NCBI RefSeq assembly: GCF_013372125.1
Contig: NZ_CP053826.1
Location: forward strand, 558,001-622,000
Reading direction: 5' to 3'
From: Campylobacter curvus
GTDB taxonomy: Bacteria; Campylobacterota; Campylobacteria; Campylobacterales; Campylobacteraceae
DNA: 64,000 nt
In this document: in pieces, positions 1-64,000 of the stretch
Layout: each line of letters starts with the position of its first letter
Position numbering within the stretch: position 1 is the first letter of the stretch
Translations under genes and position numbers: made by a program
Notes under the pieces: model-generated
Database searches by the model: none
What the model was told of the DNA's origin: nothing
Seen by the model: the letters and a program-made list of their open reading frames with translations, nothing else

Positions 1-219
1 AAGCTTGAGGAGTATTTCAAGCTTCATGGCATAAGCGCGACTTTTGAGGTCATAGATACGACGGCTATCCCGGGAGAGGCGCTTTTAAGGGTCGCAAAAG
101 ATACAAATTCGGATCTCATAGTAGCAGGTAGGCACGGAGAAAACGGACTCATGGAGATGGTGCTTGGCGGAACGTCGAGATTTTTCTTAGAGCATACTAC
201 GATCCCGGTATTTATGTAA
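1..219 (+). CDS. Universal stress protein (UspA family), 3' part only
   Basis: The frame is open from base 1 to TAA at 217-219, giving the last 72 residues of a protein whose start lies outside the window. The end carries the UspA nucleotide-binding signature: a DLIVAGRHG stretch, then G-x-S (GGTSRFFLEH) and a final strand with TIPVFM. In the family this G-x2-G-x9-G-S/T pattern binds ATP phosphates. UspA proteins are cytoplasmic stress-response factors of poorly defined biochemistry. The frame stops 227 bp before the integrase remnant. Family assignment is fairly sure; the exact role is unknown. Confidence 0.8.
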   Translation, partial: KLEEYFKLHGISATFEVIDTTAIPGEALLRVAKDTNSDLIVAGRHGENGLMEMVLGGTSRFFLEHTTIPVFM

Positions 220-445
220 AATTTATGGCAGGGTGATCCTGCCAAATATCTACTTTAAGCTTCTTTGTTCTTATTTTGATTGGCTATTAGCTTTTAAAAG
301 TAAGCATATAAGTAAATCAAAAAATGAACACTTTTAAATGCTTCATAGACTGTTTTTATAAAATAACGCCATCACCAACAAAATTTAATGGTTAGCCACC
401 CTCTTTGCTCTGCCTTGAAGTGCCTTGACTGCTTTACAACCACGC

Positions 446-806
446 CTAAAGATACTCCCAATCTTTGCCAAGAGGTTCAGCCTCTAGCTCGCCTCTCTTA
501 AAAGCCTCAAAGTCTGTTTTTATCTCTTGTCTTATATCCTCTAAAGCGTCTATTTGTGTCCGCTCTTTAGTGTCTGTAGCCAGCTGCTTACTAAATGCTA
601 TTATTTTGCTGATGATATTCTGCATAGCCTTAGCTCCTTATAGTGTTCTTGCGTATTTTAGCATATTTGTTGGTTAGTAAGACATTTATTCAAATCATTA
701 ATGAACCGTAAAGTACCTCTAGCCTATCGATAAACGGCAGTAGCTCTTTAGCCACCCTTAGCCTTATCTTATAGTATCCGCCACTAGTCTTTAAAAGTGA
801 GTGCAT
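446..806 (-). pseudogene. Decayed N-terminal part of a phage-type tyrosine recombinase (integrase)
   Basis: Two short open frames remain on the minus strand. The first (806 to 690, 38 residues) begins MHSLLKTSGGYYKIRLRVAK and reads like the SAM-like N-terminus of phage integrases. After its TGA the same frame continues with LTNKYAKIRKNTIRS before a TAA. The second (625 to 446, 59 residues, MQNIISKIIAF at its start, Lys/Glu-rich helices after) is in another frame but looks like the continuation of the same arm/core-binding region. The catalytic domain with R..H-R-H..Y is absent. It lies directly downstream of tRNA-Leu in the same orientation, the usual int-next-to-att arrangement. The second fragment has a good AAGGAG site before its ATG, so it could still be translated, or be an independent small gene. 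Integrase ancestry is inferred from sequence feel, not from a search. Confidence 0.6.
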
Positions 807-840
807 AAATTCTTAATCCCAAATCGAAATAATGATTATA

Positions 841-862
841 TTTGTGTATCGTTTTGTGTATC
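841..862. repeat. Tandem TTTGTGTATC motif between integrase remnant and tRNA
   Basis: TTTGTGTATC occurs at 841-850 and again at 853-862 (12 bp period), followed by an AT-rich CAAACAAAACATAAACAAAAC stretch. It sits between tRNA-Leu and the integrase remnant, where arm-type integrase sites or an att end are expected. That role is inference from position only. Confidence 0.35.
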
Positions 863-960
863 AAAAACGGATACATCAAACAAAACATAAACAAAACTTA
901 GGATATTTGATATCTGTAAAAGTGGCTTTAAAGCCCTTTATATCGAAGTAGTAAAGAAAG

Positions 961-1045
961 TGGTGCGACCAGCGAGATTTGAACTCGCACACCTAACGGC
1001 ACTACCCCCTCAAGATAGCGTGTCTACCAATTCCACCATGGTCGC
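961..1045 (-). tRNA. tRNA-Leu (anticodon GAG)
   Basis: The reverse complement folds as a class II tRNA of 85 nt with encoded CCA. The acceptor stem is GCGACCA/TGGTCGC, the anticodon stem CTATC/GGTAG with loop TTGAGGG (anticodon GAG, reading CUC/CUU), a variable arm follows, and the T loop contains GTTCAAATC. It lies just downstream of atpE on the same strand, with the integrase remnant beyond its 3' end, so it was probably an integration target. Confidence 0.96.
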
Positions 1046-1052
1046 GGATATG

Positions 1053-1080
1053 AAATTTAGCCCGAATTCGGGCTAAATTT
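1053..1080. terminator. Perfect 28-nt palindrome at the atpE end
   Basis: AAATTTAGCCCGAATT followed by its mirror half makes a perfect palindrome that overlaps the atpE stop codon. The stem AAATTTAGCCCG with a short AATT centre and T-rich flank fits an intrinsic terminator between atpE and the tRNA. Confidence 0.6.
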
Positions 1081-1384
1081 AACCAAGCATCGGGTTTGCG
1101 TAAAGAACGATCAGTGTGATAACAAGTGCGTAGATGACTTGTGCTTCGATCATCGCAAGCGCGATAAACATCGTAGTCATAAGTTTGCTGCCTACGCCAG
1201 GGTTTCTGGCTGTTCCGCTGATAGTAGCCGCTGCGGTGTTACCCATACCGATAGCGCCGCCAAGAGCTGCAAGACCTAGGCCTATACCGGCTGCGATAAC
1301 AGAATACGATCTGATCATCTCGCCGTCAGCTCCAAAAGCGAACGCAGCAAGAGATACGATCAATAAAACGATTTTTTTCATCAT
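1079..1384 (-). CDS. atpE: F0F1 ATP synthase subunit c
   Basis: Proteolipid c subunit of the membrane rotor of ATP synthase; ring rotation is driven by ion binding at one carboxylate. The 101-residue protein has the two-helix hairpin: a glycine-rich first helix (AAGIGLGLAALGGAIGMG), polar loop ARNPG at about 59-63, and a second helix with the ion-binding Glu80 (ALAMIEAQVIYAL). Residues 1-19 form an extra hydrophobic leader ending AFGADGE, longer than the usual 75-85 residue c subunit and possibly cleaved. Two ATGs are adjacent; AAGGAG lies nearer to ideal spacing for the second (1381). No other ATP synthase gene is nearby, so it is detached from the main atp operon. I recall the same detachment in C. 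jejuni. Confidence 0.95.
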   Translation of the reverse strand: MMKKIVLLIVSLAAFAFGADGEMIRSYSVIAAGIGLGLAALGGAIGMGNTAAATISGTARNPGVGSKLMTTMFIALAMIEAQVIYALVITLIVLYANPMLG

Positions 1385-1640
1385 TGCTCCTTTGTGATTT
1401 AAGCTCGTTCGGATCTGTCCCCTACTAAAACTTTTAAGCCCGTATCATACAAAAATAAAGCTTTGTTTTTCTTAAAATTTAGGCTGTTTTTGACTAAGTG
1501 ATGAAATAACGATTATAAATTTGTTTCAAATAAAAACATCAAAATTTTAAAAGCCATTGAAAATTCGCGAGCTTAGAAAAATAAAAGTTTTTTTATGGTA
1601 TCGTCGAAACTATTTAATTCGGATTTAAATTAGGGCTTAA

Positions 1641-2987
1641 ATGATAAATGAAAAATTCTCCAAAATAGGCTTCGTCCTTGCTATGGCCGGCTCTGCCGTC
1701 GGCCTTGGCAATGCGTGGAAATTCCCGACTATGGTCGGCAACAACGGCGGCTCGGCGTTTATAGTTTTATATTTGGTTTTGACGTTTTGCGTCGCGTTCG
1801 TCGCATTTTTGGCTGAACTTAGCATAGGAAAGCTCGGCGAGAGCGATGTCGTAAGCTCGATTTATAAGCTCGCTCCAAAGCACAAAAGAGCATGGTCGCT
1901 GTCAGGATTTTTCATGATAGGTGCGGTGCTCATAGCCTCTTTTTATATGGTCGTGATCGGCTGGATACTAAAATACATCTACCTAAGCTTTGGTAAGCTT
2001 CCTGTGACGAACGAACAAGCCGGAGCCGAATTTGACAGTCTGCTTACAAACGACGCATTCAGCGCTATTTTATGTTTTAGTATCGTATTTTTGATCGTAT
2101 TTTTCGCGGTTTCAAAAGGCATAAAAAGCGGTATAGAAAGGCTTAACGTCTGGATGATGCCAAGCTTGTTCGTGCTACTGTTTGGCATGCTTTGTTACTC
2201 GCTTACGATGAGCGATGGCTTTGTGAAGGCTGCGAAATTTTTATTCGTGCCAAATTTTGACGCTATAAGCGCAGATACGCTCCTACAAGCGCTCGGTCTC
2301 GCTTTTTTCTCGCTTTCCATGGGTGTTGGCGTGATCCCGACCTACGCTGCAAATTTACCCGAGCGCACGAATCTCATAAAATCGACCCTTTCTATCATTT
2401 TTATAAATATATTGATAGGTATAATGATGGGGCTAGTCGTTTTTACCTTTATATTTGCCTACGGAGGCGACACGACGCAAGGCGGTCCGGGACTGATATT
2501 CGTTTCGCTAGCGACGCTCTTTGCAAAGCTTGGCGTAATAGGAAATGTCATGGCTGTGGCGTTTTTCGTATCGCTGCTTTTTGCCGGAGTGACGAGTGCG
2601 GTCTCCATGATAGAGCCGTTTGCTTATTATCTTGTTAGAAAATTTGACTTCACGCGCAAAAAAGCGCTCGTTTATATAGGAATCTTGGTCTACGTGCTAG
2701 GCATAGCCTGCGTGCTTTCGTATTACAAGCCTACAGCTCAAAATTTCAGTGTATTTGGCAAGCCGATGTTCGATGCGTTGGACTATCTCACGTCAAATAT
2801 AATGATGCCAATCGGTGCGATAATATTTAGCGCCTTTGTAGGCTGGGTGTTGAAAAAAGATGGCCTGTTCTTTCTCTTTGGCGATTTTATGGGTAAATTT
2901 TGGTTTGAAATTTGGTATTTCGCGCTACGATTTTTAGTGCCTATCGCTATTTTCATAATAATGTTTTATCAAATTTTAGGCAAATAA
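1641..2987 (+). CDS. Sodium-dependent transporter, NSS (SNF) family, copy 1
   Basis: Inner-membrane secondary transporter of the neurotransmitter:sodium symporter family, expected to import an amino acid with Na+. The 448 residues are almost wholly hydrophobic, with about 11-12 helices as in LeuT/MhsT-type proteins. The family's TM1 signature is clear (GSAVGLGNAWKFPTMVGNNG), including the unwound GLGN segment that binds Na+ and substrate, followed by GGSAF; TM8 carries the conserved FAGVTSAVS. It is first of three tandem paralogues: its TAA is followed at once by the ATG of copy 2. The substrate cannot be told from sequence. Confidence 0.9.
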   Translation: MINEKFSKIGFVLAMAGSAVGLGNAWKFPTMVGNNGGSAFIVLYLVLTFCVAFVAFLAELSIGKLGESDVVSSIYKLAPKHKRAWSLSGFFMIGAVLIASFYMVVIGWILKYIYLSFGKLPVTNEQAGAEFDSLLTNDAFSAILCFSIVFLIVFFAVSKGIKSGIERLNVWMMPSLFVLLFGMLCYSLTMSDGFVKAAKFLFVPNFDAISADTLLQALGLAFFSLSMGVGVIPTYAANLPERTNLIKSTLSIIFINILIGIMMGLVVFTFIFAYGGDTTQGGPGLIFVSLATLFAKLGVIGNVMAVAFFVSLLFAGVTSAVSMIEPFAYYLVRKFDFTRKKALVYIGILVYVLGIACVLSYYKPTAQNFSVFGKPMFDALDYLTSNIMMPIGAIIFSAFVGWVLKKDGLFFLFGDFMGKFWFEIWYFALRFLVPIAIFIIMFYQILGK

Positions 2988-4319
2988 ATGAGCGAAAAAT
3001 TTAGCAAAATAGGCTTCATTCTCTCTATCGTAGGAGCGGCTATCGGCCTTGGCAATGCGTGGAAATTCCCCTATATGGTCGGCGCAAACGGCGGCTCGGC
3101 GTTCGTACTCGTGTATCTATTTTTTGCGCTCATCGTCGGGCTTAGCATATTTTTTGCCGAGATGGCTATGGGTAAAATTTCAGCCAGTGATACCGTAAAT
3201 GCATTTCGCTCGCTCGCCCCACCCAACCAGAAGGCATGGGGATATGCCGGTATCATTATGATAACCGGGATTTTCGTCGCTTCGTTTTATACGCTCATCA
3301 TAGGCTGGGTCATAAAATACGCCGTCTTGAGCCTGGGTGCACTTCCAAAAGATATAAATTCCTCCGCAGCGCTCTTTGAAAATTTCACTTCGCAAAATGC
3401 AAGTGAGCAAATTTTATATTTCACTTTGGCGTTTTTGGCCTATTTTTTCGTGCTGACAAAGGGTGTGAAAAGCGGCATAGAGCGCATAAATCTATGGCTC
3501 ATACCCACACTTTTCGTGCTTTTACTGCTGATGCTTGGGTATTCGATGAGTATGGACGGCTTTGACGAGGCGGTCGGGTTTTTGCTGGTGCCTGATTTTT
3601 CCAAGATAAATTCGGAGAGTGTATTTATGGCTCTTGGACTTGCATTTTTTACGATGTGTATAGGCATAGGCTGCGTGCTTACGTATTCATCGAGTCTAAA
3701 TGACGATACGAATTTATTCACCTCATCGCTTTACGTCGTGTTTTTAAACATCATCATCAGCGTCATTATCGGCCTTATCGTATTTACTTTCGTGTTTGAA
3801 TTCGGTGCTAAGCCGTCTCAAGGTGTGGGGCTTGCTTTCATCTCGCTGCCGACATTGTTTGCAAAGCTCGGTATGCTTGGCAACGTGCTTTGTTTTACGT
3901 TTTTTGTGGCGCTTATATTTGCGGGTCTTACATCGGCCATATCGATGGTAGAGCCTGCTATCTTTTATCTAAACCGAAATTTCGGTCTTAGCAGATTAAG
4001 ATCGATCGTCATAGTAGGTGCGGTGGTATATATGCTTGGCGTCCTTTGTGCGTTATCCGGTGTTACGGATTTTAAAGACGAGCTGACGTTTTTTGGTAAA
4101 GGGTTTTTTGACTGGCTCGATTATATCAGCTCAAACATCATGCTACCGCTTGGAGGTATCGTGATAGCGGTCTTTGTGGGGTATTTTATGAAATTTCAGT
4201 CGTTAAGGGCGCTTTTCGTGCCTTATATGGGCGAGACGATATTTAAAATTTGGTATTTTTTACTTCGTTATATAGCGCCTGTTTGCGTGCTTTTAGTTTT
4301 AGTTAAAGGGATAATGTAA
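2988..4319 (+). CDS. Sodium-dependent transporter, NSS (SNF) family, copy 2
   Basis: Second tandem paralogue, 443 residues, same fold. Visible family features are GAAIGLGNAWKFPYMVGANG near residue 17 and FAGLTSAIS in TM8. It starts directly after the stop of copy 1 with no gap and its TAATG end overlaps the start of copy 3 by one base, so the three are very likely translationally coupled. Differences from copy 1 lie mainly in the middle of the protein (for example GIGCVLTYSSSL against GVGVIPTYAANL in TM6), the part that lines the substrate site in this family, so the three may differ in substrate. That is inference. Confidence 0.9.
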   Translation: MSEKFSKIGFILSIVGAAIGLGNAWKFPYMVGANGGSAFVLVYLFFALIVGLSIFFAEMAMGKISASDTVNAFRSLAPPNQKAWGYAGIIMITGIFVASFYTLIIGWVIKYAVLSLGALPKDINSSAALFENFTSQNASEQILYFTLAFLAYFFVLTKGVKSGIERINLWLIPTLFVLLLLMLGYSMSMDGFDEAVGFLLVPDFSKINSESVFMALGLAFFTMCIGIGCVLTYSSSLNDDTNLFTSSLYVVFLNIIISVIIGLIVFTFVFEFGAKPSQGVGLAFISLPTLFAKLGMLGNVLCFTFFVALIFAGLTSAISMVEPAIFYLNRNFGLSRLRSIVIVGAVVYMLGVLCALSGVTDFKDELTFFGKGFFDWLDYISSNIMLPLGGIVIAVFVGYFMKFQSLRALFVPYMGETIFKIWYFLLRYIAPVCVLLVLVKGIM

Positions 4320-5662
4320 TGGCAAAAGAACAGTTTTCTAAGATCGGTTATGTTTTGGCGGTCGCGGGCTCTGCCGTTGGCCTTGGCAATGCGTGGAAAT
4401 TCCCGTATATGGTTGGCGAGAACGGCGGCTCGGCGTTCGTGCTACTATATCTTGTCATCTGCTTTTTGGTGGGCGTGCCTATCTTTATGGCCGAGCTTAG
4501 TATAGGCAAGCTAAGCGAGAGCGACAGTGTCAATGCCTTTAGAAAGCTTGCCGATAAACATAAAAATTTATGGCAATACGTGGGAATTCTAGCCATGGTC
4601 ACGGCTGCGATCATATCTTGCTACTACATAGTCATCATCGGCTGGGTGATAAAGTATTTTTTTCTATCTTTTAGCTCTTTGCCAAGCGATATCGAAAGCT
4701 CTAAGGCGATATTTAACGAGCTTATCACAAAGGATGCCGGGGAGCAGACGATCTGCTTCATCGCGGCGTTTGCATTATGCTTTTACGTTTTGTCAAAGGG
4801 CGTGAAAAGCGGTATAGAAAAGCTTAATGTCTGGATGATGCCAAGCCTATTCATAATGCTTTTGATAATGCTTGGCTACTCGGCTACGATGGACGGGTTC
4901 GTCGCGTCGGCTAAATTTTTACTCGTGCCCGATTTTAGTAAAATTTCGATAAATTCCTTACTTTTGGCGCTTGGGCTTGCATTTTGGACGCTCTCCCTTG
5001 GCATGGCGGCCATCATAACGTATTCAGCTAGCCTAAGTGACGATACGAATCTAAGCACCTCCACGATAAGCGTCGTGCTCATAAACATCACGCTAGCCAT
5101 AATGATGGGGCTAGTAATCTTCACGTTTATATTTGAATTCGACGCCACGCCGGCTCAAGGACCGGGGCTTGTATTCATCTCGCTACCGACATTGTTTGCA
5201 AAGCTTGGCTTTGCGGGCAACATCCTAGCCGTCGCATTTTTCGTAGCGCTCATATTTGCCGGTATAACATCGGCTATTTCGATAGTCGAGCCGTTCGTAT
5301 TTTTTCTTATCAGAGAGTATTCTATCAGCCGCAAAAAGGCGCTCACTATAGTCGGTGCGGGCGTTTTTGTCGTGGGGCTCATGTGCGTCTTTGCAAATAT
5401 AGAAAATATAGGCGATAAAATTTTATTTTTTGGCAAGAATTTCTTCGATTTCCTAGACTTCACAGCCTCTAATGTCTTGCTTCCGATAAGCGGAATTTTA
5501 GAGGCGATATTCGTTGGTTATTTTATGAAACGCAAAGCGCTTTATACGCTTTTTAGCCCTTATATGAGCGACTGGGTGTTTAACGTCTGGTACTTCTTGC
5601 TTCGTTTCGTCGCGCCTATTTGCGTATTTTGCGTTATGATGAATTCGTTGTTTTTTACTTAA
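4319..5662 (+). CDS. Sodium-dependent transporter, NSS (SNF) family, copy 3
   Basis: Third tandem paralogue, 447 residues. It has the NSS TM1 signature (GSAVGLGNAWKFPYMVGENG) and TM8 FAGITSAIS. In the TM6 region it has GMAAIITYSASL, again different from the other copies. The start overlaps the stop of copy 2 (TAATG). Ten bases after its stop the TRAP small permease begins, so one transcript probably carries all five transporter genes. An amino acid is the likely substrate class; nothing in the sequence specifies which. Confidence 0.9.
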   Translation: MAKEQFSKIGYVLAVAGSAVGLGNAWKFPYMVGENGGSAFVLLYLVICFLVGVPIFMAELSIGKLSESDSVNAFRKLADKHKNLWQYVGILAMVTAAIISCYYIVIIGWVIKYFFLSFSSLPSDIESSKAIFNELITKDAGEQTICFIAAFALCFYVLSKGVKSGIEKLNVWMMPSLFIMLLIMLGYSATMDGFVASAKFLLVPDFSKISINSLLLALGLAFWTLSLGMAAIITYSASLSDDTNLSTSTISVVLINITLAIMMGLVIFTFIFEFDATPAQGPGLVFISLPTLFAKLGFAGNILAVAFFVALIFAGITSAISIVEPFVFFLIREYSISRKKALTIVGAGVFVVGLMCVFANIENIGDKILFFGKNFFDFLDFTASNVLLPISGILEAIFVGYFMKRKALYTLFSPYMSDWVFNVWYFLLRFVAPICVFCVMMNSLFFT

Positions 5663-5671
5663 AGGTTGATC

Positions 5672-6178
5672 ATGCAAAGACTCGAGAGATTTTTCGATAA
5701 GGCTGCCGATATAATCGGCTATTTGTGTATGTTTATCATGGCACTGATGATAATAGACGTCTCTTTTAACGTCGTTTCAAGGTATTTTTTTCAATACGGC
5801 AACGTCGGGCTTCAAGAGCTTGAGTGGCATTTTTTCGCGATCGTTTTCTTGCTAGGCATGAACTACGCGTTAAAAGAGGACGCACATGTTCGCGTCGATA
5901 TTTTTTATGCGAAATTCAGCCCGCGTACGAAGGCGCTTGTAAATATGATAGGAACGGTTATTTTCATAATACCGTTTGCCATTTTGGTCTCGACCTTGTC
6001 GATCGATTTTGTGATGGAAGCATACACTTCAAACGAGGGCAGCGCCGATCCCGGCGGACTTCCTTACCGCTGGATAATAAAAAGTTTCATCCCTATATCT
6101 TTTTACCTTTTGATATTTTTTTCGATAGGCTTTTTTATTAAAAATTTCAATCTCTACCAAAGTGCGAAAAGGGGCTAA
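5672..6178 (+). CDS. TRAP transporter small permease (DctQ family)
   Basis: Small membrane subunit of a tripartite ATP-independent periplasmic transporter; it holds the large permease DctM and helps dock the periplasmic binding protein. The 168 residues show four hydrophobic helices and the DctQ hallmark ELEWHFFAIVFLLGMNYALKED, with HVRVDIFY just after. I start at ATG 5672, seven bases after AAAGG, rather than the TTG two codons earlier. It is followed immediately by DctM. Both neighbours upstream are NSS transporters, not DctP. Confidence 0.9.
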   Translation: MQRLERFFDKAADIIGYLCMFIMALMIIDVSFNVVSRYFFQYGNVGLQELEWHFFAIVFLLGMNYALKEDAHVRVDIFYAKFSPRTKALVNMIGTVIFIIPFAILVSTLSIDFVMEAYTSNEGSADPGGLPYRWIIKSFIPISFYLLIFFSIGFFIKNFNLYQSAKRG

Positions 6179-6179
6179 A

Positions 6180-7508
6180 ATGGCTGGTATAGTGATGTTT
6201 TTAGCCGCGCTTTTGATGCTTGGTATAGGATTTCCCGTCGCATTTACCTTTGCTGCAGTAGCGATGATATTTGGACTGATTGGCGGTATGATAGAGAGCT
6301 TTGGTGACGGAAATGGGCTGATTGGCGGGTTTATAGTTTTTAAAGATATGTTCGCTTTCATGCCTTATAGGATATTTGACTCCATCATGCAAAATAAAAT
6401 TTTGATCGCCGTGCCGCTTTTTGTCTTCATGGGCGTGGTTTTGCAAAAATCAAAACTAGCCGAGAGGCTGCTTGAGAGCATGGGGCTATTGTTTGGTGAA
6501 ATTCGTGGCGGCATAGCTATCAGCACCGTCTTAGTCGGTGCGTTGCTCGCGGCATCCACCGGTGTCGTAGGAGCTAGCGTAGTCGCTATGGGCGTTATAA
6601 GCCTGCCCGTGATGCTAAAATACAAATACAACCAGTCTCTTGGCTGCGGCACGATATGCGCAGCGGGCACTTTGGGGCAGATCATCCCGCCATCTATCGT
6701 CCTCATAATCCTAGGCGATATATTTTCAGTCCCGGTAGGCGAGCTTTTCCACGAGGCTTTTGTGCCCGGACTCGTGCTGGTTGGTGCTTACGTAGCTTAT
6801 ATTTTGATAGTGTCTTACGTAAAGCCCGAATTTGCCCCTATCGTAGAGTCTAGCGTAGATGAGAGCAAGATGAGGCAAATTTTAAGAGCGCTTGCTGCTA
6901 TCTTGCCGCCGCTTTTGCTCGTTGTCTGCGTGCTTGGCTCGATATTTGCCGGCATCGCTACGCCGACTGAGAGCTCGGCCTTTGGCTGCGTGGGAGCCGT
7001 GTTACTTTCGCTTTTTTATAGGACGTTTTCGTTTTCGATGCTAAGAGAAGCGCTTGAGGAGAGCGTTAAAACTACGGCGCTCGTATTTACCATTTTAGTC
7101 GGCGCTACGGCATTTTCGCTCGTTTTTACTTACACCGGAGGCGATGAGATAGTAGAAGAATTTATGACGAATTTACCGGGCGATAAATGGGGATTTGTCA
7201 TATTTAGCATGGTCGTGATCTTCGTACTGGGATTTTTTATAGATTTTGTAGAAATTTCATATATCGTCTTGCCTATTTTAGCGCCTATCGCGATCAGTCT
7301 AGGTATAAATCCGATATATTTTGCCATACTAATAGCCATGAATCTACAGACCTCATTCCTGACGCCGCCGTTTGGATTTAGCCTATTTTTCTTGCGCTCG
7401 GTCGCTCCGCCGCAGATAAAGACCAGCTCGATATATAAGGGCGTAGTGCCTTTCATAATCATTCAGCTGATAGTTTTGGCATTTTTTTGTTACTTCTTGA
7501 TGAGATAA
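6180..7508 (+). CDS. TRAP transporter large permease (DctM family)
   Basis: Large, substrate-translocating subunit of a TRAP transporter, about 12 helices, 442 residues from ATG 6180. Recognisable features include the glycine-rich GASVVAMGVISLPVMLKYKY, the AAGTLGQIIPPSIVLIILG signature (GxxIPPS) and GIATPTESSAFG. ATG 6180 follows AAAAGGGG and the DctQ stop by one base; an in-frame GTG at 6162 would overlap DctQ and is less likely. No periplasmic DctP subunit is encoded on either side, so the binding protein must be elsewhere or lost. Substrates of the family are usually C4-dicarboxylates, keto acids or sugar acids. Confidence 0.92.
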   Translation: MAGIVMFLAALLMLGIGFPVAFTFAAVAMIFGLIGGMIESFGDGNGLIGGFIVFKDMFAFMPYRIFDSIMQNKILIAVPLFVFMGVVLQKSKLAERLLESMGLLFGEIRGGIAISTVLVGALLAASTGVVGASVVAMGVISLPVMLKYKYNQSLGCGTICAAGTLGQIIPPSIVLIILGDIFSVPVGELFHEAFVPGLVLVGAYVAYILIVSYVKPEFAPIVESSVDESKMRQILRALAAILPPLLLVVCVLGSIFAGIATPTESSAFGCVGAVLLSLFYRTFSFSMLREALEESVKTTALVFTILVGATAFSLVFTYTGGDEIVEEFMTNLPGDKWGFVIFSMVVIFVLGFFIDFVEISYIVLPILAPIAISLGINPIYFAILIAMNLQTSFLTPPFGFSLFFLRSVAPPQIKTSSIYKGVVPFIIIQLIVLAFFCYFLMR

Positions 7509-7638
7509 AGAGTGTCTATGTCGGCTCGAAGAACAAAATTTCGTGATAGCTCAAATACTGAGCTGGGCGTCATTTTAGAGGAGCAAGCCAGCGCCGACGC
7601 ACGAAGACGTTAAAAAATGCCAAAAGAGGACGAGACTG

Positions 7639-7662
7639 ATAAGGGCTAAATTTAGCCCTTAT
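7639..7662. terminator. 24-nt perfect palindrome between convergent genes
   Basis: ATAAGGGCTAAATTTAGCCC with its symmetric end forms a perfect palindrome that overlaps the stop of the minus-strand helical protein. It lies between the convergent DctM and 7652-8653 genes and probably stops transcription in both directions. Confidence 0.55.
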
Positions 7663-8653
7663 TGCTAAATTTTGTGTAATACTCTTGCAAGTAGTCCGAG
7701 TAGTAGCTGTTTTGATCGCGCTTATCAAAGCTAGCCGTGCCCCTACTTGCCGTCTCATATGTTTGCTCGTCAAACACCGACATCGCGATAAATAGCCTAA
7801 GTGCACCCATGTCGTCGTTATCGTCCAAAATCACATCTTTATATTTATTGGCTAGATCGCATGCTATTTGTCTCTCATTAAGCCTAACGGCAGCTTCGAT
7901 CAGTAGCGGCATTTGCTCTATCATGCGAGGCTCTGAGCTGATGACTTTGGCGGCTTGTGGTAGCAGAGCTTTTGCCTCCTCGATCTTGCCTAAATTTATC
8001 ATGCTAAAAAGCACCGGTGCGTATGTCAGATGTGGCACTTCGCCGCATGTTAGCTCACCGCGCAGTATCGGCCGGGCTGCGTTTAACGCCTCTTCGTAAT
8101 TGCCGACAAAGTAATTATAAAGCGTCAGATCGCTCGCCTCACAAGCCTCACAATCATTCATATCATCGTGCGCTAGCCCTTGCCACAGCTCAAAATTTAC
8201 CCTCGCCTCGCGCACATCGCCCATCGTGATGTTTTGCAGCATGAGCGCCTTGTGATAGGCAGCCAAGCTTAGCTCAAAGTATTCATACAGCCGCCTCATC
8301 ATCTCATTTGTCTCTTCAATCTTCTCTTTTGACGTGCTTGCACTTTGACCAAGACCAGCGACGATCCACTTAAATTTCCACAGACAATCATCTAAAATTT
8401 CAGCATCAGCGTCGCTTGCTTTATTGTTATTAAATTTATCGATAATGTGCTCCGTCAGCCACTGTAAAGCCCATGCGCGAAATTCGCTATTAAATTTCTC
8501 GCAGTCATCATTTAGCACAAATTCGCTGATCTGCGCGAGCAGTTCGTCATCTTTTGCACTAAGAGCCTCTTTGATCTGCTTGGATAAAAAATCCTCTTTT
8601 TTAGTCAGCTCGTTAATCTTATCTAGCTCTTTGTAAATTTGCTCGATCGTCAT
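7652..8653 (-). CDS. Uncharacterised helical-repeat (TPR-like) protein
   Basis: A 333-residue, soluble, acidic, all-helical protein with no signal peptide. The middle (about 120-300) has regularly spaced aromatic/alanine pairs typical of TPR-like helical hairpins (YEYFELSLAAYHKALML, YNYFVGNYEEALNAA, SMINLGKIEEAKALLPQA). A Cys pair in NDCEACEASDL (near 165) could bind metal, but this is a guess. The N-terminal 40 residues are likely coiled coil. It is convergent with the TRAP operon, and the divergent pycB starts 99 bp upstream. I do not recognise a named family and assign no function; protein-protein interaction is the default for the fold. Confidence 0.7.
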   Translation of the reverse strand: MTIEQIYKELDKINELTKKEDFLSKQIKEALSAKDDELLAQISEFVLNDDCEKFNSEFRAWALQWLTEHIIDKFNNNKASDADAEILDDCLWKFKWIVAGLGQSASTSKEKIEETNEMMRRLYEYFELSLAAYHKALMLQNITMGDVREARVNFELWQGLAHDDMNDCEACEASDLTLYNYFVGNYEEALNAARPILRGELTCGEVPHLTYAPVLFSMINLGKIEEAKALLPQAAKVISSEPRMIEQMPLLIEAAVRLNERQIACDLANKYKDVILDDNDDMGALRLFIAMSVFDEQTYETASRGTASFDKRDQNSYYSDYLQEYYTKFSNKG

Positions 8654-8752
8654 TTTCCGCCTTTTAGCCTAAATTCAGTGATAAAATTATATCTACTTTA
8701 ATCTAAAACAAGGTAAAATTACGATGATTTTAATCCAAAAAAAGGCAACGAA

Positions 8753-10561
8753 ATGGCGAAGAAATTTATCGATATTATGGATACTACGTTTCGTGACGGC
8801 TTTCAGTCGGTTTATGGTGCCAGGGTGCTTATGGACGACTTTTTCCCCGCGGTCGAAGCGGCCAAAGAGGCGGGCATAAAGCACTTTGAATTTGGCGGCG
8901 GTGCACGCTTTCAGAGTCTTTATTTTTACCTTAATGAGGACGCATTCACGATGATGGATAAATTTCGCGTCATCGTGGGCGAAGGGGTAAATTTACAGAC
9001 ATTGGCGCGCGGAGTAAATACCGTGACGCTCGACACCGGTAGTCGTGAGCTCATAGACCTGCATGCAAAAATGTTTAAAAAGCATGGCACGACTACGATC
9101 AGAAATTTTGACGCGCTAAACGACGTGGAAAATTTAAAATATTCGGGCGAACGCATCGTTCATCACGGCCTTAAGCATGAGGTCGTAGTCACTATGATGG
9201 ATCTGCCGCCAAACTGCGTAGGAGCGCATGATGTAGCGTTTTACGAGAGGATTTTAAGGCAAATTTTAGACGCGGACATACCTTATCACAGTGTCTGTTT
9301 TAAGGACGCTAGCGGCACAAGCAGCCCGCAAAAGGTCTATGAAACTATCAAAATGGCTCGCAAACTTCTCCCACAAGATACTCATATCCGCCTTCATACT
9401 CATGAGACCGCCGGTGTCAGCGTAGCATGTTATCTCGCCGCGCTTGAGGCCGGAGCTGATGGCATCGATCTGGCCGCAAGTCCAGTCAGCGGAGGCACCA
9501 GCCAGCCTGATATACTCACGATGCTGCACGCCGTAAAGGGTAAAAATTTCGACCTTGGCGGGCTTGATGTGGAGAAAATTTTAAAATATGAAAGCGTATT
9601 GAGAGATTGTTTGAGCGATTATTTCACCCCGCCTGAAGCCATACAGGTAAGCCCTCTCATCCCGTTTTCGCCGATGCCGGGCGGTGCGCTCACTGCAAAT
9701 ACTCAAATGATGCGTGACAACAATATCCTTGATAAATTCCCCGCCGTGATAGAAGCTATGCGCGAGGTCGTCGAAAAGGGCGGTTACGGCACGAGCGTAA
9801 CGCCTGTCAGTCAGTTTTATTTCCAGCAAGCTTTTAATAACGTGATGTTTGGCAAATGGAAAAAGATAGCCGACGGATACGGCAAAATGGTGCTTGGCTA
9901 CTTCGGTCATACTCCTTGTGAGCCTGATAGCAAGGTCGTAAAGCTAGCCAGCGAACAGCTAAAGCTAAAGCCAACCAAAGAAAACGCCATCGATATCGCA
10001 GATCGCGATGAGAGTAAGTCGCTTAAAGCTACGCGTAAAATTTTAAAGAGCGAGGGTATAGCCGTTACCGACGAAAACGTATTTATCGCTGCTGCTTGCA
10101 AGGAAAAGGGCATAGCATTTTTAAAGGGCCAGGCAAAGGTCAATGTAAGAAAGATAAGTCAAATGCCAAAAGAGCAGCCATGCACGCAAAAATCCACTCA
10201 AAGCGGCAGGTATAGCGTAGTCGTAAACGGTAGCCGCTATAATGTCGAAGTAAGCGAGGGCTTTAACGATAGCGTGCAGGTAAAAAGCATAACCGAAGTT
10301 GCCGCAGAGCCCGCTAAAAATTCGTCTAAAAGCTCACCCGCCAGTCATAATGGCGACGCCATACTTAGCTCGGTGCCGGGAGTAGTGCATAAAATTTTGA
10401 TCAAAGCAGGCGATAAGGTCAAGAAAGGGCAAGCTATCGTCGTGCTAGAAGCTATGAAAATGGAGATAGAAGTCTCCGCTCCAAAAGACGGCACGATAAG
10501 CTCGATCGAAGTAAAGCAGGGGCAAAATGTAGAAAGCTCTCAGGTTATAGCCAGGATGTAG
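8753..10561 (+). CDS. pycB: Pyruvate carboxylase subunit B (carboxyltransferase plus biotin carrier)
   Basis: Biotin-dependent carboxyl transfer to pyruvate, giving oxaloacetate; partner of the separate biotin carboxylase subunit PycA, not in this window. The 602 residues divide into a TIM-barrel carboxyltransferase (opening IMDTTFRDGFQS; metal-binding HTHET near 220), a conserved C-terminal CT region, a Ser/Ala-rich linker at about 515-535 and a biotinyl domain ending the protein. The biotin-accepting lysine is Lys569 in EAMKMEI. Oxaloacetate decarboxylase alpha has the same layout, but no beta or gamma subunit genes lie here and pckA follows, which supports an anaplerotic PycB. A terminator-like hairpin separates it from pckA. 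Confidence 0.93.
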   Translation: MAKKFIDIMDTTFRDGFQSVYGARVLMDDFFPAVEAAKEAGIKHFEFGGGARFQSLYFYLNEDAFTMMDKFRVIVGEGVNLQTLARGVNTVTLDTGSRELIDLHAKMFKKHGTTTIRNFDALNDVENLKYSGERIVHHGLKHEVVVTMMDLPPNCVGAHDVAFYERILRQILDADIPYHSVCFKDASGTSSPQKVYETIKMARKLLPQDTHIRLHTHETAGVSVACYLAALEAGADGIDLAASPVSGGTSQPDILTMLHAVKGKNFDLGGLDVEKILKYESVLRDCLSDYFTPPEAIQVSPLIPFSPMPGGALTANTQMMRDNNILDKFPAVIEAMREVVEKGGYGTSVTPVSQFYFQQAFNNVMFGKWKKIADGYGKMVLGYFGHTPCEPDSKVVKLASEQLKLKPTKENAIDIADRDESKSLKATRKILKSEGIAVTDENVFIAAACKEKGIAFLKGQAKVNVRKISQMPKEQPCTQKSTQSGRYSVVVNGSRYNVEVSEGFNDSVQVKSITEVAAEPAKNSSKSSPASHNGDAILSSVPGVVHKILIKAGDKVKKGQAIVVLEAMKMEIEVSAPKDGTISSIEVKQGQNVESSQVIARM

Positions 10562-10566
10562 GCCTA

Positions 10567-10601
10567 AAATAGGCCGTTACCATGATGGTGCGGTCTATTT
10601 T
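10567..10601 (+). terminator. Likely intrinsic terminator after pycB
   Basis: AAAATAG (10567-10573) pairs with CTATTTT (10595-10601), with CCG/CGG and ACC/GGT continuing the stem inward. The run TTTTGTTTTTGC follows. A second small inverted repeat, GGCCTA-AAA-TAGGCC, overlaps it at 10561-10575. Confidence 0.65.
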
Positions 10602-10852
10602 GTTTTTGCTTCTTAGTGAAGCGACTATACTCATATCCGTGCCAGCCTCTATTTTATCCTTAAAAAAATAAATTAAATCCCAAATGAAAATTTAGCCTCC
10701 ATAAAGCTACGTAAATTCCGGCGCAAGCTCAATAAAGAGGGTGTTAAGGAATATTGCACTAATATTTTGAAATACAAGCGGCATGGTAAATTTAAATTTA
10801 CTTTGTTGCTGGTGAAAGTTAGACTATTTTGATCAAAATTTAAAGGAAAACT
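10602..10852. other. Intergenic region upstream of pckA, no gene seen
   Basis: About 250 bp with no open frame that has a convincing start and composition, and no repeat resembling the dispersed family. It presumably holds the pckA promoter. AAAGGA just before ATG 10853 is the ribosome binding site. Confidence 0.5.
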
Positions 10853-12430
10853 ATGGTAAATGAACTAGAAAATTTAGGCTTGAGTGACATCAAAAAGATC
10901 AATCACAACCTTAGCTACGATGAGCTTTTCGAGCTTGAAAAGGCTCGCGGCGAAGGGCGCGTGTCAAGCAACGGCACATTTATGGTGGATACTGGCATCT
11001 TCACGGGTCGCAGCCCGAAAGATAAATACTTCGTAAAACAAGATCCTAGCCAAAAATACATCGCCTGGGGCAAGATAAATCAACCTATCTCAAAAGAGCT
11101 TTTCGACAAGCTTCTAGCAAAAGCCAAAAAGCAGCTTAGCGGCAAGGAAATTTTCATCCAAGACGCATTTTGCGGGGCGAGCGAAAAGAGTAAAAAGTCC
11201 GTGCGTTTTGTGACCGAAGTTGCGTGGCAGGCGCATTTTGTAAAAAATATGTTTATCCGCCCGAGTGAGGCGGAACTAGCTAAATTTAGCCCAGATTTCG
11301 TCGTTTATAACGCTTGCAAATGCAAAAACGAGGACTACAAAAATGACGGGCTGCACTCGGATGTATTCGTCATTTTCAACGTCGAGGAAAACGTCGCTGT
11401 CATCGGCGGTACGTGGTATGGCGGCGAGATGAAAAAAGGAATTTTCTCGATGATGAACTACTGGCTGCCGCTTGAAGGCAAGCTAAGCATGCACTGCTCG
11501 GCAAACATCGGCAAGGCGGGCGATACCGCGCTATTTTTCGGACTTAGCGGCACGGGCAAGACGACGCTTTCGACCGACCCCAATCGCAAGCTAATAGGCG
11601 ATGACGAGCACGGCTGGGACGATGATGGCGTGTTTAACTTCGAGGGCGGTTGCTACGCGAAGTGTATCAATCTCGATCCAAGCAGCGAGCCTGAAATTTA
11701 CGCTGCCATTAGGCGCGATGCACTGCTTGAGAACGTCGTCGCGGACGAAAACGGAGCGGTTGATTACAAAGACGGTAGCAAGACCGAAAACACCCGCGTG
11801 AGCTACCCGATCTATCACATCGACAACTACGAGCCAAGCTCAAGCGGCGGACATCCTAAAAACATCATCTTTCTAACGGCCGACGCATTCGGCGTTTTGC
11901 CACCGGTGGCAAAGCTTAGCAAAGAGCAGGCGATGTATTATTTCCTAAGCGGCTACACCGCCAAGGTTGCCGGCACCGAGCGGGGTATCACCGAGCCTGT
12001 GGCGACGTTTAGCGCGTGCTTTGGCGAGCCTTTCATGCCGCTACACCCGACCGTTTATGCAAAGCTTCTTGGCGAGAAGATCGATAAACACGGCGTCAAT
12101 GTCTATCTGGTAAATACCGGCTGGAGCGGCGGAGCGTATGGCACGGGCAAGCGCATGAGTATCAAGGCGACTCGCGCGTGCATAAACGCGATACTTGACG
12201 GCAGCATCACGAAGTGTGAATTTGAAAATTTTGAAAAATTTGACCTCGCAATACCAAAGGAGCTAGCAGGCGTCGAAACCAAGCTGCTAAACCCGATAAA
12301 CACGTGGGCAAACGCGAGCGAATATATCGCTACACGCGGTAAGCTAGCCAAGATGTTCGTAGAAAATTTCAAACGCTACGAAGACGTGAAAGAGGGCGTG
12401 GAATTTGCCAAAGCCGGTCCAAAAGCTTAA
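10853..12430 (+). CDS. pckA: Phosphoenolpyruvate carboxykinase (ATP)
   Basis: Converts oxaloacetate and ATP to PEP, ADP and CO2, the entry to gluconeogenesis. The 525-residue cytoplasmic enzyme has its P-loop [11 protein letters not shown] at about 230-240, followed by the kinase-2 type metal site IGDDEHGW, and an ATP-family N-terminal [10 protein letters not shown]. Length is normal for ATP-type enzymes. Together with pycB upstream it closes a pyruvate-oxaloacetate-PEP route, which bypasses pyruvate kinase in organisms living on amino acids. The TTG start of the next gene lies inside its last codons. Confidence 0.97.
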
Positions 12431-13775
12431 ATTTGGACTGCTTGTAGGAGCGATTTTGCTTGCGGGCTGCGAGGACTCCCGCGAGCAAAACGCACCGCTA
12501 AAATCCGCTAAACAGCCGACTGTCTCGCTGATATCCTACGATAGTGCGCTAGAGTATCTAAACGCATATCGAAACGGCTCACAGCTTAAAAGCCTGAAAT
12601 TTAACGACGACCTCGCACTGGGCGCTAAAAACCATGCCAGATACTGCACCACAAACGAATACATGGGACACGACGAGACGAGAGGTAGTAAAAATTTCAC
12701 CGGCGCAAACCCGGCGGAGCGAGCGAAATTCGCCGGGTATCAAGCCGCAAGCGTGTTTGAAAACATAGCTTACAAAGAGGATTTTACCTCCGCGATCGAC
12801 GGGCTTTTTACGGCGATATATCATAGATTTGCATTTTTGAGTCCTAGCGTCGATGAGGTCGGGTATTTCATGGCAAAGGATGAGAAATTTTCCTCTTTCG
12901 TCTTTTTGATAGGAAATTCCAAGATCGAAAATTTTTGCAAAAAGGGCTTGAGCGACGGCGGAAGCGGGAAATTTTACACCCGTGTCTGCGCGAACGAAGA
13001 TCTCAAGATGCGCGCAGATAGGCTTGAGAGCCTCACTTACTCAAGCAGACCTTATGTAAAATTTCCTGAGGGCATGCCAGTGCTACCTTATTTTAGCGGC
13101 GAGAGCCCGGATCCCTTCCCCGAGTGCAAGATCACTGCAAATCCCGTCAGCATCGAGCTTAGCCAAAATTTTAAAAATATAAAAATGCTAAATTTCGAGA
13201 TATATAAAGATAGCGAGCGGCTTAAAGATCTAAAAATTTTAGACGTCAAAAACGATGTCAACAAAAAATTTAGCCCGCAGCAGTTTGCGGCGTTTTCGCG
13301 CGAAGTGTTTGACTTTGACGCGCAGTATCAAGCGGTCTTTAGCTACGAGAGAGACGGCGTCAGACAAGATGACATAAAATGGAGCTTTAAGACAAAGGGC
13401 TTTTCTCATCCATATTTCGAGGCGGCGGGCGGCGATGTTTTGGGCGTGGATGCGGACAAGACATACGAGATATTTTTCCGCCCCAAAAACTGTAACGATG
13501 TCATCAAAAGATATGACTACAAATATCCAAAATCTTTAAGTCCTGACATCAAACAAAGCGGAACGAACACGCTTAGCGTAAATTTAAGCGGACTAAAGGG
13601 CGATAGCCTAGAGATCTTGCTAAATAACGCAACTCCTGTAAAGGTCGTGCTCACAAGCAGTTCGCAAAAGGCTCTCGAAAAAAGGCGAGGATATCTCATA
13701 AAAGGCGTACTGGTCGCATTGACGGCTATCTTTGCGTTTGCGCTGATATGGCTAAATTTTAAGAGATCAAAGTAA
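12405..13775 (+). CDS. CAP-domain (SCP/PR1-like) lipoprotein with C-terminal membrane helix
   Basis: 456 residues from a TTG start that overlaps pckA by 26 bp. The N-terminus is a lipoprotein signal with lipobox ILLAGC (Cys22). A CAP domain follows (about 45-180): [29 protein letters not shown], then MGHDE, ENIAY and the [10 protein letters not shown] block, matching the His-Glu-Glu-His cleft residues of the fold. The remainder (about 190-430) looks like a beta-rich periplasmic domain with paired cysteines (NCNDVIK, FPECKI). Residues about 432-452 form a hydrophobic helix followed by NFKRSK, so the protein may be anchored at both ends, which is odd for a lipoprotein. Function of bacterial CAP proteins is mostly unknown. 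Confidence 0.8.
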
Positions 13776-13780
13776 GAGGC

Positions 13781-13806
13781 GTTTAAATTTTGAGTAAAAT
13801 TTAAAC
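13781..13806. terminator. Hairpin downstream of the CAP lipoprotein gene
   Basis: GTTTAAATTTT (13781-13791), loop GAGT, AAAATTTAAAC (13796-13806): an 11-bp perfect AT-rich stem 5 bp after the stop codon. No GC core, so termination strength is uncertain. Confidence 0.5.
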
Positions 13807-13914
13807 ATCGCCGGTCGTTTTTGCTATCATCGTTTCTAAATTCTAAAAATTAAATTTGAATTTTAGGCTAAAAGTAATATAGTTTAATAAAATCTATGTT
13901 ACAAAGGACGTTTT

Positions 13915-15207
13915 ATGAGCGAGCAAAAAGGCGGAATTTTCTCTTTTTATTTTAAGAGCAACCTGCTTGTGAGGATTTTGATAGGCCTTATCGTGGGTGC
14001 TATTTTTGGTATCGTTTTTCAAAATGCAGGCCAGGCGATCGAGTTTTTGCAGCCATTTGGAGACCTTTTCATTAGGCTTTTAAAGATGATAATGGTGCCC
14101 GTGATCGTCTGCACCCTCATCGTAGGAACGAGCTCCATCTCGCCGGCTCAGCTTGGCAAGGTCGGCGTAAAGATCATTATATTTTATCTGATAACGTCAC
14201 TTTTTGCCATTATCATCGGACTTTTTGTGGGTGCGGTCATAGCTCCTGGCGAGGGGATGATGCTAGAAAACATCGCTGGCACGGCTAAGGAGGCCAAGGC
14301 TCCGACCTTGGTGCAAATTTTGCTTGACATCGTGCCGACGAATCCTTTTGGCTCGGTGGCTAAGGGCGAAGTGCTACCTACCATTTGTTTTTGCGTATTT
14401 TTTGGTATCGCACTTGCATTTTGCCGTGATAGCAAAGACGAAAAGGTCAAAAATTCAGCCGATGTCGTGTTTTCGTTTTTTGAGGGCATGAGCGAGGTCA
14501 TGTTCAAAGTCGTCGGCTGGGTCATGCAATACGCCCCTATCGGCGTTTTCGCGCTTATTTTCATCGTTTTTTCAAAGAGCGGTGCGGATGCTTTCGGACC
14601 GCTCTTGAGCGTCACGATCAGCGTTTATATAGGCCTTTTGCTTCAGATCGTTTTGGTTTATTGCGTGATCTGCTTGATCTATAAACTAAGCCCTATAAAA
14701 TTCTTAAAAAAGGTTCGTCCGCCGATGGTGACGGCCTTTGTGACGCGTTCATCCGGTGCTACGATACCTGTGTCTATGGAGACGGCGGAAAAAGATATGG
14801 GCGTGCCAAGAAGCATCTTTGGCTTTACTATCCCGGTGGGAGCTACGATAAATATGGACGGAACTACCATATATCTTGGCGTTTGCGCGATCTTTATCGC
14901 AAACATCGTGGGTGTGCCGCTAAATTTTTCGCAGCAGCTCACGGTCGTTTTGACCGCTGTTTTGGCCTCGATCGGGACAGCCGGAGTGCCTGGCGCCGGT
15001 GCTATCATGCTTTTGATGGTGCTTGAGTCGGTCGGTCTAAAAGTGGAGGCCGGAAGCGTCGTAGCCATAGCTTATGGCATGATACTTGGTATAGATGCTA
15101 TCCTCGATATGGGTAGGACATCGATGAATGTAGTCGGTGATATGGTCGGTGCGGTCATAGTCGCCAAGAGTGAAAACGAACTGGATATGGAGGTATGGAA
15201 CAGATGA
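13915..15207 (+). CDS. Dicarboxylate/amino acid:cation symporter (DAACS), copy 1
   Basis: Inner-membrane symporter of the GltP/GltPh/DctA family, 430 residues, importing glutamate, aspartate or C4-dicarboxylates with Na+ or H+. The family core is clear: serine-rich HP1 (FVTRSSGATIPVS near 275), NMDGTTIYLG in TM7, the HP2 region GTAGVPGAGAIML and the TM8 DAILDMGRTSMNVVGD, where the aspartate and arginine contact amino-acid substrates in characterised homologues. The Arg-x-x-x-Asn pattern favours acidic amino acids such as glutamate or aspartate, consistent with the racemase whose ATG overlaps its stop (ATGA). Confidence 0.92.
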   Translation: MSEQKGGIFSFYFKSNLLVRILIGLIVGAIFGIVFQNAGQAIEFLQPFGDLFIRLLKMIMVPVIVCTLIVGTSSISPAQLGKVGVKIIIFYLITSLFAIIIGLFVGAVIAPGEGMMLENIAGTAKEAKAPTLVQILLDIVPTNPFGSVAKGEVLPTICFCVFFGIALAFCRDSKDEKVKNSADVVFSFFEGMSEVMFKVVGWVMQYAPIGVFALIFIVFSKSGADAFGPLLSVTISVYIGLLLQIVLVYCVICLIYKLSPIKFLKKVRPPMVTAFVTRSSGATIPVSMETAEKDMGVPRSIFGFTIPVGATINMDGTTIYLGVCAIFIANIVGVPLNFSQQLTVVLTAVLASIGTAGVPGAGAIMLLMVLESVGLKVEAGSVVAIAYGMILGIDAILDMGRTSMNVVGDMVGAVIVAKSENELDMEVWNR

Positions 15208-15893
15208 AATGCCTAGGGATAATCGGCGGCATGGGGCCGCTGGCAAGTGCCGATCTTTACAAGAAAATGACGGAACTAACGCCTGCTACGTGCGATCAAG
15301 AGCATCTGCATATAGTGATAGATTCTTATTCGCAGATAGAGGATAGGACGAAATTTATAATGGGCGAGGGGCCAAGTCCTCTGCCAAAGCTGGTAGAAGG
15401 CGCCAAACGGCTGAAAAATGCCGGCTGCGAGGCGCTACTGATGTCTTGCAATACAGCGCATTTTTTCGCCGAGGATATCCAAAAGCAGGCCGGAGTCAAA
15501 ATTTTACATATCGCAAGGGCCGCGGTAGATGCCATAAAAGGGCGATACCCGGACGCGAAAGATATCGCTGTCATAGCAACTAGCGGCACGAAAAAAGCGC
15601 GCGTATACGATAAAATTTTAGACGAATACGGGCTAAATAGCGTGAGCTTTACAAAAGAGCAACAAGACGGGATTATGGACTGCATCTATAAGGGTGTGAA
15701 GGCCGGTAAGACGCAAGAATTCGTACCGATCTTCAACAAAATCATAAACGGGATAAAGGCTGATGTTTATATCGCCGCTTGCACCGAGATACCTATGTTT
15801 TTGCCGTTTTTGGATAGGGATTATAAATTTATAGACGCGACGCTGGAGCTCGCCAAGGTCGGTGTAGAGTTTGGACTAGAGAGGAAAATTTAG
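15204..15893 (+). CDS. Aspartate/glutamate racemase family protein
   Basis: PLP-independent racemase of the Asp/Glu/hydantoin family, 229 residues, expected to interconvert L- and D-aspartate or glutamate through two cysteines. Both are present: Cys in LLMSCNTAHFF (near 80) and in VYIAACTEIPMF (near 195). The N-terminal IGGMGPLASADLYKKMTEL is typical of YgeA/aspartate racemases rather than MurI. ATG 15204 forms an ATGA overlap with the upstream symporter stop and lies 10 bases after GGAGG; an ATG at 15195 is only one base from that site. The coupled symporter suggests import of acidic amino acids, perhaps D-forms, for racemisation. Confidence 0.88.
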   Translation: MKCLGIIGGMGPLASADLYKKMTELTPATCDQEHLHIVIDSYSQIEDRTKFIMGEGPSPLPKLVEGAKRLKNAGCEALLMSCNTAHFFAEDIQKQAGVKILHIARAAVDAIKGRYPDAKDIAVIATSGTKKARVYDKILDEYGLNSVSFTKEQQDGIMDCIYKGVKAGKTQEFVPIFNKIINGIKADVYIAACTEIPMFLPFLDRDYKFIDATLELAKVGVEFGLERKI

Positions 15894-15914
15894 AGCGCAA
15901 AACGCTCTAAATTT
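15886..15914. terminator. Strong bidirectional terminator
   Basis: AAATTTAGAGCG (15886-15897), loop CAAAA, CGCTCTAAATTT (15903-15914): a perfect 12-bp stem between the convergent racemase and second DAACS genes. A-tract and T-tract flanks allow it to work on both strands. Confidence 0.85.
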
Positions 15915-15917
15915 AAA

Positions 15918-17252
15918 TCATGAGTGAAAATGATACTCTTCTGGATGATCCAAAGCGTATCTAAATTTATCCATATCCACTTTTTTGTCCCAGATAGAGA
16001 CTATCATGCAGCCCACGGCGTTTCCGCAGAGGTTGCCTACCGCGCGCATCTCGGACATAAATTTATCCACGCCTAGCAATATCGCCACGCTAGCTACCGC
16101 GATGCCCGTGCTAGGGAGTGCGGCGAGTGTGCCTGCTAATACTATAAATCCTGATCCCGTCACGCCCACAGCCCCTTTGCTGGTGATCATCAGTACGATT
16201 AGGATGCTGATTAGATGCCCGATCGTGAGATCGACATTTGTCGCGTATGATAGGAAAATGATACTAAGGCTTAGGTAGATGTTCGTGCAGTCTAGGTTGA
16301 ATGAGTAGCCAGTCGGTATGATGAGGCCTACGGCGCCTTTGTTGATGCCGGCGGACTCTAGCTTTTGCATGAGGGGAGCTAGTGCTGTCTCGCTGGAGCT
16401 GGTGGCAAAGACGACTAGTACTTCGCGCGATATGAAGCGCATAAATTTAAAGATATTGACCTTTGCGAAATAGCAGATGATACCCAGCACGATAAAGATG
16501 AAAAAGCACGATGCAGCCGCCATCACGAGTAGTAGCTCGACCATGCCTAGTAGCGAGCTGATGCCAAATTTACCGATCAAAAACGCCATTGCCGAAAACG
16601 CTGCGACCGGACTAAACAGCATCAAAATGGCAAGTAATTTTAGCACATAGTGCTGGATCTTTTCTAGCGGCTTTAGCACGAGCTTTTTGTGATCGTTGTT
16701 TAAAAACGAAAGCACGATCGCGACTACTAGCGCCATAAATAGCACTTGAAGCGTATTTGCATGGATAAATGGTGAGATAGGATCAGGTGGGATAGCACCT
16801 TTTAGGATGTGTAGCACGTGCTCGACAAAGCCAAGATTAGCCGAGCCGTCGCTAGCTTTTATAAATTTATCCACGCTGGAGGTATCTAGCGTAGCAGGGT
16901 CGATATTCATGCCATGACCCGGGCGTAAAACCTCACCGAATAAAATTCCCACGGCAAGGGCAAGCGTGCTCACGACTTCAAAGTAGATAAACGCTTTAAA
17001 GCCGATCGTGCCGAGATCTTTTAGACTCTCAAGCCCCACGATACCGGAGATGATGGTTAGAAAAATGATCGGTCCGATGAGCCATTTCAAGGCCTTGATG
17101 AAATAATCGATCCCGGGCTTGCTGGCGATACCAAGCTCTGGGTAGAAATGCCCCACCAGCACGCCGGCTACGATGCCTAAAACGACCCAAAACGCGAGGT
17201 TGAAGAGCAACTTTGTCGCAAAATTTGCGTTTTTTATGTATTGTGGTATCAA
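15918..17252 (-). CDS. Dicarboxylate/amino acid:cation symporter (DAACS), copy 2
   Basis: 444-residue symporter of the same superfamily as 13915-15207 but a different branch. HP1 reads FATSSSETALAPLMQKLE, the TM7 motif is SFNLDCTNIYLS in place of NMDGT, HP2 includes GAVGVTGSGFIVLAGT, and TM8 has GVDKFMSEMRAVGNLCGN. The R-x-x-x-N in TM8 and SSSET in HP1 resemble DctA/GltP-type C4-dicarboxylate transporters. The N-terminal segment and loop GHGMNIDPATLD are family-typical. It faces copy 1/racemase across a bidirectional terminator and lies 10 bp downstream of the cyclophilin gene on the same strand. Likely substrate: succinate/fumarate/malate or aspartate; not resolvable by eye. Confidence 0.9.
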   Translation of the reverse strand: MIPQYIKNANFATKLLFNLAFWVVLGIVAGVLVGHFYPELGIASKPGIDYFIKALKWLIGPIIFLTIISGIVGLESLKDLGTIGFKAFIYFEVVSTLALAVGILFGEVLRPGHGMNIDPATLDTSSVDKFIKASDGSANLGFVEHVLHILKGAIPPDPISPFIHANTLQVLFMALVVAIVLSFLNNDHKKLVLKPLEKIQHYVLKLLAILMLFSPVAAFSAMAFLIGKFGISSLLGMVELLLVMAAASCFFIFIVLGIICYFAKVNIFKFMRFISREVLVVFATSSSETALAPLMQKLESAGINKGAVGLIIPTGYSFNLDCTNIYLSLSIIFLSYATNVDLTIGHLISILIVLMITSKGAVGVTGSGFIVLAGTLAALPSTGIAVASVAILLGVDKFMSEMRAVGNLCGNAVGCMIVSIWDKKVDMDKFRYALDHPEEYHFHS

Positions 17253-17262
17253 AATTTATCCT

Positions 17263-17754
17263 TTACAGGCTTTCTTTTATCTGTGCTAAGATGATCTTAT
17301 CGCCCTGTCTGATGCTGTCTAGCACCTTTAGGCTCTCTTCGTTCGCACATTTTCCAAATACCGTATGAACGCCGTTTAGATGAGGCTGCGGACTATGACA
17401 GATGAAAAACTGCGAACCGCCAGTATCGCGACCCGCATGCGCCATAGATAGGCTACCACGCTCATGTTTTACCTTTTGCCCGTCGCATTCGCATTTTATG
17501 CGCCAGCCAGGACCTCCCATGCCGTTTCCGTTGGGGCAACCGCCTTGTATGACGAAATTTGGTATCACACGGTGAAAATTCAGCCCGTTGTAAAAGCCGC
17601 TTTTTATGAGCTCTACGAAATTTGCGGCCGCTTGCGGAGCTTCGTCTGCAAAAAGCTCAAGCGTTATGTCGCCTTTTTCGGTACTAAGGACGGCAAATCT
17701 CGACTTTCTTAGTTCGTCTAGATCCACATCGTAAATTTTTAACTCTTCACGCAT
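17263..17754 (-). CDS. Peptidyl-prolyl cis-trans isomerase, cyclophilin type
   Basis: Catalyses proline isomerisation in protein folding. The 163 residues contain the whole cyclophilin core: [19 protein letters not shown], with catalytic Arg in FHRV, the FFIC active-site strand ([10 protein letters not shown]) and [12 protein letters not shown]. There is no signal peptide, so this is a cytoplasmic PpiB-like form; the N-terminal 20 residues ([20 protein letters not shown]) are a short extension. It follows the YebC gene by 17 bp in the same direction and is probably co-transcribed. Confidence 0.93.
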
Positions 17755-17771
17755 ATTTTTCCTTTGAAATT

Positions 17772-18479
17772 TTATTCGATATTCGTATAAACAGCTTGCA
17801 CATCATCGTCGTCTTCTAGCTTGTCAAGCAGTCTTTCGACCTCTTGCATCTGCTCCTCGCTCAAGGTGATGGTGGAATTTGGGATGTATTGAAGCGTGCC
17901 TTTTTTGACCTCAAGTCCTAGCTTTTCGATGCCTTCATGAAGCGTACCAAAGCTGGTGTAGTCGCCATAGACATAAAGCGTGTCGTCCTCAAACTCGATA
18001 TCGCTTAGTCCGAAGTCTATCAGCTCTAGCTCGATCTCTTCGATATCTGTGGTAGGTTTGTTCAGCTCAAAGACGCTCTTTCTTGAAAACATGAAGCTAA
18101 GGCTCCCGGTTGGTAGCACTTCGCCGCCGTTTTTACTAAATATAGCCTTTACGTTTGCGACCGTTCGTGTCGGATTGTCGGTAGCACACTCGACTATTAT
18201 TTGCACGCCGTGTGCGGCCTTTCCGTCATAAAATATCGTTTTTATATCCGCGCTATCTTTGCCGTTAGCGCGCTTTATAGCCGCGTCGATGTTGTCTTTT
18301 GGCATATTTTCGGCCTTTGCGGCGGCTATGGCGGCACGAAGCTTCGGGTTCATATCAGGATCGACGCCACCCTCTTTGGCGGCTACCGTTATGGCTTTGG
18401 CAAGCTTTGGAAAAACCTTGCTCATCTTGTCCCAGCGCGCTTCTTTGGCCGCTCGTCTATACTCGAATGCTCGTCCCAT
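17772..18479 (-). CDS. YebC/PmpR family DNA-binding regulatory protein
   Basis: 235-residue protein of the broadly conserved YebC family, linked to transcription regulation and, more recently for some members, to translation of proline-rich stretches. The hallmark N-terminus [21 protein letters not shown] and FPKLAKAI, then [28 protein letters not shown] are present. The longer reading starting seven codons earlier is not used, because AAGGAAAAG sits directly before ATG 18479 and the family begins MGR. Acidic C-terminal end (LEDDDDVQ) is usual. Confidence 0.94.
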
Positions 18480-18560
18480 ACTTTTCCTTACAAAAATCAA
18501 AAATTTTCAAGATTATATCTAAAACAAAATTTTATTATTTTGAAATTTGGTGCATTTTGG

Positions 18561-18566
18561 TATGAT
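18561..18566 (+). promoter_or_regulatory. Possible -10 box for the GNAT/copper operon
   Basis: TATGAT lies 30 bp before the GNAT start codon within the AT-rich divergent gap. No clear -35 is visible, as is usual for Campylobacter sigma70 promoters. Confidence 0.35.
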
Positions 18567-18596
18567 TTGATAAAAATTTATATTTTGGGACTTATA

Positions 18597-19160
18597 ATGA
18601 AAGGTGTGATTTCAAATGCGCGAAGGCACGATGCCAAACGCTGCATAGAGCTGCTGAATTTAGCTTTAGAGGATATCTCGTTTTATCTTAGCGGGGTGCG
18701 AGACAAGATACAAAGCGATGAGATACTAGCTTCGTTTTTTGAGAGTGAAGATAGCCACTTGAGTTACAAAAACGTATTTGTTTATAAAGTCGGTGAAAAT
18801 ATAGTCGGTGCTGTTTGTGCGTATTGGGGTGCAGATAGTATAAAATACAACGAACCTCTTATGAGGAATTTCAAGAGGCTTGGTATAAGCAGGCAGATAG
18901 ATGCTGAATGTTTTGAGGACGAATTTTACATAGACAGCATCGCCGTAGATGGAAATTTTAGAAAACAAGGCATAGCGACCAAGCTCATAAGCCATATATG
19001 CGAGATAGCCAAACAAAGAGGCCATAGCAAAGTGGCTTTGCTAGTAGATGAAGATAAGCAAAAAACAGAAGCGTTTTATGGTAGTTTGGGCTTTAGGCAA
19101 GATACGACGAAGATCGTGAATTCACACAAATATCATCATATGATAAAGGAGATATTATGA
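18597..19160 (+). CDS. GNAT family N-acetyltransferase
   Basis: 187 residues from ATG 18597 (MKGVISNARRHDAKRC). The GNAT core is visible: strand FYIDSIAVDGNFRKQGIATKL gives the acetyl-CoA pyrophosphate loop (R-x-x-G-I/V-A), followed by helix ISHICEIAKQRG, a strand KVALLVDED and FYGSLGF near the end, where the family's conserved Tyr/Phe lies. The acceptor substrate is unknown. The open frame extends far upstream without a start, so it should not be called from 18201. Its stop overlaps the ATG of the metallochaperone gene (ATGA), hinting at co-transcription with copA. Confidence 0.88.
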   Translation: MKGVISNARRHDAKRCIELLNLALEDISFYLSGVRDKIQSDEILASFFESEDSHLSYKNVFVYKVGENIVGAVCAYWGADSIKYNEPLMRNFKRLGISRQIDAECFEDEFYIDSIAVDGNFRKQGIATKLISHICEIAKQRGHSKVALLVDEDKQKTEAFYGSLGFRQDTTKIVNSHKYHHMIKEIL

Positions 19161-19363
19161 AAAAATTTCAAGTTGCAAATATCCACTGCGAAAACTGCGC
19201 AAAAACGATAAAAAATGCACTCGAGGACGAATTTGGCGAAATTTACGTCGATCTAAACAGCGAGCCAAGGCTAGTTAGCGTAGATATCGCCGATAGTGAT
19301 GTGGATAAATTCAAGACCGAGATAGAAGATCTTGGCTTTGAGGTCTTGCAAGAGGTCAAATAA
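19157..19363 (+). CDS. Heavy-metal-associated (CopZ-like) copper chaperone
   Basis: 68-residue ferredoxin-like HMA domain that would carry Cu(I) in the cytoplasm and hand it to the adjacent ATPase. The metal site is CENC (Cys12 and Cys15) in VANIHCENCAKTIKNAL; the usual GMTC is replaced by NIHC, a mild variation. Length matches single-domain CopZ/CopP proteins. It overlaps the GNAT gene upstream and shares one base with copA (TAATG). Confidence 0.9.
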   Translation: MKKFQVANIHCENCAKTIKNALEDEFGEIYVDLNSEPRLVSVDIADSDVDKFKTEIEDLGFEVLQEVK

Positions 19364-21534
19364 TGCCTAAAAGCGTCAAACTAAACATCGCCGGCATGAG
19401 CTGTGTAAACTGCTCTAACGCCATCGAAAGGGTGGCTAAAAAGCTTGACGGCGTCATTGAAGCGCATGTAAATTTCGCAAATGCGACGGGCGAATTTGTC
19501 CTGCGCGATGACAGCGTGCGCGAAATTTTAGAAGCAAAGATAAAAAAGCTAGGATACGACATCGCGACCGATCTTGATGAATTCGAGCAAAAACGCAGCG
19601 AGCATATAGCAAATATGAGAAATAAATTCCTTTTTGCGTTTGCAGCCAGCCTCGTCATAATGGGGCTTGAAATTTTAGGCAAGCGAGGCGTTTTAAACGA
19701 TGTTTTGATGCTTGCTGTGGCCTTTTTGACGCTGGTTTTTAGCGGACGAGACTTTTTCACCCACGCTTACGCCGCTATCAAAAACAAAAACTACGATATG
19801 AACGTGCTGGTCGCACTTGGAACGAGCAGCGCGTTTTTGTATTCGCTTTTTGTGTTTTTGTTCCCTAGCGCCCTGCCAAGCGACCTTAGAAATATGTACG
19901 TCTCAAGCTCGGCGATGATAATAGCCTTCGTGCTGCTTGGCAAATACCTTGAGGAGCGCTCGAAGGCTAGGGCGGGCGATTATCTAAAGACCCTGCTTAA
20001 AATTTCGCCTAAGACCGCGATCCTCATAAAGCCTGACGGACAAAACGTAGAAGTGAGTGTCGAGGAGCTAAATATCGGCGATATCGTAGTCGTAAAAAAC
20101 GGCTACAACGTGCCTTGTGACGGAGTGATAGTCCAAGGTGGAGCCGAAATAGACGCATCGACGCTGACCGGTGAGAGCCTGCCGGTTTATAAAGAGGCCG
20201 GAGACGAGGTGTTTGCAGGCACTTTAAACACAAACGGATATATAAGTGTGAAAGTGAGCAAGGGCTCGCACCAGACGCTACTGTCTCAAATTTTAAACCT
20301 TCTAAACGACGCCAGCACTAAAAAAATGCCTATCAGCCGCCTAGCCGACAAGATCGCAAATATCTTCGTTCCAAGTGTCATTTGCATCTCGCTCTTGGCG
20401 CTTTTTGTATGGATCGTTTTTAGCGGGAATTTCACCTATGCCGTTTCAAGCGCGATCTGCGTGCTAATCATCTCGTGTCCGTGCGCGTTAGGCCTTGCCA
20501 CGCCGATAGCCATCATCACGGCGCTAGCACGCGGTGCAAAGGATGGAATTTTGATCAAAAATCCCGAAGTCATCGAACTCATGAAGGATGTGAGATTTGT
20601 AGCGTTTGATAAAACGGGCACTCTTAGCAAAGGTCAAATCAGCGTCAAAAGCTGCAAGCTAAGCCATGATGATCTGCTCCTAGCAGCCTCTGTTGAAGCC
20701 TTGAGCGAGCATCCTATCTCAAAAGCGGTCGTGAAATTTGCCAAGCAAAATTCCATAAAGTCTATGAAGCTTGAGGGTAAATTTGAAAATATCGTGGGAT
20801 ACGGCGTCGTTTACGAAGACGATGAAAATCGCATAGTCATAGGCAACGAGAGCTTGCTGGCAAAAAACGGCGTTTTGATAAGTGACGAGCAAAAAGGCGA
20901 AATTTCAAGCGTTTTAGACGAGGGAAGCGGCATCATACTTTGCGCGATAAACGGCGAATTCAGAGGCTTCATCTCCTTAAGCGACGAGCTTAAGAGCGGG
21001 GTGAAAGAGGCGCTTGGCGAGCTTGAAAATTTAGGCGCACAAAGCGTCATCCTATCGGGTGACAACGAGAAAGTCGTCTCGCACATCGCCGCGCAGCTTG
21101 GCGTAGATAAATTTTACGCAAATATGCTTCCAAGCGATAAATTTGAAAAGATAAAAGAGCTTAGTCGCCAGGGCAAGGTGGTGTTCGTGGGAGATGGCAT
21201 AAACGACTCGCCTTCGTTAAAAGAGGCCGATGTAGGCATCGCGATGAACTCTGGCTCTGATATCGCAAAAATGGCCGGCGATATCGTACTCATGAAAAAC
21301 GACGTCAAGGGCGTAGCCAGCTCGCTAAAGCTTGGCAAAAGCACGATGAGGACGATAAAAGAGAACCTGTTTTGGGCCTTTGTGTATAACGTCGTTTGTA
21401 TCCCGGTCGCCGCTGGCGTACTGTATCCTATTTTTGGGATATTGCTTAGCCCGGTTTATGGCGCACTTGCGATGTGTTTTAGCTCGGTCACGGTCGTGCT
21501 CAATTCGCTTAGGCTTAGATATTTGAAATTTTAA
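19363..21534 (+). CDS. copA: Copper-translocating P1B-type ATPase
   Basis: Exports Cu(I) across the inner membrane at the cost of ATP. The 723 residues carry one N-terminal HMA domain (GMSCVNC, Cys14/Cys17), transmembrane helices from about 85, the actuator TGES loop near 270, the membrane ion site Cys372-Pro-Cys374 (SCPCALGLATP), the phosphorylated Asp416 in DKTGT, the SEHPISKAV nucleotide-binding motif and the hinge GDGINDSP at about 610-617. CPC marks it as Cu+ type. One HMA domain plus a separate chaperone is a common arrangement. Confidence 0.96.
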   Translation: MPKSVKLNIAGMSCVNCSNAIERVAKKLDGVIEAHVNFANATGEFVLRDDSVREILEAKIKKLGYDIATDLDEFEQKRSEHIANMRNKFLFAFAASLVIMGLEILGKRGVLNDVLMLAVAFLTLVFSGRDFFTHAYAAIKNKNYDMNVLVALGTSSAFLYSLFVFLFPSALPSDLRNMYVSSSAMIIAFVLLGKYLEERSKARAGDYLKTLLKISPKTAILIKPDGQNVEVSVEELNIGDIVVVKNGYNVPCDGVIVQGGAEIDASTLTGESLPVYKEAGDEVFAGTLNTNGYISVKVSKGSHQTLLSQILNLLNDASTKKMPISRLADKIANIFVPSVICISLLALFVWIVFSGNFTYAVSSAICVLIISCPCALGLATPIAIITALARGAKDGILIKNPEVIELMKDVRFVAFDKTGTLSKGQISVKSCKLSHDDLLLAASVEALSEHPISKAVVKFAKQNSIKSMKLEGKFENIVGYGVVYEDDENRIVIGNESLLAKNGVLISDEQKGEISSVLDEGSGIILCAINGEFRGFISLSDELKSGVKEALGELENLGAQSVILSGDNEKVVSHIAAQLGVDKFYANMLPSDKFEKIKELSRQGKVVFVGDGINDSPSLKEADVGIAMNSGSDIAKMAGDIVLMKNDVKGVASSLKLGKSTMRTIKENLFWAFVYNVVCIPVAAGVLYPIFGILLSPVYGALAMCFSSVTVVLNSLRLRYLKF

Positions 21535-21543
21535 GGATGATAG

Positions 21544-22092
21544 TTGAGAGTCGGAGAAGTTTATAGCGTCGTAGCAATGGCTCTTGCTGCGAATTTTAAT
21601 GAAATTTTAGACGTCGCACAGTTTATGCGCATCAAAAAATCAAAAGGCTGGATAGTGCAGAACAAAACGCACGCGAGCAAGGTTGGCGGCGAATTTTACG
21701 CTAAATTTTTAAAAGATGAAAGCAGTGCGGCACTTTGCGATGATTTCGTGCTGCTAAAGCCGAAATTTCTAGCGAGCCACTATTTTCCAAGTGCAAAAGA
21801 CGATCTTGCGAAATTTTATAAAAGCATAAAATTTGAGCCAAAAGCGGACGGGATAGACAGCGTCTCAAACCAGCTACTGCTAATCGCTGCGATACTGAAA
21901 AACGAGGCTAATGAAAATTCTCAGCGTCTTTTAGCAGCTTTTTCATCGGCATATTTTTTACCTTATGCAAACGAGCTTGCCAAAGAGCTTCAAGCGCAGG
22001 CTACCAGCAATTTTTATAAGGCAATGGGATATTTTTTAGAGGATTTTTGCACTGCGCTTGGCGCGATGATCGGCAAAAAGCAAAAGAGCTGA
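21544..22092 (+). CDS. Putative TorD-like redox-enzyme chaperone
   Basis: 182-residue, all-helical, soluble protein starting at TTG 21544, nine bases after the copA stop. The last third (LPYANELAKELQAQATSNFYKAMGYFLEDFC) resembles the TorD/DmsD ending, where LP..L.....A.. FY..+...L..F is typical, and the central FVLLKPKFLASHYFPS may be the partly degenerate active region. Those chaperones guard Tat-exported molybdoenzymes, yet no such enzyme is encoded nearby. The assignment is tentative; the alternative is a conserved hypothetical helical protein. Its stop abuts the stop of the convergent small gene. Confidence 0.5.
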   Translation: MRVGEVYSVVAMALAANFNEILDVAQFMRIKKSKGWIVQNKTHASKVGGEFYAKFLKDESSAALCDDFVLLKPKFLASHYFPSAKDDLAKFYKSIKFEPKADGIDSVSNQLLLIAAILKNEANENSQRLLAAFSSAYFLPYANELAKELQAQATSNFYKAMGYFLEDFCTALGAMIGKKQKS

Positions 22093-22467
22093 TCAATCTT
22101 GCGAAACTTCTGAAATTTTAGTTTTCACGCTTAGGATATTTGTCTGGATGTCGGCCTGAGCGATGTTGAAGTGATGCAACATCTGCTTTGAAGTCTCGTC
22201 GTTTAGGTGCTCGACCTTTGATATTTGATGACCGATCTGCGTCATCGTATCTTGCAGTTTTTGTAAATTTTCTCTTAGTTCGGGCTCGTTTGACTTTTTG
22301 ATAGTGGTGTGCTCCGGCTTGGTCTCGCTGCTTTCTATCTTGTGCACGATATCCTTTTGATCGGTGTCTGAGGCGACCAGGATATTCGTCTGCGAGCTGG
22401 CGTTTGATACCGAAGTATAGCCGTCGTATGCATTGGCGCGTAAATTTAGCAAAGTGTCGATCTGCAT
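22093..22467 (-). CDS. Small coiled-coil protein, paralogue B of a tandem pair
   Basis: 124 residues, no Cys, no signal peptide. It starts MQID like its upstream paralogue, has a polar Ser/Thr/Lys-rich first half and a helical second half (LRENLQKLQDTMTQIGHQISKVEHLNDETSKQMLHHFNIAQADIQTNILS). The segment LQ..+.QI..QI......D...+QMLHH/QYL...QADIQT/AQ is shared with 22543-22926. AAAGGA precedes the ATG, and a GCCGATAT box lies 33 bp upstream of the start, the -10 of Campylobacter flagellar sigma28 promoters. I infer a flagellum-linked, perhaps secreted, protein. No named family recognised. Confidence 0.75.
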   Translation of the reverse strand: MQIDTLLNLRANAYDGYTSVSNASSQTNILVASDTDQKDIVHKIESSETKPEHTTIKKSNEPELRENLQKLQDTMTQIGHQISKVEHLNDETSKQMLHHFNIAQADIQTNILSVKTKISEVSQD

Positions 22468-22499
22468 GCGTTGTCCTTTCCTGGGTTATCTACTAACAC

Positions 22500-22507
22500 A
22501 TATCGGC
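22500..22507 (-). promoter_or_regulatory. Sigma28-like -10 box (GCCGATAT) for 22093-22467
   Basis: On the minus strand, TTGCCGATATGTG lies 33 bp upstream of the start codon. GCCGATA(A/T) is the sigma28 (FliA) -10 core. The -35 position (about 22519-22526) reads TTTAGCTT on the minus strand, a weak match to TAAAGTTT. Confidence 0.55.
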
Positions 22508-22542
22508 AATTTCGCAAAAAGCTAAAGGGATTTTGTGAAATT

Positions 22543-22926
22543 TTAAAGCGTTTGTGCCGACGATGAGCTTAAAATTTGCGCTTGAAGCGAGAGTGTCTGC
22601 GCCTGGATGTCTGCTTGCTGTGAGGTGAGATACTGCAACATCTGCCTTGAAAACGCATCATCGCTTTTTTGCGTTTGGGCTATTTGCTGCCTGATCTTTG
22701 TTAGCTGCTCTTGTAGCTCTTTGATCGTTTGCTCAAGCTCCTGGGTGGAGTTTTTAGTGCTTTGAGTGCTAGTGCTTCCGCTTGCAGCTGTGGCAGTTTG
22801 CGTGCCGTCATTTACGCTGACAGCCGTTTTATCGGGCGTCGCAGCGCCTGTAGTTTGCTTTGTTTGCTGTACTTTTTGCGTGTCGTATAAATTTGTATAT
22901 GAGTTTGAATTCGTGTCGATTTGCAT
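22543..22926 (-). CDS. Small coiled-coil protein, paralogue A of a tandem pair
   Basis: 127 residues, strikingly Gln/Thr/Ser-rich, no Cys, no Trp. The N-terminal half is low complexity (TQTATAASGSTSTQSTKN); the C-terminal half is a predicted coiled coil (ELEQTIKELQEQLTKIRQQIAQTQ) followed by RQMLQYLTSQQADIQAQTLSLQAQIL, homologous to the same part of 22093-22467. The composition (disordered N-terminus, helical end) resembles flagellar type III export substrates or their helpers. AAGGAG precedes the ATG, and GCCGATAT sits 19 bp upstream of the start. The pair most likely arose by tandem duplication. Confidence 0.75.
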   Translation of the reverse strand: MQIDTNSNSYTNLYDTQKVQQTKQTTGAATPDKTAVSVNDGTQTATAASGSTSTQSTKNSTQELEQTIKELQEQLTKIRQQIAQTQKSDDAFSRQMLQYLTSQQADIQAQTLSLQAQILSSSSAQTL

Positions 22927-22944
22927 GGTAGCTCCTTTTTGTCT

Positions 22945-22952
22945 ATATCGGC
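22945..22952 (-). promoter_or_regulatory. Sigma28-like -10 box (GCCGATAT) for 22543-22926
   Basis: Minus-strand TTGCCGATATAGAC is 19 bp upstream of the start. CTAAAATT at about 22963-22970 is a fair -35 match with 10 bp spacing. Confidence 0.6.
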
Positions 22953-22966
22953 AAAATTTTGAAATT

Positions 22967-23404
22967 TTAGAGCTTTATCTTGCGTGCTTTTGCCAAATCC
23001 GCGCAGTAAAAAGCGAGCAAAACGGCTAGGAAAATGGCAAACGATAAAAACAAAACGCGGTAGTCAAAATGCCGTAAAATTTCGCCTCCCACGGCAGTGC
23101 CGATACCTCCGCCAAAAAATATCGCCACTCCGATGATACCGGAGGATAGCCCTTTGCCAAATTTCGGACGTAGCGCCTCGCTGGCTAACACGGACTGAAC
23201 AAAAACGTATCCAAGACCCAGCAAAAACGTCCCCGCAAACGCCGCAAAAACGAAGTAGCTCCCCAAAAAGCATAAGGCTAAAAACGAGGCGAGAAATCCA
23301 AAAATCAAATTTTTATCCGGCGAAATGAAATTTTTTAAAAACCTATTTGCATTGCCCGCAAAGAAGCAAGCTACACCGTAAAGCATCAGGCACACTCCCG
23401 CCAC
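22967..23404 (-). pseudogene. C-terminal remnant of an MFS transporter
   Basis: 145 residues with four to five hydrophobic helices (for example GSYFVFAAFAGTFLLGLGYVFVQSVLA, GLSSGIIGVAIFFGGGIGTAVGG, VLFLSFAIFLAVLLAFYCA) matching the last third of a 12-helix major facilitator, whose normal length is near 390. GTG 23404 is the only plausible start and lies within what should be mid-protein. The preceding 150 bp, up to the divergent AraC gene, contains no N-terminal half. The gene was therefore truncated by deletion. Drug-efflux type MFS genes are often divergent from an AraC regulator, so this was probably its target. Confidence 0.7.
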
Positions 23405-23555
23405 CAGTTTGCTAATATTTATCGCTGAAAAATTTTGGATATTATAACTCCGATTTAAGCGGATGGAGTAAAATTTAAGGTCAAATCCTTGCCTGATCCT
23501 ACAAATTTATAAATTTTCTGCTAAAATTCATGCAGTAAAAATAAAGGAGTTTGAT

Positions 23556-24458
23556 ATGATGAGCGTGCAAAATTTAAGAGAGCAGATAAAGGAGCTTTTA
23601 CTGCAAAAATACGGCGTCGCAGGGCGTGTAAATAGCCAAATGGAGGCGCTGAAATTTTACATTACAGATCATCCCGGCGAGTCTCTTAGGGCTGCATTAT
23701 ACGAGCCGTCTTTTTGCGTGATACTACAAGGTGCAAAGGCAGTAGGGTTTGGTAAAAATATGTATGGATACGATGAAAACACATATCTTCTCGCCTCGAC
23801 CTATATGCCGCTAAATGTGCGCGTCACAAAGGCTAGCAAAGACGAGCCATACGTATCCTTGGCGTTAAAATTCAGCCTTGATGAGATATATGAGGTGCTA
23901 AAAAACATAGAGACCCAGAAGCAAAATTTACAAAAAAGCGAAAAAGGCGTATTTTTCGGAGAGCTTAGCGATGAGCTACTAGAGCCGCTTTTAAGGCTGG
24001 TTTGGCTAAATGACAAGCCTAAAAGCAACATCGACTACATAGCCGGTCTCATCAAAAAAGAGATACTTTTCGCCCTGGCAAATGATAAAAAAAGCGGATA
24101 TTTTTTGAGTAAATTTGCCATGCAAGGTAGCGCCTCGAACAAAATTTCGCGTGCCATCATCAAGATAAAGGACAACTTCAACGAAAAGATAAATATCAAA
24201 GATCTAGCCCGTGCGTGCGATATGAGCGAGAGTTCGCTTTATCAGAATTTTAAAACGATAACCTCGCTCTCGCCGATAGCCTTTCAAAAAAAGATACGCC
24301 TTGAAGAGGCCAAAAACCTACTCTCAAACACCGATCTGCCCGTAGCACAGGCGGCTTTTGAGGTCGGATACGAGAGCGCATCGCAGTTTAGTAGGGAGTA
24401 TTCAAGGATGTTTGGCGTCGCTCCAAAGGTCCATTCGGCGATGTTAAAAGCAAACTGA
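23556..24458 (+). CDS. AraC family transcriptional regulator
   Basis: 300 residues. The N-terminal AraC_N-type domain (about 15-180; FCVILQGAKAVGFGKNMYGYDENTYLLAS is the usual cupin signature of the YqhC-like group) is followed by a two helix-turn-helix DNA-binding domain at about 200-300: INIKDLARACDMSESSLYQNFK and, near the end, AAFEVGYESASQFSREYSRMFGVAPK, the classic AraC ending. AAAGGAG precedes paired ATGs. The divergent neighbour is the truncated MFS gene; if that was its target, the regulator now lacks an adjacent partner. Confidence 0.92.
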   Translation: MMSVQNLREQIKELLLQKYGVAGRVNSQMEALKFYITDHPGESLRAALYEPSFCVILQGAKAVGFGKNMYGYDENTYLLASTYMPLNVRVTKASKDEPYVSLALKFSLDEIYEVLKNIETQKQNLQKSEKGVFFGELSDELLEPLLRLVWLNDKPKSNIDYIAGLIKKEILFALANDKKSGYFLSKFAMQGSASNKISRAIIKIKDNFNEKINIKDLARACDMSESSLYQNFKTITSLSPIAFQKKIRLEEAKNLLSNTDLPVAQAAFEVGYESASQFSREYSRMFGVAPKVHSAMLKAN

Positions 24459-24611
24459 TAAGGCTTTTGCGCCTAAATTTACTCTAGCGCCACGTAGTCG
24501 GCGGATGAAATCTTCCTTGCCCGTGTTTTTCATATCGTGACACTCGCCCTTGGCGGAGATGACTACGTTGCCTTTTTCGATTTCACCTACGTGGCAAATT
24601 CGCTTTTTCAT
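24444..24611 (-). CDS. Small cysteine-containing protein, unknown
   Basis: 55 residues from ATG 24611, which follows AAAGGAG with good spacing (the reading from 24632 adds seven residues without such a site). The protein is basic, with three Cys (RICHV, GECHD, SVCF), and a compact strand-rich first half (VGEIEKGNVVISAKGECHD). The two C-H pairs could bind metal. It converges with and overlaps the last 15 bp of the AraC gene. I do not recognise a family; coding status rests on the ribosome site and amino-acid composition. Confidence 0.5.
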   Translation of the reverse strand: MKKRICHVGEIEKGNVVISAKGECHDMKNTGKEDFIRRLRGARVNLGAKALSVCF

Positions 24612-24702
24612 TTTTGCTCCTTTTTCGTTCATTTTAGCCGAGCCGAGTAAAGGCGGCGTGAAATTTAAGTGGATTTGAGCTAAAATCAGGGCTAAAATTT
24701 AA

Positions 24703-24969
24703 GACTTTGTTTTTAAAAATAGTGCTTTTTAAAATTTTAAACGTTCTAGCGTAGTCAAATCTTATTAGCGAGCTTATCGCCGCCGATTTTCAGCGAAACA
24801 AAGTGAGTGCGGGTCTGCTTACAGTTGCGAGTGTAACGAAGCGTCTTAAAAAGCTGCGAGCAACGCGAAGCAGAAAAAGTCGCGCTAAGGCTTAGCTTCG
24901 CTCCACTCGCTACTCTCGCCCTTTGGAGTGAGTAAGATTTGCGAAGCACTAACTATTAAAATCAAAGCC
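24703..24969. repeat. Dispersed intergenic repeat, copy A
   Basis: Fills the gap before argH, with no gene in 24612-24993. It shares with copy C TTTTTAAAATTTTAAAC, then TTCTAGCG-AGTCAAA-CTTAT, and with B and D the core CGCCGATTTTCAG (24780-24793). With B it shares CAGTTGCGAGTGTAACGAAGC (24822-24842) and GATTTGCGAAGCA. It ends ACTATTAAAATCAAAGCC, the reverse of a GGCTTTG...TTTTAATAGT terminus also seen in copy B. Orientation is the same as B. The left boundary is approximate. Confidence 0.7.
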
Positions 24970-24993
24970 AAAATTTAGCCAAAAGGAAAAACG

Positions 24994-26397
24994 ATGCAAG
25001 AAAGTCTTAAAAAAATGTGGTCGGGCAGATTTAGTGGCGAGAGTAGCGAGCTTTTGGAGGAGTTTAACGCCTCGATCGATTTTGATAAAAACCTCTACCG
25101 CGAGGACATCGCAGGTAGCAAGGCGCACGCGAAAATGCTTGGTGCGTGTGGGATTTTAAAGCCAGAGGAAGCCGCTACGATCGTGGCGGGACTGGACGCA
25201 GTGCTCGCTCAGATCGAGGAGGGTAAATTTGAGTTCAAGACCGCCGACGAGGACATTCACATGGCAGTGGAAAAGCGTCTTAGCGAGCTAATCGGCAGCG
25301 AGCTTGGTGGCAGGCTGCACACCGCGCGCAGCAGAAACGATCAGGTCGCACTGGACTTTCGCCTTTACGTTTTGCGTCAGGACGAGCAGATCGCGCGTCA
25401 AATTCGCGAATTTATCGCTACTCTCACGAGCCTTGCCGGCGCGCACCTTGATACGCTGATGCCTGGCTACACGCACTTGCAGCACGCCCAACCCGTGAGC
25501 CTTGCGTATCATCTTTTGGCGTATGCGTTTATGTTTAAACGCGATTTTGAGCGGTTTATCAGCTCGCACGAGCGAAACAATCTTTGCCCGCTAGGCTCTG
25601 CCGCGCTCGCCGGCACGCCACATCCGATCAGGCGCGAGCTGGTGGCGCAGGAGCTAAATTTCGCCGGCATAACGCAAAATGCGATGGACAGCGTCTCGGA
25701 TCGCGACTTTGCGCTAGAAATTTTATTTAACATCAGCGTGCTGATGACGCATGCTTCGCGCCTTTGCGAGGAGCTGATACTTTGGAGCTCGCAGGAGTTT
25801 GGCTTTGTAACGATCAGCGATGCGTATTCGACCGGAAGCTCGATAATGCCGCAGAAGAAAAATCCCGACGTAGCCGAGCTCATACGCGGTAAAACCGGGC
25901 GTGTAAACGGCAATCTCATCGCGCTTCTAACGACGATGAAAGGCTTGCCGCTGGCCTACAACAAAGACATGCAAGAGGACAAGGAGGGCGTATTTGACAG
26001 CGTCCGCACCGCGACGAGCTCACTTGCGATCCTAAACGCGATGATGAAAGAGGCTAAATTTAACGAGCAAAATATGCTTGCCGCGACCAAAAAAGGACAC
26101 TTGAGCGCGACTGATCTGGCGGACTATCTCGTGCGCAAGAAAAACGTGCCGTTTCGCACGGCGCACTTTATCACGGGCAAGGCTGTGGCGCACGCAGAGA
26201 GCTTGGGCGTGGATCTAAGTGAGCTTAACGCCGCGCAGCTAAAAAGCGTGGATGAAAATTTAGATGAAAATGCCGTTAAATTTTTAAACCTACACGCGTC
26301 AAAAGAGGCTAGGACATCAGCCGGTGGCACGGCAAATGCGAGTGTGAGAAAGCAGATAAAGCAGCTAGAATCGTGGCTGGCAAAGAGTGGGGATTAA
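24994..26397 (+). CDS. argH: Argininosuccinate lyase
   Basis: Splits argininosuccinate into arginine and fumarate, last step of arginine synthesis. The 467-residue enzyme carries the N-terminal LWSGRF-like motif ([22 protein letters not shown]), the [17 protein letters not shown] substrate loop, TPGYTHLQ-type catalytic motif ([14 protein letters not shown]) and the fumarase/lyase signature [12 protein letters not shown] (near 285). Length is normal. AAAAGGA precedes the ATG. It lies alone between repeat copies A and D. Confidence 0.97.
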
Positions 26398-26449
26398 ATT
26401 TGGTTTAGGGGAGCGATAATATAGATAAATGTGAGTGGTAGGGGGCAAT

Positions 26450-26750
26450 GACTTTATTTAAAAAGTATTTCAAGCACCATTTACTTTTGCTATTTATTTT
26501 AAACCTGTCGCGAAGCGACAGCAACCTTGAACGTGCAGTGGGGAAGGTGGGGTCTAAGGGGCGGAAGGGGAGACGCTTCGTAAGTAGAGCCCTGTCCGCC
26601 CCTTGAAAAGATATAGAGATGGGTGCAAACGGCATTCGAAGAAAATCTCTTTTGCTTCGGCTTCGCCTGCCCTGAAAATCGGCGGCAATAGCGTCGTTTT
26701 GTAAGGTTTGACTTCGCTTTATTGCTTTTATTAACAATAAAGACGAACAC
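26450..26750. repeat. Dispersed intergenic repeat, copy D (inverted), with GC-rich insert
   Basis: The 365 bp between argH and the WG gene hold no convincing gene. On the minus strand it contains AGCGAAGTCAAACCTTA, then GACGCTATTGCCGCCGATTTTCAG, the core of copies B and C. Its left end, GACTTTATTTAAAAAGTATT, resembles the GGCTTTGATTTTAATAGT terminus of A. It differs by a GC-rich block carrying two inverted repeats: CTGTCGC-GAA-GCGACAG (26505-26521) and AAGGGGCGG/CCGCCCCTT (26556-26564 with 26596-26604). Confidence 0.6.
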
Positions 26751-26762
26751 CTCATCAAAACA

Positions 26763-27929
26763 GTGTCAAATTTAAACAAGAAAAACATGCAACTAATAGA
26801 AAATAACGGAAAATTCGGCTTTGCAGATGAGAGCAGACGGGTCGTCATAGAGCCTAAATTTGACTACGCGACGAAATTTATGCGAGGTAGAGCGTATGCG
26901 CGCTTGGGTGAGCGGATATTTACGGTAGATGCGAGCGGGGCGCAAAGAGAGGTTTTGAGCTTTAAGGCTGCGGGTGATTTCCACGAGGGGCTGGCGACCG
27001 TGAAAAGTGGCGGAAAATGGGGCTTTATCGACAAGATAAGTAAATTTAAGGTAAGGCCAAAATTTGACTTTGCCGCCAGCTTTTGCGAAGGGCTAGCTAG
27101 GGTGGCTTGCAAAGGGCGGCGCTTTTTTATCGATAAATCGGGCGAGGTCGTCATCCCGCCAAAATTTAATAAAGTGGGCGATTTTCATGACGGTTTGGCT
27201 AAATTTATGGATAAAAGCAGCAAAAAATGGGGCTTTATGGGTAAAAACGGCGATGTCCTTATAGAGCCTAAATTTAGCGAGGTAGGCGACTTTTCGCAGG
27301 GCTTTGCCGCAGTTAGAGCGCATAAATGGGGTTACATAAACACAAAAAGCGGAACGGCGATACCGCCCTTATATGATGGTGCGGGGCTTAGGTCGCAGGG
27401 GCTGATGGCGGTCAAGGTCGGCGAAAAATGGGGCTTCATTGACGAAAATAACGACATCATCGTGCCGCCTAGCTATCTTGCAGTTGATATTTTTAGACGC
27501 GGCATCGCTCAGGTCATCAGGCGCGAGCAAACAGAAATTTACCCCCAATACGCGTTCATCGACACAAACGGCAAGCTCATCGTGCCTTTTGGCAAGTATC
27601 AGACGCTAAGCGGCTTTTATGACGAATTCACAGCCGTGCAGGATCAAGAGTATATGTCTAGCTTCATTGATAGTAGCGGCAATGTCGCTTTGCCACAGGC
27701 TTTTGACGCGGCTCATCATTTTTGCGAGGGGCTGGCGTTTGTCAGTCAGGGCGAAGAGTGGGACGATAAATGGGGCGCGATCGACAAGAGTGCAAATCTC
27801 GTGATACCGCCGTTTTTCTACCGCCCTTATAGTGATTTTAGCGAAGGGCTTGCGCTTGTGAGGTTAGAGAGGGAGTATATATTATTTTTCATTGATAAAA
27901 ACGGCGAGCCGATGTTAAAGCCGCGATAA
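26763..27929 (+). CDS. WG-repeat protein
   Basis: 388 residues made of about ten copies of the WG (beta-propeller-like) repeat, each with a pattern like GKWGFIDK...VI.P.FD.A..F.EGLA.V. Examples are GKFGFADESRRVVIEPKFDYA, KWGFMGKNGDVLIEPKFSEVGDFSQG and KWGFIDENNDIIVPPSYLAVD. No signal peptide or membrane helix. These repeats usually mediate binding; no enzyme motif is present. Start is GTG 26763 or, eight codons on, ATG 26787 (MQLIENNGKFGF); neither has a strong Shine-Dalgarno. It begins at the edge of repeat copy D. Confidence 0.85.
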   Translation: MSNLNKKNMQLIENNGKFGFADESRRVVIEPKFDYATKFMRGRAYARLGERIFTVDASGAQREVLSFKAAGDFHEGLATVKSGGKWGFIDKISKFKVRPKFDFAASFCEGLARVACKGRRFFIDKSGEVVIPPKFNKVGDFHDGLAKFMDKSSKKWGFMGKNGDVLIEPKFSEVGDFSQGFAAVRAHKWGYINTKSGTAIPPLYDGAGLRSQGLMAVKVGEKWGFIDENNDIIVPPSYLAVDIFRRGIAQVIRREQTEIYPQYAFIDTNGKLIVPFGKYQTLSGFYDEFTAVQDQEYMSSFIDSSGNVALPQAFDAAHHFCEGLAFVSQGEEWDDKWGAIDKSANLVIPPFFYRPYSDFSEGLALVRLEREYILFFIDKNGEPMLKPR

Positions 27930-27992
27930 ATTTTAAAAATTTATGCCCAAAACGAGGAAATTTTCATTATAATAAGCGCCAAAGGATAAAAG

Positions 27993-29078
27993 ATGTTTGG
28001 AAATTCAAGACAAAAAGAGCTTCAAGCGCAAAACGACGAGCTCACACTAGAAATTCAAAGACTCAAAAAAGAGCTTGAGCTAGCTAGAAACGAAGTAGCA
28101 AAGGCGCAAAACGTAGGTGCTGGCAAAAACGAATCTAACGCCGACAATAACGAAGTCGTGACGCTTTTGATAGATAGCTACGCCGATGGTATGAACTTTT
28201 TACAAAACACGATGGAGGAAAATATCAAGGCGCTTGGCGGTATGAACGATCTAAACAACCAAACCTTCGCCAAGACCGAGAAGCTTACGCAGCAGACCAC
28301 ATCGATAGTAAATTCCATGCAAAGCGTGCAGCAAAAAAGTACCGATCTGCAAGCTAACGCCTCGTCTTTGACAAACAGCGTCTCCTCTATCTCTGAGATC
28401 ATAAATTTGATAAAAGATATCTCTGATCAAACGAATCTACTAGCCCTAAATGCTGCGATCGAGGCGGCTCGCGCGGGTGAGCATGGGCGTGGTTTTGCCG
28501 TCGTGGCGGACGAAGTGCGAAAGCTCGCCGAGCGCACGCAAAAAGCGACGCTGGAAGTTGAGGTGAATATCAATGGGCTTAAACAAAATGCGAACACGAT
28601 GTCCGAGATGAGCCAAGATTTTTCCGATCTTTCGGCAAATACGATGAAAATTTTAGATGAATTTTACGCAAATATATCAAGCGTCAATGAAAATACTCAA
28701 AATTTACTAAGCCAAGCGCTAAACGTGACTAACGAGATCAACGTCAGCAACGGCAAGATTGATCATATAAATTTAAAATTAAGCGGGTATAGAGCCATTT
28801 TAAAAGATGAGCGAGACAGCATCCCCGATGTCCATCATTGCAGGTTTGGCAAGTGGTTCGAGGAGTATGTAAAAGGCGCGATAAGTAGCGATCAAAAGGC
28901 TATAAACGAGATAGCTCACCATCATGAAAACGTCCATAGCGGACTAGCTAAAGTGATAGAAAGATCGGCCGACAAAGGTCATAAAAAAGAGGCTATATCG
29001 GCTTTAAAAGATGTCGAGAGGTCAAGCAAGATCGGCTTTGAGATGCTTTTGGCGGCTATCAAGAAAGCAAGAAAGTAA
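27993..29078 (+). CDS. Soluble methyl-accepting chemotaxis protein with C-terminal CZB domain
   Basis: 361-residue chemoreceptor without membrane helices. Residues about 5-40 form a coiled coil. The signalling domain carries the hairpin tip [48 protein letters not shown] (about 135-190). The end is a chemoreceptor zinc-binding (CZB) domain: [12 protein letters not shown] (near 284) plus the later HHHENVH, supplying the 3-His/1-Cys zinc set known for the family. CZB receptors respond to zinc and, in some species, oxidants such as hypochlorite. Likely a cytoplasmic sensor coupled to CheA/CheW. Confidence 0.93.
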
Positions 29079-29085
29079 AATTTTA

Positions 29086-29432
29086 GGCTCTGTTGTAATA
29101 TTTCATTGATTTTCAGCTTTCAAAGCAGGAGAATGCGAACAGCATTCGAGTAAAACCTTATGAAGCGACGCTATCACCGCCGATTTTCAGAGAAGCCATA
29201 AGGCTGAACGCGGTCTGCTCGCAGTTGCGAGTGTAACGAAGCAAAAAATCGTGCTATATGTTCGGCTACTCGCTCCCGCACAAACGCTGTTCGCGTCCGT
29301 GCTAGGTCGCTCCTGGAGCGAGCAGGATTTGCGAAGCAAGCGTCAATGATTTATTATTACAGAGCTAAATTTTATATGCTCGCTTTTAATGATATTTACG
29401 AAGCACTCACTTAATACTATTAAAATAGAGCC
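29086..29432. repeat. Dispersed intergenic repeat, copy B, with MITE-like ends
   Basis: Occupies the 395-bp gap between the chemoreceptor and HIT genes. It begins GGCTCTGTTGTAATA and ends with the inverted version TATTAAAATAGAGCC (13 of 15 match). A second right-end-like sequence, TCAATGATTTATTATTACAG then AGCT, lies inside at 29343-29366. The interior holds the core AAAACCTTATGAAGCGACG and CACCGCCGATTTTCAG, CAGTTGCGAGTGTAACGAAGC, and CGTGCTATATGTTCGGCTAC shared with C, and a small palindrome TCGCTCC-T-GGAGCGA (29307-29321). No coding potential seen. Confidence 0.75.
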
Positions 29433-29445
29433 AAATTTATTTAGA

Positions 29446-29467
29446 TCCACCCTAAATTTAGGGTGGA
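29446..29467. terminator. Palindromic terminator downstream of the HIT gene
   Basis: TCCACCCTAAATTTAGGGTG with its final GA is a perfect 22-nt palindrome seven bases beyond the HIT stop (minus strand). It has a GC stem CCACCC/GGGTGG. Confidence 0.65.
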
Positions 29468-29473
29468 GATGCG

Positions 29474-29827
29474 TTAAAACGTGGATTGCGGATTTGTTAC
29501 AGCATCGCTCCAGCCAAGCTTTGCTCCGCCAAGCAGGTGAAAATGCAGGTGCATGACCTCTTGACCGCCGTTTTCACCGCAGTTTGTGACTAAACGATAG
29601 CCGCTTTTATCCACGCCCATCAGACGTGCTACTTGCTGGATAAACAAAAGCATCTCGCCCATTAAATTCGGATCCATCCCTTGGATGTTTTCAAAGTGTT
29701 TTTTGGGGATTATCAAAATGTGAATCGGCGCTTTTGGATTGATATCGTGAAATGCCAAGAATTTATCGTTTTCAAGGACTTTGTTGCATGGAATTTCACC
29801 CGCTACTATTTTTTCAAAGATCGTCAT
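29474..29827 (-). CDS. HIT family nucleotide-binding protein (HinT-like)
   Basis: 117-residue histidine-triad protein, a nucleoside phosphoramidase/nucleotide hydrolase by family. The triad is HLHFHLLGG near residue 97; the N-terminal TIFEKIVAGEIPCNKV and PKAPIHILIIPKKH are HinT-typical. ATG 29827 is used because AAAGGAG lies seven bases before it; a GTG two codons earlier is too close. Divergent from pheS. As I recall, C. jejuni also has a HIT gene beside pheS. Confidence 0.95.
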   Translation of the reverse strand: MTIFEKIVAGEIPCNKVLENDKFLAFHDINPKAPIHILIIPKKHFENIQGMDPNLMGEMLLFIQQVARLMGVDKSGYRLVTNCGENGGQEVMHLHFHLLGGAKLGWSDAVTNPQSTF

Positions 29828-29946
29828 TTTCACTCCTTTAAAATTTTCTCAAATTATATCAAAGTGCACTTAAATTTAGCGCCTTTTATCTGAATTTTAA
29901 CTCTTTTTGACTACAATCGGTATCAAAAATTTCTAAAGGTTTGAAA

Positions 29947-30939
29947 TTGCAAGAATTCATAGAAAAGATAAACAAATGCCCCGCACTTAGCGAGCTTGAG
30001 AAGATTCGTGTTGAAATTTTCGGCAAAAAGGGCGTCTTGGCGGAAGGTTTTGCAAAGCTAAAATCCATGCCTGAAGACGAGAAAAAGGAATTTGCGGCGA
30101 ATCTAAACAGACAAAGAGACGATCTGGCGGCGCTAATAGAGGCCAAAAAGACAGAGCTCTCTGCACTTGAGATCGCTTCAAAGATGAAAAGCGAGGCCGT
30201 TGATATAACGCTTTTTAACGAGCCCGTAGCAAGCGGCGCTTTGCACCCCGTGATGGCGACGATGGATAGGATAATCGAATACTTCATGATGCAAAATTTC
30301 TCGCTCGAGACCGGACCTTTGATAGAGGATGATTTTCACAACTTCGAGGCGCTGAATTTGCCCAAATATCACCCTGCGCGCGATATGCAAGATACGTTTT
30401 ATCTAAATGATTTCAGGCTTTTGCGCACACACACCAGCCCCGTGCAGGTGCGAACGATGCTCGCAAACAAGCCGCCTATTCGCATGATAGCGCCCGGGAC
30501 GGTGTTTAGACGCGACATGGACCTTACGCATACGCCGATGTTTCATCAAGTCGAGGGACTCGTAGTCGAGGATGGCGATAAGGTCAGCTTTGCAAATTTA
30601 AAAAGCATGCTTGAGCAATTTTTAAAATACATGTTCGGTGATGTCGAAGTGCGTTTTCGTCCTAGCTTTTTCCCTTTCACGGAGCCAAGCGCAGAGGTCG
30701 ATATCAGCTGCATTTTCTGCCACGGCGATGGGTGCAGGGTCTGCAAACAAACAGGCTGGCTGGAGGTACTAGGATGCGGCGTAGTCGATCCAAACGTCTT
30801 TAACGCGGTCGGCTATAAAAACGTGAGCGGATATGCGTTTGGACTTGGCGTGGAGCGCTTTGCGATGTTGCTTCACAGAGTGCCTGATCTAAGATCGCTG
30901 TTTGAGGGGGATTTAAGACTATTGGAGCAATTTAAATGA
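29947..30939 (+). CDS. pheS: Phenylalanyl-tRNA synthetase alpha subunit
   Basis: Catalytic alpha subunit of the (alpha-beta)2 enzyme charging tRNA-Phe, 330 residues. A coiled-coil N-terminal tRNA-binding part (1-85) precedes the class II core with motif 2 ([23 protein letters not shown]) and motif 3 ([10 protein letters not shown] near 308). The [12 protein letters not shown] Cys cluster near 255 is seen in many bacterial PheS. I take TTG 29947 (LQEFIEKI) as start, seven bases after AAAGG; the in-frame TTG at 29941 is only one base from it. The stop overlaps pheT (ATGA). Confidence 0.96.
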
Positions 30940-33272
30940 TAATATCAAAACACTGGTTGAACGAATGGGTAGACATTAGCGAGATAAGTGGCGAGAAGCT
31001 TTTAAAAACGTTAAATTCTATCGGGCTTGAGGTTGATAGCTATAAAGAGATAAAGCTGCCAGATAGCATCGTCGTAGGATATGTCAAAAACAAAGAAAAG
31101 CACCCGGACGCCGATAAGCTAAACGTCTGCCAAGTCGATGTGGGCAAAGAGACGCTGCAAATCGTATGCGGAGCTAAAAACGTAGAGGCAGGGCAGTTCG
31201 TACCGGTTGCACTCATAGGCACTGTGATGCCAAACGGCCTTGAAATCAAAAAAGCCAAGCTTCGTGGAGTCGAGAGTTGCGGCATGATATGCTCTTCTGC
31301 CGAGCTTGGCATGGTCAAAGTAAATGACGGAATTTTACCGCTTGATGAAAGCGTGGGAAATTTAAAACTAGGCGTCAGCCTCAACGAATTCGACGTTTTT
31401 AAGGACATCATAATCGAGATCGACGTTACGGCAAACAGAGGCGACTGCCAAAGCATGCACGGCGTCGCGCGCGAAATTTGCGCGGCGCTTGACCTAAACC
31501 TTCGCGACAACCTGCTTTACGAAGACGCCGACAATCTGCTTGGCATCGGCAGGATCGTCTCCGTGCGCGCGGAGGACGGCGTAAGAGGCTCGTTTTTATA
31601 CCGAGCGTTCGAGATAAAAAGCACCATAAGCGAGAATTTACTCACGCGCATGAGGCTTGCTCTCATAGATTGCAAAAAAGAGGGCATCATCGAGAGGTTG
31701 CTTGATTATATGAGCTACTGCACGGGAGTGCTTTTTAGAGCGTATGACTTTGCGAAGCTTGGTAGCGACGACGAACGCATAATGTTTGATATCAAAAATG
31801 GCAAAAACGGCGAGTGCGTCGTATTTTGCGGGGATAAAAATTTAGGAGTGGCAGGGATCTATCAAAGCGACGAGGGCAGGGTGGACGAGAGCTCGAAGCT
31901 GATCGTTTTGGAGGCTAACTACACCGAGCCGTCGGTCATTGCAAGGATCATAGGCGAGGACAAAGACCTACCTCACGGAGATCAAATTTATCGCTCCAGC
32001 CGTGGTAGCGAGCCAAATTTAGCCTACGGAGCGGATTATTTTTTCAAAAGGCTTTCTAACTACAAGGACGCTGTGGGCCTTTACGCAGGGTCGCAGCATT
32101 CTATCTTGCGCAAAGAGCCCGTTACTATCAATGTCTCTTTAAACGAGCTTAAAAATATGATAGGCCAAGAGGTCGCTCGCAACGATGTCGTTAAAATTTT
32201 AAAGAAGCTTGGTTTTGAAGTGGGCGTGAATGTCGAGCAAGAGAGTATAAACGTAAAAGCGCCGTCGTTTCGCCACGATATCTTAAACCTACACGATATC
32301 TGCGAAGAGATAGTGCGGATAGTGGGCATCGACAACATCGCCCCCACGCCGTTAGTCTTCGCCGAGCAAAACAGACTCACACCTACTTATATAAAATATA
32401 AAAATTCTCTAAATTTAAGGCGTAAAGCTGCGGACTGCGGGTTTTTCGAGAGTGTGCATTATGTTTTTGACAGTCTTGAGGAGCTTGGCAAGCTTGGATT
32501 TGCCCCTTGCAAAGTAGCGATATTAAATCCGATAAACAACGAGCTAAATACGCTTAGACCGACGCTTGTCAATCACCTCTTAAACTCATGCGAGCGAAAT
32601 ATCAAAAATTCTAAAAAATCGGTCAAGCTGTTCGAACTTGGTGAGGTTTTCGATGAAAATGGCAAAGAGAGCTTGCGCGTGGGCTTTGCGCTTTGCGGAC
32701 AGGCCAAAGAGCCTTCGCTGATAAATGGTGCAAAGGGCGAGGAGGCGGGCTTTTACGTATTTGCCTCGATGGTGCAAAACGTGATAGGTAAATTTATGCT
32801 GCTTCCTGATGATAAGATCTTGTATCTTAGCCCTTATGAGCAGGCGATCATCTGCCAAAACGGCGAAAAGATCGGCTACATGGGACGTGTGGATATCAAG
32901 GTGCAAAATTCGCACGATCTGCCAAAGACATATATCTGCGAAATAGATTTTGAAGCTATGAAATTTAATAAGATAGAGGCTAAACCTTACTCGAAATTCC
33001 CAAGTATCAGTCGTGATCTTAGCCTGATCGTGCCTGACGGGTTTGAATTTGCAAAAATTTATGAGTGCATAAGAGGGCTAAATTTAAAAGAGCTCAAAGA
33101 ATTTTTGCCGGTAGATATCTATCGTGGGGCCGGACTGGAAAATTCTGCCAGCGTGAGCCTTAAATTCACATTTCAGGATATGGACAAGACCCTTGAAGAC
33201 GAAGAGGTCGGCGTCTTGATGGATAAAATTTTAAGCGAGCTCAAGACGAAGCTAAATATCGGTATCAGATGA
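30936..33272 (+). CDS. pheT: Phenylalanyl-tRNA synthetase beta subunit
   Basis: 778 residues, normal length. In order: an N-terminal tRNA-binding (EMAP/OB) domain at about 40-145 ([24 protein letters not shown], typical PheT signature), B3/B4 editing domain with [11 protein letters not shown] near 165, B5 domain around 390-470, and a C-terminal ferredoxin-fold anticodon-binding domain ([16 protein letters not shown] to the end). The editing domain removes mischarged Tyr-tRNA-Phe. ATGA overlap with pheS and with aroA shows tight translational coupling. Confidence 0.97.
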
Positions 33273-34543
33273 AAGTTCGTATACTAAACGAGCCTATAAA
33301 CGCCGAGCTCTCGCGCATAGCCGCCGATAAATCGATCTCTCATAGATGTGCGATATTTTCACTACTTAGCAATAAACCATCGCACGTTAGAAACTATCTA
33401 AAAGCCGGCGATACGCTAAATACGCTAGACATCGTGAAGGCTTTAGGCGCGCAGATCCAGGAGAGGGGCGAGGAGCTCATCATCACCCCGCCGGAGAAAA
33501 TCCTTGAGCCTGACGTAGTTTTGGAATGCGGGAATTCCGGCACTGCGATGCGCCTTTTTATGGGGCTTTTAGCGGCTCAAGAGGGCTTTTTCGTTTTAAG
33601 CGGAGACAAATATCTAAATCGTCGCCCGATGGCGCGCGTGGCTAAGCCGCTAGTGGCGGTCGGAGCCAAGATAGACGGCGCAAACGAGGCAAATACCGCA
33701 CCTCTTTGCATACGCGGCAAAAAGCTAGAGCGTTTTAAATATGATAGCCCGGTGGCCTCCGCGCAGGTAAAAAGCGCACTTTTGCTCGCTGCACTTTATT
33801 CAAATGGCTGCGAATTTTCAGAGCCAGAGCTTAGTCGCGATCACACGGAGCGTATGCTAAGAGGCATGGGCGCAAAGATAAAGACGCAAGGCGCCAGTAT
33901 AGCTCTTGAGCCTATGGATGCGCCGCTAGCGCCACTTGATATAGACGTACCAAACGATCCCAGCTCTGCATTTTTCTTTGCCGTCGCCGCATGCATCATA
34001 CCAAATTCTCATATCGTGCTAAGAAATGTGCTTTTAAACGAAACGCGCATCGAGGCATATAAAATTTTACAAAAAATGGGCGCGGGCATAAAATTCAAAG
34101 AGATATCCGGCAAATACGAAAGTATCGGCGATATCGAAATAAGATACGCCGCGCTGAATGCCGTAGAGGTGAGCGAAAATATATCTTGGCTCATCGATGA
34201 GGCGCCCGCACTCGCCATTGCTTTTGCAAACGCAAAGGGCACCAGCGTGCTAAAAAACGCAAAGGAGCTTCGTGTCAAAGAGTGCGATCGCATCGCCGTA
34301 ACGGTAGCCGGACTTAAAAAATGCGGCGTAACGGCGCGAGAACTTGAAGACGGCTTTGAAGTGAGCGGCTGCGATGCTAGCTGCGCTATCATCGACAGTC
34401 ACGGCGATCATCGTATAGCGATGAGCTTTGCGGTGCTGGGACTAAAATGCGGGATGATAATCGAAAAAAGTGAATTTATCGCGACATCGTTTCCAAATTT
34501 TATCTCGATACTTCGAAAAATAGGTGCTAGCGTTGAAGATTGA
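33269..34543 (+). CDS. aroA: 3-phosphoshikimate 1-carboxyvinyltransferase (EPSP synthase)
   Basis: Joins PEP and shikimate-3-phosphate in aromatic amino-acid synthesis. 424 residues. Motifs: ADKSISHRCAIFSLL at the N-terminus, LECGNSGTAMRLFMGLL near 90, LNRRPMARVAKPL, and DSHGDHRIAMSFAVLG near the end. Overlaps pheT (ATGA), and its last codons overlap the ispH start region. PEP use ties it loosely to pckA in the same window. Confidence 0.97.
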   Translation: MKVRILNEPINAELSRIAADKSISHRCAIFSLLSNKPSHVRNYLKAGDTLNTLDIVKALGAQIQERGEELIITPPEKILEPDVVLECGNSGTAMRLFMGLLAAQEGFFVLSGDKYLNRRPMARVAKPLVAVGAKIDGANEANTAPLCIRGKKLERFKYDSPVASAQVKSALLLAALYSNGCEFSEPELSRDHTERMLRGMGAKIKTQGASIALEPMDAPLAPLDIDVPNDPSSAFFFAVAACIIPNSHIVLRNVLLNETRIEAYKILQKMGAGIKFKEISGKYESIGDIEIRYAALNAVEVSENISWLIDEAPALAIAFANAKGTSVLKNAKELRVKECDRIAVTVAGLKKCGVTARELEDGFEVSGCDASCAIIDSHGDHRIAMSFAVLGLKCGMIIEKSEFIATSFPNFISILRKIGASVED

Positions 34544-35357
34544 GCTTGCTAGTAGCTACGGCTTTTGCTTTGGGGTAAAGCGCGCCATAAAGATAGCCGA
34601 AAATGCAGGCGATGCCGCTACTATCGGACCTCTCATACATAATAACGAAGAGATAAACCGCCTAGCTACGAATTTCAATGTCAAGACTCTCAACGGCATA
34701 AATGAGCTAAAGGACGAGAAAAAGGCCATCATACGCACTCACGGCATCACGAAAAGCGATCTGGCCGAGCTTAAAAAGACCGATATCAAAGTCATAGACG
34801 CCACTTGCCCGTTCGTGACCAAGCCGCAGCAAATTTGTGAGGATATGAGCAATGCGGGATACGATGTCGTGATATTTGGCGATGAAAATCATCCCGAGGT
34901 CAAAGGCGTGAAGTCCTATGCCAGCGGAAAGGTTTATGTCGTGCTTGATGAGAGCGAACTTGAGGGAGTGAAATTCAGACAAAAAGTAGCACTCGTCAGT
35001 CAAACGACTCGTAAAGTCGAAAAATTTATACAAATAGCGAACTACTTGATGTTACGCGTAAAAGAGGTGCGAGTTTTCAATACTATCTGCAACGCGACCT
35101 TTGAGAACCAGGAGGCGGTCAAAAATTTAGCCAAAAGAGCCGATGTGATGATAGTCATCGGTGGTAAAAATAGCTCTAATACAAAGCAGCTTTATCTGAT
35201 ATCTAAAAATTTCTGCGAGGACAGCTACCTGATAGAGAGCGAACACGAAGTCGAGAAAAGCTGGTTTGAGGGCAAGAATTTATGTGGTATAAGTGCGGGA
35301 GCGAGCACGCCTGACTGGATCATACAAAAAGTCGTCGACGTGATAGAGAAATTTTAA
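34533..35357 (+). CDS. ispH: 4-hydroxy-3-methylbut-2-enyl diphosphate reductase
   Basis: Last step of the MEP isoprenoid pathway: a [4Fe-4S] enzyme reducing HMBPP to IPP and DMAPP. 274 residues with the three cluster cysteines in GFCFGVKRA (Cys12), DATCPFVTKP (near 95) and FNTICNATFENQ (near 190). The catalytic E-H motif (GDENHPEVKG) and SQTTRK are present. The start is taken at TTG 34533 (MKIELASSYGFC), which gives the family's normal N-terminus; GTG 34524 would add three residues. Overlaps the aroA end by 11 bp. Confidence 0.96.
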   Translation: MKIELASSYGFCFGVKRAIKIAENAGDAATIGPLIHNNEEINRLATNFNVKTLNGINELKDEKKAIIRTHGITKSDLAELKKTDIKVIDATCPFVTKPQQICEDMSNAGYDVVIFGDENHPEVKGVKSYASGKVYVVLDESELEGVKFRQKVALVSQTTRKVEKFIQIANYLMLRVKEVRVFNTICNATFENQEAVKNLAKRADVMIVIGGKNSSNTKQLYLISKNFCEDSYLIESEHEVEKSWFEGKNLCGISAGASTPDWIIQKVVDVIEKF

Positions 35358-35386
35358 AATTCAACCTCAAATAAGCGAGTTTTAAA

Positions 35387-35392
35387 TATAAT
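35387..35392 (+). promoter_or_regulatory. Probable -10 box for rpsA
   Basis: TATAAT stands 43 bp before the rpsA ATG in an AT-rich gap between ispH and rpsA. No clear -35, as expected for Campylobacter sigma70 promoters, whose upstream element is a T-rich periodic signal. Confidence 0.5.
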
Positions 35393-35435
35393 AAAATACT
35401 TTGCCCTAGGCAAGAAAAAACACAAAAGGATCAAG

Positions 35436-37109
35436 ATGGCTGTGAACAAGAGCGTTCAACTAAGCAAAGCAAAAGACGAGGATATCGAAGATATCGATTT
35501 TGCTGCAATGTTAGAGGAGTCTTTCAAAAAGACTGAAGAGGATAGCGACGGTGTGATCGTCGATATCAAAGGTGACGAGGTTTTGGTAAACGTCGGTAAA
35601 AAATCAGAGGGGATTTTAAATATTTCCGAGATAACCGACGCAAATGGCGACTTGATGTATAAGGTTGGCGATACTATCAAGGTAGCGATAACCGGATCAA
35701 GGGGCGGAAGGCCTATCGTTTCACATAAAAAAGCGCTTAAGAAAGAGAAAGTCAAGGCCTTTATCGAGGCTTACGATCCTGAAAATTCTGGTGAGATAGA
35801 CGTTAAGATCGTCAATAAAAATAAAGGCGGATTCGTCGCCCAAGATGCAAACGGAGTAGAATTCTTCCTGCCTAAAACTCAAAGTGGGTTTAAAAATGCA
35901 AACGACGTAGTCGGCAAATCTTACAAAGTAAGAGTGATAAAAGTCGATAAAGACGAAAACAGCATCGTCGTATCACGTAAGAAAATTTTAGACGATGACC
36001 GTAAGAAGCGCAAAGAGGCATTAGCAAATATCGTCGATAACGCTGATGTGATAGAGGGAACTATCAAAAAGATCACGACTTATGGTATGTTTGTCGATGT
36101 GGGCGGTGTTGACGGACTCGTTCATTACAGCGAGATAAGCTACAAAGGACCGGTAAATCCAAGCTCTCTTTACAACGAAGGCGATAAAGTCTTGGTAAAA
36201 GTTATCAGCTACGATAATGAAAAACGCCATCTGTCTTTATCTATCAAGGCAGCGATGCCTGATCCTTGGGAAGAGATATTAAGCGACGGCCTGGAAGTAG
36301 GAGACACTATAAAAGTTATCGTAAGTAACATCGAGCCTTACGGAGCTTTCGTCGATCTAGGCAACGATATAGAGGGATTTTTACACATATCTGAAATTTC
36401 ATGGGATAAAAATATTAAAAACCCAAAAGATCACATCAGCGAAGGTCAAGAGATCGATGTCGAGGTCATCGAGATCGACGCAAAGGGACATCGCCTAAGA
36501 GTGAGCCTTAAAAATTTACTTCCAAAGCCGTTTGACGAATTTAAGGCTAAATTTAAAGAGGGCGATGTAGTAAAAGGCGTAGTCACCACAGTCACGAATT
36601 TTGGTGCATTCATCCGTATCGACTGCGTAGAAGGCTTGCTCCATAACGAAGACGCCTCTTGGGATAGAAACGACAAATGTAAAGATATGTTCAAACCAGG
36701 CGACGAGGTCGAGGTCAAGATCATCAAGATAGACAACGCCGAGCAGAAAATTTCGCTTAGCCTCAAGGATCTAAAACAAAGTCCGGTTCAAGAATTTGCC
36801 AATAAATTCAACGTAGGCGACATCGTAAAAGGCACTATCCGCGATATCAAAGACTTTGGCGTATTCGTCGAGCTTGGCGATAATGTCGATGCGCTCATCC
36901 GCAAAGAAGACCTTGGCAGCGTTGATGCCCAGAGCCTAAAAATAGGCGACGAGATAGAGGCGGCGATAGCCTTTATCGATGAGAAGAAAAACAGAATTCG
37001 TCTAAGTATCCGCCGCTTGGCTAAACAAAAAGAGCGCGAAGTACTAAACGAGATAAACGATAACGACAAGGTTACGCTTGGCGATATCATCAAGGAACAA
37101 TTGCAGTAA
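35436..37109 (+). CDS. rpsA: 30S ribosomal protein S1
   Basis: RNA-binding ribosomal protein needed for initiation on structured mRNAs. 557 residues with an acidic N-terminal segment (residues 13-40, EDEDIEDIDFA type) that docks on S2, followed by six S1/OB domains. The clearest repeats are GTIKKITTYGMFVDVGGVDGLVHYSEIS, VIVSNIEPYGAFVDLGNDIEGFLHISEISW, GVVTTVTNFGAFIRIDCVEGLLHNEDASW and GTIRDIKDFGVFVELGDNVDALIRKEDLG. Has its own promoter after ispH. The small membrane protein follows after 3 bp. Confidence 0.97.
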   Translation: MAVNKSVQLSKAKDEDIEDIDFAAMLEESFKKTEEDSDGVIVDIKGDEVLVNVGKKSEGILNISEITDANGDLMYKVGDTIKVAITGSRGGRPIVSHKKALKKEKVKAFIEAYDPENSGEIDVKIVNKNKGGFVAQDANGVEFFLPKTQSGFKNANDVVGKSYKVRVIKVDKDENSIVVSRKKILDDDRKKRKEALANIVDNADVIEGTIKKITTYGMFVDVGGVDGLVHYSEISYKGPVNPSSLYNEGDKVLVKVISYDNEKRHLSLSIKAAMPDPWEEILSDGLEVGDTIKVIVSNIEPYGAFVDLGNDIEGFLHISEISWDKNIKNPKDHISEGQEIDVEVIEIDAKGHRLRVSLKNLLPKPFDEFKAKFKEGDVVKGVVTTVTNFGAFIRIDCVEGLLHNEDASWDRNDKCKDMFKPGDEVEVKIIKIDNAEQKISLSLKDLKQSPVQEFANKFNVGDIVKGTIRDIKDFGVFVELGDNVDALIRKEDLGSVDAQSLKIGDEIEAAIAFIDEKKNRIRLSIRRLAKQKEREVLNEINDNDKVTLGDIIKEQLQ

Positions 37110-37112
37110 TAA

Positions 37113-37595
37113 ATGGGTAGACATGCTCTTTTGGCCGTCGTTATCCTTTTGCTTGTAACTCTTGGAGCGGTAGGGATTTTTTTGTTTAGATATGCAAATT
37201 TAAATTCCGACCCGGCTTCTAGAGTCGTTTTTAAAAACGAACAAAATTTTACCGATAATAAAAAAGAAAAAAGTAGCTGGATGAGCGAGCTGGCTGCTGT
37301 CGGCAAGAAAGACTACGTCTTGCCGGTAAATGAAATTTTTATCGAGTATAATCAGCCTAAAATCGAAAAACCAAAGATCACCGCCTATGAGCTCTTGATA
37401 GACAAAAACGATATTTATTCGATGTTTTGTCTCATGCAGACGCTAAAAAGCACCGATGTCGATTTTACGGTCGTAAAAGACGGCACAAAGAGCCAAATTT
37501 TCCTAAATACGGAGGACTCGAAACTGCTTCAAAATATAATATTGCAGCTTCGAGTTTATGATATTCACTCAAGTGTAAGAGAGGTAAAACTATGA
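37113..37595 (+). CDS. Membrane-anchored periplasmic protein, unknown
   Basis: 160 residues: a single N-terminal helix (LLAVVILLLVTLGAVGIFLF, about 6-25) anchors a mostly polar domain predicted to be periplasmic. The C-terminal half (AYELLIDKNDIYSMFCLMQTLKSTDVDFTVVKDGTKSQIFLNTEDSKLLQNIILQLRVYDIHSSVREVKL) alternates strands and helices, somewhat like a SPOR or small ferredoxin-like domain, but I do not recognise it. It lies between rpsA and serA and overlaps serA by four bases. I recall an unnamed periplasmic protein in the same slot in C. jejuni. Confidence 0.8.
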   Translation: MGRHALLAVVILLLVTLGAVGIFLFRYANLNSDPASRVVFKNEQNFTDNKKEKSSWMSELAAVGKKDYVLPVNEIFIEYNQPKIEKPKITAYELLIDKNDIYSMFCLMQTLKSTDVDFTVVKDGTKSQIFLNTEDSKLLQNIILQLRVYDIHSSVREVKL

Positions 37596-39169
37596 AAACC
37601 ATCATCGTTTGCGATGCCATACACCCCGTTGGCTTCGAGCTACTTAAAAAAGAGGAAGATATTAAGATAATCGACGCCGTAAACGTTCCTAAAGATGAGC
37701 TTTTGAAAATCCTAGGCGAAGCCGATGTTGCTATAACCAGAAGCTCGACCGAGGTGAACGAAGCTTTTTTAAATGCCGGTAAAAAGCTAAAGGCTATCGT
37801 TAGAGCGGGAGTAGGCGTAGATAATGTCGATATAGACGGCTGTTCAAGACGCGGCATAATCGCTATGAACGTGCCTACGGCAAACACTATCGCTGCGGTT
37901 GAGCTTACGATGGCTCACATGCTGGCGGCTGCCAGATCGCTTGAATACGCACACAACGACCTGAAGCTGAACAGAATTTGGAAACGCGAAAAATGGTATG
38001 GGGTCGAGCTTTTTAACAAAACGCTAGGCATCATAGGCTTTGGAAACATCGGCTCTCGCGTCGCCGCACGCGCAAAGGCCTTTGGTATGAATATCGTTGC
38101 TTATGACCCATATATCGATCCCTCAAAGGTCATCGATATGGGCGGCACTTACACTAAAAATTTCGACGATATCTTAAAATGCGATTTTATCACTATTCAT
38201 ACGCCAAAGACTAAAGAGACGACAAATATGATAGGGCGCGACGAGATAGCCAAGATGAAAGACGGTGTGAGGTTGATAAACTGCGCTCGCGGCGGCCTTT
38301 ATAACGAAGAGGCTCTTGAAGAGGCGCTAAAAAGCGGCAAAGTGGCTTTTGCCGGTATCGACGTTTTTACAAAAGAGCCTGCGACCAGTCACCCGCTACT
38401 TGAGCTTGATAATGTGAGTGTTACGCCGCATCTTGGAGCAAATACACTGGAGTCTCAGCGCAATATCGCGGTCGAAGCGGTCGAGCAAGCCATCAGCGCA
38501 GCGCGAGCCATCAGCTATCCAAACGCTCTAAATTTACCGATAAAAACGGAAGACCTACCGCCTTTTATCGAGCCTTATGTAGATCTAGTAAGCAAGATGG
38601 CCTTTTTGGGTGCGCAGATAAACAAAAAGGAGATCAAGGCCATTCGTATCGAGGCTGAGGGACAAATAGGCGAATTTGCAAATTCCATGCTCACTTTCGC
38701 ACTCGTTGGAGTGCTCAAAGAGAGCCTTGGTGACGCGATAAACTATGTAAATGCTAAATTTATATGCGATGAAAAAGGCATAGCAAACGAAGCTATCATC
38801 GTTCCTCAAAGCGGATATAACAACAAAATTTCAGTCAAAATAACGACCGAAAGTGACGTGACGACGATAAGCGGCACGGTCTTTGGAGAGACCGAGCAAC
38901 GAATAGTCGGTATAAACGGCTTTAAAACAGACTTCAAGCCAAAAGGAAAGATGATAATCTTTAAAAACCACGACGTGCCGGGTGTCATCGCGCAGATCAG
39001 TAAAATTTTGGCGGACGAGAAGATAAATATCGCAGATTTCCGCCTTGGCAGAGGCGATAATGGTATGGCGCTTGCTGTCATCTTGGTCGATGAAAACATC
39101 AGCAAAGAGACGCTTGCGAAACTAAATGCGCTTGATACGTGCGTTTGGGCGCAATACGCAGTTATTTAA
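37592..39169 (+). CDS. serA: D-3-phosphoglycerate dehydrogenase
   Basis: First step of serine synthesis: NAD-dependent oxidation of 3-phosphoglycerate. 525 residues, the long type: substrate domain, Rossmann domain with GxGxxG (GIIGFGNIGSRVAARAKAFG near 150), catalytic Arg/Glu/His (INCARGG, and PHLGANT near 280), an intervening allosteric domain (about 320-450) and a C-terminal ACT domain (FKNHDVPGVIAQISKILADEKINIADFRLGR), which mediates serine feedback in homologues. ATGA overlap with the gene before. Confidence 0.96.
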   Translation: MKTIIVCDAIHPVGFELLKKEEDIKIIDAVNVPKDELLKILGEADVAITRSSTEVNEAFLNAGKKLKAIVRAGVGVDNVDIDGCSRRGIIAMNVPTANTIAAVELTMAHMLAAARSLEYAHNDLKLNRIWKREKWYGVELFNKTLGIIGFGNIGSRVAARAKAFGMNIVAYDPYIDPSKVIDMGGTYTKNFDDILKCDFITIHTPKTKETTNMIGRDEIAKMKDGVRLINCARGGLYNEEALEEALKSGKVAFAGIDVFTKEPATSHPLLELDNVSVTPHLGANTLESQRNIAVEAVEQAISAARAISYPNALNLPIKTEDLPPFIEPYVDLVSKMAFLGAQINKKEIKAIRIEAEGQIGEFANSMLTFALVGVLKESLGDAINYVNAKFICDEKGIANEAIIVPQSGYNNKISVKITTESDVTTISGTVFGETEQRIVGINGFKTDFKPKGKMIIFKNHDVPGVIAQISKILADEKINIADFRLGRGDNGMALAVILVDENISKETLAKLNALDTCVWAQYAVI

Positions 39170-39194
39170 AATTTAAATTTCGAAAGGAAAAACA

Positions 39195-39758
39195 ATGGCT
39201 TATTCAATGGGCGATTTAAAAAAGGGCTTAAAGATAGAGATAGAGGGCGTTCCGTATAAGATCGTCGAATATCAGCACGTAAAACCGGGCAAGGGCGCGG
39301 CTTTCGTGCGTGCGAAGATCAAATCTTTCGTAGACGGCAAGGTGCTTGAAAAGACCTTCCACGCCGGCGACAAATGCGAGCAGCCGCATCTTGAAGAAAA
39401 AGAAATGCAGTATCTTTACGACGACGGCGAATTTTGCCAGTTCATGGATACGACTACTTACGAGCAAGTGGCGATCAGCGATGAGGACGTGGGTGATGTG
39501 AAAAAATGGATGATTGATGGCATGATGGTCGAGATTTTATTTCACAATGGTAAGGCGATCGGTGTTGAGGTGCCGCAGGTCGTGGAGCTAAAGATCGTCG
39601 AGACTCCGCCAAATTTCAAGGGCGATACGCAAGGCGGTAAAAAGCCTGCCACGCTTGAAAGCGGTGCGGTCGTGCAGATACCGTTTCACGTGCTAGAAGG
39701 CGAGGTCATCCGCGTAGATACCGTCCGTGGCGAATACATTGAGCGCGCGAACAAATAA
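39195..39758 (+). CDS. efp: Translation elongation factor P
   Basis: Relieves ribosome stalling at polyproline. 187 residues, three OB-like domains; tip lysine in [14 protein letters not shown] (near Lys34) is the residue modified by EpmA/other enzymes in some bacteria. C-terminal signature [14 protein letters not shown]-type ending ([17 protein letters not shown]) is complete. AAAGGA precedes the ATG. No modification enzyme gene is adjacent. Confidence 0.97.
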
Positions 39759-39791
39759 GCGATTTGGCGGTCGTCGGATCGCCAAGCTTTA

Positions 39792-40421
39792 ATGAAAGAA
39801 ATTTTTGAAACTCTCATAAAGCAGACCGCTAAACCCCTGCTTAAAGAAAATGGCTTTACTAAAAAAGGTCTTAACTTTTTCAAAAAGCAAAACGAACTCA
39901 TCTTCACCATAAATTTTCAAAAAAGTAGCACAAATTCGCCTTTTGAGACTAAATTTTACATCAACTGCGGAGTTTATGCGTCGATTTTTGACACCACGCT
40001 TGGTAAAAATGCGCGTCTTTACCCCAAAGAGTATGAGTGTCATTTTAGAGAGAGGATCTCGGCTATCCTCAAAGAAAAAGATGGATACTTTATCGATCAA
40101 AATACCGACGTAAGCGAGCTTGGCAAAAAGCTGACGCAGGATCTGAATTTAGCGATCAAATTCTTTGACGAGATAAAAAACGCCGATGATCTTGTGAAAA
40201 TTTTATTAGCTAAGGGTGGGCTAAATTTGATAGATACGATTTTTGAATACCTTTTAGCAACCAAAAATGAGAAAAATTTCATAGAACAAAGCTGGAAGCT
40301 TCATGCAAAATACGGAAATGAAGCAAGATGGCAAATTTTTGAAAATAAGATAAATAAAATGCTCGAAAAATATGGGCTAGAAAAGGTAAATTTTAATGAA
40401 ATGGTAAAAAGGTCGGACTAG
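39792..40421 (+). CDS. DUF4304-type protein, unknown function
   Basis: 209 residues, soluble. The N-terminal half fits the DUF4304 pattern: FETLIKQTAKPLLKENGFTKKGLNFFKK, then ELIFTINFQKSSTNSPFETKFYINCGVYAS and a CHFRERIS segment. The second half is a long helical region rich in Lys/Glu. No enzyme motif is visible. The domain is found scattered in bacteria, sometimes near toxin-immunity loci, but nothing here supports that. Its TAG stop lies inside the loop of the bidirectional terminator shared with the convergent selenoprotein gene. Confidence 0.75.
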   Translation: MKEIFETLIKQTAKPLLKENGFTKKGLNFFKKQNELIFTINFQKSSTNSPFETKFYINCGVYASIFDTTLGKNARLYPKEYECHFRERISAILKEKDGYFIDQNTDVSELGKKLTQDLNLAIKFFDEIKNADDLVKILLAKGGLNLIDTIFEYLLATKNEKNFIEQSWKLHAKYGNEARWQIFENKINKMLEKYGLEKVNFNEMVKRSD

Positions 40422-40429
40422 CCGACCTT
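40409..40429. terminator. Bidirectional terminator
   Basis: AAGGTCGG (40409-40416), loop ACTAG, CCGACCTT (40422-40429): 8-bp GC-rich stem preceded by A5 on the plus strand. It separates the convergent DUF4304 and SelW-like genes. Confidence 0.75.
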
Positions 40430-40433
40430 GAAA

Positions 40434-40691
40434 TCAAGCTGTCTTGCGCCCTAGATGCTTATTGATAAGCCTTGTGATCTCTTCGCCGTGAGGAAATCTC
40501 GCCTCATCGTTACCGATTCGATCTTTTTTTGAAAATATCACGTCGCCATCAACTTCGACGATAAAATTTCCACCGTCTCCAATGACTAAATCAACTCTTG
40601 CATCGCCGAAATTCTTTTTTATCTCATCTTCTACACGAGAAGCTACCGGACGATAGTTTCAAGAGTTGCAGTAAATGATTTTTACGTGCAT
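40434..40691 (-). CDS. SelW/SelT-like (Rdx) selenoprotein with in-frame UGA
   Basis: Reading from ATG 40691 (AAAGGAAAG ribosome site) gives MHVKIIYCNS, then TGA (40661-40659), then NYRPVASRVEDEIKKNFGDA and onward without stop to TGA at 40434, 85 residues counting the UGA codon. The Cys8-x-x-Sec11 arrangement after a first beta strand is exactly the redox motif of Rdx/SelW thioredoxin-like proteins. The rest has the family pattern, including VIGDGGNFIVEVDGDVIFSKK and a final helix with FPHGEEITRLINKHLG. A small hairpin starts at the UGA, as bacterial SECIS elements do. The family is thought to act in redox reactions of unknown target. A plain gene caller would split or miss it. The alternative, a dead gene with a nonsense mutation, is less likely because the stop falls precisely at the Sec/Cys position. 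Confidence 0.88.
40639..40661 (-). promoter_or_regulatory. Candidate bacterial SECIS hairpin
   Basis: From the UGA on the minus strand: GAA (within and after UGA), one A/C mismatch, CTATC (40656-40652), loop GTCC (40651-40648), GGTAG (40647-40643), and TTC closing with GAA. That is a 3+5 bp stem with a tetraloop containing GU, comparable to the SelB-binding GU loop of known bacterial SECIS. The loop lies close to the UGA, so details need checking by folding. Confidence 0.6.
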
Positions 40692-40750
40692 CGCTCTTTC
40701 CTTTCTTTTGAGATAGGCCTTGATATTAGCATAAATTTATTAACGAGCAG

Positions 40751-40756
40751 TATAAT
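40751..40756 (+). promoter_or_regulatory. Possible -10 box for the DJ-1 gene
   Basis: TATAAT sits 24 bp upstream of ATG 40780 with AAGGAG between. No -35 at standard spacing. Confidence 0.45.
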
Positions 40757-40779
40757 TAGAAAAATTTAAGGAGTGAAAA

Positions 40780-41337
40780 ATGAAAAGAGTTGCGGTGATT
40801 TTTGCTAACGGTTTTGAGGAAATAGAGGCTTTGAGCGTTGTGGATATTTTAAGGAGAGCCGACATAGACGCTTTGTGTGTAGGGCTTGATAGGGCTTTGG
40901 TGGTCGGATCTCACGGCGTTAGCGTGAAAGTCGATCTGCTACTTAGCGAGCTAAGAGAGATAGAGCTCGATGCTATCGTGCTTCCCGGAGGACTACCCGG
41001 TGCACAAAATTTAGCAGACAGCAAGGAGCTTGGTGAAATTCTAAGACGCTTTGATGATAACGGCAAGCTAATCTGCGCGATCTGTGCCGCACCGATGGCA
41101 TTGGCAAAAGCGGGTGTTTTAAAAGACGCTTTTACTTGTTATCCCGGCTTCGAGACAAACGTGAGAGCCGATAAAAATGGCTACATCAGTGATAAAAACG
41201 TGATCTGCGATCATAACATAATGACATCTAGAGGACCTGCAACTGCTATGGAATTTGCCCTTGAGATCGTCAAAGAGCTAAACGGCACAAGCTCGTATGA
41301 GAGCGTTAGAGACGGATTGCTTTATCATAGTTTATAA
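40780..41337 (+). CDS. DJ-1/PfpI family protein
   Basis: 185 residues, class I glutamine amidotransferase-like fold of the DJ-1/YajL/ThiJ subgroup. The nucleophile elbow is AICAAPMALAKAGVL with Cys near 107, the partner Glu lies in NGFEEIEALSVVDILRRA (Glu15-type of DJ-1), and LPGGLPGAQNLA supplies the glycine-rich oxyanion region. Members act as redox-sensing chaperones or glyoxalase/deglycase-like enzymes; the actual activity is debated. Divergent from the selenoprotein gene, 88 bp apart; a shared redox role is possible but only inferred. Confidence 0.92.
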   Translation: MKRVAVIFANGFEEIEALSVVDILRRADIDALCVGLDRALVVGSHGVSVKVDLLLSELREIELDAIVLPGGLPGAQNLADSKELGEILRRFDDNGKLICAICAAPMALAKAGVLKDAFTCYPGFETNVRADKNGYISDKNVICDHNIMTSRGPATAMEFALEIVKELNGTSSYESVRDGLLYHSL

Positions 41338-41523
41338 AAAATATGTAATTACACATTTTAAAATTTTGATTTAAAAAAGGGCTTTGAATTTAGTTTTTAA
41401 ACTGGAGTGCGACTTCGATTTTTACGGTGATATATAACTTTTAAGGTTTATTTTTTAAAAATTTTATCGTAAAAATAAAATTTCATAGCTTTTTTGCTCA
41501 AAATTTAGGTATCATTTCAATAA

Positions 41524-41547
41524 CCGAATAATTCGGAAATTTTTTTA
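41524..41547 (+). promoter_or_regulatory. Small hairpin plus T-run in the RRM gene leader
   Basis: CCGAAT-A-ATTCGG (41524-41536) is followed by AAATTTTTTT, a terminator-like arrangement, only 25 bp before the GTG start. The usable stem is just 4-5 bp, so it may be an attenuator, a cold-sensitive structure or chance. Confidence 0.3.
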
Positions 41548-41560
41548 AGGGAATGTTCCT

Positions 41561-41806
41561 GTGAATATTTATGTAGGAAATTTGTCATATCGTATGACAG
41601 AGGCAGAGTTGAAGGAAGCTTTTGCGCAGTTTGGCGAGGTAAAGCGTGCAAAAATCGTTAAAGATCGCGATACAAATCGCTCAAAAGGTTTTGGATTTGT
41701 TGAAATGGACGACGCGAACGAGGGTCAAAGAGCTATCGACGCGCTTAATGATAAGGAACTGGGCGGACGCACTCTAAGAGTAAATGAAGCTCGCCCGAAA
41801 GAGTAA
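41561..41806 (+). CDS. RNA recognition motif (RRM) protein
   Basis: 81-residue single RRM with both ribonucleoprotein motifs: RNP2 IYVGNL at residues 3-8 and RNP1 KGFGFVEM near 42-49. Starts at GTG after AAGGGA. Similar short RRM proteins occur in cyanobacteria and epsilonproteobacteria, often cold-induced, and bind single-stranded RNA; no target is known here. The last 23 bp overlap the gluQ start. Confidence 0.93.
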   Translation: MNIYVGNLSYRMTEAELKEAFAQFGEVKRAKIVKDRDTNRSKGFGFVEMDDANEGQRAIDALNDKELGGRTLRVNEARPKE

Positions 41807-42674
41807 AATCACCCTGCCGTCAAGCTTTGGCGGCATCATCTCACGTATAGCCCCCACACCAAGCGGCTACCTTCATCTTGGCAATGTTTACAACTTCTTG
41901 CTGACCTATCTCTTTACTCGTGCAAAGGGTGGCTTTTTAAATTTACGCATCGATGACTACGATATTGGCAGATATAGGCGCGAATTCGTGCAAAATATCT
42001 TTGACGTGCTCGAATTTTTACAGCTTGATTATGACGGCGGAGCTAGGAATTTAGCTCAGTTTGAAGCCAAATTCAGCTTTAAATTCAGACTGAACGAATA
42101 TAAAAAAGCGCTTGACGGCTTAAAGGGTGAAATTTACGCTTGTGAGTGCTCAAAGCATACGCCAAATGCCTATAAAAACGGCATTTATCAAGGTCTTTGC
42201 AGGTATAAAAATTTAAAATTCACAAAAGGGCTCACTTCGCTTAAAATTTTAGTCGATAGCAGCGACGAGCTTGGCCGTGAGGTCGGTGAAAATTTAGGCG
42301 ATTTCATGCTTTATAAAAAGGATGACACTCCCGCTTACAACCTAGCTAGCGTCGTGGACGACGAGCTTCTTGGTGTAAATTTCGTAGTTAGAGGAGAGGA
42401 TCTACTGGGCTGCACGCAGGCTCAAATTTATCTATCAAGGCGCTTAGGTTATAAATTTCAAAATGCAAATTTTATCCACCACGCCCTTTTCATGGACGGG
42501 GACAAAAAGCTATCCAAATCATCGAATGCTCCTGCGATCGACTTTAAAAACGGGGCGAAATTTTACTACAAGATAGTAGCCGATCGGCTCGCACTAAACC
42601 CGCTTTGTTGCGACAAACTATCAAATTTAGCCTACGAATTTAAAATTTCTCAAAGCAAAATACAAGCCCTCTAA
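41784..42674 (+). CDS. gluQ: Glutamyl-Q tRNA(Asp) synthetase-like protein
   Basis: 296 residues: the catalytic half of a glutamyl-tRNA synthetase without an anticodon-binding domain. The class I HIGH-type motif is PTPSGYLHLGN (near 28-38) and the KMSKS-type motif is DKKLSKSS (near 256). Between them lies a zinc motif C-x-C...Y-x3-C (YACECSKHTPN, later YQGLCRYK), diagnostic of GluQ-RS. GluQ-RS glutamylates the queuosine base of tRNA-Asp. ATG 41784 overlaps the RRM gene; no later start with a better ribosome site was seen. Confidence 0.85.
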   Translation: MKLARKSKITLPSSFGGIISRIAPTPSGYLHLGNVYNFLLTYLFTRAKGGFLNLRIDDYDIGRYRREFVQNIFDVLEFLQLDYDGGARNLAQFEAKFSFKFRLNEYKKALDGLKGEIYACECSKHTPNAYKNGIYQGLCRYKNLKFTKGLTSLKILVDSSDELGREVGENLGDFMLYKKDDTPAYNLASVVDDELLGVNFVVRGEDLLGCTQAQIYLSRRLGYKFQNANFIHHALFMDGDKKLSKSSNAPAIDFKNGAKFYYKIVADRLALNPLCCDKLSNLAYEFKISQSKIQAL

Positions 42675-42717
42675 AAGTTAAATTTCGCTACCATTTGGCT
42701 ATTAAAAAGGAAGCAAA

Positions 42718-45700
42718 ATGAGCGATTTCACACATCTTCATCTACACACCGAGTATTCACTGCTTGACGGGGCGAATAAGATAAAAGAGCTGGCTCACGT
42801 CCTGCATGAGCGCGGTGACACGAGCGCAGCCATAACCGATCACGGCAATATGTTCGGGGCGATAGATTTTTACAAAACGATGAAAAAAGAGGGCATAAAG
42901 CCGCTTATTGGCATCGAGGCTTATATCCACAACGCCGATGATCTGGGCGATAAGAGCAGCAAACAGCGCTTCCACTTGATCTTGATCGCTAAAAACGAGA
43001 CCGGCTATAAAAATCTGATGTATCTTAGCTCGATGAGCTACATCGAGGGCTTTTACTACTATCCTAGGATCAATAAAAAAATTTTAAAAGAGCACAGCGA
43101 GGGCATCATTTGCTCGTCAGCCTGCCTTCAAGGCGAGGTGAGCTGGCATCTAAATTTAAGCGAGCGAAACCTGAAATACGGCGCCAAAGGCTACGAAAAG
43201 GCAAAAGAGGTCGCGCTGGAATACAAAGAAATTTTCGGCGATGATTTTTACCTTGAGATCATGCGCCACGGCATCGGCGATCAGCGCAGGATAGATGACG
43301 ATATCCTAAGGATCGCAAAGGAAACTGGCATAAAGGTCATCGCCACGAACGATACGCACTACACCTTCAAAGAGCGTGCCGACGCACACGAGGTGTTTAT
43401 GTGTATCGCTATGAACAAACTACTTGACGATCCAAACCGCCTGCGCCACAGCGTGCATGAGTTTTTCGTAAAGAGCGAAGACGAGATGAAGCGCCTGTTT
43501 TTAGACATCCCGGAAGTCATCGAAAATACAAAAGAGATCGTGCAAAAGTGCAACCTCGAGATAAAGCTGGGTAACCCTACGCCTCCAAATTTTAAATTTA
43601 CTCTTGAATGTGCGGCCGAGCGCGGGCTAAATTTACCGGAGCCCAAAAACAGATATAGCTTTAAAAACGATGCCGTATTTTTCGAGTATGAGTGCAAAAA
43701 AGGGCTTGAAGAGAGGCTGAAATTCGTCCCTGAAAATTTACACGAGGAGTATAAAAAGCGCCTCGAGCGAGAGATCGAGATCATAAATAAGATGAATTTC
43801 CCGGGCTATATGATGATAGTTTGGGATTTTATAAACGAGGCCAAGAGCCGCGGCGTACCGGTAGGCCCCGGACGAGGATCCGCCGCTGGCAGCTTGGTCG
43901 CTTATTCGCTAAAGATCACCGACCTTGATCCTATACCATACAACCTGCTTTTTGAGAGGTTCTTAAACCCTGAGCGCGTGAGCATGCCTGATATCGACGT
44001 GGACTTTTGCCAAAGCAGACGCGGCGAGATCATCGACTACGTCACGCAAAAATACGGCAAGTATAACGTCGCGGGCGTCATCACCTTTGGTAAACTGCTT
44101 GCAAAGGGCGTCATACGCGATGTCGCACGTGTTTGCGACATGCCATACGCCGAGGCTGACGCGATGGCAAAGCTCATACCTGACGAGCTTGGCATCACGC
44201 TAAAAGATGCATTTGAAAAAGAGCCAAAGATCAAAGAGCTGATCGACAAAAATCCAAAGGCGGCTAAAATTTGGAAATTTGCGCTCGATCTTGAGGGCCT
44301 AAACCGAAATGCCGGCCAGCACGCAGCGGGCGTAGTCATCTCAAACGAAGAGCTATGGAACAAAACGCCGCTCTTTCGCCAGCCAAACAGCCCCGAGGAT
44401 CGCTACGTGACGCAGTATAGCCTCAAATACCTCGAGGATGTCGACCTGATAAAATTCGACTTTCTCGGGCTAAAGACGCTTACGGTGATCGACAACGCCA
44501 TAAAGCTGGTCAAACGCCGCACCGGTAAGGACGTCATTTGGGAGCAGATAGATAAAAACGACAAGCCTGTTTATGACATGATACAAAGCGGCCAGGCGAT
44601 CGGCATCTTCCAGATAGAGGGCGAGGGCATGAGAAAGCTAGGCACCAGCCTGCGTCCGGACTGCTTCGAGGATATCGTCGCGATGCTGGCGCTCTACCGC
44701 CCGGGACCGATGGAAAGCGGCATGCTGGATGACTTCGTCAAAAGAAAACACGGCGAAGCGGCGATCACATACGCGTTTAAGGAGCTTGAGCCGATCCTAG
44801 CGCCGACATACGGAGTCATCGTCTATCAAGAGCAAGTCATGCAGATAGTCCAAAAGATCGGCGGCTTTAGCCTAGGAGGCGCCGACCTCGTCCGCCGTGC
44901 GATGGGTAAAAAAGACCCAGAGCTACTTCGCCAGCAAAAAGAGCTCTTTGTCGAAGGCGCTAAAAAAGAGGGCTTTAACGTGCAAAAATCTGGCGATTTG
45001 TTTGATCTGATCTTGAAATTTGCGGGTTATGGCTTTAATAAATCACACTCCGCAGCCTACGCTTACGTGACCTTTCAAACGGCCTTTTTAAAGGCTTATT
45101 ACCCGGCTGAATTTATGGCTGCGCTACTAACCAGCGAGGAGAGCAACGTCGATAAGATCGTTCGCTACATCGATGAGAGCAAACGCCTAAAAATCGATGT
45201 CCTGGCACCGTCGATCAACAAGTCGATGAAGGAATTCAGCGTCGTGGACAACGGCGGACACGATGGTATCATCTTTGGCCTTGGCGCGATAAAGGGCGTG
45301 GGCGGTGCAGCTATCGAAAACATCATCTATGAGCGCGAAAACGGCGGGGAATTTAAAGATTTTAACGACCTGGTCTCAAGGATAGATGCATTCAAGGTCA
45401 ATAAAAAGGTCTTTGAAAGCCTCATAAAGGCGGGCTGCTTCGATGAATTCGGCCATACTCGCAAGATGCTTTTAGCAAACATAGAAAATATAATCGAAGC
45501 TTGCAAAAACGCCGCTCAGATACGCAAAAATGCGGCCCAGAGCCTATTTGGCGAGGACGAGAGCATGAACGACGTGAAGATAAATTTTGATCCTGTGGAC
45601 GGCGAATACGACATCAAGCAGATATTAAAATTCGAGCAAGAAAGCGTGGGTATCTACCTCTCGGGACATCCGCTTGATGACTACCGCGAGAAGATAAGCC

Positions 45701-46323
45701 AGATCAAATACACCCTCAGCTCGGAATTTGAAAATTTACCGCAAAGCGCCGAGATCTTGGTCGTCGGCAAGATCGAGGACTTTAGCACACGTATAACAAA
45801 GAGCGGCAAAAAAATGGGCACGATAAACGTGCTTGACTTTCACGGCAACATCGAGATCGCGATATTTGAACGCGAGCTTGCAAATGTCGAGGACGTTTGG
45901 AGCGACGGCGTGAAGCGCGATCTACCTTATGCTTTTAAGATCAATATCTCTCGCGACGATCAGTTCGTGAGGACGAATTTAAACGAATTTTACTCCCTCG
46001 AAGATGCTGTAAATTTAGACTTTAAAACAAGGCAGATAAGGCAGGGCAATAAATTTTCAAGAGCCGCCGCAAACAGCGCCGAGCCTGTTAAGGTCAGAAA
46101 CTACGGCGTTTTAGAGATACTCTTGAATCTAAATGAGCTAAATAAGCACAAGATCGCTGAAATTTATCATCTAGCCTTTACAAGGCATGCTCTAGGCAAC
46201 GAAAAGCGACTGGTTCTAAAGATAAAGAATGAAAATGCGGGCGAAATTTTGGTCTATAACACGAGCTTTTTGGTAAATGACGAGCTTGGTAGCGAGATAG
46301 AAAAGCTAGCCTTAGGGGCGTGA
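42718..46323 (+). CDS. dnaE: DNA polymerase III alpha subunit
   Basis: Replicative polymerase, 1201 residues. N-terminal PHP domain ([22 protein letters not shown]), polymerase core with the catalytic acidic motif PDIDVDF (Asp425, Asp427, Asp429 area), [23 protein letters not shown] just before it, and [19 protein letters not shown] in the fingers. After about 970 come an OB-fold ([22 protein letters not shown]) and a C-terminal clamp/tau-binding tail. Slightly longer than the E. coli enzyme, as is usual in Campylobacter. AAGGAAGC precedes the ATG. Confidence 0.97.
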   Translation: [1201 protein letters not shown]

Positions 46324-46345
46324 GCGGCGATTTAAAGGAGAAAAA

Positions 46346-46902
46346 ATGAAAAACGTCTTAGTCGTCTCGGGTCATCCCGATGTCAAAAACTCATTTGCAA
46401 ACAAGATCATTTTGGAGGAATTTACAAAAATTTCACCGATGTGAGGATCGAGGAGCTTGGCAAGCTCTATCCTGATTTTAAGATAGACGTGAAAGCCAAG
46501 CAAGAGCGCCTTATGAAGGCCGATGTCATCGTGCTTCAGTTTCCGTTTTTCTGGTATAGTGTGCCGTCTTTGATGCAAAAATGGTTCGAGGATGTGCTAG
46601 TGCATGGCTTCTCACACGGCAGCACTGGCGATAAGCTAAAGGGTAAAATTTTGATTGCTTCATTTACGAGCGGAGCGCCTGAAGAGATGTATAAAAAAGG
46701 CGCTTTGCAAAATCATGAAGTAGGCGAGTTCCTGATCCCGCTTGAGCAGCTTGCGAGCCTGACCGGCATGAAATGGGGCGGATATGTTTATAGTGGCGGA
46801 CTATCGTATGCTAGCCGTAATGACGAAGCCAAACTCGCTCAAATGCGCGCCAAAGCCAAAGAACACGCGGCAAGACTAAATGAATTCATAAAAAATTTAT
46901 AG
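46346..46902 (+). pseudogene. NAD(P)H-dependent oxidoreductase (flavodoxin fold), frameshifted
   Basis: ATG 46346 (after AAAGGAG) opens MKNVLVVSGHPDVKNSFANK, the FMN-binding start of MdaB/KefF-like quinone reductases, but this frame stops at TGA 46442. The rest of the protein is in the next frame: FTDVRIEELGKLYPDFKIDVK, then VIVLQFPFFWYSVPSLMQKWFEDVLVHGFSHG (family signature) and WGGYVYSGGLSYASR, to TAA 46902. Adding one A to the A5 tract at 46426-46430 would join both parts into about 185 residues. Either a true frameshift, slipped-strand variation or a sequencing error. An unbroken version would reduce quinones or similar with NADPH. Confidence 0.75.
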
Positions 46903-46910
46903 AAGAAAAG

Positions 46911-47209
46911 ATGTATCTGATAAATATCACTTTAAAGATGGAAAAAGTGCCTGCGGACAAGGCTGAAGCGATGTTTGAGCGCCACCGCGAATGGTTTGGT
47001 AAAAATTTTTCAAGGAGGGCAAATTCGTGCTGCTTGGACTGTATCAGGACGAGCCGCATGCGGGCATCATCATCGCAAACCTAAAGGATAGAGCCGAGCT
47101 TGATAAAATTTTGGCCGAAGACGTTTATCTTCCTGATATGGCGGAGTATGAGATAAGAGAATTTAAAGCCGCGATGGCTGCCGATCTAAGCGCCTTTGCA
47201 GGAAAATGA
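46911..47209 (+). pseudogene. YciI-like protein, frameshifted
   Basis: ATG 46911 opens MYLINITLKMEKVPADKAEA, then HREWFGK, and then leaves the right frame (stop TAA 47082-47084). The remaining sequence continues in the next frame: EGKFVLLGLYQDEPHAGIIIANLKD, then AELDKILAEDVYLPDMAEYEIREF to TGA 47209. The product is about 99 residues of the YciI/DGPF ferredoxin-like fold. One extra A in the A5 of GGTAAAAATTTTTC (46998-47011) would give GKKFFKEGKFV and a whole protein. It follows the frameshifted oxidoreductase by 8 bp, so the two form one unit. Function of YciI-like proteins is largely unknown. Confidence 0.7.
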
Positions 47210-47232
47210 TAAATCTAAACTAAGGAGCGAAA

Positions 47233-47601
47233 ATGAAAGGCAAAATTTTAGCGTTAGCAGTTCTGGGTGGTTTGCTGGCAGGCTGCGCCACTTCGCAGGG
47301 AAAAATGACTGGCAACGATAGAGACGCTCACGGATGTATCGGCTCGGCCGGTTATAGCTACTCGTTTTTACGAGGCGAATGCGTCCAGCCCTTTGAGGTC
47401 ACTCAGGCGAGGCTGGATGATCCTGATAACGATACTTTGGCGATATATCTGCTATTTTCCAGTGACAAAAAGCTAGTCGAGGTCTTTGGCGCAAGCTTGC
47501 CTGAAAATAGGGTCTTGCAGCAAAACCCTAGCGGCTACGCCTCAAAAGACGGCAAGATCCGTTTAGTAAGAGGCACAAAGGGGCTAAAACTCGTAAAATG
47601 A
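47233..47601 (+). CDS. Small lipoprotein, unknown
   Basis: 122 residues. Signal peptide with lipobox LLAGC (Cys18), AAGGAG before ATG. The mature part contains GCIGSAGYSYSFLRGECVQPFE, where two Cys may form a disulphide, followed by a strand-rich region (LAIYLLFSSDKKLVEVFGASLPENRVLQQ). The CIGSAGYSYS..  R.ECVQPFE pattern resembles small Gram-negative lipoproteins that carry a lysozyme-like inhibitor module; this is only an impression. Convergent with the hydrolase gene, 4 bp between stops. Confidence 0.8.
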   Translation: MKGKILALAVLGGLLAGCATSQGKMTGNDRDAHGCIGSAGYSYSFLRGECVQPFEVTQARLDDPDNDTLAIYLLFSSDKKLVEVFGASLPENRVLQQNPSGYASKDGKIRLVRGTKGLKLVK

Positions 47602-47605
47602 TCGC

Positions 47606-48286
47606 TCAAACGATGTCTTTTACGACCTTTGCGCCAAGCCCTATGCTCATATGATGTAAAAATATTAAATGATACAAATCTCCGTCATGCTGCGGCGAGT
47701 CGTAGGTCTGCACGAGAGCGTCTGGGACTATGACACGGCGCTTGATGTCGTGCTCGTTGGCTTGAAGTTTTAGGTGAGATACCAGCTGATAGACGCATAG
47801 ATCGGTGCAGTCGCCAAAGATGACGAAGGTATCGATCTGCGGATTTTGCGCGATGAAGTCGTTAAATCCTTTGCAAAATGCCGAGCTTAGCGAATTTTTC
47901 TTAAAAATTTTCATCTCTTTATAAAAATCCAAATTTTTTAGCTCGTCTATCGTCTCGGCCTCCTTGCCACCTTTTATAGCGTGTGGCGGGAAGTCGCTAA
48001 ATTCCGCGCAATTTTCATCGTGACTATCCTCTATGAGGACGAAATTTTTAAGATGGAAGTCATCGTGTGCTATTTTAAAAGTTTGAGCGAGCTTTGAAGC
48101 GATAGCAGCGCACCTTGGGCTAGAAAGCGTACCCTCATGACAAAAGCCATTTATCATATCCACACTGATAAAGGCGACATTGTGCGCACCGTTTTTAAAA
48201 ATTTCATCAAATTTAAGTGGTTTTAGCCCCTCGTGCCATCTTTTGATACTGACTATGAAGTCAGCCTCTTTTTGCGTTAAATTCAT
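47606..48286 (-). CDS. Isochorismatase-like cysteine hydrolase (nicotinamidase type)
   Basis: 226 residues with the cysteine-hydrolase triad: Asp in VAFISVDMINGFCHEG (near 38), Lys in PPHAIKGGKEAETI (near 100) and Cys in FVIFGDCTDLCVYQLV (near 165). Family members hydrolyse nicotinamide, N-carbamoyl compounds or isochorismate. The DMINGFC start and cis-peptide GDCTDLCV suggest the nicotinamidase-like branch. It overlaps the flgS stop by four bases and is downstream of it on the same strand. Confidence 0.85.
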   Translation of the reverse strand: MNLTQKEADFIVSIKRWHEGLKPLKFDEIFKNGAHNVAFISVDMINGFCHEGTLSSPRCAAIASKLAQTFKIAHDDFHLKNFVLIEDSHDENCAEFSDFPPHAIKGGKEAETIDELKNLDFYKEMKIFKKNSLSSAFCKGFNDFIAQNPQIDTFVIFGDCTDLCVYQLVSHLKLQANEHDIKRRVIVPDALVQTYDSPQHDGDLYHLIFLHHMSIGLGAKVVKDIV

Positions 48287-49281
48287 TGTTTATCCTTAAA
48301 TATTGGTAAATTTACATAAAACGCCTTTGGTTCTAGCGTCACCTCGATGCTGCCCTTGTGCGCGGCGATGATCTGCACGCAAAGTGCTAGACCTAGCCCG
48401 TTGCCCTTTTGCTTACTCGTTTTAAACGGTTCAAAGACCGCACCTTTGTCCTTTATACTAACTCCGCTGTCGTAGAGGTAAAATTTATGCTCTTTGTCCG
48501 TTTTCTCGTATCTTAGGCTGATCTCGCCGCTCTCGTCGTCGCTTTCCTCGATCGCATCTACGGCGTTAAAGAGCAGGTTTTGAAAGACCATGGCGAGCAG
48601 GTCCTTATCGCCATTGTAAAAGCCGCTCTCAAAGCCTAAATTTATATCGATATCCTTTGAATAAGCGTAGTATCTAAGCGCTTCCTCGCATTCACTCTTA
48701 AGCTCCAGGAAGTTGAAAACTCCGGCGTTTATCTGCACACCTTTGGTGAAAAGTAGCGTCGCTTTTATGATACGTTCGACCCGCCAGATCGCCCTTTGTA
48801 TCTCGCTGGCGATGGGCTGCGTTTTAGCGTCGGCTCGTTTTAAAAGAGTGGAAGCGAGCAGGGAGACCGAACCTATGGGGTTTCTGATCTCGTGAGCCAG
48901 GTGCGCGGCCACTTGACCCATGGAGACTAGGCGCTCGTTGCGTTTTTGCTCGGTGATATCGACTGCCGAGACGATTTTTTTGCCGTCTTTATCGGCGATC
49001 TTTACGAGATAGACGGCCCCGCGAAATTCTATCTCCTGATCACTGCTGAAATTTATATGCTTAAAAAGCTCGCTCTTTTTTGCGGCTTGCGAATTTTGCA
49101 AAAAGAGGCTGCCGTCATCATTTAACACCCAAAGTGCGGTCGGCATGACATCGACCACGTCCTTCACTATCTTTTGTAGATTTTCATACGAGGCATGCAG
49201 GTTCTTATACTCTTGCTCAATGAGGTAGGTTTGCTCTATCAGGCTTTTTAGCCCGTCTTGTATGTCTTTTTGCTCACTCAT
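48283..49281 (-). CDS. flgS: Sensor histidine kinase controlling flagellar genes (FlgS)
   Basis: 332-residue cytoplasmic kinase without membrane helices: N-terminal coiled coil and PAS-like domain (about 40-112, LWVLNDDGSLFLQNSQAA), phosphoacceptor His130 in HLAHEIRNPIGS, and an HATPase domain with N box (VFQNLLFNAVDAIEE), G1 (YDSGVSIKDKG) and G2 (KQKGNGLGLALCVQII). In Campylobacter, FlgS phosphorylates FlgR to activate sigma54 flagellar genes after sensing the export apparatus and rotor. Identity rests on the soluble layout and my recall of the C. jejuni protein. No response regulator is adjacent. The stop of the upstream DUF234 gene overlaps its start by 8 bp. Confidence 0.85.
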   Translation of the reverse strand: MSEQKDIQDGLKSLIEQTYLIEQEYKNLHASYENLQKIVKDVVDVMPTALWVLNDDGSLFLQNSQAAKKSELFKHINFSSDQEIEFRGAVYLVKIADKDGKKIVSAVDITEQKRNERLVSMGQVAAHLAHEIRNPIGSVSLLASTLLKRADAKTQPIASEIQRAIWRVERIIKATLLFTKGVQINAGVFNFLELKSECEEALRYYAYSKDIDINLGFESGFYNGDKDLLAMVFQNLLFNAVDAIEESDDESGEISLRYEKTDKEHKFYLYDSGVSIKDKGAVFEPFKTSKQKGNGLGLALCVQIIAAHKGSIEVTLEPKAFYVNLPIFKDKQ

Positions 49282-50113
49282 TTATCAGCTCCTCGAAGTC
49301 CTTTATCTCGTATAGTCTCACGCGCTCGTCTTTTAGGCTCAAAAGCTCCTTGCTAAAGCCGCTTTTTGAAAACAGCGCGATGATGTCAGGCGCGATGCCA
49401 AGCTTGGCGCATTTATAAAGCAATAAATTCAGCACGTTTTTACAGACCTTACGCTCTTTGTATTTGGCTTCACCCACGATTATTTTGTCATCTATCCTAA
49501 AAAGCATGTCTATCTCGACATCTTTTTTCCAAAAGCTACTTAGCAAGATACCTTGTATGCCGAATTTCTTCGCCATCAGCTCTCCGCAAAGCATCTCATA
49601 TCCAAGGCTTGCGTATTCGTCAAATCCCGCTCTTATGAGCACTAAAATTTCATCTTTTTTGCCTGATTTCAGTGCCTCTAAATTCGGCTCTATGAATCTA
49701 AACCAAAACCTTGAAAAATGGCTACTAAAGTGGATCTTGTCTTCTACCCTATATCTGCGCTCGCTCTTTTTTAGGTTTTGATTTTTCTGCCTTTTGGCAG
49801 GCTGTTCGCGGCTCTTTTCTATGAGTAAAAATTCCTTTTGCAAAAGCGTAGCGTATACTTTATTGGCTATCGTTTGGGGTAAAATTTTATGGACGCGAAA
49901 CCTTTTCCTATCGCTTCTAGCTAGCTTGATGAGCGCTATTTTTATAGCGTTGTCGACATCGCTTTCAAAGTAAAATCTAGGCATCAAAGCCTTATAATCA
50001 TCTAAAATTTCATGTTCTATGGCTTCAAAAACGTCGTAATAAGCACCATTTAGCATAAATTCGTCAAATACAAAGTGAAATTTGATGAGCTCCTCGATAT
50101 CAAGGTGCTTCAT
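49274..50113 (-). CDS. DUF234-type nuclease-fold protein upstream of flgS
   Basis: 279 residues. The middle FSRFWFRFIEPNLEALKSGKKDEIL resembles the DUF234 signature that follows archaeal-type ATPase domains, and the end has a PD-(D/E)xK-like core: VEIDMLFRIDDKIIVGEAKYKERKV (Asp, then E-A-K). The ATPase half is missing; residues 1-115 are helical instead. A catalytically complete motif would allow DNA or RNA binding/cleavage, but no activity is known to me. It overlaps flgS by 8 bp and is probably co-transcribed with it. Confidence 0.75.
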   Translation of the reverse strand: MKHLDIEELIKFHFVFDEFMLNGAYYDVFEAIEHEILDDYKALMPRFYFESDVDNAIKIALIKLARSDRKRFRVHKILPQTIANKVYATLLQKEFLLIEKSREQPAKRQKNQNLKKSERRYRVEDKIHFSSHFSRFWFRFIEPNLEALKSGKKDEILVLIRAGFDEYASLGYEMLCGELMAKKFGIQGILLSSFWKKDVEIDMLFRIDDKIIVGEAKYKERKVCKNVLNLLLYKCAKLGIAPDIIALFSKSGFSKELLSLKDERVRLYEIKDFEELINE

Positions 50114-50222
50114 GCGTTCGTATGTCGATCTTAGCGATTTGATTTTTGACTCCTTTGCTCGGTCATTGTAACATAAAATTTAGCAAAAAGGGCTATAATA
50201 AAGCTCAAATTTTAAAGGCTTT

Positions 50223-51554
50223 TTGTTGGTAAATTTAGAACACATCAGAAAAAACATAATCCTAAAAAACGGCGTGCACTATTTTGACTACACGGCCTCG
50301 GGGCTTGCGTATAAAGATATCGAGGAGCAGATGATGCAAGTGCTCAAAACCTACGCCAACACGCATTCTGATAGCTCCTCAAACGCCATGAAAACGCAAA
50401 ATTTATACGAGGGTGCAAGAGCGCAGATAAAGGCTCTTTTGGGGCTTGATGATAGGTTTTATCTGTTTCCGTGCGGCTTTGGCTCTAGTGCGGCGATAAA
50501 GAAATTTCAAGAGATCATGGGGCTTTACATTCCACCAAAGACTCGTAAACGCTATGATGTGAGGACGAATACAAATTCTCCGCTTGTGATCTTAGGCCCT
50601 TACGAGCATCACTCAAACGAAGTGAGCTTTCGCGAGGCGCTTTGCGATGTCGCTAGGATACGCCTAGATAAAAACGCAGGCGTGGATCTTGAGCATTTGG
50701 AGCAAATTTTAAAGATAAACGCCGGCCGCGAGATCATAGCAAGCTTTAGCGTCGCCTCAAACGTCACTGGCGTCATTACGGATTATAAGAAAATTTACAC
50801 GATGGTAAAGGCTAGGGGTGGCATCGTCGCACTCGATGCGGCGAGCTTTAGTGCCTATGGTAACGTAGATTGCGATTATTTCGATGCACTTTTTTTATCC
50901 CCTCACAAGCTGCTTGGCGGAGTGGGTAGTTGCGGTTTGTTGGCGCTTAAGAAAATTTTGGCTGATGGCGAGGAGCCTACGTTTGCAGCTGGCGGGACGG
51001 TAAGCTACGTGAGCCGAAATTCGCATGTTTTCGTCAAAGATACCGAGCAGCTGGAGCAGGGCGGCACACCGCCTATAACGCAGCTCATACGCGCGTCTTT
51101 GGCTTACGGCCTACGAAACGAGATAGGCTTTAGCGCGATTTGTGAGAACGAGGACGAGCTTGGCAGATATTTTGAAAAGCGCCTGAACGAGATCCCGCAG
51201 GTAATCAACTACTGCCCAAGAGAGCTCAAGCGCCTGCCGATATTTGCGTTTAACGTAAAGGGCGTCTCTCCTTATGATTTCGCCTCGATCTTGAGCAATG
51301 ACTTTGGTATCCAAACGAGAGCAGGGTGCGCTTGCGCCGGGCCCTACGGACACGAGCTTTTGGGACTTAAAGACGATGCGCCGCTAGCCGCTAAGCCGGG
51401 CTGGGTGCGCGTGAGCCTACATTATACGCATACGTTTGATGATATCGACTATCTGATAAGCGCCATCAAAAAAAGTATCGAAAGATACAGCATACTGACT
51501 GCAAACGACAGAGCGCGCCTACCAAGCGAGCAAGAGCCCGGCGGCTGCATATAG
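50223..51554 (+). CDS. Class V aminotransferase (cysteine desulfurase-like PLP enzyme)
   Basis: 443-residue fold type I PLP enzyme. Schiff-base lysine in LFLSPHKLLGGVGSCGLLAL (near 230), PLP-phosphate and Asp contacts in ASNVTGVITDYKKI and GGIVALDAASFSAYG, and a C-terminal Cys motif QTRAGCACAGPYGHELLG (near 365-382), like the active-site loop of CsdA/SufS-type enzymes. HHSNEVSFREAL is the usual substrate segment. Starts at TTG 50223 (or the next TTG) after AAAGG. It could be a cysteine desulfurase-like lyase, but SufS/NifS partners are absent nearby, so substrate is open. Confidence 0.88.
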   Translation: MLVNLEHIRKNIILKNGVHYFDYTASGLAYKDIEEQMMQVLKTYANTHSDSSSNAMKTQNLYEGARAQIKALLGLDDRFYLFPCGFGSSAAIKKFQEIMGLYIPPKTRKRYDVRTNTNSPLVILGPYEHHSNEVSFREALCDVARIRLDKNAGVDLEHLEQILKINAGREIIASFSVASNVTGVITDYKKIYTMVKARGGIVALDAASFSAYGNVDCDYFDALFLSPHKLLGGVGSCGLLALKKILADGEEPTFAAGGTVSYVSRNSHVFVKDTEQLEQGGTPPITQLIRASLAYGLRNEIGFSAICENEDELGRYFEKRLNEIPQVINYCPRELKRLPIFAFNVKGVSPYDFASILSNDFGIQTRAGCACAGPYGHELLGLKDDAPLAAKPGWVRVSLHYTHTFDDIDYLISAIKKSIERYSILTANDRARLPSEQEPGGCI

Positions 51555-51614
51555 CGGGCGAATTTAAAATTTTAAAGGCCATGGCCTGAGATATCAAAAT
51601 AGGTAATAATACAA

Positions 51615-51913
51615 GGCTCTATTATAATAAATCATTTACACTTGCTTCGCTTCTGCTTTGCAGTTGCAAACGAAGTGAAGCAAAAACCCTGTTCGCTCCA
51701 AGAGCGACCTAGTACGGACGCGAACAGGGTTTGCACGGAGCGAATAGCCGAACATATAGCACGCTCTGCTTGCAGTTGCAAACGAAGTGAAGCAAAAATT
51801 AGCGGTCAGCTGCCGCTTCCCTTAATTTCGGCGGCGATAGCGTCGCTTCATAAGGTTTGACTTCGCTAGAATGTTTAAAATTTTAAAAATCAATACTTCA
51901 TTAAGGCAAAGCC
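51615..51913. repeat. Dispersed intergenic repeat, copy C (inverted relative to A and B)
   Basis: Fills the 410 bp between the aminotransferase and thiE. It begins GGCTCTATTATAATA, matching the inverted right ends of copy B, and ends near AAGGCAAAGCC. Reverse-complemented it shows the core AGCGAAGTCAAACCTTATG, GAAGCGACGCTATCGCCGCC, and CGTGCTATATGTTCGGCTA shared with copy B. Inside, a 28-bp sequence is repeated exactly at 51659-51686 and 51771-51798, and AAACCCTGTTCGC (51684-51696) is inverted at 51720-51732. An ORF of 72 codons inside is not credible as a gene. Confidence 0.75.
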
Positions 51914-51964
51914 AAAACAAATTAAGTCTATCATTTTACAATTCGCAGGTGCCGTGTCTTAGCT

Positions 51965-52570
51965 TTACTTCATCGCTCGTTTGAGCCGTGCTAAATTCTC
52001 GCCTATAGATTTTGGGCGATAAACAGCGTTTATGACGGCTATGAGATCTATCTTGAGGACTGAAATTTGTGCGATATTCGAGGCGTTTATGCCTCCTATG
52101 GCGCATATCGGGATATTTAAAATTTCTTTTGCTTGCTTTATGGTCTCAAGTGGGCAAATGACTGCGTCAGGCTTTGTCCGGCTTTTGAAAACCGAGCCAA
52201 AAGCCACGTAGCTAGCGCCATTTTGCTGCGCTTTTAGCGCTAAATTCAGATCGTTGTAGCAGCTCGCCCCGATAAATGCATCGTTTCCTAAAATTTCACG
52301 AGCCGAGCTTATATCCATATCATCGATGCCGATATGAACGCACTTTGCACCGATAGAAGCGGCAAATTTCACATCATCGTTCACGATAAATTTCGCTTCA
52401 AAATCATCGCAAAGCGCCAGTAGCTCGCGCGCGATCTTCTCGTTTTTGACGGGTTTTTTACTTCGGTATTGAAAAAACTTGACCCCGCTTCGTAAAATTT
52501 CAGTCGCCTGAGAGATTATCGTCGCGTCTGGGGTCAGAGTGTCGTCGCTTATGGCGTAAATTTGGCTCAA
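51965..52570 (-). CDS. thiE: Thiamine phosphate synthase
   Basis: Joins HMP-PP and the thiazole phosphate to thiamine phosphate. 201-residue TIM barrel with FFQYRSKK (the usual xxQxRxK diphosphate site), CDDFEAKFIVNDDVKFAASIGAKCVHIG, GASCYNDL and PICAIGGINASNI. Overlaps the thiD stop by four bases. No thiazole genes and no TPP riboswitch in the short upstream gap. Confidence 0.93.
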   Translation of the reverse strand: MSQIYAISDDTLTPDATIISQATEILRSGVKFFQYRSKKPVKNEKIARELLALCDDFEAKFIVNDDVKFAASIGAKCVHIGIDDMDISSAREILGNDAFIGASCYNDLNLALKAQQNGASYVAFGSVFKSRTKPDAVICPLETIKQAKEILNIPICAIGGINASNIAQISVLKIDLIAVINAVYRPKSIGENLARLKRAMK

Positions 52571-53301
52571 ATTTTGACTTTATGATTTAGCAGTGTCTTG
52601 CCAAATTTCGTCTCAAGCCCCGTTTTGATCGCCTGATAGACGTAGTTTTTGGCTTTCGTGATGGACTCTTCTAGCGAAAGTCCCTGAGCCAGGCAGCAGG
52701 CTATCGCGGTCGAAAACGTGCAGCCTGCGCCGTGCATTATGAAAGGATCGGCAAGCGCGGTGGCGAAATTTAGCTGCGAGCCGTCCTTTTTGTGTAGCGT
52801 ATCTATGCTCTCGCCGTTTACGACATGCTTTTTGACGATGACATCGCAGACGAGCGAGCTAAAATCGTTGTGAAAAAGCGCCTGCGCCTCATATCTGTTT
52901 GGCGTGGCGATGGTCGCAAATTTCAAGATCTCTCTTAGGGCGTCTATGGCGTCATCTTTGATGAGCTTGACGTTTGATTTGCTGATACAAACTGGGTCTA
53001 TGACGATAGGGACGTTGAATTTCGGTAGCCATTTTTCAACGACCTTTATCGTTTGCACATCAAAGAGCATACCTATCTTTACGGCGTCGATCTCAAGCTC
53101 CTCGGTAATGCCCCTTATTTGGGAGTTCACGCAATTTGCCGGCACACTTGAAATATCGTAAGTCACTTGCGTATTTTCGCAAACAAAGACCGTCATCGCG
53201 GTCGCGCTGTAACAACCAAACGCCTCGCAGGTCTTGATATCAGCTTGCGCTCCTGCGCCTCCTGCGCTATCAGAGCCTGCTATGATGAGTATGTTTTTCA
53301 T
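52567..53301 (-). CDS. thiD: Hydroxymethylpyrimidine/phosphomethylpyrimidine kinase
   Basis: Two-step kinase making HMP-PP for ThiE. 244-residue ribokinase fold: SDSAGGAGAQADIKTCEAFGCYSATAMT (substrate end), VIDPVCISKS, TPNRYEAQALF, and the anion-hole/catalytic HGAGCTFSTAIACCLAQGLS near 190, with Cys-Thr-Phe-Ser around the catalytic position where GAGD is more common in ribokinases (GTGCT-type is normal in ThiD). Translationally coupled to thiE. Confidence 0.94.
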   Translation of the reverse strand: MKNILIIAGSDSAGGAGAQADIKTCEAFGCYSATAMTVFVCENTQVTYDISSVPANCVNSQIRGITEELEIDAVKIGMLFDVQTIKVVEKWLPKFNVPIVIDPVCISKSNVKLIKDDAIDALREILKFATIATPNRYEAQALFHNDFSSLVCDVIVKKHVVNGESIDTLHKKDGSQLNFATALADPFIMHGAGCTFSTAIACCLAQGLSLEESITKAKNYVYQAIKTGLETKFGKTLLNHKVKI

Positions 53302-53332
53302 TTTTCCCCTTGAAATTTACCGACTAAATTTA

Positions 53333-54100
53333 CTATTTTAGATCATATTTTTGAAGTAGCTTGTCAAAAGTGCCGTCTTTTTTGAGCTCATCGATGGCCA
53401 TGTTTATCTTGCCTATGAGATCGACATGTTTATCTTTGTCGAATGCGATAGAAAAGCCCTCGCTGCCGTCAGGAAGCTTTAAAAATTCTTCCAGATCGGG
53501 ATTTTGTTTGAGGTAGCCATATCCTATCGAGCTATCGACCAAGACGATATCGATCTTGCCTGCTTTTAGCGCTAGTATCGAGCTTCCTATCGCTTCGGCA
53601 GGGACGACTTTAGCGCCTGTTATAGCTCTAGCGGCTATCTCTTGGACAGTGCCAAGCTGCACGCCGATTTGTTTAGAGCCGACATTAGAGTCGTTGACGT
53701 CAGAGCCTTTTTTGCGGATAAATAAATTCTCAGTCGAATAATAAGGCTTTGTGAAATCCACCGATTTTCTTCTATCCTCGGTCGCACTCATCGCACTCAT
53801 GATAGCGTCTATCTTGCCGGTTTTCAAAGCCGGTATGAGGCCATCGAAGCTGATGTTTTGAACCTCGAATTTAACGCCTATTTTATTACCTATCGCCTCT
53901 AAAAGATCGATGTCAAAGCCCGTGATCTTGTTTTTGTCATCGATAAATTCAAACGGAGGATAGTCCGCACTGGCACCTACCTTAAAGACCTGCTCACTAC
54001 TGCTTGGAGCGCTTGCTTTGGCGCTGCTCGACTTATCGGCGCTATCGCCGCAGCCTACGAAAAATAGGGCGGCAACTAAAAATGCAAATAACTTCTTCAT
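53333..54100 (-). CDS. Polar amino-acid ABC transporter, substrate-binding lipoprotein
   Basis: 255 residues: lipoprotein signal with FFVGC (Cys17), then a family 3 solute-binding fold. Typical marks are GASADYPPFEFIDDKNKITGFDIDLLEAIG, SFDGLIPALKTGKIDAIMSAMSATEDRRKSVDFTKPYY and IGVQLGTVQE. Binds a polar amino acid in the periplasm and passes it to the permease. AAAGGAG precedes ATG; gene order is permease, ATPase, binding protein on the minus strand, consistent with one operon. Resembles C. jejuni paqPQ-type systems, from memory. Confidence 0.93.
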   Translation of the reverse strand: MKKLFAFLVAALFFVGCGDSADKSSSAKASAPSSSEQVFKVGASADYPPFEFIDDKNKITGFDIDLLEAIGNKIGVKFEVQNISFDGLIPALKTGKIDAIMSAMSATEDRRKSVDFTKPYYSTENLFIRKKGSDVNDSNVGSKQIGVQLGTVQEIAARAITGAKVVPAEAIGSSILALKAGKIDIVLVDSSIGYGYLKQNPDLEEFLKLPDGSEGFSIAFDKDKHVDLIGKINMAIDELKKDGTFDKLLQKYDLK

Positions 54101-54115
54101 GTTTTCTCCTTTGTT

Positions 54116-54844
54116 TTAGTGATTTAAAATTTTACTTAAAAACTCTTGCAAACGTTGATTTTTAGGGCTCTTAAAGACATTTTCAGGCGTATCGTCTACT
54201 GCGATCTTGCCTGATTCCATAAAAAATATACGATTTGCCACGTTTCTTGCAAAGCCCATTTCATGCGTGACAACCAGCATCGTGATACCACGCGACGCGA
54301 CGTCTTTCATGATGTCAAGCACCTCGCCTATCATCTCGGGATCAAGAGCGCTTGTCGGCTCGTCAAATAAAATGACCTCCGGGTTCATAGCAAGTGCGCG
54401 TGCGATCGCTATGCGCTGCTTTTGACCACCCGAGAGCTTGTGAGGATAGGCGTATTTTTTATCAAGCAGCCCCACGCTTTTTAACAGCTCATCTGCTCTA
54501 GTCTCGGCCTCATTTTTACTCAAAATTCCGGCCTTTATAGGTGCAAGTGTCAAATTCTCCAGCACGTTTTTGTTGGCAAAGAGATTAAAATGCTGAAAAA
54601 CCATGCTGATTTTTTGGCGAATTTTGTTTATATCGGCTTTTTTGCTCAGTATATCTTCGCCATTTATGCTTATTTGCCCGCTACTTGGCTCTTCTAGGCG
54701 GTTAATGCAGCGTAAAAAGGTGCTTTTACCACCACCGCTTGGGCCGATGATAGCGATGACTTCGCCTTTTTTGATACTGACGCTGATATCGTTTAAAACC
54801 TGTAAATTCCCATAATTTTTGCTTAAATTTTTGATCTCAATCAT
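54116..54844 (-). CDS. Polar amino-acid ABC transporter, ATP-binding protein
   Basis: 242-residue ATPase. Walker A GPSGGGKSTFL (near 35-45), Q-loop VFQHFNLF, signature LSGGQKQRIAIARALAMNP, Walker B VILFDEPTSALD, H-loop VVTHEMGFA. Walker A has GGGKS where GSGKS is usual. GlnQ/HisP family by length and motif order. Its start overlaps the permease end by 8 bp. Confidence 0.95.
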   Translation of the reverse strand: MIEIKNLSKNYGNLQVLNDISVSIKKGEVIAIIGPSGGGKSTFLRCINRLEEPSSGQISINGEDILSKKADINKIRQKISMVFQHFNLFANKNVLENLTLAPIKAGILSKNEAETRADELLKSVGLLDKKYAYPHKLSGGQKQRIAIARALAMNPEVILFDEPTSALDPEMIGEVLDIMKDVASRGITMLVVTHEMGFARNVANRIFFMESGKIAVDDTPENVFKSPKNQRLQEFLSKILNH

Positions 54845-55547
54845 GGCGGTTCAACCTTTTTTCCAGTGTCTTCGTCAAAAACGATAAAATTTTGACGCTG
54901 ATATAATAGACCACTCCGGCAAAGATGACCGGCTTTGGATTATACAAAATGGCTTGAAAGCTCTTGCTTTGAAAGGTTATATCCATGACGCTGATGTAGC
55001 CCACGACGGAGGTTTCTTTAAACAGCGATATGAACTCGTTTCCAAGTGCAGGCAAGATATTTTTTATCGCTTGCGGGAAGATGATCTCGCGCATAGATGC
55101 CGAGTAGCTGAGCCCCATCGCGCGCGCGGCCTCCATTTGCCCTTTATCGACGCTATTTATACCGCTGCGAACGATCTCGGCGACATAGGCCGAGCTGTTT
55201 AGCCCCAGTGCGATCACTGCGACGTAAAAGTTATCGCTCCATGTGGCAAATATCACCACCGAAAAAATGAGAAGCTGCAAAATGATCGGCGTTCCTCGTA
55301 GAATGTCGATGTATTCGTCAATTATGAAGCTTAAAATTTTAATATTTAGAAATTTCAAAAACGCGAGCAAAAAGCCAAGCGCTATACCGATGCAGATGCC
55401 TCCAAGCGTAAGGCCTAGCGTGACGCCGTAGCTTTTAAGATATGCTGCACGCTGGATCTCGTTCAGCTCGGTTGGATAAAAATAATAAACGCCAAGCGTC
55501 ACGATAACGACAAAAAATAAAATCCTGAAAAATTTTTCGTTAAGCAA
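54837..55547 (-). CDS. Polar amino-acid ABC transporter, permease
   Basis: 236-residue membrane protein of the HisMQ/GlnP family, five to six helices. Coupling motif EAARAMGLSYSASMREIIFPQAIKNILPALGNEFISLFKETSVV near 140-185, and LRGTPIILQLLIFS near 85. One permease gene only, so the transporter likely uses a homodimer. First gene of the operon; a TATAAT on the opposite strand at 55574-55579 belongs to the divergent region. Confidence 0.94.
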   Translation of the reverse strand: MLNEKFFRILFFVVIVTLGVYYFYPTELNEIQRAAYLKSYGVTLGLTLGGICIGIALGFLLAFLKFLNIKILSFIIDEYIDILRGTPIILQLLIFSVVIFATWSDNFYVAVIALGLNSSAYVAEIVRSGINSVDKGQMEAARAMGLSYSASMREIIFPQAIKNILPALGNEFISLFKETSVVGYISVMDITFQSKSFQAILYNPKPVIFAGVVYYISVKILSFLTKTLEKRLNRHD

Positions 55548-55664
55548 CTCCGCCCTTTTGAATCAAGATAGCCTATAATGATATGAAAAATTTAATATCG
55601 TTTTGCTTAAATCCCGTAAAATTTTAGCCGTTTCTCGCGCGATTGATTGTGATTTAAATAAATT

Positions 55665-55670
55665 TATAAT
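55665..55670 (+). promoter_or_regulatory. Probable -10 box for putP
   Basis: TATAAT lies 34 bp before ATG 55705. A second TATAAT at 55574-55579 is an alternative. No -35 consensus. Confidence 0.45.
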
Positions 55671-55704
55671 AATATTTCGGGCGTATTCATATAAAAGGAA
55701 ATTT

Positions 55705-57192
55705 ATGAGTTTGAGCTCTTATATCGCGATCGCTATATATTTTGGATTTTTGCTGTTTGTCGGACGTTATTCTTATAATAAAAATGCAAACATGGGCGAA
55801 TATCTGCTGGATAACCGCCGCCTAGGTCCGATCGTGACCGCGCTAAGTGCCGGAGCTAGCGACATGAGCGGCTGGATGCTCCTTGGTGTGCCAGGTGCAC
55901 TTTACGCCACGGGGATCGCTACTGCGTGGATGGCGATAGGCCTTACCATAGGAGCGTATTGTAATTATTTATTTCTTGCCAAGCGATTGCGCGTTTATAC
56001 CGAAGTCGCAAGCGACAGCATAACGATACCTGATTTCTTGGAAAATCGCTTCAAGGATAGGACTAAAATTTTGCGCATAGTCTCGGGGCTGGTCATCTTG
56101 GTGTTTTTCACGCTTTACGTTTCAAGCGGTATCATCGCCGGCGGCAAGAGCTTTGAGAGTTTTTTTGGCTTGCCGTTTGACTATGGAGCGATATTTACCT
56201 TGATGATAGTCGTTTTTTATACGTTTTTTGGCGGGTTTCGCGCGGTTTGTATCACCGATGCGTTTCAAGGAGCTCTCATGTTTTTCGTGCTAGTGGCGAT
56301 CCCGGTCGTGGGATTTTTAAATTTAGACATCCCAAGCGATACGAATTTTTGGAGAGAGCTATACAGGCTAAGCCCTAGTCATCTTGATATGTTCGCAGGA
56401 CAGAGCTTCTGGGGCATTTTGGGGCTTTTGGCATGGGGGTTTGGGTATTTTGGACAGCCTCATATCATTGTGAGATTTATGGCGATACGAGACTCCAAAG
56501 AGCTCGCTCAAGCCCGTAGGATCGGTATCGGCTGGATGGCGATAGGTCTCATCGGAGCGATGATGAGCGGGCTTATCGGATTTGTGTATTTTAGCACCAG
56601 AGGCGGGCTAAGCGATCCTGAGACCGTGTTTTTAAAGCTTGGCGAGCTACTATTTCCGCCATTTTTTATAGGTATCATCGTATCGGCGGTGCTTTCTGCG
56701 ATCATGAGCACGATATCAAGCCAGCTTCTAGTGACTTCAAGCTCGGTGACTAAGGATTTCATATTTGCCTTTTATAAAAAGGACGTGAGCGAAAAGATGC
56801 AAGTAGCGCTTAGCCGGTATGCCGTAGTCGCAGTGGCACTCGTGGCTACCTTGCTTGCTTTTCTCTCAACCGATAGCGTTTTGAACGTAGTCGGCAACGC
56901 ATGGGCGGGCTTTGGCGCGAGCTTTGGACCGGTTTTGCTTTTTAGTCTTTATTGGAAGCGCATGAGTGCGCTTGGCGCGCTTGTAGGCATGATAGCCGGT
57001 GGTGCGACGGTGCTTTTTTGGATAAGCTCGGGACTAAACGCCTATGTGTATGAAATTTTGCCCGGTATCATCGTCTCCAGCGTAGCTATCGTGATCGTGA
57101 GCATCTGGGGCGATGCGATAAACAAAATGACTAGCGAGCCGCATGAGCAGGTCATAAAAGACGAATTTGAGAAGATGAAAACAAGGCTTTGA
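55705..57192 (+). CDS. putP: Sodium/proline symporter
   Basis: Na+-driven proline importer of the SSS family, 495 residues, about 13 helices. Diagnostic stretches: LSAGASDMSGWMLLGVPGALYATG (Na+/proline site), FYTFFGGFRAVCITDAFQGALMF, GWGFGYFGQPHIIVRFMA-like (LLAWGFGYFGQPHIIVRFMAI) and SAIMSTISSQLLVTSSSVTKDF. The frame extends 34 codons upstream, but AAAAGGAAATTT just before ATG 55705 and the MSLSSYIAIAIYFGF start fit PutP. Proline taken up is a carbon and nitrogen source in campylobacters. Confidence 0.94.
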   Translation: MSLSSYIAIAIYFGFLLFVGRYSYNKNANMGEYLLDNRRLGPIVTALSAGASDMSGWMLLGVPGALYATGIATAWMAIGLTIGAYCNYLFLAKRLRVYTEVASDSITIPDFLENRFKDRTKILRIVSGLVILVFFTLYVSSGIIAGGKSFESFFGLPFDYGAIFTLMIVVFYTFFGGFRAVCITDAFQGALMFFVLVAIPVVGFLNLDIPSDTNFWRELYRLSPSHLDMFAGQSFWGILGLLAWGFGYFGQPHIIVRFMAIRDSKELAQARRIGIGWMAIGLIGAMMSGLIGFVYFSTRGGLSDPETVFLKLGELLFPPFFIGIIVSAVLSAIMSTISSQLLVTSSSVTKDFIFAFYKKDVSEKMQVALSRYAVVAVALVATLLAFLSTDSVLNVVGNAWAGFGASFGPVLLFSLYWKRMSALGALVGMIAGGATVLFWISSGLNAYVYEILPGIIVSSVAIVIVSIWGDAINKMTSEPHEQVIKDEFEKMKTRL

Positions 57193-57206
57193 AGCCACAC
57201 GGGCTT
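57192..57206 (+). terminator. Weak hairpin after putP
   Basis: AAGCC (57192-57196), loop ACACG, GGCTT (57202-57206), followed by AAAATTTTG. The 5-bp stem overlaps the last base of the putP stop. Confidence 0.4.
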
Positions 57207-57243
57207 AAAATTTTGATCTAAACATACAAAAATTTTAAAAATA

Positions 57244-57251
57244 GCCGATAT
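57244..57251 (+). promoter_or_regulatory. Sigma28-like -10 box (GCCGATAT) for 57281-58537
   Basis: ATAGCCGATATTTGAC lies 29 bp before the start codon. It is identical in its core to the boxes upstream of the two small proteins at 22.5 and 22.9 kb. The -35 region is A-rich with no strong match. Confidence 0.6.
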
Positions 57252-57280
57252 TTGACAATAAATATCAACAAAGGCTATCT

Positions 57281-58537
57281 ATGGAAATTTTAAACAGTAC
57301 GCAAACTGCTTTTGCAGACATATCGGTGACCTATAATAAAGTCAAAAATAATATCGCTCGTGATGTCAATGATAGTGTTCTAGGCTACAAGATCGATAAG
57401 GACGGCTACTTTACGAGCGAATTCAATAAAGCCGCGGGCATACCAGATGATTACAAAATTCACTCTGATACAATTAAATCTTTCGTTACCGTAAGGACAA
57501 ATAAAAATACTCTTTATACTGCTTTTAAAGAAATAGATATTGCAAAGATAGTTGGCAACGCATATAAGCTATTAACCCAACTTGTAGATGAAAATACTCT
57601 AAATTCAAAAGAGGGCTTTACGACAGACGAGATCTCAAAATTTACACAAGGCTACGAATACGATAAAAAGACGTTAAAAATCACCAAAAAATATGACACC
57701 ATAAATGCCTATATGTCTGCTCGCTCGGACTTTGACCCTAGGATGGCGCAAAACAAAGACAAGACTATGACTACCACTTTTTACAACCGCTCAACAATCA
57801 ATTATTATACAAATGGCAATAAGCTAAAACCATCGACTGATATATTTGATAGCGAAAATGGCGGTAAGGAGAAATTTGGTCCATACGGACTTGCATTTAA
57901 CACCTCACGTGAAAGATACACGAATGACGATGGCTCTGTTACGAAAGGTGGGCTTTTAATTGGTATCTTGAATTCAAATTATAATGCAACCGAAGGAAAG
58001 CCAACATATATAGGATATATGAATTCGTGCGATAAAAATATGAGCGGTGATGAATATAGAAAGCAAATAGAGCTTTGGCTTTTAAATCATGACCCTGATA
58101 GAGTTTCAGATGAAGAGTTTAATGCGCTAAGCGAGCCAATGAAAGAATTTATAAAATTTCATCGCACATTTGATAATATCAATCAAAGAGCTAAAAGTAC
58201 ATCTAAAAAAGAGGAAGCGGACACTCCAAAAGACCCTTTGCAAATTTTATTTGAGCAAATGGATAAGGATTTTAAAGAGATGCTCAAAAAGCTGCAAGAA
58301 AGAGCCCAAAAAGCAAGGCTAGAACAGCGAAAAGCTATGCAGCAAAATTTAGATACGCAAACCATCAAAAGCACAACTCAAACTTCAAAAGACACACTAA
58401 ATGAAATGCTTGAATTTCTAAGCAAAATGTCAAAGCAGCGTGGCGTAAATTTAGACATAAACGAAGTAAAAACGGCGTTTATAAATTTAACTGACAGCTA
58501 TAAATTTAGCAATAAAACGATCGATGTCAAAGCGTAA
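57281..58537 (+). CDS. Probable flagellar-dependent secreted protein (Cj0814-like)
   Basis: 418 residues, no signal peptide, no Cys except one (MNSCDKN), rich in Asn/Lys/Asp/Thr. The N-terminus (MEILNSTQTAFADISVTYNKVKNN, GYKIDKDGYFTSEFNKAAGIP) matches my memory of the Campylobacter Cj0814 family, proteins exported through the flagellar type III apparatus. The C-terminal third is a charged coiled coil (about 300-375: KDFKEMLKKLQERAQKARLEQRKAMQQNL). The GCCGATAT box upstream supports sigma28 control. Codon use is more AT-rich than its neighbours. Function beyond secretion is unknown. Confidence 0.65.
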   Translation: MEILNSTQTAFADISVTYNKVKNNIARDVNDSVLGYKIDKDGYFTSEFNKAAGIPDDYKIHSDTIKSFVTVRTNKNTLYTAFKEIDIAKIVGNAYKLLTQLVDENTLNSKEGFTTDEISKFTQGYEYDKKTLKITKKYDTINAYMSARSDFDPRMAQNKDKTMTTTFYNRSTINYYTNGNKLKPSTDIFDSENGGKEKFGPYGLAFNTSRERYTNDDGSVTKGGLLIGILNSNYNATEGKPTYIGYMNSCDKNMSGDEYRKQIELWLLNHDPDRVSDEEFNALSEPMKEFIKFHRTFDNINQRAKSTSKKEEADTPKDPLQILFEQMDKDFKEMLKKLQERAQKARLEQRKAMQQNLDTQTIKSTTQTSKDTLNEMLEFLSKMSKQRGVNLDINEVKTAFINLTDSYKFSNKTIDVKA

Positions 58538-58541
58538 ATTT

Positions 58542-60410
58542 CTATCTTTGCCCGCGCTTTAGCCTTCGCACTAAAAATCTCGCTGCGTGGAGGTCGTTAA
58601 ATAGCGACTTTTCTATGCAAAGCGGACGCATAAGCACGAGATCGCCGATAAGCTTGGCTCCAAGTATCGCAGTGCAAAGCCCGCGCGAGCCGTGAGCGAT
58701 ATTTACAAAGACATTTGGCTCATAAACGGCCGTAGGGTTCGTGTCTTTGTGCTTGCTCCAAAAGAGATCTTTATAGCTTTGCTTGTAAAATTCCTCATCA
58801 TAAAGCGCACCAATGACAGGAAAACGGTCACTGCTGTAGCTCCTGTAGCCGACCTTTGAGCCGATGATACGCGCTTTTTTGATGTCTAAAAATTCGCTCA
58901 CCTTGCTTAAATTCTCGGCGTCGTCCTCGTATCTGGCTTCATCGCAAATTTCGTTTCTGGCGTATGTCGCGCCGATCACCTGCACGCCCCCGATGCTAGG
59001 GCAGACGTAGCCAAATGCGCTAAAAGGCATGTGGGTATCTACGAGCGGCTCGATGTGAGTGACTTGCCCGCGGACAGAGCTTAGCAGCATATTTTTTCCT
59101 TTGAAAATTTCAGCGCTTTTACTACCAGTCGCAAAGACTAGGATATCGGTCTTTAGGCTCTTGGCGTTTTTGAATTTCACACTGATTTGGCCGTTTTTTA
59201 GGTGCTTGTGGCTAAGGTATTCGTGAGTGAAAAGGACGTTTAAATCTTTAGCGATCTTTTCACACATTTTTCGCGGTCTGGCGTATGCGCCGCCTTTTAT
59301 AAACATCGCAGGATAGGGCTTTACGTCCTTGTCAAATGTGAAAATTTCATCGGCGTTTTCATCGCGCCAGCTCTCAAAGCGCTTAGCTAGCAGCTCGTCG
59401 TATGCGTAGTCGATGCAGCCGCTAAATTTTATATATCGCTCGCTCATAGCGGATCTATAAAACCTGACCGCCTGCAAAAAGGCATTTAGATGCATACGTC
59501 CTAAATTTACCTCGGGCTTTGTGATGAGCGGCATCAAAACGCCGCAGTGGTTGCCGGAGCCGTTCGTGGCGACCGCGCCTTTTGCCTCGGCTAGCGTCAC
59601 GTCAAAGCCGTTTTTGCTAAGCTCTACGGCCGTAGCTAGCCCCGAGATGCCCGCTCCTATGATGAGAGCTCTCGGTGTGCGGGCTAAATTTAGCGCTGTT
59701 TTACATCTTGCAAACCACGGATCTTTTGAAATTTCACAGTTTTGCTTTAAGACGGCGTGGCTCATTTGCCGCTTTTTGCCGTATCCTTTGCGAAGCTCTA
59801 GCCAAAAGCCCGCCCGAACAAGGCGCTCGCGCACGATCTTGGCGCATGAATACGTCCGCACCATGCCGCCCAAACGCGTCAGGCGCGCGATGTGCTTAAA
59901 CACCGGCTCGCTCCACATAGCCTCGTTTTTGCTCGGAGCAAAGCCGTCCATAAACCAAACATCGGCCTTGAAATCAAGCTCGGGTAAAATTTCAAGCACA
60001 TCGCCAAAGCAAAGATCAAGCGTGATGAACTCGCTAAATTCTATCCTGTGGATACCTCGAACGAGTGGCGGATAAAGCTTGGCAAGCTTTTTGGCGAGAG
60101 CTTTGAATCTGCCTAAATTTTCATAAATTTTGGCTAGATCGTGCTTTGCTATAGGGTTTGCCTCGATACTCACAAAATGAAGCCTCTTACCGCTGTTTTG
60201 AAATTTCTTACAAAGCGTGAGGAAATTCAGTCCCGCACCAAAGCCCGTTTCAGCCACGATGAAGCGATCTTGCTCGTGCCAAATTTCATCAAGTCCCTTC
60301 GCAAAGACGTATTCGCTCTCGCACCAGGGCTTGTCGGTGTTAAAATAAATGTCGTCAAACTGCGCATTGAACGCGGTTTTGCCCTTGAAGCTTATGACTG
60401 CATTTTTCAT
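58542..60410 (-). CDS. mnmC: Bifunctional tRNA mnm5s2U synthesis protein MnmC
   Basis: Completes 5-methylaminomethyl-2-thiouridine at the tRNA wobble base: the FAD domain removes the carboxymethyl group, the methyltransferase adds methyl. 622 residues; here the methyltransferase domain comes first (1-235; FIVAETGFGAGLNFLTL, VWFMDGFAPSKNEAMWSEPVF), then the FAD oxidoreductase (LIIGAGISGLATAVELSKNGFDVTLAEA near 245; later FVNIAHGSRGLCTAILGAKLIGD). The catalytic halves look intact. ATG overlaps the amiA stop (TGATG); stops 4 bp from the convergent secreted-protein gene. Confidence 0.93.
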   Translation of the reverse strand: MKNAVISFKGKTAFNAQFDDIYFNTDKPWCESEYVFAKGLDEIWHEQDRFIVAETGFGAGLNFLTLCKKFQNSGKRLHFVSIEANPIAKHDLAKIYENLGRFKALAKKLAKLYPPLVRGIHRIEFSEFITLDLCFGDVLEILPELDFKADVWFMDGFAPSKNEAMWSEPVFKHIARLTRLGGMVRTYSCAKIVRERLVRAGFWLELRKGYGKKRQMSHAVLKQNCEISKDPWFARCKTALNLARTPRALIIGAGISGLATAVELSKNGFDVTLAEAKGAVATNGSGNHCGVLMPLITKPEVNLGRMHLNAFLQAVRFYRSAMSERYIKFSGCIDYAYDELLAKRFESWRDENADEIFTFDKDVKPYPAMFIKGGAYARPRKMCEKIAKDLNVLFTHEYLSHKHLKNGQISVKFKNAKSLKTDILVFATGSKSAEIFKGKNMLLSSVRGQVTHIEPLVDTHMPFSAFGYVCPSIGGVQVIGATYARNEICDEARYEDDAENLSKVSEFLDIKKARIIGSKVGYRSYSSDRFPVIGALYDEEFYKQSYKDLFWSKHKDTNPTAVYEPNVFVNIAHGSRGLCTAILGAKLIGDLVLMRPLCIEKSLFNDLHAARFLVRRLKRGQR

Positions 60411-61885
60411 CAGTTTTTAGCAAAATAAGAATCCACGCCGTTTGCGATGCCAAGCGCCAAGGCGTTTTGATACGCGTCGTCGTAGAGCATTTTACCCTCC
60501 ACGGGGTGCGTGATGTAGCCTATCTCGACGAGCACTGCGGGCATTAGAGCACCCACGAGCACCCAAAACGGCGCTTCTCTGACGCCGCCGTCGCTCGCGC
60601 TATAAACCTTTCTGGCTTGAACCAGTAGCTCGCGCTGCATATCGATACCAAGCTTGTTTGAGGCGATGATCTTCTCGCGGTTTAGGACATTTAAAAATGT
60701 CTGCTGAGAGAAATAGTTCATCTCTTCGATGTCTGATTTATTTTCCAGTGCGGCGGCGTTTTTACTGCGCTCGGAGCGCGCAGGCGAGAGGAAAAACGTC
60801 TCTATGCCGTGCATGCTGGCCGCTTTTACCGCGTTTGGAGCGGCATTTGCGTGGATGGAGACGAAGAGATCGGCCATTTTATCGTTTGCGTATTTCGTGC
60901 GCGTGCGTAAATTTATGAAAGTGTCGTTCGAGCGCGTGAAATAGACCTTATAGCCGCGTTTTTTCAAAATTTCACCAAGCTTTTTACCCACGGCCAAAAC
61001 GGCGACTTTCTCTTGCATTTTACCGCTTATGGCGCCGGGATCGCTGCCGCCATGTCCCGGGTCGATGACTATCGTTTTACCGCCCGTGACATGGTGCGGC
61101 CTTGGCTGGTTTGTCGGTGCGGCGGGAGTTTTAGCGGGCTGGGCTTGAGCGGGCAGTGCGGGCGTGCTTTGTTGCACTTTAACTGGCTGCTTGGTAAGCG
61201 GTGCGTTTATCTTTTCGTTCGAGATGAAATTTTCACTGCTTATGACCAAAGCGTCACCTATAACGTTTGCTTTTATCGTTTTTTGCGCCCTGTCGCTAAA
61301 GACTATGCGTATGGTATTTTTGTAAAACTGCGCTATACGCACCTCTTGCGTGATGAAATTTTTATACGTGAGGCTGCCGCCATTTAGGACGCCCTCTATA
61401 TCCATGATGTTTCGATAGATATTTTTTTGATTTAGCGCCGAGGTCTTTAGCTTTGACGTGTCAAGCGGCTGGTTGAATTTTAACACCAAGGTGTCGCCGT
61501 TTTTTGTGGCGCTTAGCAGATAAAGCGGCCTGGTGCTTAGCGTTTGCTTGATAGGCGTTTGCGTTTGCTGGGTTTGAGCCCTCGGACTGTTTGTTTTGGC
61601 GGGTTTTGCGCCGTTTAGCTCGTTTAAGTCATTTAGATAAGAGCTACTGTCAAGGCCTAGGGCTTTTGAACTTATGATGAGCCTTGAGAGGGTCTGCCTT
61701 TTTAAATTTTTATCGTTGTTGATGATGGCTTGGACGTAAATTTGCTTGATGTCGTTGTGAAATTTACTCTTTTGCGCCTTTGTAGACGTGGTGAAATTCC
61801 TGTCGAAATTTGAAAAAATTTGAGCCTCGTTCGCGCCAAAAAGGCTAATCGCTAGCATCAAAACGACAAAAATTATCCTAGTCAT
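60410..61885 (-). CDS. amiA: N-acetylmuramoyl-L-alanine amidase (AmiA type)
   Basis: Periplasmic cell-wall amidase that cuts the glycan-peptide bond. 491 residues: signal peptide (IIFVVLMLAISLFGANEA), a mostly helical and strand N-terminal AMIN-like region (about 130-225), a Pro/Gln-rich linker (about 235-265) and an Amidase_3 domain with zinc ligands in VIDPGHGGSDPGAISG (His near 279), the Glu in the following loop, FVSIHANAAPN (His) and the catalytic Glu in VLVEIGYITHPVEGKML. Family known to separate daughter cells and affect helical shape. Overlaps the nitronate monooxygenase stop by 8 bp. Confidence 0.94.
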   Translation of the reverse strand: MTRIIFVVLMLAISLFGANEAQIFSNFDRNFTTSTKAQKSKFHNDIKQIYVQAIINNDKNLKRQTLSRLIISSKALGLDSSSYLNDLNELNGAKPAKTNSPRAQTQQTQTPIKQTLSTRPLYLLSATKNGDTLVLKFNQPLDTSKLKTSALNQKNIYRNIMDIEGVLNGGSLTYKNFITQEVRIAQFYKNTIRIVFSDRAQKTIKANVIGDALVISSENFISNEKINAPLTKQPVKVQQSTPALPAQAQPAKTPAAPTNQPRPHHVTGGKTIVIDPGHGGSDPGAISGKMQEKVAVLAVGKKLGEILKKRGYKVYFTRSNDTFINLRTRTKYANDKMADLFVSIHANAAPNAVKAASMHGIETFFLSPARSERSKNAAALENKSDIEEMNYFSQQTFLNVLNREKIIASNKLGIDMQRELLVQARKVYSASDGGVREAPFWVLVGALMPAVLVEIGYITHPVEGKMLYDDAYQNALALGIANGVDSYFAKN

Positions 61886-62975
61886 CTTCGCCGTGTACCA
61901 ACTTTGCCATAAGCTCTTTGACGCTTATTATCTCTTTTAGTTTGTAGCCGTTTGCCCCGGTGAAAAATAGCCCGGTATCTACGTTACCAGAATACGAGTC
62001 AAACAGCCTATCTGCAATGCAATATCCTACTTGCTTGGCCTCTTTGCCGCGCTGACAAGGGCTCACGCAGTTGCTGATACACTGGATCTTCGGGCCTTGT
62101 CGCTTATCGACTAAATTTAGTAGATTTGTGCGGATACCGCGTGCAGGATAGCCTACCGGGCTTTTTATAAGCTCGATGTCCTCTTTTTTGGCGTTTAAGA
62201 TGACCTCTTTGAAGCGGATATTTGCGTCACATTCGTAGGTGCCGATGAAGCGAGTGCCCATTTGCACGCCGTCTGCGCCAAGCTGCATAACCTTTTCGAT
62301 ATCCTTTTTATCCCAGATACCGCCGGCAGCGATGAGCGGGAAATCTCCCCACTCCTTTATCTCCTCTTTGACTGGTGCGATGAGCTTTTCTAGCTGATAC
62401 TCTGGATCTATGCACTGCTCGTAGGTAAATCCCTGATGGCCTCCGCTTAGAGGACCTTCCAGCACTACTGCGTCGGGCAGGCGTTTGTAGCGCTGCATCC
62501 AGCGCTTACAGATGATTTTAAGGGCTTTGGCGCTTGAGACGATAGGCACTAGCGCAATGTTTTTGAAATTTTCGGTAAATTCGGGTAGATTCGTAGGTAG
62601 TCCGGCGCCTGAGACGATGATGTTGATCCCGGCCTCACATGCGTCTTTGACGACTCTTGCGTAATCGTTTGCCGCATACATGATATTTACGCCAAGGGGC
62701 AGATCACCGCAAATTTTACGAGCGTTTGCGACGATAGCTTTCAGGCCCGCCGTTGAGTAAAAATTTTCGCTGCCAAAAGGTTTTGCGTTTAGCTCCTTAC
62801 TGATATATGCGCGGTTTTCATAGTATCCCGTGCCTACGGAGCTGATTATCCCAAGGCCGCCTTCTAGGCTCACGTTGCCCGCTAGCTTGTCCCAGCTGAT
62901 ACCAAGCCCCATGCCGCCTTGAAATATCGGGTATTTTATCTCGTATTGTCCTATTTTTAGCGGTTTGAATTCCAT
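61878..62975 (-). CDS. Nitronate monooxygenase (2-nitropropane dioxygenase family)
   Basis: FMN-dependent TIM-barrel oxidoreductase, 365 residues, expected to oxidise nitronates such as propionate-3-nitronate; some homologues belong to fatty-acid metabolism. Features: IFQGGMGLGISWDKLAGNVSLEGGLGIIS at the N-terminus, EGPLSGGHQGFTYEQC near 180, phosphate loop AAGGIWDKKDIEKVMQLGADGVQMGTRFIG. The C-terminal Cys cluster (CISNCVSPCQRGKEAKQVGYC) is unusual and could bind a metal or cluster. Stop overlaps amiA, start overlaps the tyrS stop (TGATG). Confidence 0.9.
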   Translation of the reverse strand: MEFKPLKIGQYEIKYPIFQGGMGLGISWDKLAGNVSLEGGLGIISSVGTGYYENRAYISKELNAKPFGSENFYSTAGLKAIVANARKICGDLPLGVNIMYAANDYARVVKDACEAGINIIVSGAGLPTNLPEFTENFKNIALVPIVSSAKALKIICKRWMQRYKRLPDAVVLEGPLSGGHQGFTYEQCIDPEYQLEKLIAPVKEEIKEWGDFPLIAAGGIWDKKDIEKVMQLGADGVQMGTRFIGTYECDANIRFKEVILNAKKEDIELIKSPVGYPARGIRTNLLNLVDKRQGPKIQCISNCVSPCQRGKEAKQVGYCIADRLFDSYSGNVDTGLFFTGANGYKLKEIISVKELMAKLVHGEDD

Positions 62976-64000
62976 CAGACGACCTTTAGCCTCGCAAATT
63001 TTTTCTTGCCTACTTGTAAAACGTAAATTCCGCTCTCAAGCTTTAGCTGCTCGTCGTTTATCTTTTTTTGATCCACGCTCACGGCGTTTGCGGCGATATC
63101 GCGACGTGCTTGAGAATTCGTAGGGCATAGCTTGCAGTGAGTCAAGGCCTCAACTATCCAAGCAGGAGAGCTCATCTCAAAGGTTTCAAGATCGCTTGGT
63201 ATCTGATTTTGCACGTGAACGCTATTAAATTCCTCGCATGCCGCTTTCGCCGCAGCCTCGCCGTGATAGCGAGCCGTGATCTCGTAGGCTAGATCCTCTT
63301 TGGCTTTTTTAGGGTGGTATTTGCCTACATCTACGCTAGCTCTTAGCGCGGCTATCTCGCCTGTGCTCTTTTCGCTCAAAAGATCATACCAGCGCCACAT
63401 GAGCTCGTCGCTGATACTTAGCGTTTTGGCGAACATCTCGTTTGGTGCGTCCGTCACGCCGATGTAGTTACCTAGGCTTTTGCTCATTTTATTTACGCCG
63501 TCAAGCCCCTCAAGTAGCGGCATCATGATGACGGCTTGCTCTTTACCGACATTGTAAATTCGCTGCAACGTGCGTCCCATGAGAAGGTTAAATTTTTGAT
63601 CCGTACCGCCCATTTCGATGTCGCATTTCATCGCGACGCTATCATAGCCTTGCATGAGCGGATATAAAAACTCACTTATCGAGATCGGCGTGCCGGCCTT
63701 TATGCGCTTTTCAAAGTCGTCTCGCTCGAGCATACGAGCTACCGGAAATGTGCTAGCCAGCTCGATCATTCCAGCCGCGCCTAGCTCGTTTGACCAGGTC
63801 GAGTTAAACATTATCTTTGTCTTTGCGGGGTCTAAAATTTTAAAAACCTGCTCCTCGTAGGTTTTGGCGTTTTTTAGCACGGTCTGCTTATCGAGCTTCT
63901 TTCTGGTGGCGGATTTGCCGCTAGGATCGCCGATCTGCCCAGTGAAATCGCCTATCAAAAACTGCACGATCGCACCGTGCTTTTGCAAAAGCGCCATCTT
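62975..64000 (-). CDS. tyrS: Tyrosyl-tRNA synthetase, 5' end outside the window
   Basis: 341 codons of the C-terminal part of TyrRS; the reading frame runs past base 64000. Visible: [21 protein letters not shown], the [34 protein letters not shown] active-site region, KMSKS motif as [11 protein letters not shown], and a C-terminal S4-like RNA-binding domain (about the last 60 residues). The class I HIGH motif would be upstream of the window edge. The tail shortness is typical of the TyrZ/TyrRS-2 form (S4 domain ending [12 protein letters not shown]). The nitronate monooxygenase gene is coupled to it. Confidence 0.94.

Follow-up and report, generated by a model that had tools for sequence, protein, structure and literature searches.

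A SelW selenoprotein in Campylobacter is already known in kind. PMC1242214 (2005) tabulates SelW of C. jejuni as a prediction, and a selW orthologue was later placed in an intergenic transcript of the same species (PMC3847290, 2013). Across epsilonproteobacteria, SelW genes were described as "completely missed" by annotation and their SECIS as a covariance-supported hairpin with base pairs 1–5 and an invariant G; one putative SelW, that of C. fetus, was reported without an optimal SECIS (PMC4607533, 2015). Evidence reported for full-length SelW in C. jejuni consists of ribosome occupancy in Ribo-seq, a termination peak, and peptides from beyond the selenocysteine (Sec) site (PMC11955535, 2025). 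According to PMC1794560 (2006), Cys homologues of SelW-like proteins are rare or absent in organisms that contain Sec, and a recent list gives SELENOW-like proteins as CxxU proteins of PF10262 (PMC13188914, 2026).

Here we analyze a locus of C. curvus in a stretch of 64,000 nt (hereafter the window; positions 558,001 to 622,000 of contig NZ_CP053826.1, forward strand), and all window positions are counted from its first base. A preliminary description had proposed, from the sequence alone, that an in-frame UGA hides a SelW-like selenoprotein on the minus strand. That proposal is correct: 40434..40691 is almost certainly a SelW selenoprotein gene with UGA 11 decoded as Sec, a reading that draws on a family match, the sel genes of the genome, a UGA conserved in orthologues, and a covarying SECIS hairpin.

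An In-Frame UGA in a selW-Like Gene

Direct reading agrees with the preliminary description in coordinates, frame, motif, and number of internal stops. The minus-strand frame runs from ATG 40691 to a terminal TGA at 40436-40434, a total of 86 codons, and under table 11 its single internal stop is the TGA at 40661-40659, codon 11, in the context YCNS-U-NYRP (table 1). Signals around the gene were mostly read by eye. The terminator-like stem 3' of selW, which overlaps the end of the convergent gene, is absent from the output of the pattern scan, and promoter-like sites found by pattern scan say little, with three found against 1.3 expected.

Table 1. Features of the selW locus, in window coordinates
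Feature	Position	Strand	Details and basis
selW-like CDS	40434..40691	minus	85 residues, Sec at residue 11; sequence reading, PF10262, NF041051
UGA codon read as Sec (residue 11)	40659..40661	minus	read directly; every one of 47 genus copies has one TGA
C-x-x-U redox motif, codons C8 N9 S10 U11	40659..40670	minus	read directly; in the model, after strand 2-8 and before helix 14-27
Bacterial SECIS apical hairpin CUUCU-CGUGU-AGAAG	40628..40642	minus	16 nt after the UGA, in the CDS, codons Sec+6 to Sec+11; covariation
Shine-Dalgarno-like AAGGA	40699..40703	minus	7 nt 5' of the ATG; by eye, putative
Terminator-like stem AGGTCGG / CCGACCT, then T run	40406..40428	minus	directly 3' of selW; by eye, putative
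DJ-1/PfpI gene, divergent from selW	40780..41337	plus	PF01965, E 1.9e-44

With the TGA read as Cys for profile searches, the read-through protein matches Pfam Rdx (PF10262; E 2.8e-17, 63.1 bits against a curated cut-off of 22.6) and the NCBIfam model NF041051, "SelTWH_Campy" (E 3.5e-31, 107.3 bits against a cut-off of 88), over 75 or more residues. A profile built from 20 relatives recovers eight PDB sequences at E <= 0.01, including SelW 2npb and other SelW-related entries. In an AlphaFold2 model (mean pLDDT 79.9, pTM 0.68; residues 59-63 and 83-85 below 50), C8-N-S-U11 lies after a predicted strand and before a helix. The best Foldseek match of the model is 2fa8_A (E 1.1e-5, TM 0.78), consistent with a thioredoxin-like fold; the top 23 rows all belong to the eight PDB entries also found by the sequence profile, and identity is 22-29% over the top 20 matches. 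Profiles, PDB entries, and model agree with the assignment to the SelW/Rdx family. In all five PDB relatives displayed (3dex, 2fa8, 2ljk, 2obk, and 2oka), Cys occupies the Sec column. A single-protein search also found one named relative, with 89% identity, a Campylobacter sp. MAG.

The preliminary description had further predicted that standard annotation drops or truncates the gene. This held in the past, as reported for epsilonproteobacteria (PMC4607533), whereas a dedicated NCBI model, NF041051, is now available. The present case is one more confirmed gene of a class that annotation has tended to miss.

Conservation across the Genus and Class

Sec-containing SelW is close to universal in the genus: the gene was found in 47 of 48 genomes, our own included, and each copy has exactly one TGA. 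Across the class sample, NF041051 matches occur in 115 of 397 genomes and 16 of 68 genera, and 116 of the 119 matching rows contain one TGA. Among 14 control genomes, two give an NF041051 signal and none exceeds the cut-off. With Pfam Rdx as the query, 116 of 397 phylum genomes have a match at E <= 0.001, 115 of them over the cut-off; the additional genome (G321) falls below it and has five stops, and no further Rdx match lacking a TGA was found in these genomes.

Three NF041051 rows have no TGA. Two are CxxC copies in tandem arrangements of genus g3 (L100 and L109), and the third is L138 of genome G123, where the matched stretch begins 3' of the motif; a UGA is present there, with no Cys three residues before it. 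The preliminary description had proposed a look for CxxC orthologues in related Campylobacter. Relatives carry a UGA at the same place, and CxxC orthologues are nearly absent from the sampled genomes, with just the two copies, each in tandem beside a CxxU copy. This near-absence fits the statement on few Cys homologues in PMC1794560.

Other SelW copies also vary in number and motif. In L100 and L109, a CxxU copy adjoins the CxxC copy, and a third tandem pair of genus g3 (L107) has a UGA in both copies, with an additional codon ahead of the hairpin in the second. These tandem pairs, in three genomes, possibly represent a natural series for a change from Sec to Cys after duplication. In genome G337, a second SelW-like frame (L124) reads YSKU, such that the Cys partner of Sec is missing, and all five hairpin pairs are kept.

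Substitutions 3' of the UGA were compared with six relatives over 46 codons, beginning 20 codons after the UGA. Against four of the relatives, pS is 0.23-0.71 and pN 0.02-0.09; against the two more diverged ones, pS is 0.77 and 0.88 and pN 0.14 and 0.19, with synonymous changes saturated. By this measure, the codons 3' of the UGA evolve as protein-coding sequence.

The gene is dispensable, since one genome of the genus (G033) lacks it and 282 of the 397 class genomes have no NF041051 match. Genome G033 has neither an NF041051 nor an Rdx match despite having matches for selA, selB, selD, and tRNA-Sec.

Selenocysteine Machinery

All four of selA, selB, selC, and selD, which the preliminary description had put forward as a check, are present in the genome according to profile searches and ARAGORN. 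The genes selA and selB are above cut-off and adjacent at 1669518-1672642, selD is above cut-off and has its own in-frame TGA, and tRNA-Sec is above cut-off and called by ARAGORN as tRNA-SeC with anticodon TCA. Matches to the tRNA-Sec model alone are weak, because 5 of 14 control genomes also exceed the cut-off of this model, compared with two for selB, one for selA, and two for selD; the ARAGORN call was added for our own genome because of this low specificity.

Across the genus, selB is above cut-off in 48 of 48 genomes, and selA, selD, and tRNA-Sec are each above cut-off in 47. The exceptions are G040, with selA split over two contigs; G043, 68% complete, with a fragment of selD; and G032, with tRNA-Sec just below the cut-off. 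Each of the 47 selD matches above cut-off has one TGA. In the selD of our genome (L140, outside the window), a SECIS-like hairpin, GACCC-GGC-GGGUC, was paired by eye 12 nt after the in-frame TGA.

The genome has additional genes with in-frame TGAs. Two of 11 matches to the molybdopterin oxidoreductase family PF00384 each contain one (G000:C1:755600-756901 and 1664733-1666166, both outside the window); these are likely further selenoproteins and are candidate formate dehydrogenases or relatives. A Sec-containing thiol peroxidase is credited to C. curvus in PMC4607533, and the seven PF08534 matches in our genome contain no TGA.

A SECIS Hairpin Supported by Covariation

To define the hairpin across genomes, 142 loci (some genomes twice) were reduced to 134 Rdx hits and 131 UGAs with sequence context. 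The three hits set aside are the CxxC copies L100 and L109 and the shortened motif of L124. The 131 contexts correspond to 88 distinct sequences of 90 bases, and after one with Ns in the hairpin (L137) was dropped, 87 rows remained.

Across these distinct sequences, the 5-bp stem has standard pairs in 434 of 435 cells, compared with 173 to 306 when the 3' arm is slid by one to three bases. Fully paired stems number 86 among the 87 rows; 1000 arm shuffles, which do not keep relatedness, gave 28.4 on average and 42 at most. Between lineages, the arms differ in matched pairs: CUUCU/AGAAG, CUGCA/UGCAG, CUUUC/GAAAG, CUUCC/GGAAG, CCUCU/AGAGG, CUCUG/CAGAG, and CUACC/GGUAG. Loop position 2 is G in every row. 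No outer stem is conserved: 86 of the 87 rows have a nonstandard G-A at the next position outward. Only L138 has a broken stem, the copy of G123 that has no Cys three residues before its UGA; protein and RNA parts seem to be decaying together in this sequence.

Because of an extra codon in both CxxC copies, each was examined in two registers. The stem of L100 has three of five pairs without and two of five with a one-codon shift. The stem of L109 has none without and four of five with the shift, and the shifted register lacks the loop G.

On its own, the window hairpin folds no better than shuffled sequences (z -0.15) and is not in the minimum-energy fold of the stretch; covariation is therefore what carries the case for a SECIS. 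At gathering scores, Rfam lists only a tRNA at 964-1045 in the window and nothing at the selW hairpin.

Residue Covariation Probably Imposed by the Hairpin

The hairpin probably leaves an imprint on the protein. Residues Sec+7 and Sec+10 share mutual information of 1.55 bits, 0.86 of the larger entropy, over the 87 rows, whereas the next-best residue pair reaches 0.41 (first 18 residues, columns with entropy above 0.6 bits). The combinations across the sampled class include Ser/Glu, Ala/Ala, Phe/Lys, Leu/Arg, and Thr/Val. The two residues are tied through the stem, whose opposite arms contain their codons, and complementarity from codons +6 and +7 predicts residue +10 in 83 of 87 rows. Every one of the 87 rows has a Watson-Crick pair between the third bases of codons +7 and +9; in 72 of them residue +9 is Val, which leaves the third base of its codon unconstrained by the protein. 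Rows are related rather than independent, and the counts are not to be read as probabilities. That pairing is kept even at these synonymous sites implies that selection acts on the RNA.

We suggest, with good confidence, that the SECIS hairpin as an mRNA structure causes the covariation of Sec+7 and Sec+10 at the protein level in SelW. Contacts between the two residues may play no role at all, although residues 18 and 21, as they are numbered in the model, also lie in one helix (14-27). The controls considered were the two CxxC paralogues and the five PDB relatives displayed. Among the literature titles and openings of abstracts that were listed, we found no earlier report of SECIS-driven residue covariation, and this may be the only part of the present findings that is unreported. 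If true, SelW would be a clean natural case in which coevolution in an alignment, usually read as 3D contact, arises from mRNA structure. It would be a compact instance of a protein sequence shaped by RNA structure, and a reason for care when contacts in selenoproteins are predicted from coevolution.

Genomic Neighborhood

The preliminary description had named a divergent DJ-1 gene as a redox-linked neighbor, and both its identity and its placement hold. The starts of selW and the DJ-1 gene are separated by 88 bases. Within the flanks that were fetched (about 1.5 kb; 1 kb for 17 of the genus loci), DJ-1 neighbors selW at 45 of the 47 loci of the genus and at 33 of 49 further loci of the same family, whereas none of 25 loci from other families has it there. 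Wherever found, it is on the strand opposite selW. The two exceptions in the genus are L045 (G032), whose DJ-1 match falls on a different contig, and L046 (G044), which begins at a contig end and whose genome gave no DJ-1 match. The pair may share a promoter region and a redox role. On the other side of selW, the convergent gene encodes DUF4304 and the next encodes EF-P.

In G033, the genome of the genus without selW, no selW was found beside the DJ-1 gene (L145). There, DJ-1 sits behind two thiamine-type genes, presumably thiD and thiE.

Alternative Readings and a Proposed Mechanism

Other readings of the locus are possible, and each has some evidence in its favor. The gene could be decaying, with a UGA that is a genuine nonsense mutation and only a remnant frame beyond it; there is one internal stop under table 11, and one copy from another genome (L138) has the look of decay, with the Cys missing and the stem broken. 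We give this next to no weight, given a single TGA in each of the 47 genus copies, low pN against pS 3' of the UGA, a hairpin that covaries, and a full Sec gene set in the genome. It is also very unlikely that the locus produces a conserved small RNA instead of a protein. The same transcript in C. jejuni was first listed as an sRNA, CJnc60; PMC11955535 places it among sRNAs and mentions an existing proposal that it encodes an unannotated SelW homologue, but the length of the family match and the constraint at the level of codons point to a protein, as do the ribosome occupancy, the termination peak after the full-length stop, and the peptides that PMC11955535 gives for C. jejuni.

A further reading treats the UGA as mostly a selenium-dependent switch, with a 10-residue peptide as the main product when selenium is lacking. 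In vivo recoding at a SECIS-dependent UGA has been put at 30-40%, with sufficient selenium needed (PMC4513850). However, it is the long product that is conserved, and we saw no sign that the 10-residue peptide has a function; we consider a switch unlikely.

For a SelW selenoprotein, the preferred reading, we infer Sec insertion in the present strain. The mRNA would be translated through UGA 11, and the in-CDS hairpin, from 16 nt downstream, would recruit SelB and the selenocysteyl-tRNA made by SelA and SelD. Sec would enter the C-x-x-U site of a small thioredoxin-like Rdx protein, where the selenolate could attack an oxidized substrate and C8 could resolve the resulting bond. SelW most likely acts as a thiol/selenol oxidoreductase. 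The sequence shows the family, the conserved UGA, the Sec genes, and the covarying SECIS; the redox chemistry and the substrate are inferred.

Comparison with Known Systems

The gene falls within described families at the level of both protein and RNA. With Rdx proteins of PF10262 (SelW/SelT/SelH; 2fa8, 2obk, 3dex, 2oka, and 2npb), it shares the profile, a thioredoxin-like fold, and the position of the CxxC/CxxU motif, and differs from the five structure relatives displayed in having Sec in place of Cys. The hairpin resembles the minimal bacterial SECIS of the E. coli Fdh type, as cited in PMC4607533, in having a short in-CDS stem 3' of the UGA and a G in the apical loop; unlike that type, it has no conserved outer stem. 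It is of the type described in PMC4607533, a hairpin of 5/6 bp with an invariant G. The closest systems are C. jejuni SelW (CJnc60 / Intergenic_671549-671895) and other epsilonproteobacterial SelW proteins, which belong to the same NF041051 family and share C-x-x-U. C. jejuni SelW is reported to be 80 or 81 aa long (PMC11955535) versus 85 here, and our comparison found nothing that sets the two apart in kind.
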